From a virus, in IMG/VR virus record IMGVR_UViG_3300042549_007263, positions 1 through 32,760 of that record: a stretch of DNA of 32,760 nucleotides. One strand, written 5' to 3'. Position numbers and translations under genes: made by a program. The first letter of the stretch is position 1; every line of letters begins with the position of its first letter. The notes under the pieces are model-generated. The model saw only the letters and a list, made by a program, of their open reading frames with translations. It had not been told where the DNA came from and made no database searches. Of this stretch, positions 1 to 32,760 are shown in pieces.

Positions 1-236
1 TATAATAGGTCTACCGCACGTTTCATGGCTATGTAGGACTTACCTACACCTGCTGGACCGAAACATAATGTAATTTGATTTTCTCCAAGAATATTCCAAT
101 AGGTTTCTTGGTTTTTGGTTAAGAACTTTTCTTTAGGACGTTTGACGATTTGTCTTATCCTATCCTTATGTGATATTTTTTTCTCTTCTACTAATACGGG
201 TGGTTGGATTGTTTTGGTTCTAGTTTTATATGCCAA
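1..236 (-). CDS. phoH: PhoH-like P-loop ATPase (N-terminal part; runs off the window edge)
   Basis: The minus strand is open from about 236 to the window edge and reads LTKNQETYWNIL, then a Walker A motif GPAGVGKSY, then IAMKRAVDLL. This is the N-terminal signature of phage PhoH-like ATPases, which are common in T4-like and marine phages; their role is unsettled (an RNA helicase/RNase-linked function has been proposed). The ORF track begins right after the TAA of the ParB-like gene, in the same frame, with no ATG or GTG before the Walker motif. The most plausible start is the TTG at 236-234, but ATT at 239 or coupling to the upstream stop cannot be excluded. About 78 codons are visible and the rest lies outside. 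The family call is firm; the start is not. Confidence 0.88.
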   Translation of the reverse strand, partial: MAYKTRTKTIQPPVLVEEKKISHKDRIRQIVKRPKEKFLTKNQETYWNILGENQITLCFGPAGVGKSYIAMKRAVDLL

Positions 237-260
237 AATTGTTAGTTTTAAAAGTTCTGT

Positions 261-668
261 TTATTGTTTAATATGTTTAAAAACTCTTCTGATATTATCA
301 GGTAAAGAATTAATTGGTATTAATTTACATTTAATGGTATCTAATCCTCGTCTTATTGCTTTTTGAGCCCTATGATGTCCATCTATAATTGAAAGAATAT
401 TACCCTCATCATTAACAAATATCAATATGGGATATTGTAAGTCTGCCATATCTATTTTTTGTACCTCACTATTATCGTGATCCCATGTTAATAACATATG
501 TTTTAACCTTTCTACTGAAATTTGTCTAACTGGAATATGGTCTGTGGCAATTAATAAATCCATAAGGGTTATTTTATCCCCTTCTTCGTTTTGCCAAGAT
601 GTATCATGAAGTCCCTCATTAAGACCCATTACCTTCTTTATACGTGATATGTTTTCTTGTAAATTCAT
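261..668 (-). CDS. ParB/Srx-fold nuclease-like protein
   Basis: This 135-residue protein has a core around residues 78-118 (YPILIF, then IDGHHRAQKA, then IKCKLIPI). That pattern fits the ParB N-terminal/sulfiredoxin-fold domain, in which a G-H-x-R-type motif binds nucleotide or acts as a nuclease. No helix-turn-helix DNA-binding domain follows, so it is not a full chromosome-partition ParB. The N-terminus carries LQENISRIKKVM, which recurs at the C-termini of two other proteins here. A TATTTATA element lies on the minus strand four bases before the ATG (673-680), so this gene may head its own transcript with phoH. Phage proteins with this domain include nucleases and modification proteins; the activity here is unknown. 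Confidence 0.6.
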   Translation of the reverse strand: MNLQENISRIKKVMGLNEGLHDTSWQNEEGDKITLMDLLIATDHIPVRQISVERLKHMLLTWDHDNSEVQKIDMADLQYPILIFVNDEGNILSIIDGHHRAQKAIRRGLDTIKCKLIPINSLPDNIRRVFKHIKQ

Positions 669-670
669 AT

Positions 671-682
671 CATATAAATATC
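671..682 (-). promoter_or_regulatory. TATTTATA element upstream of the ParB-like gene
   Basis: Read on the minus strand this is GATATTTATATG, with the TATTTATA core at 673-680 ending four bases before the ATG at 668. It matches elements before many other genes here and sits in the 15-base gap after dut. It is a candidate phage promoter by recurrence only. Confidence 0.5.
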
Positions 683-683
683 T

Positions 684-1316
684 CTATTTTCCCGTAGATC
701 CAAATCCACCAGACCCTCTTTCGGTATCAGATAATTCAGGAACTTCTGTCATATATATGGTAGGATAAGGTAATATGACAATCTGAGCACCTCTTTCACC
801 CACTTTGTATTTTACTGAGTCTAAACCTTGAGTTTTCTTAAATGTTGCTTGTAATTCACCTCTATATCCACTATCAATTACACCCACACAATTTGATAAT
901 ATTAAATCTTGATTTCTAACTGATGAACGTGGGAATATTAATCCTACATAACCTTTAGGAATTTCCATTGCGATACCAAAACCGTATGATACACTAAATG
1001 ATGTGTTTTCAATTTCTTTTGTAATTGTTAAATCCATACCAGCATCACCAACTTTTGAATATGATGGGATTACCGCATTTGGATCTAATTTTTTAACTTT
1101 AACTAAAACACCACCACCCGTCATCGTTGGTTGAGTGTTAATTATATTTTCTTCAGTAATAGGTTGAATTGGTTGTAATTCTTCTTGTAATTTTGTCAAC
1201 AATTCATTTAACTCCGACATGAAATTTAAATCTAAATCATCTTCATTATCGGTTCCGATTGTTTTTTCAAAATCTTCTAATTTTTTTAAATATTCTTCAG
1301 CTTCTTTTTGGTCCAT
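684..1316 (-). CDS. dut: dUTPase (dUTP diphosphatase, trimeric type)
   Basis: This enzyme hydrolyses dUTP to dUMP and pyrophosphate, keeping uracil out of phage DNA and supplying dTMP precursors. All five conserved motifs of trimeric dUTPases are present: AGMDLT (residues 92-97), PRSS (129-132), GVIDSGYRGEL (145-155), GERGAQIVI (173-181) and the C-terminal phosphate-binding arm RGSGGFGSTGK (200-210). At 210 residues it is longer than the usual 140-150. The extra roughly 65 residues are an acidic, Leu/Glu-rich N-terminal extension that looks helical and may add an oligomerisation or partner-binding segment. The next gene upstream on this strand (1318-1533) ends one base before this ATG, so the two are probably translationally coupled. 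Confidence 0.95.
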   Translation of the reverse strand: MDQKEAEEYLKKLEDFEKTIGTDNEDDLDLNFMSELNELLTKLQEELQPIQPITEENIINTQPTMTGGGVLVKVKKLDPNAVIPSYSKVGDAGMDLTITKEIENTSFSVSYGFGIAMEIPKGYVGLIFPRSSVRNQDLILSNCVGVIDSGYRGELQATFKKTQGLDSVKYKVGERGAQIVILPYPTIYMTEVPELSDTERGSGGFGSTGK

Positions 1317-1317
1317 T

Positions 1318-1533
1318 TTATTTATTTTTCTTTTCTTCTAACCATTTATCTAACGCCTTAATTCTTTGTTTAAGGTTGTCATCTTGTGGACGTAAACATA
1401 TCTCTACAAATAAATCGGTAATTCTAACCAACTCTTCAAGAGTAACAGAAACACCAACTGATGTTACATATTCTAACGCCATTTTACTTTGTGATTGACG
1501 CATGATTTGTATTTCACGACTATAAAATTCCAT
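1318..1533 (-). CDS. small protein of unknown function
   Basis: This 71-residue, highly charged and probably all-helical protein has no recognisable motif (central segment VTLEELVRITDLFVEICL, C-terminus rich in Lys and Glu). It lies between the 78-residue gene upstream and dut downstream, separated from dut by one base. The tight packing and matching codon use support a real gene. No function is assigned. Confidence 0.6.
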   Translation of the reverse strand: MEFYSREIQIMRQSQSKMALEYVTSVGVSVTLEELVRITDLFVEICLRPQDDNLKQRIKALDKWLEEKKNK

Positions 1534-1553
1534 ATCAGTTGGTGTTTAAATTG

Positions 1554-1790
1554 TTATTTTGATTTGTAATACTCAGGAGTGTTCTTCGAATCGATGATAC
1601 ATTCAATTGCCATTTTTGCAACCGAAATGCTTTCGCTTGAACGAGTATCTCCAGCTCTGTATTTTGATGCAACAATAGTTGCCTCTTCTACTGATTCTGC
1701 TTCGATAATATATTTGTACTTCTTAGTACGAGGGTTTCCCTCTCTGTCCATTTGTTCGGTCTCATAACCGATTGTAACTAAATAATGCAT
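1554..1790 (-). CDS. small protein, possibly DUF4494-like
   Basis: This 78-residue protein starts with two predicted strands (HYLVTIGYETEQ, then KKYKYIIEAESVEEATIVASKY), a short helix and a last strand. The order 'strand, charged turn, strand, ESVEEA helix' resembles the N-terminus of Bacteroidetes DUF4494 proteins, which would fit a Bacteroidetes host. The resemblance is from memory and weak. The gene sits 20 bases upstream of the 71-residue gene and 6 bases downstream of the glycosyltransferase stop, in an unbroken minus-strand run. Confidence 0.55.
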   Translation of the reverse strand: MHYLVTIGYETEQMDREGNPRTKKYKYIIEAESVEEATIVASKYRAGDTRSSESISVAKMAIECIIDSKNTPEYYKSK

Positions 1791-1796
1791 GTTGTT

Positions 1797-3017
1797 TTAT
1801 TTTATTATTGATTTAAAAAATTCTACTCTATCTTTACATACTTTTTTTAATGAGTATGTGTCTTTAACTGTTTCATATAAACGATTACCTAAGTCTTCAA
1901 TCATATTAGGATTCTCAACTAAACGTTTCATATGTTTTGCCCAATCTTTATGGTTCTTCTTAGATCCTACTAATAATGCGTTTCCTTTATTGTTGAACTT
2001 ACCTTCATCAACTGCAGAAATTAAATCGATTGTAAATGGATCAACATCACTTGCAATAATTGCCTTCTTAAAGAATCCCGCTTCAATTACTTTTAATTGT
2101 GATTTGTTTGCGTTAAATACGGACTCAACTAATGGTGCTAATGAAACGTCAAACGTGTTGTAGTTTGTTGCATAACTATTAATATCTTTTGTCCATCTTC
2201 TTCTATATGGTTCATTTATGTCGTTATAATCTCCTTGGGTAAATGTTCCTAAGTAAGATTTATATTCAGGACTTAATACTTTAAAATTATCTGTGAAAAA
2301 TCCTTCGTATTTATACCAAACAGTTTCCATTGGTTGAATCGGTCTTTGTTCTTGTTTACCATTTTGATCAATAACAGTAACACTACCTCTTGTATCAAAT
2401 CCACACAAAACAAATTGAACTTTTTCTTTAAATGAATTATAAGTTGTAGATATACCATTTGACATTAATTCTAAATCATGTAAATGTGAAGATCCTCCTA
2501 ACCAACCAAATCTTATTTTGTCTGACTTAACAGATTTATTTTGAAATTGAGGTTCATCTTCATTTACCGCATTTGGAAAAATAACAACGTTATTAATTTT
2601 TAATTTATCCTTAATTGTTTGTGCAAATATTGAAGTGGTGGTTGTGACATAATCAACGGTCTTTAACATGTCGACTTTCATCTCACCAATTTTATTCATT
2701 TTAATTGCATGATACATTGGATGTCTTTGATCAACAAACCATAAATCATCAATATCCATTACGGTTATAATACCTTTTGATTTTAACCATTTAATTCTAT
2801 TAATGTTATGTTCGTGATTTGTTTGATGAATAAAAGTATGAAAAACTACAATATCGTAGTTTAAAAAATAATCATCTCTATCTTCCGCATTGTACGAAAT
2901 ATCTACGTGAATATCTTCCGAGTGTTTATCTGAAATGAACACAAATGGATCCATTACTCTAAACTTACCTACACCATGTTTATCCGATGGGATTGCTAAA
3001 ATTCTAATTTTTGACAT
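1797..3017 (-). CDS. glycosyltransferase, group 1 (GT4-like, GT-B fold)
   Basis: This 406-residue protein has two Rossmann-like halves typical of GT-B enzymes. The N-terminal half includes DIVVFHTF and GIITVMDIDDLWF (about residues 54-94). The C-terminal half starts near KIRFGWLGGSSH and ends with APLVESVFNANKSQLKVIEAGF, which corresponds to the nucleotide-sugar-binding EX7E-type region of group 1 enzymes; helices follow (LVENPNMIEDLGNRLYETV). No membrane segment is seen. It probably transfers a sugar from a nucleotide donor; the acceptor is unknown (phage DNA, a virion protein or host glycan are all possible). It is one of two glycosyltransferases in the window. Family confidence is good; substrate is unassigned. 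Confidence 0.8.
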   Translation of the reverse strand: MSKIRILAIPSDKHGVGKFRVMDPFVFISDKHSEDIHVDISYNAEDRDDYFLNYDIVVFHTFIHQTNHEHNINRIKWLKSKGIITVMDIDDLWFVDQRHPMYHAIKMNKIGEMKVDMLKTVDYVTTTTSIFAQTIKDKLKINNVVIFPNAVNEDEPQFQNKSVKSDKIRFGWLGGSSHLHDLELMSNGISTTYNSFKEKVQFVLCGFDTRGSVTVIDQNGKQEQRPIQPMETVWYKYEGFFTDNFKVLSPEYKSYLGTFTQGDYNDINEPYRRRWTKDINSYATNYNTFDVSLAPLVESVFNANKSQLKVIEAGFFKKAIIASDVDPFTIDLISAVDEGKFNNKGNALLVGSKKNHKDWAKHMKRLVENPNMIEDLGNRLYETVKDTYSLKKVCKDRVEFFKSIIK

Positions 3018-3069
3018 TTAAATTAACTTATATGTCTAAAATATAACTAAAAAATTTGAGAAAACAAAA

Positions 3070-3651
3070 TTACTTCGCTTTATTTACACCTGTAATTTTA
3101 CCCTTAAAAATAGAATCTCCCACCTTTAATACTAAATTCTCATTAATAGATGATGTTGTAGATGCACTAAGGATTTGATTTAATTTTTCATCCATTACTT
3201 TACGAACTGTGTTTTCAATAAGAACGGCAATTGCGTTCATATCAATATTACTACCAGACGATTGTCTTTGTTGTGGTTGTGATTTTTTTGATGAAACTCC
3301 CTCTTGTTCCATTAAACGTTTTGCGCCTTTAACAAAGTCCATATCTAAAGTTTCGTTTAAAGATATAGATTGCATTTGTTCTATTGGGTGGTCGATCATC
3401 GCTTGTTTAATTGCAGGAGATAATTTTGAGTTCATTATTTTATCGACATTCATATTACCACCGACAGGTCTTGTATTAGTTTGTTGTGGAAGTTGTGATT
3501 CCATCAATTCAGATGGGTCAGATAATAACATTTCACTATTAACATGACCTCTTTCGAAGTTTCCTCCATCTACTTTATTCATTACTTTCTTAGCTTGAAC
3601 TAATTTTTTCATTAAATCGTTTTGTGATATTGCTCCTTGACCTTGTGACAT
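3070..3651 (-). CDS. unknown protein, likely virion-associated
   Basis: This 193-residue protein has a Lys-rich helical N-terminus, a low-complexity Gln/Ser stretch (about residues 120-133), a predicted helix AIAVLIENTVRKVMDEKLNQIL and a beta C-terminus ending LVLKVGDSIFKGKITGV. I do not recognise a family. It lies in a run of five minus-strand genes with disordered, repetitive or Lys-rich sequence, the composition often seen in minor virion or scaffold proteins; that role is inference. A TATTTAAT variant of the recurrent element lies at 3655-3662, three bases before the ATG. Confidence 0.6.
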   Translation of the reverse strand: MSQGQGAISQNDLMKKLVQAKKVMNKVDGGNFERGHVNSEMLLSDPSELMESQLPQQTNTRPVGGNMNVDKIMNSKLSPAIKQAMIDHPIEQMQSISLNETLDMDFVKGAKRLMEQEGVSSKKSQPQQRQSSGSNIDMNAIAVLIENTVRKVMDEKLNQILSASTTSSINENLVLKVGDSIFKGKITGVNKAK

Positions 3652-3684
3652 ACTATTAAATATTTTATACTATAATATACTTTT

Positions 3685-4431
3685 TTAAGAAAACATTAAA
3701 TGCTTAATCTTTTTAATACTTTCCTGTAAATTTTTATTTTCCTCATCTTCCTCAGGATTTGGTTCTGGTTTTTCTGCTGACTTTGGTTGAGGTAATTCTT
3801 TTGGTTTTTCTAAGTCAGGTTCAACCCCCGTTGGTTCAGAAGGTTTTGGTTCTTCTTTTGGTGGAGTTACTAACTTCTCAGGTTTTGTTTTAGGTTTTGG
3901 TTGTGGTAATTCTGTCGTCTTCGGTTCTTGCGGAGCAACAGGTTCAACTTTTGGAGTTGGTTCTATTGGAGTAGTCACCGAAGGTTTTGATTTTAAAATT
4001 CTTGGTTTTTTAACTTCAGGTTTGTTAGTCCAATCTGTCGTCACATATGTTACTGTCATAGACTTATCATCACCTTCTTTATAATCAGGTCTTTTTTGAT
4101 CGAACTTTTCATCACTTACTTTTAAATTACCCATACGACTAACCATAAAAGTTCTCCATCCTGTTTTATCAAATCCTTTTTTAGAAACCGATGGTGGTTG
4201 AACATATGCACGAACAACTAAATTACCTCTTTTACTTAAACCTAACGCCACCGCTTCAGCATCAATTCTATTACCTTGTTTTACACTATCCTTTGCAGGT
4301 TTTTTAGGTCCTGTATAGAAAAAAGAAATCTTATTCCTATTTTTGATTGCATCAACTATAGGTTTAGTTTTTGATGTCTTTAAAATATTTTGTTCTTCAA
4401 GTATATCGAAGATTGTGTTAATAAAACTCAT
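3685..4431 (-). CDS. WYL-like domain protein with Pro/Lys-rich tail
   Basis: This is a 248-residue protein. Residues about 24-120 (NRNKISFFYTGP, then RIDAEAVALGLSKRGNLVVRAYV, then GWRTFMVSRMGNLKV) have the strand order of a WYL domain, a small beta fold that senses nucleotides or other ligands in bacterial regulators and defence proteins. There is no helix-turn-helix. Residues about 130-232 are a disordered Pro/Lys/Glu-rich tail. The last residues, LQESIKKIKHLM, match the terminal motif found in the ParB-like protein and in 5125-5616. The ATG overlaps the stop of the upstream repeat protein by one base. The domain call is from pattern recognition only. Confidence 0.5.
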   Translation of the reverse strand: MSFINTIFDILEEQNILKTSKTKPIVDAIKNRNKISFFYTGPKKPAKDSVKQGNRIDAEAVALGLSKRGNLVVRAYVQPPSVSKKGFDKTGWRTFMVSRMGNLKVSDEKFDQKRPDYKEGDDKSMTVTYVTTDWTNKPEVKKPRILKSKPSVTTPIEPTPKVEPVAPQEPKTTELPQPKPKTKPEKLVTPPKEEPKPSEPTGVEPDLEKPKELPQPKSAEKPEPNPEEDEENKNLQESIKKIKHLMFS

Positions 4432-5123
4432 TATGTTGTTGGGTGTCTATTATATTCTTTTTTAGCTCCGTAAGTATTTTTTACGACGTTTTCAGTTCTT
4501 CTAAGTATATCTGTTTTAGAACCAACGGTTCCATTTTCATCTTTAGGTCCTTTACCATTTTCATCACCGTCAGAAATGGCGTCTGGATTTGAACTATTAT
4601 ATTGATTTCTCTTATTAAATTTATTTTTAACTAAATTCTCAGTTCTTTTTAATACGTCAGTTCTTGTCCCAACTTCGCCAGTTTCACCTAACTGTCCTTT
4701 ACCTAATTCATCACCATTAGAAATCGCATTAGGATTATTAACACCATATTGATTATTTCTACCATACGTGTTTTTACTAATTAATAAATTTCTATTTGCA
4801 ATATCTACAGATGTTCCTATTGCAACATTATCATCTTTTTGACCTCTACCTTTTTCATCTCCGTCAGCTAATGCATTTGGATTTGTTAAACTGTATTGAT
4901 TGTTTTCGTTATAAGTGTTTCTACCTAAACTTGAAATTCTATTTTGTATATCGGTTGATGACCCAACTTTACCATCGTCACCTATTTGACCTTTACCTTT
5001 TTCATCACCATCAGATAATGAATTTATATTTCTACTATTGTATAGATTTTTTTCGTTATAAGAATTTCTCGTAATAGATTCTTTTCTAAATTGTTCTGAT
5101 ATTTGATCTAATTTTGTTGCCAT
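4431..5123 (-). CDS. tandem 49-residue repeat protein
   Basis: This 230-residue protein is built almost entirely from four tandem units of exactly 49 residues (19-67, 68-116, 117-165, 166-214) and a fifth partial unit. Each unit reads (R/K)N-x-(Y/F), then N-P-(N/D)-A, then the hallmark (D/N)GDE-x-GKG or close variant, then VG-x-x-x-DI-x-x-R. The repeats have diverged, so this is an old, maintained array rather than recent slippage. The GDE/GKG core is rich in Asp and Gly and might bind metal, but this is untested. Function unknown; the neighbours suggest a structural or assembly role. It overlaps the next gene by one base (TAATG). Confidence 0.7.
   Translation of the reverse strand: MATKLDQISEQFRKESITRNSYNEKNLYNSRNINSLSDGDEKGKGQIGDDGKVGSSTDIQNRISSLGRNTYNENNQYSLTNPNALADGDEKGRGQKDDNVAIGTSVDIANRNLLISKNTYGRNNQYGVNNPNAISNGDELGKGQLGETGEVGTRTDVLKRTENLVKNKFNKRNQYNSSNPDAISDGDENGKGPKDENGTVGSKTDILRRTENVVKNTYGAKKEYNRHPTT
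4482..5069 (-). repeat. four tandem 147-bp coding repeats (49 residues each)
   Basis: Four in-frame units of 147 bp were counted from the translation, with a partial fifth running to the gene end. The units are diverged at DNA level and keep the N-P-N-A and DGDE-x-GKG positions. Confidence 0.8.
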
Positions 5124-5124
5124 A

Positions 5125-5616
5125 TTATAACATTAATTTTTTTATTCTATTAACCTGTTCAAATAACCCCGTTAATTTTATTGATGATATTGAATTCTTT
5201 TCTGAGTTAGTATTAAATTTAAATGAAGGTAACCAACTTGATTTTTTTGTGTGTTTCTTCAAAAAACTATTTTTTCTTTCTCCTGTGGTACTCGAAATAT
5301 CATCAGCTTGTTTTCTACCTTCTTTTCTATTTTGAATAAGATCTCTTTCACCTTTAAGATATTGTTTTGACCAAGTATCCATTAAATCTCCGCCAGCCAA
5401 GTCATACCTAACTCTATCGGCGACTTTATCCATACCTTGTAAGTCATGAATAATTCGTTTAAGTTGACCGTATTTTACTTTTTTATCTGTTAAAAGTTTT
5501 TTTGCTCTCATTACTCCATGCACATTTTGACCGTTAAGACCTGTAATCGTATGATTGATCTTATCTAATATGTTTTGAGGAATATCAAAAATTCTTTTTT
5601 TTAACTCGTTATTCAT
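5125..5616 (-). CDS. unknown protein with C-terminal LxE/RIK motif
   Basis: This 163-residue basic protein is helical in its first half (GQNVHGVMRAKKLL, then KVKYGQLKRIIHDLQGMDKVADRVRYDLAGGDLMDTW). A disordered Lys/Ser segment follows (about 110-145) and it ends TGLFEQVNRIKKLML, matching the short terminal motif of two other proteins here. The ATG overlaps the end of the 5609-6361 gene (ATGAATAA), so the two are coupled. The family is not recognised. The disordered basic region and cluster position suggest a virion-associated protein, by inference. Confidence 0.6.
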   Translation of the reverse strand: MNNELKKRIFDIPQNILDKINHTITGLNGQNVHGVMRAKKLLTDKKVKYGQLKRIIHDLQGMDKVADRVRYDLAGGDLMDTWSKQYLKGERDLIQNRKEGRKQADDISSTTGERKNSFLKKHTKKSSWLPSFKFNTNSEKNSISSIKLTGLFEQVNRIKKLML

Positions 5617-6361
5617 TATCGTCTTTAAGTCCTTTCAAAATATGGTCGGGTTTAAGACCATAAGTTTTCATACTATTTTTAAGTGATTTTATTTGTTTTG
5701 CAACTATTGGGTTGATTTCAACCTCTTCTACTTCCTCTTCTTTTGGTAATACATCATTATCTTTTCCTTTTTGTTTTAAAAGATTATCTATGTATTCTTC
5801 CATGAATTTTTTAGGATTTTCAACTAATCTAACCTTGTCTTCAGGTAAACTTGGATCATATCCCATTTGTCCTAATCTATCTTCTAATTCCTTCGGATCA
5901 GTTACACCTAACTCAATAAATTTCTTTTTAGCTTCTTCATAACTAGCATCATTCATAATTGTATCATCAGCACCCAATGCTTTACTCATATCAGATTCAC
6001 CCCAATATCTTCTATAACCCATACCTAATCTTGGTGATATTGAAGATTGACCCGCTCCCGTTAATGCAAATTCGTCACTTGTAGAATTTGATGTTGTTCC
6101 TTTTGAATTAAGATTTGCTGGTTTTTTACCTTTTGCAAAATTACCTGCAGCATCTACGATTTCACCCACCTCTTCCTCTTTCTCTACTTTATCAGGGATT
6201 TCATCATAATCTGTTTTATCGGAGAACTCCTTAGCCCATTTGGACCATTTCTTCTTTTCTTTTTTGGGTTTACCCTTCTCATTCGCCTTAGCGTAGAAGA
6301 ATCTTTGTTGTGCTTTTGAAGCAAATTTCTCCTCAATTACCTGTTTTATAAAATTATTCAT
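5609..6361 (-). CDS. unknown protein with SKAQQRFFYA N-terminal motif
   Basis: This 250-residue protein begins with a short helix, then SKAQQRFFYAKANEKGK, a motif familiar from small phage DUF3008-like proteins. A Lys/Trp-rich stretch, an acidic linker and a helical C-terminal half follow (AKKKFIELGVTDPKELEDRL, KKFMEEYIDNLLKQ). It is the first gene of the leftward cluster and faces the fibre operon. A TATTTATA element on the minus strand (6377-6384) lies 15 bases before the ATG. Role unknown; a minor head or tail protein is possible. Confidence 0.6.
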   Translation of the reverse strand: MNNFIKQVIEEKFASKAQQRFFYAKANEKGKPKKEKKKWSKWAKEFSDKTDYDEIPDKVEKEEEVGEIVDAAGNFAKGKKPANLNSKGTTSNSTSDEFALTGAGQSSISPRLGMGYRRYWGESDMSKALGADDTIMNDASYEEAKKKFIELGVTDPKELEDRLGQMGYDPSLPEDKVRLVENPKKFMEEYIDNLLKQKGKDNDVLPKEEEVEEVEINPIVAKQIKSLKNSMKTYGLKPDHILKGLKDDNE

Positions 6362-6374
6362 CTAAATAGACTTT

Positions 6375-6386
6375 TATATAAATATC
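6375..6386 (-). promoter_or_regulatory. TATTTATA element, leftward cluster
   Basis: On the minus strand this reads GATATTTATATA (core 6377-6384), 15 bases before the ATG at 6361. It forms a divergent pair with the plus-strand copy at 6400-6409. Confidence 0.5.
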
Positions 6387-6399
6387 AAATGTTATGAAA

Positions 6400-6409
6400 G
6401 ATATTTATA
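6400..6409 (+). promoter_or_regulatory. TATTTATA element, fibre cluster
   Basis: GATATTTATA ends five bases before the ATG at 6415. It overlaps the first codons of the longer possible reading frame that starts at 6394, which is why I prefer the 6415 start. Confidence 0.5.
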
Positions 6410-6414
6410 TTATA

Positions 6415-8247
6415 ATGAATAGACAGAATATTTTAAACTATTATGGATCTAAATTGGATTTGAAGTTAGATTCATCGGAACTTTATGACTATCAATTAAC
6501 CACAAATGAGGTTGATTATGATACGGATGTGTTAGATTTATCTACCCCAATCACATATAGTGCTCTTACAATTGACTCAAGTTGTTTAACAACAAATTTA
6601 AATAATCAAAAACCATGGGTTGTTCCGGTTGATAGTCGTTACACAGGGGATACTTGTGATTTTACGGTTAGGAGAAGAACAGAAAAGGGTTGGACCTTAG
6701 ATTTTATCTTTAATAGAGATGAGGTTAATTGGTCAGGAGGAACGGTATTTTATTACATCGGAGTTGATGGAGATAATATCTATACAAATTATTTAGATAA
6801 TAATTTATCATTTCAATTTACAAATGATGGTAGGGTAAAATGGGTTGCTTATCACTATTCAGGATATTGTGCAGTAACAGGATACACGGAAACACATAGT
6901 CTTTTAAATGGACAAACACCTGTATTATGTGTTACGGGAGATACAAGTGATTTTAATTTAACAATAGTTTTCAATAGATATAGAGAGTTAATAGGTTGTG
7001 ATTTAGATAATGTAGGAGGATTTAATGATCTAATACCAGGACCACATGCGGTTCCATATACAGTCGATCCAACAGGATATACTGCGGTTACTTCAACTCA
7101 AATCGTAACGGGATACACAATTACAAATACACTTGAAGATTGGGTTACGGGTGGAACAATAACAACTGAATATGTGGAGGAATTAAATAGAAAATGGTCG
7201 AACGAAAGAGATAAGAGATTAGGGGATTTGAAATTCTATCTAAATGGTAATTTAATTCATACTGAAACTAATTGGGAAGAAATTATCCCATCTTATAGAG
7301 ATAATCAAACAATTATACAATCTTGGGGTGGAGGATATAACTACACTTATTTTGGAAATACATCAAAAACATGTGGGTTCAATATTAAATCGGCTTTATA
7401 TTATGAAGAACCATTAGATTTTGTTCATGTTAAACATAACTTTAGAACAAGATTAAATGACTTTGATTTTGAAATATGTAATGCACCTTGTGTGGATGAC
7501 GTATATCAATACGTTCCACCGACCGCGACTCCAACACCAACGCCAAGTCCAACTCCGGTTCCAACATCGACACCAACAAGTGTACCGACGGTTACGCCCA
7601 CACCGACAGGACAACCTACGAATACACCAACCCCATTACCGGCAACGGTTACACCAACACCTGGCCCAACATCAACACCGTTTATAACACCAACACCATA
7701 TCCATTTACAACACCTCTACCAAGTGGATTTACATTTGATGCTGACTATATAATCGTTTCATACGCATTTACTGATGGATCCGATTTAGATACAAGAACA
7801 AGAATTAGTAGTCCAAATATCGGTCAAAATAGTGCACAAACATATCTTGGTTGGTGTAGATCAGAATTGTTTCCCGATAATGAAGGAACACCAATATTAA
7901 CTTGGAGTGGTGATAATACGGGACAAGGTTTTGAATCTGTGTTTGTCAATTTAATTAGATTTAAAGAATTATATCCATCTGAGACATCACTTACAATTGA
8001 AATGAGTGCAATGTGGTACGGTACTCTTGGAAGTAATCCTGTTATTATGGATGTAATGATGTATAAAGGTGGTACAATATCATTGGTTCAAGAGGCGTAT
8101 ATGTTTGCAAATGATGGTTATAGTGGAATTTATGGAGTTGCCTCAACGGGTACAACTATTACAACACAATCTCAAGAATGTTTTAGTCAAGAACTTGTTG
8201 CGAAATTACAATATAATTTAACAACATATAACGGACAATTCATATAA
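6415..8247 (+). CDS. tail fibre/adhesin A: beta-rich domains joined by a Pro-Thr linker
   Basis: This roughly 610-residue protein has three parts. The N-terminal half is rich in beta strands ([14 protein letters not shown], then [14 protein letters not shown]) and resembles a concanavalin/LamG-type sugar-binding sandwich. A Pro-Thr linker (nt about 7514-7725) follows, then a C-terminal domain of about 170 residues. Such proteins usually form host-binding fibres or baseplate appendages. An ATG also occurs at 6394 (seven codons longer), but the TATTTATA element overlaps that extension, so 6415 is the better start. It heads a five-gene fibre cluster; the next gene starts 16 bases after its stop. 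No signal peptide or catalytic motif was seen. Confidence 0.75.
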
Positions 8248-8263
8248 ACAAAATATTTAAGGT

Positions 8264-9274
8264 ATGTCTTGGCAGATAAACGGTAAATTCATTTTAGTCC
8301 CAAAAAACCAAACATCCTCACCAACGGGGACACCTACGCCGACGCCGTCAATTACCAATACACCTTTACCAGCTACAAGTACACCAACACCGGTACCAAC
8401 AGATACACCAACACCAACGCCAACATCTACCCCTGTTCCACCAACTGCTACTCCAACAATTACACCTACATCAACTCCAAATATAATAACAAATGGATTG
8501 GTTATTCAATTGGATGCATATAATAATTCAAGTTATCCTGGCACAGGAACAACGGTTTATGATGTAACAAGTGGATATAATCATACGTTAATTGGTGCAA
8601 CTTACACAGTTCTTAATGGTATAAAATGTTTTGATTGTACAACAGGAAATAATAGAGTTGATTACAACGCAACAGGACCTACGTTACCAACATCAGGATA
8701 TACATATATTACTTGGACAAGATTGATAACAAGTAACACCGGATTTAGAACATTACTTTACACAAAAGGATTTACTAAAATCGCACCAATTACTATACCT
8801 AACGCATCAAACACATTAGGATATTGGGCAACAGGATTCGTAAGTTCAGGGTATGATGTTTCAGCTTCAAATGGTGTTTGGGTTCAATTTGCGGTAGTTG
8901 GGACTAACTCATCTCAAACATTCTACATAAATGGTTCACAAGTGGGAAGCTCAATCAATGAGGGTTCGGGTGGAAATACACATTGGGGATTGGGTAATAA
9001 TGATGTTGTTGCTCAACCTTGGGGACATGTTGCCAACATGTATTTTTACAACAGACAATTAAATCTTGCTGAAATAACGGAACAATACAATTATTTGGCA
9101 CCAAGATTTGTGGAACCAACTCCAACACCAACCGTCACACCAACAGCAAGTGTTACTCCAACTCCTACAATAACAAATACACCAAGTCCAACTCCGGATG
9201 AGTTTGGTATAATAACCGAAAACGGTGTTTACATAATTTCAGATGAAAATGGAAACACACTAATACCTGAATAA
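8264..9274 (+). CDS. tail fibre/adhesin B: LamG-like domain between Pro-Thr linkers
   Basis: This is a 336-residue protein. A short N-terminal strand segment is followed by a Pro-Thr linker (about residues 20-70) and then a LamG/concanavalin A-like domain (about 73-282; LVIQLDAYNNSSYPG, then WVQFAVVGTNSSQTFYINGSQVG, then ANMYFYNRQLNLAEI). The last two stretches are typical of the LamG_3 family. A second short Pro-Thr linker and the tail GIITENGVYIISDENG close the protein. LamG-like domains in phages commonly bind host surface glycans. A TATTTAAG variant lies three bases before the ATG. Confidence 0.8.
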   Translation: MSWQINGKFILVPKNQTSSPTGTPTPTPSITNTPLPATSTPTPVPTDTPTPTPTSTPVPPTATPTITPTSTPNIITNGLVIQLDAYNNSSYPGTGTTVYDVTSGYNHTLIGATYTVLNGIKCFDCTTGNNRVDYNATGPTLPTSGYTYITWTRLITSNTGFRTLLYTKGFTKIAPITIPNASNTLGYWATGFVSSGYDVSASNGVWVQFAVVGTNSSQTFYINGSQVGSSINEGSGGNTHWGLGNNDVVAQPWGHVANMYFYNRQLNLAEITEQYNYLAPRFVEPTPTPTVTPTASVTPTPTITNTPSPTPDEFGIITENGVYIISDENGNTLIPE

Positions 9275-9298
9275 AAAATTATAAAAATATAAATAAAA

Positions 9299-11179
9299 AT
9301 GGCACTAATAAAAGTTTCAGAATTAACCAGTACGGGTTCCGTAAAAATTGATGATATATTAATGATATCCTCAACCAGTGGTAGTGGGTACACATCAAAT
9401 CGCATATCAATTGAAGACTTGGTATCAAGTCAACCATTTCTTGATTTAGGTTCTTCAGGAACTGCCGGTTCATCTGGAACAAGTGGTTCTAACGGTTCAA
9501 GTGGAAATAGTGGTTCGTCAGGAACATCAGGGTCTAATGGTTCTGATGGGTCAAGTGGTACGTCGGGATCAAACGGTTCAGATGGTACTAGTGGTTCTAA
9601 TGGTAGTGATGGTAGTTCAGGAACTTCAGGTATTGATGGAACAAATGGTAGTGATGGTTCTTCAGGAACTAGTGGAAGTGATGGTACTAGTGGTAGTAAC
9701 GGAACTGACGGTAGTTCAGGTACATCAGGAACATCAGGTTCTAGCGGATCAAGCGGAACTAGTGGTTCATCGGGAACATCAGGTTCTAGCGGATCAAGTG
9801 GTACTAGTGGTTCATCGGGAACGGCGGGAACAAGTGGTACTAGCGGAACATCAGGTTTAGTAACACTAACAGGTTCAACAGCCGGTGGTTTAATAACATA
9901 TGATGGTTCAGGAACAAACGCAACCGTTCAATCAGGTTTAACATATAGTGGAACAACTTTAACGGCTCCAACAGGTTCATTTGATAATGTAATTGTAAAC
10001 GGACAACCAACAACTTATGGTGTGGCAAATCTCACAACAGGTGTGGTTGCAATTCAATCAACCGCAACGGGAACTATGAATGGAACAGTTGGTAAAGTGA
10101 CTTTATCAAACAGTTATAGTCAAGTGGTTGGAGCCACAAGTCCAGGAACTACCATCTTTACCCTGCCAAGTCTACAACCAGGTACTTACTTGATTACTGC
10201 TCAGGCAAAAGTTAATGGTGGTTATAGTGCAATGGGTATATTTACAGGTGGTTCACAGGTTGCAAACACCAGTGTTTTTAATTGGTATCAAGCCAGCGGT
10301 ACAGTAAATAACGGACTTCAAGGAACTTGGGTATTAACAGTAACTACACCAACAGTTTATACCATCAATGCTTGGGGTGGAGGAACCGTTTCAGCTGGAA
10401 CTGATGGTACAGCGGTAGCAAACTATATCCAAATCAACCCAACATTTGCACTAACCGCAATTAGTGGTTTAACCACAACAAGTGATGTGAATGTTGGCGG
10501 AAACTTAAATGTTACAGGTACAGGTGGTAATGTTCTAACAACAGGTTCAATTTCAACAACTCAAAATATTACAGGTTCGGTAATAATAAGTGGTTCAATG
10601 AACATAATAACAACCACATTACAAATCGGAACTGGTTCAGGTGATGAAGGTGGTGAAATTCTGTTAGCAAAATCACAAACAAACAATTCACTTACGGGTA
10701 GTGGAATTACAATTGATTCTTATCAAAATAGATTAAGAATTTTTGAACAAGGTGGTGATGCAAGAGGTGTATATTTGGATTTAACTAAAACACCTGCAGG
10801 TGTTAGTGGTGAATTATTATGGAAAGCAAGTGGAATAGTAAATGCGGGAACGGATGTTACATTAGGAAATTTGAAAGTAAGATTATCAACATCAGGAAAT
10901 AGAAGTTTACAAGTATCAACGGTATCAGGAACATATTCAGTTTACGGTAGTGGAATATATGGTGCGGGTGGTGTTGGTCATGGTTTTATAGACGGGAGTA
11001 CTCAATTATCAATCACAACAACACCCACATATCTTCGCGCATCAACCAATTTTAGTGCTGCGGGTCAAACCGACACATGGTTGATTATGGATACAGGTAG
11101 TAATATTTCGTGGAGAATATCATTGATAATCGGTGTGAGTTTTAATAACAATATGATTTCAATAGAAAGATTACACTAA
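9299..11179 (+). CDS. tail fibre C: collagen-like Gly-X-Y fibre
   Basis: This is a 626-residue protein. The N-terminus (ALIKVSELTSTGSVKIDDIL) matches the start of fibre E (KISQLNELTEPLSGDMLP), so both probably dock to the same tail site. Residues 51-185 are 45 consecutive Gly-X-Y triplets, nearly all GSS, GTS, GSN or GSD, without proline or lysine. Beta-rich domains follow (about 190-370), then a C-terminal region with a typical fibre-tip pattern (TWLIMDTGSNISWRISLIIG). Gly-X-Y regions in phage fibres form collagen triple helices or polyglycine II bundles; the lack of proline argues for a non-classical helix. Ser/Thr in every triplet would allow O-glycosylation. Confidence 0.85.
   Translation: MALIKVSELTSTGSVKIDDILMISSTSGSGYTSNRISIEDLVSSQPFLDLGSSGTAGSSGTSGSNGSSGNSGSSGTSGSNGSDGSSGTSGSNGSDGTSGSNGSDGSSGTSGIDGTNGSDGSSGTSGSDGTSGSNGTDGSSGTSGTSGSSGSSGTSGSSGTSGSSGSSGTSGSSGTAGTSGTSGTSGLVTLTGSTAGGLITYDGSGTNATVQSGLTYSGTTLTAPTGSFDNVIVNGQPTTYGVANLTTGVVAIQSTATGTMNGTVGKVTLSNSYSQVVGATSPGTTIFTLPSLQPGTYLITAQAKVNGGYSAMGIFTGGSQVANTSVFNWYQASGTVNNGLQGTWVLTVTTPTVYTINAWGGGTVSAGTDGTAVANYIQINPTFALTAISGLTTTSDVNVGGNLNVTGTGGNVLTTGSISTTQNITGSVIISGSMNIITTTLQIGTGSGDEGGEILLAKSQTNNSLTGSGITIDSYQNRLRIFEQGGDARGVYLDLTKTPAGVSGELLWKASGIVNAGTDVTLGNLKVRLSTSGNRSLQVSTVSGTYSVYGSGIYGAGGVGHGFIDGSTQLSITTTPTYLRASTNFSAAGQTDTWLIMDTGSNISWRISLIIGVSFNNNMISIERLH
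9449..9853 (+). repeat. 45 Gly-X-Y triplets
   Basis: Counted from the translation: 45 uninterrupted triplets with Ser, Thr, Asn or Asp at nearly every X and Y position. At DNA level the tract is a patchwork of ggt/gga, tca/agt and act/aca codons. Confidence 0.9.
9736..9825 (+). repeat. 45-bp tandem duplication inside the Gly-X-Y tract
   Basis: 9736-9780 and 9781-9825 match at about 41 of 45 positions and encode five triplets each. This points to length change by slippage or unequal recombination, with frame preserved. Confidence 0.85.
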
Positions 11180-11187
11180 AAAATTAA

Positions 11188-11217
11188 AATAGACAGAAAA
11201 TAAAAGTATTTATATAA
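11188..11217 (+). promoter_or_regulatory. 30-bp upstream block with TATTTATA, fibre D
   Basis: The block starts AATAGACA and ends TATTTATATAA (core 11207-11214). It matches 14947-14976 at 28 of 30 positions. The core ends seven bases before the ATG at 11222. Confidence 0.55.
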
Positions 11218-11221
11218 CATA

Positions 11222-14200
11222 ATGGCAACAACAAGACCCTTCGCATACAACACAGGTACCACCATAGACGGAACAATACAAATTGGAAACATCGCAATAG
11301 GTGTTTCAGATCAAGATTATTCACAAGATCCAGGTGGGGTTAAATGGTGGATGGGACCTGATGAAGAGTTAGGTTATGTTATTGCCAATCAAGTACCAAC
11401 AGGTGACCACCCAACACCTGTCGATGAAGATTCTTATATTAATTTTTGGAGATCAACAGATTTAACCGAACAATCTTTATTAGATTTATTAAACGTTTTA
11501 CCAATAACAGATGGTTTAGAACCATTTACAAATGGTAGTGATGCTAAAACTTGGTTAAATAATAACGGTTATTTTACAACATATGGTGAAGATTTACCAA
11601 CACCAACCCCTACACCTACAAATTTACCAACGGCAACACCTACTCCTTTACCGGCAACTAGTACTCCAACTCCGTTACCAGCTACAGCAACACCTACTCC
11701 AACTGATAATTTAGGTGATAGTTTATTACAAGAAAATGGTGATAGTTTATTACAAGAAAATGGGGATAATATTTTATTAGAATCTACATCAACAACCCCA
11801 ACTCCTACACCAACGCCGGATGTAACATCGGTACCAACTGATACTCCTACACCTTTACCGGCAACAAGTACACCAACTCCCGCACCAACAGACACACCTG
11901 TACCGGCAACAAGTACACCAACACCAACTCCTACACCAATTAATCACGGATTCCAATATACATTAATTGATAGAACTAATACTACAGGTCCATTTGGGAC
12001 TGATTTGGGGTTAGCTTGTGAAGGTGTTAGTTGTTTAGAATCTGAAGATTGTACTATAAGTGGTTCTTTTGATGTTTATTTTGATAATCCAAATGTAAGT
12101 GTTGGTGATTATGCTTACCTTGGTGCAAATTCAAATGTTTTAGCATCCATAACAGATGGTTATTACATTCTTTCCGATGGTGAATTTAATGCACCTTTTA
12201 TATTTGAATTTGTATCGAATCAAGTTGTGGCATTATTAACTTGTGTTGCACCAACCGCAACACCAACATCAACACCAACAGTTACACCAACGCCGGGTCC
12301 GACATCTACACCAACACCAACACCAGAAATGGCGTCGTTATTTATTGATATAGTTATGGGTTATGATGGTATTTCATTCGGTGGAGTCACATATACATCA
12401 GATACAACAATCAGTGTTGTTAAAAATCAACAATATTCTATTGTCGCGTTTAGTGGTAGTGGGTTATTTCAAAATTGGGAGGGTACTAATGTAAATTTAC
12501 CTGTACCTAATTCATCTAACACCATTGTAACTATCACTGGTGATACAGCAACATTAAAAGCTGTGTTCCCTGAAATGACACCAACACCTACACCAACAGT
12601 AGTTCCATCAACCGCAACACCAACACCGACTCCAACAGAAACACCATTACCAGCAACAAGTACACCAACCCCTACACCAACAACAGTTGCATCATGTAGT
12701 GGTAAACCATATATCTTAAAAAATTCATTATCAACGGTAAATTCAGGTGAATCTCTTTGGGTATCAAATAGTAATCCACCAGACGCTTCAAATCTTGTAA
12801 ACACATTAGCAGCAGGAAATCCATTATATTTTTACAAAATTGATAATAACGGAACAGATCAAACATCATACTTTGGAAATGCGGTAGGTACTTCATTTAC
12901 AATAACATTCTGTCAAGATGGAAATAGTGCAGTATATTCAGGTGTTACAGGTGCTATGATATATGATGGTGGTATTAATTCATATGAAATTGACGCAACT
13001 AAATTATCAATAGTACAACGTTCAACAGTTTCTACATTTACATTTGGGGAGGTTTTCTATGTAGATATATTAGTTGCGGGTCAATCGACACCAACTCCTA
13101 CACCTACATCTACAATAGAACCAACTAACGTTCCAACAGATACACCTACTCCTACACCTGAACCTGCAACGGCAACACCTGTACCAACAGGGGTACCAAC
13201 AGATACACCAACTCCAACACCTTTAGCTGCAACAAGTACACCAACACCACAACCTACTAGTACCGCTACACCTTTACCGGCCACAAGTACACCAACGCCA
13301 ACACCTTTAGCGGCAACAAATACTCCTACACCAGAACCAACAGTTCAGTCAACAAGTACACCAACACCAACTCCAACAAGTGGAGCGGGAGTGGGATCTT
13401 GGTTTTTCTATAGTGATGAAGGTGCTATGAATGCAGGACCACCAAATGCTAATGGTAACGCATTATTTATGATTGTCACAGGAAGTAGCACAGAAACATA
13501 TAATCCTAATAAAGTTAGTGGTTTAATGCTTCATTTTTGTGTAAAAGATAGTGCGGGTACGGATTATACATCACAATTTAGTGGATACACAGGTGGAACA
13601 GGAACAATTACAATATCACAAAATGGTGATACTGCAACATATACAAGTACAACGCCAGGTTCGTTTGGGATTCAAAATGTTGGTGGCGGAAATAGTTTCT
13701 TTGTAATTAACACCGCATCTTGTACACAAACTAAAACATCAAACGCACCATTTGTTAATGGTGACCCAATATCAATAACATTTGGTAGTGGAACACCTAC
13801 ACCTACACCAACGCCAGGTGGACCAACATCGACACCGACACCAACAACCGCACCAACGAGCACACCAACTCCAACAAGTGCACCAACGAGTACGCCTACA
13901 CCTTTACCGGCAACGGCAACACCTACTCCGAGTGCAACGGCAACTGAAACACCAACACCGGCACCACCAACCGCAACACCAACATCAACACCAATACCTT
14001 CAAATATTATTGTTGCAGCGGGTGGTGTAAACGTATTAAGTTATTCATATGATGGTGGTGATAATTGGACAAATTCTTCTAACGGTGCCACATTTATATC
14101 ACAACCAGCATTTGCAGTTGCAACTGATGGAAATATGTTTGTTGCGGGTGGTACTCCGGCCGCATTTGGAGGTAACGGTTTACTTTGGTCTAATGATGGA

Positions 14201-14944
14201 GATACTTGGTCTGGATCAACAAATGGATCAACTATGTTTACAACGAATGTTAGAGGTGTTGCATATGGAGGTGATAAATGGGTTGCGGTTGGTATCTCAT
14301 CGGGAGCCGCTAAATTTGCCTATTCATATGATGGTATAACTTGGACTGCGGCGTCAAATTCAAATGCGATTGGTAGTGTACCAAATAGTGTTGCATATAA
14401 TGGAAGTAGATGGGTTGCTGTAGGTTCATCACCTGCTGGTGGTAGTGGAAATAGAACAACAATAGCTTATTCAGATGATGGTATATCTTGGACTGCATCC
14501 GCAAATAGTGGTACGATATTTACAGGTTCATCTTTGAATGTTGCTTGGGGTGGAGATAAATGGGTTGCGGTTGGTACAGGAGCTAACAGAATAGCATATT
14601 CAACAGATGGGATAACTTGGTCTGGTTCAACAAGTGGAAATAGTAGAATCACAGGTACAGGTTATGGTATCGCATACAATGGTTCACAATGGGTTGCCGC
14701 AGGTCAAGGAACAAATGCGTTAGCATATTCATCTGATGGTATAACATGGTCAGGTGCGACAAATAGTAATACAATATTCTCATTCCAATCATATTGTGTA
14801 ACGTGGACAGGAACCAAATGGGTTGCTGGTGGTATTGGAACGAATCAATTGGCGACATCAACTGATGGTGATACTTGGACTGTGACAACAAACGGTAATA
14901 CCATAATGAATAATAGAGTTCAGGGGTTGGCTGCAAAATATTAA
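11222..14944 (+). CDS. tail fibre/adhesin D: mosaic protein with C-terminal seven-bladed propeller
   Basis: This 1240-residue protein consists of folded modules separated by six Pro-Thr linkers. The N-terminal module (1-125) contains [19 protein letters not shown] linker and two and a half copies of the octapeptide GDSLLQEN follow. A beta domain spans about 240-343, and an InlB-repeat-like domain spans 371-452 (FQNWEG, then TLKAVF). Two domains that look duplicated lie at 489-621 and 720-856 (both contain GTD-x-TS and G-x-x-A-x-Y). The end, 927-1240, has seven repeats of the type AYSYDGITW-x-14[11 protein letters not shown], a BNR/Kelch-like seven-bladed propeller. It is probably a receptor-binding fibre or baseplate adhesin; sugar recognition is inferred from the propeller fold. 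No catalytic residues could be assigned. Confidence 0.85.
11714..11761 (+). repeat. perfect 24-bp tandem duplication
   Basis: Two identical 24-bp copies (11714-11737 and 11738-11761) encode GDSLLQEN twice; a diverged third copy (GDNILLES) follows. The perfect identity suggests a recent event. Confidence 0.9.
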
Positions 14945-14946
14945 GT

Positions 14947-14976
14947 AATAGACAAAAAATAAAACTATTTATATAA
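14947..14976 (+). promoter_or_regulatory. 30-bp upstream block with TATTTATA, fibre E
   Basis: Near copy (28 of 30) of the block at 11188-11217. The core, 14966-14973, ends 21 bases before the ATG at 14995; the intervening leader is A-rich with no Shine-Dalgarno sequence. Confidence 0.55.
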
Positions 14977-14994
14977 AAGAAAAACAAACACAAA

Positions 14995-17271
14995 ATGGCA
15001 GATCAAAAAATTTCACAATTAAATGAACTTACCGAACCTTTATCGGGAGATATGTTACCAATAGTTAACAACGGAGAAACTAAAAAAGTAAGCGTAAGTA
15101 ATTTACTAAGCGTCTCAATATATGAGGAAGTAACATATAGTGAGTTATATTCTCTTTTAACAGGTGCAACATTAACACCAGGTAAACATTATTTAATCAC
15201 AGATTTCAAAACTTGTTACGACCAACCTGATTATGACCATAATGGTAACACAATTGAAACTGGTAATTACAAAGAAGGTAATGTGGCACCTATACTTGTG
15301 TTGGCAACTGATGTTGATAAAATTTCAGAACACGCATATCAACCAGAATATTCTGGTGATACAATACAATATGATCCATATTTTACATCTACCGAAGTTA
15401 CTGCGGGAGCTGCGTTTGGTAGAATAACATACAGAATTGACGATAAAGGAAATGCTTTTGATTATGACTTTAGAGAAGTTTTATTTAAGAGATATGACGC
15501 ATATAGTGCCGAGGAAATTTATGACGGAAAAGTAAGTATTAATAGTGTTGGTGTTGTAACGGGTGTAGGAACAAATTTTACAGGTAGAACTACCGGAGAT
15601 GTTATAGGTATCGTGAATCCAAATACAGCGTATGGTGTAAATTTTTATCAAATTGTTTCTATTGATTCAGAAACGATTATGACTGTTACGGGACGCACAA
15701 TTTATAGTGTCAATGACACTTTCTATACAGACCGCGTAATTGATACTCGAATGTCTTACAAACAAAGCAATATTATTTCTAACACAGGATTTACAGAATA
15801 CAAAACATTCGTAAGTTATAATAATTGTTTTAACAATACTTGCGGTAATAGAGTTGCAAACACCATAAGTAATGGAAATACTTTCTTACTTTCAAACAAT
15901 GTTTTTAGAGATAGTCCACATAGAGATAATTCCTTTGGAAGTAATTTTAGAAACAATACCTTTAATGATGATTGTATAAATAATACAATTAGTGGTAATT
16001 TCTATGGTAACATAATTGATAATGATTTTGATTACAACACAATATCTTCGGATTTTTACGATAACATAATTATATGTGATTTTCAAAATAATATTATTCA
16101 AAATGATTTTTATAACAACAATTTAGGTGATTATGACTCAAATGATTTTTATGATAATTTAATAATGGGATCATTCTATGGTAATTTTTACACTGGTGAC
16201 GACTCTTTCGCCAATAACATATTAAAATCCTCTTTTTATGGAAACATTATACAAACTAGTTTTGATGATAACGTAGTTGGTAATTTTAACAGTAATTTTA
16301 TTAAAAATAGGTTTGATAATAATAATGTGGGAGATGGTTTCTACACAAACATCATTTATAACTATTTTGATAATAATACAATTGGGTTTGATTTTCACAA
16401 TAATACATTAGGATCAATTAACAATCAATCAACTTTTGAGGACAATCATATTGGTAATGGATTTAAGGCGAATTTAATAGTGGGTCAGTTTGATGATAAT
16501 AAAATTGGGAACAACTTTGGGGGAAATGAGATTGAAAATTATTTTACAAATAATAACATTGGAAATACCTTTCAATCAAATGATATAGGATTAAATTTTA
16601 AAAATAATTTTATTTTAAATGATTTTAGTGGAAACGGAATAACAGATGATTTTAGATATAATCAAATTGGAAATAATTTTGCAAGTAACAACATCGGTGA
16701 CGGTTTTGGATTTGGTGGTAGTGGAGCTGAGGGCAATGTAATTGGAAACTATTTCTTTGACAATACCATTGGAGAATATTTTTATAATAATAATATTGGG
16801 GATAACTTCGAAAATAATACAACAGGGAATAACTTCCAATTTAATAGGGTAGAAACCCCATTAAATGGAATAGATTTTACCACATATTTAGGAAACCCCA
16901 TAAATTTTTCATACCCATCAACTACCGGAACCGATGGAGTTTATACAGGTGTAACTGGAACATCATCAGGTGCAGGAGTAAATTCAGTATTTACTATCAC
17001 TGTTGCGTCAACTCTTGTTAGTGATGTTGAAACTTCAACTATTGGAAAACTATACCTAACAGGTGATACAATAACAATTGCCTCTGGTTCATTTGGTGGA
17101 ACTACTGATTTAGTTTTGACGGTAGATACAATTAGCACAACACCAATGGTTTATGAATATTACAATAAAACTATTCAAAGAAGGTTTGATGGAACACCTA
17201 TATTAACTGCATTAGATAATAATGGTAACTGGTATATATCATCGTTAATCACTGAATCAATAGACGACTAA
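14995..17271 (+). CDS. tail fibre/spike E: N-terminal docking motif plus nonapeptide beta-helix
   Basis: This is a 758-residue protein. Residues 1-40 (KISQLNELTEPLSGDMLPIVNNGETKKV) match the N-terminus of fibre C. A beta domain follows to about residue 270. Residues about 277-620 are a regular nine-residue repeat, F-x-x-N-x-I-x-x-(D/N), with only a few irregular insertions (for example DFYDNIIIC, DFQNNIIQN, DFYNNNLGD). Aromatic and Ile positions would face inwards and Asn ladders would stack, as in a right-handed beta-helix or solenoid of two repeats per turn. A C-terminal beta domain of about 130 residues ends the protein. Phage spikes with beta-helices often bind or cleave surface polysaccharide; no active-site residues could be identified. 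Confidence 0.8.
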   Translation: MADQKISQLNELTEPLSGDMLPIVNNGETKKVSVSNLLSVSIYEEVTYSELYSLLTGATLTPGKHYLITDFKTCYDQPDYDHNGNTIETGNYKEGNVAPILVLATDVDKISEHAYQPEYSGDTIQYDPYFTSTEVTAGAAFGRITYRIDDKGNAFDYDFREVLFKRYDAYSAEEIYDGKVSINSVGVVTGVGTNFTGRTTGDVIGIVNPNTAYGVNFYQIVSIDSETIMTVTGRTIYSVNDTFYTDRVIDTRMSYKQSNIISNTGFTEYKTFVSYNNCFNNTCGNRVANTISNGNTFLLSNNVFRDSPHRDNSFGSNFRNNTFNDDCINNTISGNFYGNIIDNDFDYNTISSDFYDNIIICDFQNNIIQNDFYNNNLGDYDSNDFYDNLIMGSFYGNFYTGDDSFANNILKSSFYGNIIQTSFDDNVVGNFNSNFIKNRFDNNNVGDGFYTNIIYNYFDNNTIGFDFHNNTLGSINNQSTFEDNHIGNGFKANLIVGQFDDNKIGNNFGGNEIENYFTNNNIGNTFQSNDIGLNFKNNFILNDFSGNGITDDFRYNQIGNNFASNNIGDGFGFGGSGAEGNVIGNYFFDNTIGEYFYNNNIGDNFENNTTGNNFQFNRVETPLNGIDFTTYLGNPINFSYPSTTGTDGVYTGVTGTSSGAGVNSVFTITVASTLVSDVETSTIGKLYLTGDTITIASGSFGGTTDLVLTVDTISTTPMVYEYYNKTIQRRFDGTPILTALDNNGNWYISSLITESIDD
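15823..16855 (+). repeat. nonapeptide-encoding repeat region (F-x-x-N-x-I)
   Basis: About thirty or more 27-bp units are visible in the translation, with periodic Phe codons and Asn/Asp-rich aat/gat triplets. DNA copies are diverged, so repeat number is conserved by selection on the protein rather than by recent duplication. Confidence 0.75.
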
Positions 17272-17286
17272 TAAAACGAAAGAAAT

Positions 17287-17535
17287 ATGAGAATATGTAT
17301 ATTGTGCGAAGAATCTAAAGTTCAGCAAGCAAGAGAAAAAATGAAAGATGATAATATCTTAAAAATAGATTTATCACCAACCGGAGAGTTACCTTCAACT
17401 CACAAATTGTGTGTAATGGCGGTTACGGAAGAAAAGGCTAAACAGATGATGGATTCTGCTGAATTAACTATAATAGAGGTGATGAACCCCAAAGAGTTTT
17501 TAGCAAAACATAATTTGAAAAAAATTGGAAAATAA
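17287..17535 (+). CDS. small protein of unknown function
   Basis: This 82-residue alpha/beta protein opens with a strand (MRICILCEESK), a basic helix, the segment SPTGELPSTHKLCVMAV and a C-terminal helix, an arrangement like a small ferredoxin-like fold. No family assigned. It starts 15 bases after fibre E, and its 3' end overlaps the start of the 2OG oxygenase by 11 bases, so all three may be co-translated. Confidence 0.6.
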   Translation: MRICILCEESKVQQAREKMKDDNILKIDLSPTGELPSTHKLCVMAVTEEKAKQMMDSAELTIIEVMNPKEFLAKHNLKKIGK

Positions 17536-18169
17536 TAATTATAAAATTAAAAGGGGATTTATTACACCATCCGAGTCCAAACAAATAATAAATTGGATAG
17601 ACTCAATTGACCATAGTGGTAATGGTGCTAATCATCATCTTTCGGAATTATCAAAAGAACTAAAAGGTAAAACTTATATGTTTGATATTTCGGATACACC
17701 TTTTACAAATTATATTACAAAGTTTCAAGCGGTATCAGATGTTTCAAAAGATAAACTACCTGATTTGATTGATACCATTATTGATAGAATCGCAGAAGAA
17801 TTTGAATTTCCTAAAAACCATATCTTTTTACAAGCGGTAGATATGAATAGTGGGGGAAAGATAAATCCTCACTATGATGCTGCAGTTGAAGGACATGTTA
17901 ATTATAAATGTAATATTAGTGTTTTATCGGAGGATTACGAATTGTTTTTAGATAAAGATGTTATAAAAATAAATGAAGGTGATTTATACGGATTTGAGGC
18001 ATCTCTATACAAACATTGGACAAACGAATTCAAATCAAGAAGAGTTTTCCTAAGTTTTGGTTTTATATTACCATACGATGTGGTGGGTAGAACTACAACC
18101 GATGTAAGAGTCCGATTAAGTAAAAGAATTGAAAGGTATTTTCAGAAAACAATAGAAACTACCAATTAA
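17525..18169 (+). CDS. 2-oxoglutarate/Fe(II)-dependent oxygenase (prolyl 4-hydroxylase-like)
   Basis: This 214-residue protein has the facial triad of 2OG-Fe(II) dioxygenases: HYD (His116, Asp118) and a distal His164 followed by Arg172/173, which would hold 2-oxoglutarate. The order is ...GGKINPHYDAA ... LYGFEASLYKHWTNEFKSRRVFLSFGF, typical of the P4H/PKHD family found in cyanophages and other marine phages. These enzymes hydroxylate proline or other residues, or sometimes nucleic acid bases. The only start before the conserved N-terminus is TTG at 17525, overlapping the preceding gene by 11 bases. The position directly after a Pro-Thr-rich fibre cluster suggests a virion-protein substrate, which is inference. 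Confidence 0.8.
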   Translation: MENNNYKIKRGFITPSESKQIINWIDSIDHSGNGANHHLSELSKELKGKTYMFDISDTPFTNYITKFQAVSDVSKDKLPDLIDTIIDRIAEEFEFPKNHIFLQAVDMNSGGKINPHYDAAVEGHVNYKCNISVLSEDYELFLDKDVIKINEGDLYGFEASLYKHWTNEFKSRRVFLSFGFILPYDVVGRTTTDVRVRLSKRIERYFQKTIETTN

Positions 18170-18199
18170 ACCAAACATAAACAACATTCGGTTCTTAAT

Positions 18200-18208
18200 G
18201 TATTTATA
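18200..18208 (+). promoter_or_regulatory. TATTTATA element upstream of 18213
   Basis: GTATTTATA ends four bases before the ATG at 18213. It follows the oxygenase stop by about 30 bases. Confidence 0.45.
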
Positions 18209-18212
18209 ACAT

Positions 18213-18569
18213 ATGGAATTTCACATAAGACAAGGGGCAACTGACCCAATATTAAAGATGAGAATGATTGACGACGGTAAAAACGATAAGTCATCATTCA
18301 ATGAAATGTTAGCAAGTGGTACAACAATCACCTTTGAGATGTCTGATGTGACAACGGGTGAACCTATGGTATTAGGATCTGAATGTCTTTTAACCAATAG
18401 AACAAAGAAATATAACTATACAACTGACGAATATTATATCACACATAGATTTACAACCGAACATACTTCACAAGTAGGTAGATTTGAGGGTAAGGTAACT
18501 ATTACGTTTGATAATGGTAATATCCTTATCTTACCCGTTAAAGAAAAATTATACATCAATATTTTTTAA
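18213..18569 (+). CDS. putative baseplate/tail beta-sandwich protein
   Basis: This 118-residue, almost all-beta protein starts FHIRQGATDPILKMRMIDDG and continues with TITFEMSDVTTGEPMV and VGRFEGKVTITFDNG. The order 'QG, strands, mixed polar turn, G-x-F-x-G, strands' recalls the N-terminal domain of BppU-type baseplate/receptor-binding proteins. The resemblance is weak and no partner is identified. A structural role fits the position after the fibre genes. Confidence 0.45.
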   Translation: MEFHIRQGATDPILKMRMIDDGKNDKSSFNEMLASGTTITFEMSDVTTGEPMVLGSECLLTNRTKKYNYTTDEYYITHRFTTEHTSQVGRFEGKVTITFDNGNILILPVKEKLYINIF

Positions 18570-18587
18570 TACCCCCTTTTTTAATTA

Positions 18588-18595
18588 TATTTATT
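18588..18595 (+). promoter_or_regulatory. TATTTATT element upstream of the DNA polymerase
   Basis: TATTTATT lies 64 bases before the polymerase ATG, in a 90-base intergenic region. The leader that would follow contains a short hairpin. Confidence 0.45.
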
Positions 18596-18613
18596 AATGT
18601 AAACAAGGCAAAC

Positions 18614-18627
18614 TGTGGTTTTCCACA
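18614..18627 (+). promoter_or_regulatory. small hairpin in the polymerase leader
   Basis: TGTGG (18614-18618) pairs with CCACA (18623-18627) across a TTTT loop. T4 polymerase gp43 represses its own mRNA by binding a leader hairpin; this one is smaller and 30 bases upstream of the start, so any similar role is only a suggestion. Confidence 0.25.
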
Positions 18628-18659
18628 AGCTAATACGTCACATTAAAAAAATATAAAAC

Positions 18660-21557
18660 ATGAAAGAGGTTATCTCTCAGGAAGTTATTGAAGGCTTCCT
18701 CAATGGTGGCGACGATGAAATGTATATCGTCGGAGTCGAATACGACTATCCCACAAACACAATCTACAAAATTATCCAAGACCCTGAACAAGGGAAAATC
18801 ATTAAACCTGATACATTTACACCGTTCTTATGGGTAGGTGATTTAACGGGTATGAATTTCTACGGAGATTCAAAGGCAATGCAGAAAAAACGTATGGGTG
18901 AGTTTGGTATTCTAATTGAAAAATTGGACACTCACGGTAATGAACGTTTAGAAAATGGTATGACCCATATTGTTAGAAGTATTAAATCTTATACGGATTT
19001 AGTATCGTTCTTTAGAATGGGTGGATTAAATCCATGGGATGAAAAGTGTAGACATTTATTTACGATCTTAAACCCTGTAGAACAATATCTTATACAGAAG
19101 AAAAAAAGATTATTTAAAGGTATTGACGATTACGGTGGAGTTAATCGTTTTGTATTCGATATTGAAACCACAGGTCTTGATCCTGAGACTTGTGTTATCA
19201 TACTAATTGGAGTTAAGGACAACCGTGGATTAAATGAAACAATTCCCGCGTTTGGTGAAGATGGTGAGAAGAAATGTATTGAAAGATTTTTCCAATACAT
19301 TAAAGATTTAAAACCAACGATTGTTGCAGGTTATAACTCAGCGTTCTTTGACTGGCCGTTTATATTAAAACGAGCAGAAATTCTTGGTGTTGATGTTGAT
19401 GGTTTAACACAAATCTTTACTTCTCAAGGAATGAAAGAAAAAGAAGGAATGTTAAAACTTGCAAATGAAATTGAACCATATAAACAACACGTTATATGGG
19501 GTTTTAACATTATTGATATTGCACATTCAGTAAGACGTGCTCAGGCAATCAATAGTGAAATTAAAAGTTGGGGATTGAAATATATTACAACATATTTGGA
19601 AAAAGAAAAACCTAATCGTGTGTATGTAGATGGTGCAAAGATTTCCAAAATATATCTTGATAATGAAAGTTATTATGTAAATCCAAAGACGGGTGGGTAC
19701 AAACAAATTGGAGAACCTGGTACGGAAAATTTAACACAAAAATATCCCGGTAAGTTTGAGATATGGACAGGAAGAAAAATTGTAGAACAATATCTTGATG
19801 ATGACTTGTATGAGACTATGGTCGTAGATGATAGTTTTTCTCAATCAACATTTTTACTTTCTAAATTGGTTCCTACCACGTATGAAAGAATTGCAACAAT
19901 GGGAACGGCAACACTGTGGAAAATTATCATGTTAGCGTGGTCATACGAACACAACTTGGCAATTCCAGCAAAAGATGAGAAACGTGCTTTCACAGGAGGT
20001 TTATCTCGTTTATTAAATGTGGGATATGCAAAGAACATTGTTAAGTTTGACTACTCATCACTCTATCCATCAATTCAATTAGTGTATGATGTGTTTCCTG
20101 ATTGTGATGTTATGGGAGTTCAGAAATCAATGTTAAAATACTTTAGAAATATTCGTATTAAATATAAAAACTTAGCAGGTGAATTGAAGAATAGTGATCC
20201 TGTTATGTCTGAGGTATATGATCGTAAACAATTACCAATCAAGATTTTTATTAATGCATACTTTGGTAGTTTATCCGCGCCACATGTATTTCCTTGGGGG
20301 GAAATGAATTCAGGTGAAACCATTACCTGCATTGGTCGTCAGTGTTTACGTATGATGATTATGTTCTACATGAAGAAGGGTTATAAACCTCTCGTAATGG
20401 ATACGGATGGTGTGAACTTTGAAACTCCCGATACTGCAAAAGATGCTGTGTATGTTGGTAAAGGATTAAATGAATTAGTTACTGAAGGAAAAGAATATAC
20501 AGGTATTGAAGCACATACTGCCGAGTTCAATGATATATTCATGAGAGGTGAGATGGGTTTAGATATTGACTATGTTGCACCAGCTTGTATCAATGTTTCT
20601 CGTAAGAACTATATCATTAAGATGATGAAGAAAGGAAAAGAGAAAATTAAATTAACAGGTAATACAATTAAATCTAAAAAATTACAAACATATATTGTTG
20701 AATTCTTAGATGAAGGATTAAAGTATTTGTTAAATGGTGATGGTCATTCATTCGTGGAATTATATTACGATTATGTAACGAAGATTTACGAAAAAGAAAT
20801 TCCATTATCAAAGATCGCAAACAAAGCACGTGTTAAACAAAGTATTAATGAATATAAAAAGTATGTTATGAAAACTACTAAAGCCGGTTCATTAATGTCT
20901 CGTCAAGCACATATGGAATTGATTATGAGAAGTGACTATCCTGCGGGTTTAGGTGACACAATTTATTATGTTAATAATGGTTCTAAAAAATCATCAGGTG
21001 ACGTACAGAAGATTACTAAACCAACAAAGAAACAACAAGAAGAATTCACTGAGAAGAATGGATATCCGATGCCGAATGATTTTATTGAAGTGAATTGTTA
21101 TATGATTGATGAGAAAGAAATATTAAACAATCCTGATTTAAAAGGTGATTATAATGTTCCTCGTTATTTAAATAATTTTAACAAACGTGTTGAACCATTA
21201 TTAGTTGTTTTTAATCCGGCAATCAGAGAAGATATATTGATTGAAGATCCAAAAGACAGACAATACTTTACAAAAGCACAATGTGATTTAGTTAATGGTT
21301 TTCCATTAAAAGAAGAAGGTCAAGATAAATTAGATGAGGTTATGACTTTATCTGATAGTGAAGTAATCTTTTGGAATAGAGTTGGACGTGATCCTTACTT
21401 TATGTATGTAGAAAATAGTTTAGAACTTGCTGATCAATATTGGGTGGAACACAATAGAAAAGTTGTTACACTTCAAGCTGAAAGTACTAAATCAAATGAA
21501 GAAGAAATAATTGAAACAAATGGTCACGATTATGCCTTTCACGCAATTGAAAGTTAG
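18660..21557 (+). CDS. family B DNA polymerase (T4 gp43-like)
   Basis: This 965-residue replicative polymerase has 3'-5' proofreading. Exonuclease motif I is FDIETTGLD (about 166-174) and motif II is VAGYNSAFFDWPF. Polymerase motif A is FDYSSLYPS (Asp464), motif B region is KIFINAYFGSL (about 528), and motif C is VMDTDGVNF (Asp581, Asp583). Motif C is unusual in having DTDG instead of the common DTDS. Length is close to T4 gp43 (898). The start is ATG with an A-rich leader and no Shine-Dalgarno sequence. The stop overlaps the end of the convergent gp13-like gene by four bases. Confidence 0.97.
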   Translation: MKEVISQEVIEGFLNGGDDEMYIVGVEYDYPTNTIYKIIQDPEQGKIIKPDTFTPFLWVGDLTGMNFYGDSKAMQKKRMGEFGILIEKLDTHGNERLENGMTHIVRSIKSYTDLVSFFRMGGLNPWDEKCRHLFTILNPVEQYLIQKKKRLFKGIDDYGGVNRFVFDIETTGLDPETCVIILIGVKDNRGLNETIPAFGEDGEKKCIERFFQYIKDLKPTIVAGYNSAFFDWPFILKRAEILGVDVDGLTQIFTSQGMKEKEGMLKLANEIEPYKQHVIWGFNIIDIAHSVRRAQAINSEIKSWGLKYITTYLEKEKPNRVYVDGAKISKIYLDNESYYVNPKTGGYKQIGEPGTENLTQKYPGKFEIWTGRKIVEQYLDDDLYETMVVDDSFSQSTFLLSKLVPTTYERIATMGTATLWKIIMLAWSYEHNLAIPAKDEKRAFTGGLSRLLNVGYAKNIVKFDYSSLYPSIQLVYDVFPDCDVMGVQKSMLKYFRNIRIKYKNLAGELKNSDPVMSEVYDRKQLPIKIFINAYFGSLSAPHVFPWGEMNSGETITCIGRQCLRMMIMFYMKKGYKPLVMDTDGVNFETPDTAKDAVYVGKGLNELVTEGKEYTGIEAHTAEFNDIFMRGEMGLDIDYVAPACINVSRKNYIIKMMKKGKEKIKLTGNTIKSKKLQTYIVEFLDEGLKYLLNGDGHSFVELYYDYVTKIYEKEIPLSKIANKARVKQSINEYKKYVMKTTKAGSLMSRQAHMELIMRSDYPAGLGDTIYYVNNGSKKSSGDVQKITKPTKKQQEEFTEKNGYPMPNDFIEVNCYMIDEKEILNNPDLKGDYNVPRYLNNFNKRVEPLLVVFNPAIREDILIEDPKDRQYFTKAQCDLVNGFPLKEEGQDKLDEVMTLSDSEVIFWNRVGRDPYFMYVENSLELADQYWVEHNRKVVTLQAESTKSNEEEIIETNGHDYAFHAIES

Positions 21558-22669
21558 ATTACAATAATAGATGAAGGCATTGCTCTAAACTTAAGTGCCT
21601 TATTAAGATTCTCCGCTTCGCCGGCCTTTCTCTCAAGAAGTTTGTCGGGGCGGAGTCTTTCTAATCTAGCCATAAGTTCTTCGACTAATTTAGATTTTTC
21701 ATCTTTACCTTCCGTAATAAGACTTGAATAATCTAACTTAACTTGACTATCAGGAACTTGTAAGTCTCCTGAGAATTTACCCCAAATACGACCTAAACCT
21801 TCTTTAGCGTAAGCAATCAAATATTTTCTAACCCAGTTTTGTGCGGGTTTATTTAAATTATCCCAAGTTAATTGTTCAGTTTCAACATCCGAAGGTAATT
21901 TAATAACGTCTTTGTTGTTTTTTAAACAAGTATCTCGATCCATAGTATCATAATACCAATACCAAACGTTGTAGTTTTTTTGTTGTATAGAACCAAAATC
22001 AAATTTACCACCTGGTACGTTATATAAGTGAACTAATTTTTTTCCTTCAGGACCCGCGGTAATTCTATAAGTTAAATCACCACCTATCAATCTATTCTTC
22101 ATAGATCTATCTTGCATCCTCAATAATAAGTCAAATGCCGGCATCATAAAATATGAACCTGAATTACCCATTTGAGCAAATCCACCCGCACCACCAAATC
22201 CCAATCCACCAAGACCACCAAATCCCGCCATAAACGGATCAACAAATGAATCATTTAATTCTGCACGAGTAAACCATAATAATTCATTTATCTCACGACC
22301 GGCTGGTATTTCATAAACCTGAGTTCCACCCGTTAATACAAAATAATCTTTCTTTAATTCTGATGTACCACCAGCTTGTAAACCTACAATTTTTGAATAT
22401 GAGTGAGTATATTGTGTTTCGTAATCCAAACTTCTTGTTGTAAAAGCTCTTGATAATGACTGGGTATCTACGTCTAAACCCGCTAATGCTGACCATTGAG
22501 ATTCGATCAACCAATCACTAACGTATTGTTCGTATTCAGACAAAGCTAACTCCATGAAAGTATCCATTTGTTCTTCGGTAAGTTCGATACCACGAACAGG
22601 CATACCTAAAAGGTGGAATACCTGAGTATATAATTTATCTTTTTCCGCTTGTGAAATAATTTGAGACAT
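21554..22669 (-). CDS. gp13-like neck protein
   Basis: This is a 371-residue protein. The N-terminal helical segment LGMPVRGIELTEEQMDTFMELALSEYEQYVSDW has the pattern of the N-terminus of T4 gp13-type neck proteins in marine myoviruses (LG-x-P, then helices binding the head-tail vertex). A beta region includes VLTGGTQVYEIPAG. A Gly-rich stretch of about 25 residues (about 148-172, GFGGLGGLGFGGAGG) interrupts the middle. The protein would sit at the neck, sealing the head and joining the tail. It is isolated from the other structural genes. A TATTTATA element lies 15 bases before the ATG on the minus strand. Confidence 0.6.
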   Translation of the reverse strand: MSQIISQAEKDKLYTQVFHLLGMPVRGIELTEEQMDTFMELALSEYEQYVSDWLIESQWSALAGLDVDTQSLSRAFTTRSLDYETQYTHSYSKIVGLQAGGTSELKKDYFVLTGGTQVYEIPAGREINELLWFTRAELNDSFVDPFMAGFGGLGGLGFGGAGGFAQMGNSGSYFMMPAFDLLLRMQDRSMKNRLIGGDLTYRITAGPEGKKLVHLYNVPGGKFDFGSIQQKNYNVWYWYYDTMDRDTCLKNNKDVIKLPSDVETEQLTWDNLNKPAQNWVRKYLIAYAKEGLGRIWGKFSGDLQVPDSQVKLDYSSLITEGKDEKSKLVEELMARLERLRPDKLLERKAGEAENLNKALKFRAMPSSIIVI

Positions 22670-22684
22670 AATTTGATTTATTCT

Positions 22685-22694
22685 TATAAATATC
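22685..22694 (-). promoter_or_regulatory. TATTTATA element upstream of the gp13-like gene
   Basis: On the minus strand this is GATATTTATA (core 22685-22692), 15 bases before the ATG at 22669, the same spacing as at 6361. Confidence 0.5.
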
Positions 22695-22707
22695 TTATAT
22701 TTCTATT

Positions 22708-22911
22708 ATGAACGAGAAACTAAACGAATTATTCAGTATCTGTGGGATTAACGATTTTGTGTTCCACTTACAAAAAGAGGGGGAAACTAACTATATAGAC
22801 TATACTTTATATCCTAAAAAAATTGTGGTGAACGTTCCTGATATTGAAGATACGGAATTTGAACAGTTATTAACTGATAAAATTAAGGAACTAAAGGAGA
22901 CTTTTAAGTAG
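22708..22911 (+). CDS. small protein of unknown function
   Basis: This 67-residue acidic protein has helical ends and a central strand pair (NYIDYTLYPKKIVVNVP). It starts opposite the gp13-like gene and its last 21 bases overlap the 3' end of the helicase gene on the other strand. No family recognised. Confidence 0.5.
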   Translation: MNEKLNELFSICGINDFVFHLQKEGETNYIDYTLYPKKIVVNVPDIEDTEFEQLLTDKIKELKETFK

Positions 22912-24642
22912 GTCTTTACTGAACGATTCTGAATATTCTCCGTCACCCATTACTTGGTCAATGACGTTCTTTTTCTTTTGTAAAATATTATAAATTACCT
23001 TTTCAATTGTATTCTCAAAAACGGGATAATAAACTAATACACTATTCTTTTGACCATAACGATACGCTCTATCTTCACCTTGTGAATGATCCGCCGGAAC
23101 AAATGATAAGTCATTCATTATAACAACTTCGGCGGCAGTTAATGTAATACCAACACCGGCAGCTTTAATATTTCCGATAAATACTTTTACCTTATCTTCA
23201 TTTTGAAATCTATCAACTGAATCTTGTCTTTTATCTTTTGACATACGACCATCAAGTGTTACAGAATTCTTTTTATATTTGTCATGTAACATATCAAGTG
23301 TCATAGTGAAGTTAGTTAACACAATAACTTTCTTTCCTTGTTCCAAACATTTATCTATCAATTCACAAGTATACGGAATTTTTTCGTAAGAAATAAGTTG
23401 TCTAATTTTCATTAAACGATTTAATGTAACGCTAATTGTTTCATCATTTTTCTTATCGTTGGTAATTCGTGTAAATTCTTCTAACTCTTCATCATACATT
23501 TTACTTGTAAGTTCAACAAACACAGGAGTAACAATCTTTTCAGGTAAGTCAAGAATATCTGTTTTCATTCTACGAAGAACATATGATTTAGTTCTCTCAC
23601 GTAATTCGTCTAAATTACTTGCTCCACTTGTGTTCCACACCTTTCTATTACCTACTGTAAATTGATATCCTTTACAATATCTACGAACGTAAGATTGCCA
23701 ATTTAATGTTAAAGGTGAATCAACAATTTTTAATAAGTTGAAATAGTTGATAGGTCTTGATGTCATTGGTGTTCCCGTTAATAACCATACCTTAGGAATT
23801 TGTTCTAACACATCATTTAATAAACGTGTTCTATTTGCGGTAGTGTTAGAAATATAATGTGCTTCATCTACAATTGCTAAGTCAAATTTTTCATTTACTA
23901 ATAATTTATAATCATCACTATCTTCACTCTTATCTGTTGTGTGATAATTTTTTATAATATCATAATTGATAATATAGAAATCAAATGTAGATCCCCACTT
24001 ACGACCTTCAACAATTAACACACGTCTATCAGAGTAATTTGCAATCTCTCTTTGCCAATTAATTTTAAGTGATGCGGGACAAACAATTAAAACTTTTTTT
24101 GCACCACATTCCAACGCCCCAATAACCGCTGACGTAGTCTTACCTAAACCCATATCATCAGCTAAAATAAATTTGTCGTTTGCTAATAATTTTTCAATTG
24201 CCACTTTTTGATGTTCCATTGGAGGTCTGACATCATATGGACTATAATCAATAACTCTATTTAATTTCTTTTCTTCTTGAACAATTGCGGCCTTTGGTAA
24301 CCACATTGCATGGTTTTGTTGACGTTCAAATACTTTACCCCAAATATGATAAGCTTTATCAGACTCACATAATAATTTTTCACACCATACTTTATCGGGT
24401 GGAGTTGGTAATAACATTTCTTCCATCAATTTATCACCAAATGTGGAAACAATATTAATATGTTTACGAGCAACCTTAGGAACTGTATCTTTATATTTAA
24501 TTACATACTCCGACTGTGGACGAGTTAATTTAAAATTTTTAACTTCCACGAATTTACGTTTGTATTCTAATAAAACATTATTAGATCCTTCGTATTCATT
24601 TAATATATCTCTCGCTTCAACCTCAGGTATTTTTCTTTCCAT
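22891..24642 (-). CDS. SNF2-family DNA helicase/translocase
   Basis: This 583-residue enzyme has all core motifs. Walker A is DDMGLGKT (162-169), the Ia region is VLIVCPASLKINW, the DEAH box is at 259-262 (AIVDEAHYISN), motif III is LLTGTPM (287-293), motif V is NIKAAGVGITL (491-501) and motif VI is SQGEDRAYRYGQ (520-531). Domain order and the QxxDRxxRxGQ-type motif VI place it with SNF2 translocases such as HepA and SMARCAL1, which remodel forks or anneal strands; T4 UvsW has a comparable role in phage. I start at ATG 24642 (MERKIPEVEARD) rather than 24696, because the longer frame overlaps the GT25 gene and a decayed second copy of this exact start lies upstream. Confidence 0.92.
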   Translation of the reverse strand: MERKIPEVEARDILNEYEGSNNVLLEYKRKFVEVKNFKLTRPQSEYVIKYKDTVPKVARKHINIVSTFGDKLMEEMLLPTPPDKVWCEKLLCESDKAYHIWGKVFERQQNHAMWLPKAAIVQEEKKLNRVIDYSPYDVRPPMEHQKVAIEKLLANDKFILADDMGLGKTTSAVIGALECGAKKVLIVCPASLKINWQREIANYSDRRVLIVEGRKWGSTFDFYIINYDIIKNYHTTDKSEDSDDYKLLVNEKFDLAIVDEAHYISNTTANRTRLLNDVLEQIPKVWLLTGTPMTSRPINYFNLLKIVDSPLTLNWQSYVRRYCKGYQFTVGNRKVWNTSGASNLDELRERTKSYVLRRMKTDILDLPEKIVTPVFVELTSKMYDEELEEFTRITNDKKNDETISVTLNRLMKIRQLISYEKIPYTCELIDKCLEQGKKVIVLTNFTMTLDMLHDKYKKNSVTLDGRMSKDKRQDSVDRFQNEDKVKVFIGNIKAAGVGITLTAAEVVIMNDLSFVPADHSQGEDRAYRYGQKNSVLVYYPVFENTIEKVIYNILQKKKNVIDQVMGDGEYSESFSKDLLKSLL

Positions 24643-24651
24643 CGTATTATA
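24601..24651 (-). repeat. helicase 5' end copy of a 51-bp direct repeat
   Basis: This is the first 14 codons of the helicase plus 9 upstream bases. It matches 25257-25307 at about 42 of 51 positions, and the first 32 bases from the start side (24620-24651) match at 30 of 32. Confidence 0.85.
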
Positions 24652-25255
24652 ATAATTTTTTATCTTTATTATGATGAGCAATTCGTTTATAACCATTTGG
24701 TGCTAAATTCGAAATAAATTTATTTTGGACCTGAATAAACATTGGGGTTGGTAAATAAAGATATTTAAGATGAGTTATCTTATGTAGTTCCACATCATAC
24801 GCTTGAGTAATTCGTATAGAGTTATAATGTAATAATAATTTTTCTGCACCCTCCCAACTTACTGCATATGAATAACAATTCATTCCCAATTCTCCTAATT
24901 TAAAAACATCAAACGTGTCCCAATCAATATTACCACAATCAAAGTGATTTACATAATCTAAATCATCCTCTATTAAAATAATGTTAGTTTTGTTATCGAC
25001 TGACCATTTTAAAATATTCATATGTGAAATGAACGTGGCCATTACCGCATCAACTATTACATCCCATTCATAAAAATCTACATATTTAAAATATCGTTCC
25101 CTTACTTCATCGGTTATTTCTTCAGGTGTCGTAGCATCCCAAAATTCAAAATCTAACCCAATCTTATCTTTTATAGAAATCATCCAATCTCTTCTATCCT
25201 TATTTGATTTTAAAGATAAACACCATACTTTATATGTTTGATTAGTTGAATTCAT
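24647..25255 (-). CDS. glycosyltransferase family 25 protein
   Basis: This 202-residue protein opens with VWCLSLKSNKDRRDWM, the family 25 signature strand-loop-helix. It carries LIEDDLDY (Glu96-Asp97-Asp98), the acidic donor/metal site, and later SYAVSWEGAEKLLLH, the typical distal motif. GT25 includes bacterial LPS galactosyltransferases and eukaryotic collagen galactosyltransferases. The acceptor is unknown; a phage fibre or host LPS are possible. The gene lies between the helicase start and a degenerate copy of that start, so it appears to have been inserted there. Its stop is four bases before the helicase ATG. Its own ATG lies in the remnant helicase sequence. Confidence 0.85.
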   Translation of the reverse strand: MNSTNQTYKVWCLSLKSNKDRRDWMISIKDKIGLDFEFWDATTPEEITDEVRERYFKYVDFYEWDVIVDAVMATFISHMNILKWSVDNKTNIILIEDDLDYVNHFDCGNIDWDTFDVFKLGELGMNCYSYAVSWEGAEKLLLHYNSIRITQAYDVELHKITHLKYLYLPTPMFIQVQNKFISNLAPNGYKRIAHHNKDKKLL

Positions 25256-25256
25256 T

Positions 25257-25307
25257 TAATATATTCTTTCATTCGACCTCAGATATTTTTCTTTCCGTCG
25301 TATTATA
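25257..25307 (-). pseudogene. relic of the SNF2 helicase start (TERKISEVE-stop)
   Basis: On the minus strand this segment reads ACG-GAA-AGA-AAA-ATA-TCT-GAG and translates TERKISEVE then TGA, matching the helicase MERKIPEVEA. The start codon is ACG instead of ATG and codon 10 is TGA instead of GCG, so it is dead. The GT25 ATG is created out of frame inside the next codons (AAATGAA). Confidence 0.85.
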
Positions 25308-25339
25308 TATAATATAACTAAATAGAATGTATTATTAAA

Positions 25340-25348
25340 CTATTTATT
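25340..25348 (+). promoter_or_regulatory. TATTTATT element upstream of 25354
   Basis: CTATTTATT ends five bases before the ATG at 25354, downstream of the dead helicase copy and on the opposite strand. Confidence 0.45.
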
Positions 25349-25353
25349 AGGAT

Positions 25354-25866
25354 ATGAACAATAAACTACCAATTACTCGTTTAGGTAAATTTTTCTCACA
25401 GGACGACTTTGATATTAACATTCAGATGGGTCAGGAGTATCTACACGGGGATTTGAATATGAAATTGGTCTTATATCGTGTTGATAGACAAAAGACCGAC
25501 AATGACAACGTATACGCTGAGGTGGGTATGGACGAGATTAAGTTTTTTCCTCCCGTTGAGTTTAATGCGTTAGTTAAAATCGATGAACCTAAAAATTCAA
25601 CATATACGAAAGGTTTAATGAGATATAGTGAACCAGGTAATTTAACATTATCAGTTTATATTACACATCTTAATGAATTAGGGGTGGATATTAGATACGG
25701 TGATTATATAGGGTATGCAGATTCAGAAGAAAGAATAAGATATTACACAGTTACAAATGACGGTAGAGTAACATCAGATAATAAACATAAAATGTTTGGG
25801 TACAAACCACACTATAGAACGATAGTTTGTGCTCCAACACAAGAAGGTGAATTTAGAGGAGTTTAA
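25354..25866 (+). CDS. putative neck protein (gp14-like)
   Basis: This is a 170-residue beta-rich protein containing VYITHLNELGVDIRYGDYIGY, with GDYIGYADSEERIRYY reminiscent of the GDLIYFP-x-x-x-x-x-x-E pattern of T4-type gp14. It starts the operon that continues with gp15-like, sheath and tube proteins, which fits a neck or tail-completion role. Homology is suggested by order and pattern only. The next gene's ATG follows one base after its stop. Confidence 0.4.
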   Translation: MNNKLPITRLGKFFSQDDFDINIQMGQEYLHGDLNMKLVLYRVDRQKTDNDNVYAEVGMDEIKFFPPVEFNALVKIDEPKNSTYTKGLMRYSEPGNLTLSVYITHLNELGVDIRYGDYIGYADSEERIRYYTVTNDGRVTSDNKHKMFGYKPHYRTIVCAPTQEGEFRGV

Positions 25867-25867
25867 T

Positions 25868-27127
25868 ATGGGAATACCTAAAAGAAAAAACATGATCAAC
25901 GTTTACGGTGGTAAGGATACTTACCAAGGTGAAGGTATATTAAAAAGAAGGGAAGAATTATTGGATATGATTACTAAATCCGATTCTTTTCTACCTGACT
26001 CTATTTTACATGATGATTTAGATAGGGGTATGTTGGATTATGTAAAAAATACATTTAAAGTTGTTTCTGACGGTGTAGAAATACCTGTTATTGATAAAAT
26101 CTTAACAATTCAAAGATGGGGGGAGTTTTCAAACAATTGGGAGTTTTCTGATTCAGACGGTAATGTAAAATTACCATTTATTACAATCATTAGAAAACCA
26201 GATGTACAGTTTGGAACAAATCCATCAATACAAAGAACTATTCCTGATAGACATCAATTTCACTATGCAACGGTTCCAACTTGGAACGGTAATTCTATGG
26301 GAGCGGACGTTTATAAAATACCACAACCAATTCCGTGTGATATTACATATGACATTACGATTGTTTGTAATAAATTTAGAGATTTAAATAAATTTAATAA
26401 ATTAATTTTACAAAATTTTTCATCTAGACAAGACTATACACAAGTTAAAGGTCATTACATTCCAATTGTTTTAGATACGATTGAAGACAATACACCTATG
26501 GAAACAATAGATGGTCGTAGATTTTATATGCAAACATACAAATGTACTATGTTAGGCTTTCTAATTGATAATGAGGAGTTTGAGGTAAAACCTGCAATTA
26601 GTCGAGCGTTTATTATTAATGAGTCTTTAGGAGGTGCTAGTATAAGTAAAAAATATATTGCTAAAACAATTGACATAACATTAACCACATTAATATCAAA
26701 TGGTACTAGTACAATATATAGTGTAGGTGAGAATATTACAGTTTTGTTTAATGTATCAATTAATGGAATTGTACAGGAAAAAGATGTACATTATACACAT
26801 TCTCATATAGGAGGATTATCAAATATAAATTTTAACGGAACCCCATTACAAGGAGATGTAATTGTTGTAAGTTACTATAAAGGTAGAAATAACATAATGT
26901 ACGATCAAAACGGTAATGAATTACAAGTAGGTCGTGAAAGTTTTGATTTTAATGGAGTCAATTTAGTTTTTGATCTACAAGAAAAGATTAATACAATTAT
27001 TAGTGTTACAACAAATGGCGTTATTGAATTTAGTGAAGAGGGATATGAAATAACAGGACAAAAACAAATAACACTAACAAGTGCTCCCGTATTCGGTGCT
27101 ACTTTAGATTTTGTTTATCTTTATTAA
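25868..27127 (+). CDS. tail sheath stabiliser/completion protein (gp15-like)
   Basis: This is a 419-residue protein. The segment PQPIPCDITYDITIVCNKFRDLNKFN, then LILQNF and ETIDGRRFYMQTYKCTMLGFLID, parallels T4 gp15 (YELSIFTRYEDDMFQIVEQILPYF, then RRIEWSLTFEVNGW). In T4, gp15 caps the tail and interacts with the neck. The C-terminal 150 residues form an extra beta domain, and the protein is longer than T4 gp15 (272). The start at 25868 is preferred over the in-frame 25829, because AGAGGAG lies just upstream as a Shine-Dalgarno sequence and the longer frame overlaps the previous gene. The sheath gene follows after 270 bases. Confidence 0.6.
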   Translation: MGIPKRKNMINVYGGKDTYQGEGILKRREELLDMITKSDSFLPDSILHDDLDRGMLDYVKNTFKVVSDGVEIPVIDKILTIQRWGEFSNNWEFSDSDGNVKLPFITIIRKPDVQFGTNPSIQRTIPDRHQFHYATVPTWNGNSMGADVYKIPQPIPCDITYDITIVCNKFRDLNKFNKLILQNFSSRQDYTQVKGHYIPIVLDTIEDNTPMETIDGRRFYMQTYKCTMLGFLIDNEEFEVKPAISRAFIINESLGGASISKKYIAKTIDITLTTLISNGTSTIYSVGENITVLFNVSINGIVQEKDVHYTHSHIGGLSNINFNGTPLQGDVIVVSYYKGRNNIMYDQNGNELQVGRESFDFNGVNLVFDLQEKINTIISVTTNGVIEFSEEGYEITGQKQITLTSAPVFGATLDFVYLY

Positions 27128-27282
27128 TCGTCCCCGTATATGTCCTTCTTTTTAGGTTTACAAAGTTCTTCTATGTGTTTTTCTAAAACTTTATAGATTT
27201 TTAAACCATTTTTATCACAGTAATTTTTTAACATTTCGTGGTGTTTCCCACTTATTTTAACGTTTTTTTGAGTGTTTTCCAT
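27124..27282 (-). CDS. small ribbon-helix-helix-like protein (52 residues)
   Basis: This short minus-strand gene reads MENTQKNVKISGKHHEMLK, continues with a helix NYCDKNGLKIYKVLEKHIEEL and ends in a Lys-rich tail. One strand then two helices is the pattern of MetJ/Arc-type (ribbon-helix-helix) repressors. It overlaps the 3' end of the gp15-like gene by four bases, tail to tail. It could regulate adjacent late genes, but this is inference; the identification is tentative at this length. Confidence 0.5.
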   Translation of the reverse strand: MENTQKNVKISGKHHEMLKNYCDKNGLKIYKVLEKHIEELCKPKKKDIYGDD

Positions 27283-27350
27283 ATAAAAGATATTAAAAGA
27301 TAAATAACTATCTTTTTAAGAAAAGTTGGGAAATCTTTGATAAAAACAAA

Positions 27351-27360
27351 GATATTTATT
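27351..27360 (+). promoter_or_regulatory. TATTTATT element upstream of the tail sheath
   Basis: GATATTTATT (core 27353-27360) lies 37 bases before the sheath ATG; the leader between them is A-rich without a Shine-Dalgarno sequence. Confidence 0.55.
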
Positions 27361-27397
27361 AGATAAGTAATAAAATTAATTAACCAAACAAAAATCA

Positions 27398-30337
27398 ATG
27401 GCAAGTAATAACAGAGTTTTCGTGTCTCCAGGTGTCTATACATCCGAGCTCGATTTAACATTTGTGGCACAGAGTGTAGGTGTTACAACATTAGGTTTAG
27501 CTGGTGAGACCTTAAAAGGTCCAGCTTTCGAACCTATTTTAATTTCAAATTTTGACGAATTCAAATTGTATTTTGGTTCCACTTCACCTGAAAAGTTCAG
27601 TGACGGTAATCCAAAATATGAATTAGGATATGTTGCAAAATCATATTTACAAGAATCTAATCAATTATTCGTAACGAGAGTATTGGGTTTATCAGGTTAT
27701 AAACCATATAAAACATTCGGTATTAAAACCGTAGGTGGTGTTATTTTGGAGGAATACGATGGAATAACTAATGAGGTTAGTGGTGTTACAATTACCCCAA
27801 CAACAATAACAACAACTGAATCTGGATCGTCACTAAATGAAATAATTGCCCATTTATCAGGTGTGACATCTGTTGATGGTACCGATATTGTGACGTATTT
27901 AAAAGATAATTATGGTGATTATTCAGGATTAACAACAGGTTCAACCAACGAATATTTCATTATAGGTTTATATCCAACAGGAGAAACAACACCAAATGGT
28001 ACAGAATTAGTATCTCCATTAACGGGTAACAAATATAGTAGTAATAACAACACAAAAGAATGGTGGAATACAATGCATCACCAATCTGATGGTTTGGTTA
28101 CTCCTCCAGACGGTGACGGTGTAAATGGTGTTTATTCTTATTTATTCACATTTACAAATTCAACTGACAAATGGTCAATTACACAATTTAACTATGATGC
28201 TCTTTTAGCTGACGAATACCATAATGTAGTAGTTGGTGCTATTAGATCAAGAGGTATATATAGCGGACAAACATTAGTACATGAAGTTAAGGATGATAAT
28301 AAATTCATTTTAACAGGTGTTACGGGATATGATATGAATACAAACCCAATGGGTGAGTTTGCAATCAAAGTAACAGGTACAACAAGTGGAGTTAAACAAT
28401 TTGTTTGTTCATTTGATACAACATCATCAAAATACATTTCTAAAGTTTTAGGAAATGATGTTTTTGATAAAGATAATTCAAGTTATCCTGTTTATGTTCA
28501 TGAGGTTTATCCTAACTATTTAAAAACTGCATACGAAAGAGGATTGGTTAGAGGTATTTCTATGGATGTATCTTACGAATTAGAAGGTGATAATTACCTA
28601 TCTCAGTGGGACACAACAATTTCACCGATGGTTGTTTCTGAAGTTCGTGGTGGTAGTGTTCAAGATTTATTCCAAGTTATTACAATCTCCGATGGAGAGG
28701 CCGCTAACTTTGAAGTAAAAATCAATATTCAAAATATTAATTTAGAAACTATGGAGTTTGATTTAGTGGTTCGTGATTTTAACGATACTGACGAAAATCA
28801 AGTGGCTCTTGAAAAATATTCAAGATGTTCAATGAATCCAGATATGCCAGGTTATATAGCTAAAAAAATCGGTACATCTGATGGTGAATATGCTTTAGTT
28901 TCTAAAAGAATTATGTTGGTTATGGCGGACGGAGCCCCGGTAGATGCTATTCCTGGTGGATTTAGAGGTTTTGCAAATAACAAAAACTTCGGTACAGTAT
29001 CAGGAATTAATATGGGATTAGGTAATGTAATATATAAAACGAAATATAACGATGCAGGTGATGTTGAAACTTACGATGTGAATGGTTCACCTAATATTGA
29101 AGGTGGAGATAAGGTAAGAAAAGTTATGTTAGGTTTATCTGACGCTGTTGGATTCGATAGAGATTTATTGAAATATAAAGGTGATATGGCAACAACAGAA
29201 ACATTTGGTTTCCATTTATCTGTAAACGCAGCTACAATTACAGGAACAACTTTCCAAACAACACCATACGATTTAGAAGGTCAAACTAATCCTGAAACCA
29301 ATAAATTAACTAATATTAATTTCCGTAAATTCACTTTCGCAGTTTATGGAGGTAAAGATGGTTGGGATATATACAGATCAACAAGAACTAATACCGACGC
29401 CTTTATTTTTGGTAAGACAATATATAAATCAGGTCATACAGTAAACGGAGGTGTATTTAGCTCAAGTGTAGGTAATTCTGACTATTACGCTTACGTACAA
29501 GGTATTGAAACATACTCAAATCCTGAAGCGGTAGATATTAACGTATTTGCAACACCTGGTATTAACTTCCAAGATCATAGTTCATTAGTTAATCAAGCGA
29601 TTGATATGATTGAGACTGAAAGAGCGGATTCATTATATATTATGAACTCACCAAATATCACAGGGGCAACTGCAACAGATTCAATAGTGTCAGCTTTAGA
29701 TGACGCGGGTATAGATTCTAACTATTCTGCAACATATTGGCCTTGGATTCAAGTAAGAGATACAGATAATGCAACTCAATTATATATCCCACCAACAGGT
29801 GAGGTTGTAAAGAACATTGCCTTAACTGACAACGTGTCTTATCCTTGGTTCGCGGTTGCGGGTTATAGTAGAGGTTTAGTAAATGCGATCAAAGCAACTA
29901 AAAAATTGACTTTAGATGATAGAGACGTATTATATAAAAATAGAATCAACCCAATTGCAACATTCTCTGATACAGGTACTATTATTTGGGGTAACAAAAC
30001 TTTACAAGTTAGAGAATCTGCTTTAGATAGAATTAACGTAAGAAGATTACTATTGAGAGCAAGAAAGTTAATTTCTGCGGTTTCTGTAAGATTATTGTTT
30101 GAACAAAATGATGACCAAGTAAGAAACGAATTCTTAAGATTGGTAAATCCTATCTTGGATGCAATTAAGAAAGAAAGAGGTTTGTATGATTTCCGTGTAA
30201 CAGTTTCTAACGATCCTGAAGACATCGACGCAAACACTATGAGAGGTAAGATCTACATCAAACCAACTCGTTCTTTGGAATTCATCGACGTAGAGTTCAT
30301 TATTACTCCAACAGGAGCTTCATTTGAAAATATCTAA
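27398..30337 (+). CDS. tail sheath protein
   Basis: This is the 979-residue contractile sheath subunit. The N-terminus (VFVSPGVYTSELDLT, then GLAGETLKGPAFEPILI) is the conserved sheath start. The C-terminal third (TGEVVKNIALTDNV, then FRVTVSNDPEDIDAN, then SLEFIDVEFIIT) is the conserved sheath core that builds the inter-subunit beta sheet. T4 gp18 has 659 residues, so extra surface domains are expected in the middle (about residues 100-440), as in other large sheaths. Late structural gene. A strong terminator follows its stop. Confidence 0.95.
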   Translation: MASNNRVFVSPGVYTSELDLTFVAQSVGVTTLGLAGETLKGPAFEPILISNFDEFKLYFGSTSPEKFSDGNPKYELGYVAKSYLQESNQLFVTRVLGLSGYKPYKTFGIKTVGGVILEEYDGITNEVSGVTITPTTITTTESGSSLNEIIAHLSGVTSVDGTDIVTYLKDNYGDYSGLTTGSTNEYFIIGLYPTGETTPNGTELVSPLTGNKYSSNNNTKEWWNTMHHQSDGLVTPPDGDGVNGVYSYLFTFTNSTDKWSITQFNYDALLADEYHNVVVGAIRSRGIYSGQTLVHEVKDDNKFILTGVTGYDMNTNPMGEFAIKVTGTTSGVKQFVCSFDTTSSKYISKVLGNDVFDKDNSSYPVYVHEVYPNYLKTAYERGLVRGISMDVSYELEGDNYLSQWDTTISPMVVSEVRGGSVQDLFQVITISDGEAANFEVKINIQNINLETMEFDLVVRDFNDTDENQVALEKYSRCSMNPDMPGYIAKKIGTSDGEYALVSKRIMLVMADGAPVDAIPGGFRGFANNKNFGTVSGINMGLGNVIYKTKYNDAGDVETYDVNGSPNIEGGDKVRKVMLGLSDAVGFDRDLLKYKGDMATTETFGFHLSVNAATITGTTFQTTPYDLEGQTNPETNKLTNINFRKFTFAVYGGKDGWDIYRSTRTNTDAFIFGKTIYKSGHTVNGGVFSSSVGNSDYYAYVQGIETYSNPEAVDINVFATPGINFQDHSSLVNQAIDMIETERADSLYIMNSPNITGATATDSIVSALDDAGIDSNYSATYWPWIQVRDTDNATQLYIPPTGEVVKNIALTDNVSYPWFAVAGYSRGLVNAIKATKKLTLDDRDVLYKNRINPIATFSDTGTIIWGNKTLQVRESALDRINVRRLLLRARKLISAVSVRLLFEQNDDQVRNEFLRLVNPILDAIKKERGLYDFRVTVSNDPEDIDANTMRGKIYIKPTRSLEFIDVEFIITPTGASFENI

Positions 30338-30360
30338 TCTAAAAGGAGATATAAAAATAA

Positions 30361-30391
30361 GAAAGGAGGGTAGAAATACCTTCCTTTTTTT
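30361..30391 (+). terminator. Rho-independent terminator after the sheath gene
   Basis: GGAGGGTA pairs with TACCTTCC (one G-T pair) around a GAAA tetraloop, followed by a run of seven T; upstream A bases can pair with the T tract. It lies 23 bases after the sheath stop. Confidence 0.9.
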
Positions 30392-30398
30392 ATGTAGA

Positions 30399-30414
30399 AC
30401 GTTCCATGTGGAAC
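30399..30414. other. parS-like palindrome
   Basis: CGTTCCATGTGGAACA matches the parS form TGTTCCACGTGGAACA at 14 of 16 positions. The arms GTTCCA and TGGAAC pair perfectly around a TG centre. ParB binding is suggested only by this resemblance. Confidence 0.4.
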
Positions 30415-30453
30415 ATATGTATAACAAAAAAATAATTATACTTTACCCAGAAT

Positions 30454-30467
30454 ACTGGAACTAGATA
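30454..30467. repeat. 14-base direct repeat, copy 1
   Basis: ACTGGAACTAGATA, an exact copy of 30516-30529, 62 bases apart. Confidence 0.85.
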
Positions 30468-30515
30468 TACTAGTATTTATTATTGATATATTATTTTATT
30501 AAAGTAGAGTATTAA

Positions 30516-30529
30516 ACTGGAACTAGATA
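30516..30529. repeat. 14-base direct repeat, copy 2
   Basis: Exact copy of 30454-30467; the first TATTTATT element lies between the two. Confidence 0.85.
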
Positions 30530-30618
30530 CTGGATCCTGTAAAAAACTACGAAAAATAATTGACATAAACAACCTTTTTGAGATAATTAATTCAAAATAA
30601 AATTATTTTCCTTTTGGA

Positions 30619-30628
30619 TATATTTATT
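30619..30628 (+). promoter_or_regulatory. TATTTATT element upstream of the tail tube
   Basis: ATATTTATTAG-type element with core 30621-30628, 39 bases before the tube ATG, nearly the same spacing as at the sheath (37). Confidence 0.55.
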
Positions 30629-30667
30629 AGAAAGTAAATAACTAACAAAACTTAACAAACACACAAT

Positions 30668-31156
30668 ATGGCCGATTTATTAATGAAAATGCCGACACCT
30701 TACGAACCAAAAAGGGTCAACCGATTTATCGTAAGATTCAACTCATCTTTGGGTATAAACGAATGGTATGTATCTGCCGCGTCAAGACCAAGTGCTAAAA
30801 TTAATTCAGTTGCAATTCCTTTCCTGAACACATCAACATATGTTGCAGGTAGATTTGAGTGGAATGAAATTAAAATGACTTTTAGAGATCCAATTGGACC
30901 TTCAGCTTCTCAAGCTTTAATGGAATGGTTCCGTTTACATGCTGAATCAGTAACAGGTCGTATGGGTTATGCTGCTGGTTATAAAAAGGATATTGAATTG
31001 GAGATGTTAGATCCAACAGGAGTAGTAGTTGAAAAATGGTTATTAGAAAACTGTTTCTTAACTGACTTGAACTTTGGTGAATTAGACTATAACAGAGATG
31101 AATTGGCTAATATCACATGTTCTTTGAGAATGGATAGATGTATTTTGATATACTAA
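30668..31156 (+). CDS. tail tube protein (gp19-like)
   Basis: This 162-residue protein matches T4 gp19-type tail tube proteins in length and order: an N-terminal segment NRFIVRFNSSLGINEWYVSAASRPSA, then FEWNEIKMTFRDP, a central helix (ALMEWFRLHAESVTG) and a C-terminal strand set (ENCFLTDLNFGELDYN). Subunits form stacked hexameric rings through which DNA passes. The A-rich leader without a Shine-Dalgarno sequence resembles that of the sheath. It is followed by an intrinsic terminator, so it is probably expressed as a separate high-level transcript. Confidence 0.88.
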   Translation: MADLLMKMPTPYEPKRVNRFIVRFNSSLGINEWYVSAASRPSAKINSVAIPFLNTSTYVAGRFEWNEIKMTFRDPIGPSASQALMEWFRLHAESVTGRMGYAAGYKKDIELEMLDPTGVVVEKWLLENCFLTDLNFGELDYNRDELANITCSLRMDRCILIY

Positions 31157-31177
31157 TATTACAGATTTTCATATACG

Positions 31178-31216
31178 AAAACCGATAGTTCACAAGATTA
31201 TCGGTTTTTCTTTTTT
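31178..31216 (+). terminator. Rho-independent terminator after the tube gene
   Basis: A 10-bp stem, AAAACCGATA with TATCGGTTTT, around an 11-base loop is followed by a T-rich tail (TTTTTCTTTTTT). It lies 22 bases after the tube stop. Confidence 0.9.
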
Positions 31217-31259
31217 AAAAACTTTACTTTGAACTAGTTATTAAGTAAATTATAGTATT

Positions 31260-32009
31260 ATGGAAGAAACAAGAATTGACCCGACAATTGCCTATGATGT
31301 AATAGAATTACCAAGTAAAGGTATTCATTATACTAATAAGAAAAAATCTGTAAGAGTAGCTTATTTAACAGCTTCAGATGAGAACATTTTATCATCTCCA
31401 AGTTTTTTAAATACAAATACCGTTATTACTGAACTTTTAAAAAGAAAAATTTTAGATAAAGATTTAAACATAGAAGAAATTGTTGAGGAAGATAGACAAG
31501 CAATTTTAATCTTTTTAAGAAATACCGCATTTGGTTCTGATTATAATTTAACAATTACTGACGATAAAACTGGAAATGAATTTACCGTTGAGGTAGATTT
31601 AGGTTCATTAAAAATAAAAGATTTTAATTTAGTAGAAGATACAAACGGAGAATACGGTCATTATTTAGAAAAAAGTAAAACAGAAATCACGTTCAAGTTT
31701 TTAACACAAAAACAAGAAGATGAAATTGAAAAAATTAAAGAGAGTTGGAATGGTAATGGTGTTGCACCTGTTATAACCAAACAACTTGAGATGATGATTA
31801 AATCTGTTGGTGGGGTGAGAGACGCATTAAAAATTAGAGGTTTTATTGAAACCATGCCAATTAAAGATTCACAAGATTTTAGGAAATTTGTAAAAGATAA
31901 TAAACCCGGGTTAGATTTAACCCAAACAGTAAGAACCCCATCAGGAGAAGATGTCCAAGTTAGAATTGGATTTGGGGTAGAGTTTTTTCGCCCTTTCTAT
32001 GGATTATAA
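31260..32009 (+). CDS. baseplate hub assembly protein (gp26-like, T4_baseplate family)
   Basis: This is a 249-residue protein. The opening IELPSKGIHYTNKKKSVRVAYLTASDENIL is the characteristic start of phage proteins in the T4 gp26/base plate family (LPSKG-x-x-Y then DE-x-IL). A helical middle and a beta segment (NEFTVEVDLGSLKIKDF) follow, with a C-terminal segment ending in VRIGFGVEFFRPFYGL. In T4, gp26 takes part in hub assembly. Its end overlaps the start of the next small gene by 11 bases. Confidence 0.7.
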   Translation: MEETRIDPTIAYDVIELPSKGIHYTNKKKSVRVAYLTASDENILSSPSFLNTNTVITELLKRKILDKDLNIEEIVEEDRQAILIFLRNTAFGSDYNLTITDDKTGNEFTVEVDLGSLKIKDFNLVEDTNGEYGHYLEKSKTEITFKFLTQKQEDEIEKIKESWNGNGVAPVITKQLEMMIKSVGGVRDALKIRGFIETMPIKDSQDFRKFVKDNKPGLDLTQTVRTPSGEDVQVRIGFGVEFFRPFYGL

Positions 32010-32142
32010 GAAAGGACAGTTAGACGAAATATTATTTTTAATTAAAAAGGGGTTTTCTTACGGAGATTTATTAACAATGCCGGTTCACTTACGTAGATAT
32101 TATGTAAATTATATAATTGAGTTGGAAAATAATACCCAATAG
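31999..32142 (+). CDS. small protein downstream of and overlapping gp26-like gene
   Basis: This 47-residue ORF starts at the ATG inside the gp26-like gene and translates as YKKGQLDEILFLIKKGFSY, then GDLLTMPVHLRRYYVNYII. The 'MP-x-x-LRR-Y' pattern is familiar from small T4-like proteins encoded after gp26 (tail chaperone or gp51-type). The frame overlap and coding density support a real gene. The role is inferred. Confidence 0.6.
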   Translation: MDYKKGQLDEILFLIKKGFSYGDLLTMPVHLRRYYVNYIIELENNTQ

Positions 32143-32150
32143 TATTTATA
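32142..32150 (+). promoter_or_regulatory. TATTTATA element upstream of 32154
   Basis: The element (core 32143-32150) starts one base after the previous TAG stop and ends three bases before the ATG at 32154. Confidence 0.45.
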
Positions 32151-32153
32151 GGT

Positions 32154-32760
32154 ATGAGTTTAACTACCCAAGAATTAAATGATGCACGAAATCATGGTAA
32201 AGCTGCCAAAGAGGCTGGTATGTCCGAACAACAAATGTTGAATTCATTGACATCTAGAAGTCAAGAATTTAAAAACGAAGCAAAAGGGGCGTGGAATAGA
32301 GCAACAGCACCAGGAGGTGGAACTAGTCCCCAAAGCTCAGATAGAAGTTTAAAAAATCCAATAGATGTTGGTAAAGCAATGGCAAAAAGTGTTTCATCAA
32401 AATCAGAAATGGGTAGTGAATATAAAGTTGATGTAGAGGGATTAATGAATCCTTATACGACACTATTAACACTCGAAAAGGAAATATTCAAACAATTAGA
32501 AAGAGAGTCTCAATTACATACAACTATTAATGAAAAAATAGGTATTACGGGAGAACTATCAAGAGCATATAGAGATGTTATATTAGAGACCGTTCCCATG
32601 GCTGCAACTTTAGGGTTTGATATAGAAAATTTGGGGGATTTAGTAACGGGGTTAGGTGAAAAATCCGGTAGATTTAATTTATTATCTCAAAAAACAATGG
32701 AAAACTCTTTAGTGACAACTAGGGCGTTTGGTAGTTCTTTAAGAGATATGTCGGAGACGA
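32154..32760 (+). CDS. probable tail tape-measure protein (N-terminal part)
   Basis: Open from ATG 32154 to the window edge (about 202 codons). The first 100 residues are helical and polar. Later segments (ELSRAYRDVILETVPMAATLGFDIENLGDLVTGLGEKSG, then TTRAFGSSLRDMSE) have the repeated helical pattern with TLGF/GLG phrases seen in tape-measure proteins. The position after tube and gp26-like genes agrees with that, though a hub protein such as gp29 is also possible. Confidence 0.5.
   Translation, partial: MSLTTQELNDARNHGKAAKEAGMSEQQMLNSLTSRSQEFKNEAKGAWNRATAPGGGTSPQSSDRSLKNPIDVGKAMAKSVSSKSEMGSEYKVDVEGLMNPYTTLLTLEKEIFKQLERESQLHTTINEKIGITGELSRAYRDVILETVPMAATLGFDIENLGDLVTGLGEKSGRFNLLSQKTMENSLVTTRAFGSSLRDMSET

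Follow-up and report, generated by a model that had tools for sequence, protein, structure and literature searches.

A GT25 glycosyltransferase gene lies between a helicase gene and a decayed copy of the helicase start in a large T4-like phage

Phages are rich in single "moron" cargo genes, and the route by which such a gene enters a packed lytic genome is usually unreadable. Among the closest described systems, restriction-modification genes are known to have entered genomes by insertion with long target duplication (PMC3031569), and transposed genes of Arabidopsis are likewise marked by long flanking repeats of target sequence (PMC2869330). In fungal mitochondria (atp6 of Allomyces and Glomus), mobile open reading frames of the homing endonuclease type replace the end of a gene (PMC3630166). 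T4-like phages carry promoter-less, free-standing homing endonuclease cassettes between core genes, where the cassettes use the upstream promoter and displace transcription starts (PMC2988022). The locus described here resembles the restriction-modification case (Nobusato et al. 2000, cited in PMC3031569) in that the cargo lies between target copies far longer than a transposon footprint, no transposase is present, and the empty relative has one copy; it differs in that the cargo is a glycosyltransferase gene, the genome is that of a phage, one copy is decayed, and no restriction-modification or mobility gene is present (PMC3031569). On the best reading, insertion with long target duplication has here taken place in a phage. 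As in the fungal mitochondrial DNA, the insert interrupts a host gene whose protein is restored by a substitute end, and the native end stays behind as an unused relic, but there the 3′ end is involved, the insert is an endonuclease gene, and the substitute end is foreign (PMC3630166), whereas here the 5′ end is affected, the insert encodes no nuclease, and the substitute end looks self-derived. With the T4-like homing endonuclease genes (PMC2988022) the locus shares a promoter-less cassette between core genes, and in one relative (L075) this very site is occupied by a homing endonuclease gene, although GT25 itself is no endonuclease. In the open-licence literature, our search turned up no earlier description of a phage cargo gene accompanied by a re-made 5′ end and a decayed native start. 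The states before and after the event, a donor-like gene cluster, and the unused relic are all visible at this locus, so that the order of events is legible base by base.

The window, that is, the whole stretch of DNA analysed, is a viral record of 32,760 bp that is syntenic with a 217-kb relative (G010). Pfam and PHROG profile searches revealed T4-type features, namely a tail sheath, a B-family polymerase, and an SNF2 helicase, and the helicase-bearing genome is that of a large T4-like phage. Read along the minus strand, the divergent neck start at 25354 is followed by GT25 and then by the helicase start at 24642. The features of the locus are as follows.

22891 to 24642, minus strand: SNF2-type helicase, 583 aa, start ATG 24642 (Pfam SNF2-rel_dom 5e-27, Helicase_C 6e-18; PHROG 62 DNA helicase)
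23977 to 24642, minus strand: helicase tract of ~666 bp adjoining the insert, 94% identical to relative L003, with both outer flanks at 99-100%
24594 to 24651, minus strand: intact repeat copy C1, the re-made helicase 5′ end, with 9 bp of leader and codons 1-16, 49/58 identical to C2
24647 to 25255, minus strand: GT25 glycosyltransferase gene, 202 aa, the inserted cargo (PF01755, 3.6e-10)
25250 to 25307, minus strand: decayed repeat copy C2, the original helicase 5′ end, with ACG (25298-25296) for ATG and TGA (25271-25269) at codon 10
25299 to 25353, minus strand: original helicase leader and divergent intergenic region, now the GT25 leader (51 distinct empty intergenic sequences aligned)
25340 to 25347, minus strand: ATAAATAG motif, conserved at >90% among the 51 intergenic sequences, now upstream of GT25
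25354 to 25866, plus strand: "neck" gene (a label only; Pfam and PHROG searches gave no match), the divergent neighbour and fixed landmark of the empty site, with 99.8% DNA identity to L003

The initial annotation had reported a 51-bp repeat of the helicase start at about 82% identity, and 42 of the 51 positions (82%) match at an offset of 656. The repeat is real but extends further than claimed, over 58 bp (24594-24651 versus 25250-25307, 49/58 = 84%, also found by a repeat tool), and takes in helicase codons 1-16 rather than 1-14. Both base calls given for the second copy, ACG in place of ATG and TGA at codon 10, were correct. The GT25 ATG (25255-25253), placed within the remnant by the same annotation, does lie inside the 58-bp repeat and out of the helicase frame, but just outside the boundary of 25257 originally drawn. 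In an all-diagonal scan of the window the repeat pair scored 35.5; the highest score was 17 when gene starts elsewhere in the family were compared with their upstream sequence, and 15 for internal-segment controls. Because these controls are far lower and the comparable or better hits of the window fall in repetitive tail-fibre or repeat-protein coding sequence, the repeat is not a chance match. At 58 bp and 84%, this flanking direct repeat exceeds the usual transposon target duplications in length. We rejected the notion that it is a conserved regulatory element, since relatives carry one copy. The decayed copy also holds a tiny open reading frame (ATGAAAGAATATATTAAATGA; 25252-25272, minus strand) whose stop overlaps the GT25 start and which may be accidental or may serve as a coupling leader.

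Searches of IMG/VR with the helicase, made twice and giving 80 loci each, together yielded about 102 contigs by name with the same helicase and neck genes, many of them contig fragments. The helicase and neck starts are 46-60 nt apart, with no gene between, in 101 of the 102 contigs; the single exception is L075 (= L086), with 878 nt between the starts. All ten of the closest relatives (L002-L011; 97-99% protein identity) have exactly 56 nt between the two starts, and the same 56 nt separate the dead start from the neck ATG in the window (25354 minus 25298). The decayed copy keeps the ancestral spacing to the neck gene and is therefore the original helicase start, at its original position; the intact copy fused to the helicase is the new, re-made one. 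L002, L003, L004, L006, and L010 each agree with the window at every one of the 78 nucleotides that precede the dead start (78/78), and the codon bases of C1 match the empty-site relative L010 at 45 of 48 positions, the match running on for 34/34 into the helicase. When the window flanks were joined at the repeat by script, the resulting empty-site model aligned with L003 over 8,642 nt with 0 gaps. The comparison with GT25-free relatives for which the initial annotation had called thus gave the predicted result: in five of them the sequence before the helicase is that found upstream of the remnant, joined directly to the helicase start. We conclude that GT25 was inserted, that the 5′ end of its target was duplicated, as the annotation had proposed for the acquisition of the gene, and that ATG 24642 is correctly assigned as the helicase start, relatives beginning at the corresponding position. 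A longer open reading frame from 24696 was considered as the helicase start and rejected on that basis. The net change is +656 bp, made up of one gene and a 58-bp target duplication (9 bp of leader plus codons 1-16). Neither of the contrary outcomes named beforehand, identical copies split by other genes or a repeat unrelated to the helicase, was seen. GT25 was absent from the helicase/neck site in all 102 related contigs, and from elsewhere in those searched whole; two junction 24-mers had no match in IMG/VR, and the GT25-bearing allele is known from one contig.

The inserted gene matched the GT25 profile PF01755 over residues 10-101 with 40.5 bits (cut-off 24) and the solved GT25 structures 8xlz/8xc8 at E 1e-4, and its acidic EDD.D motif (IEDDLD in the window) is conserved in three relatives. 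On the basis of these matches, the product is predicted to have sugar-transfer activity and presumably adds sugar to a host or virion glycan. GT25 is the only open reading frame of the insert, which encodes no transposase, recombinase, or endonuclease. Relatives of the gene are rare, with one contig at 80% amino acid identity (L082, in G001) and two at 51% (L084 and L085); phage isolate records gave no match, and no bacterial or archaeal source was found among 84,980 species genomes at the sensitivity used. The L082 gene belongs to a glycan gene cluster on a different phage contig, together with a DegT aminotransferase and several transferase-like genes. The relative in L084 is flanked by genes similar to those of this cluster, and G010 has relatives of some of the cluster genes at 4-25 kb, without GT25. 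A further glycosyltransferase-like protein (PHROG 7162) is encoded in the window at 1797-3017 on the minus strand and is 92-93% conserved in G005 and G010.

The L082 gene is tightly packed, with 1 nt separating its stop from the next ATG, and its start and stop line up with the edges of the insert; the donor is known only as this 80% relative, so the exact insert edges are uncertain. At the 5′ edge, the donor-like gene and the target have the 8-nt sequence ATATTAAA in common, with an ATG closely after, and at the 3′ edge they have TAATA (5 nt) in common, or TATAATA (7 nt) if the real donor used TTA and not TTG. The GT25 ATG lies within a short stretch common to the target (ATATTAAATG) and the nearest donor-like gene (ATATTAAAAATG), and therefore either could have supplied the start that was first credited to the duplicated target. 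Among random window pairs, 2.6% contained an 8-nt match and 32% a 5-nt match; in AT-rich DNA these edge microhomologies are statistically weak and suggestive only.

GT25 was probably copied into the 5′ end of the helicase gene by illegitimate recombination that duplicated the target, whether guided by microhomology or through template switching; in T4, microhomology junctions are documented in illegitimate double-strand-break repair (PMC2988022). One GT25 gene, of the kind found in phage glycan clusters, would thereby have been copied into the SNF2 helicase. DNA synthesis or break repair would have passed through helicase codons 1-16, switched at ATATTAAA to the donor GT25 gene, copied it as far as the stop codon, and switched back at TATAATA or TAATA to the helicase leader, with the leader and start then being copied a second time. 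The recombinant would have been viable because the helicase was left intact. The redundant first copy would afterwards have decayed, its ATG lost and a stop gained, so that the former helicase promoter came to be followed first by GT25 and then by the helicase, and the allele or adjoining region may later have taken part in homologous recombination between phages.

Of the 43 differences from L003 in the helicase gene, 41 fall in the first 666 nt, and identity is 99-100% on the neck side and in the rest of the helicase; divergent sequence between near-identical flanks indicates a recombination tract that ends at the insert. Eight of the 43 positions are unique to the window and five to L003. 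Either the insertion allele may have moved between related phages by homologous recombination or the tract in L003 may have been replaced. C1 lies in this 94% tract and could not be traced to a donor; the new end in L075 is divergent. The main rival to copying with target duplication draws on these facts: a donor phage with GT25 before an intact helicase would have given both GT25 and the first ~666 bp of the helicase, through a homologous crossover in the helicase and an illegitimate junction in resident codon 16, C2 being the resident remnant and C1 the donor end. In favour of such an import, the divergent tract begins exactly at the insert and ends in 99.8% identity, and the re-made neck start of L075 is clearly divergent from its remnant; the mobile reading frames of fungal mitochondrial DNA provide a precedent (PMC3630166). 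However, GT25 would already have had to enter the donor between its promoter and its start, a state of which the 102 contigs yielded no example, and the 9 bp preceding C1 are the same as in the target leader. Furthermore, C1 and C2 both have T at the third base of codon 12, where close relatives have A, and both copies are nearest to the same clade, L010/L113 (C1 at 45/48, C2 at 40/48). The shared clade and the codon-12 T favour duplication of the recipient's own sequence, but this T is one character only, within a stretch that is scrambled, and at positions 30 and 33 C2 resembles L003, not C1. On balance we regard import of a foreign helicase end as unlikely.

The same final structure would result if the helicase 5′ end had been duplicated in tandem by slippage or unequal crossing-over and GT25 had been inserted between the copies later. 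This order of events requires two steps, and the edges of GT25 coincide with those of the repeat, and a tandem duplicate without insert occurs in 0 of the 51 distinct intergenic sequences, which makes it improbable. An assembly chimera or a chance repeat, with no biological insertion at all, might be suspected of an allele present in one contig only. Such an artefact is very improbable: C2 matches no intact helicase start and has lost its start and gained a stop, the leader matches at 78/78, there are zero gaps over 8.6 kb, and the repeat score is far above controls.

Under the preferred reading, in which GT25 was copied in with duplication of the target, the gene would be expressed from what had been the helicase leader. 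The ATAAATAG motif, which lies upstream of the relic, resembles the -10 element of T4-type late promoters and may act as the promoter. GT25 would be translated first, the competing helicase ATG having been destroyed, and the helicase would be translated from the re-made start 4 nt after the GT25 stop. Scans for sigma-70 promoters and terminators gave chance-level results, and TATAAATA was not clearly more frequent in the window than expected.

The one relative with an occupied site carries a different gene there. At 3106-3876 (minus strand), L075 encodes a 256-aa protein with a GIY-YIG-type start (GKIYIGQ), a NUMOD3 motif, and matches to homing endonuclease profiles, and this gene separates the neck gene from a relic of its former start (about 3900-3932). 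Next to the helicase, the old neck 5′ end (ATGAACAATAAACTACCAATAACAAGATTA...) still occupies its ancestral position; it is identical to relative L038 at 34 of 36 positions and reaches a stop after 17 codons. The working neck gene starts past the endonuclease with the divergent end MSNNRIPITRIS, and the endonuclease stop overlaps the new neck start. Together with the insertion in the window, this arrangement means that two unrelated genes entered one site, into opposite neighbours, each leaving a displaced-start relic. The divergent neck end fits import along with the endonuclease and might confer resistance to the enzyme's own cutting. The parallel insertion suggests a shared, testable route, and tentatively the helicase/neck intergenic site could be a recurrent target, with foreign genes entering a core gene at its 5′ end and a new start being made on each occasion. 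If so, entry perhaps follows homing-endonuclease breaks at this site, and genes without mobility functions would have a general route to acquire the promoter of a core gene while leaving that gene functional.

Other phages can be searched for the signature that such a dead-start relic provides. Comparison of gene starts with upstream copies in 84 non-redundant loci (418 open reading frames) gave nothing clearly above chance, with only the first ATG of each reading frame considered, so that the pair in the window was itself missed. A diagonal scan of the window, G001, G004, G005, G010 (217 kb), part of G029, and L075 showed no second obvious case, and the strongest hits in G005, G010, and the window were repeat proteins. 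At 4431-5123 (minus strand) the window encodes a protein of about four repeats of ~49 residues (SDGDEKGKGQ...), which G005 and G010 also have. Between 6394 and 14944 the window encodes a series of long proteins that resemble tail fibres, contain many PTPTPTP and GSSGTSG repeats, and are poorly conserved between relatives.
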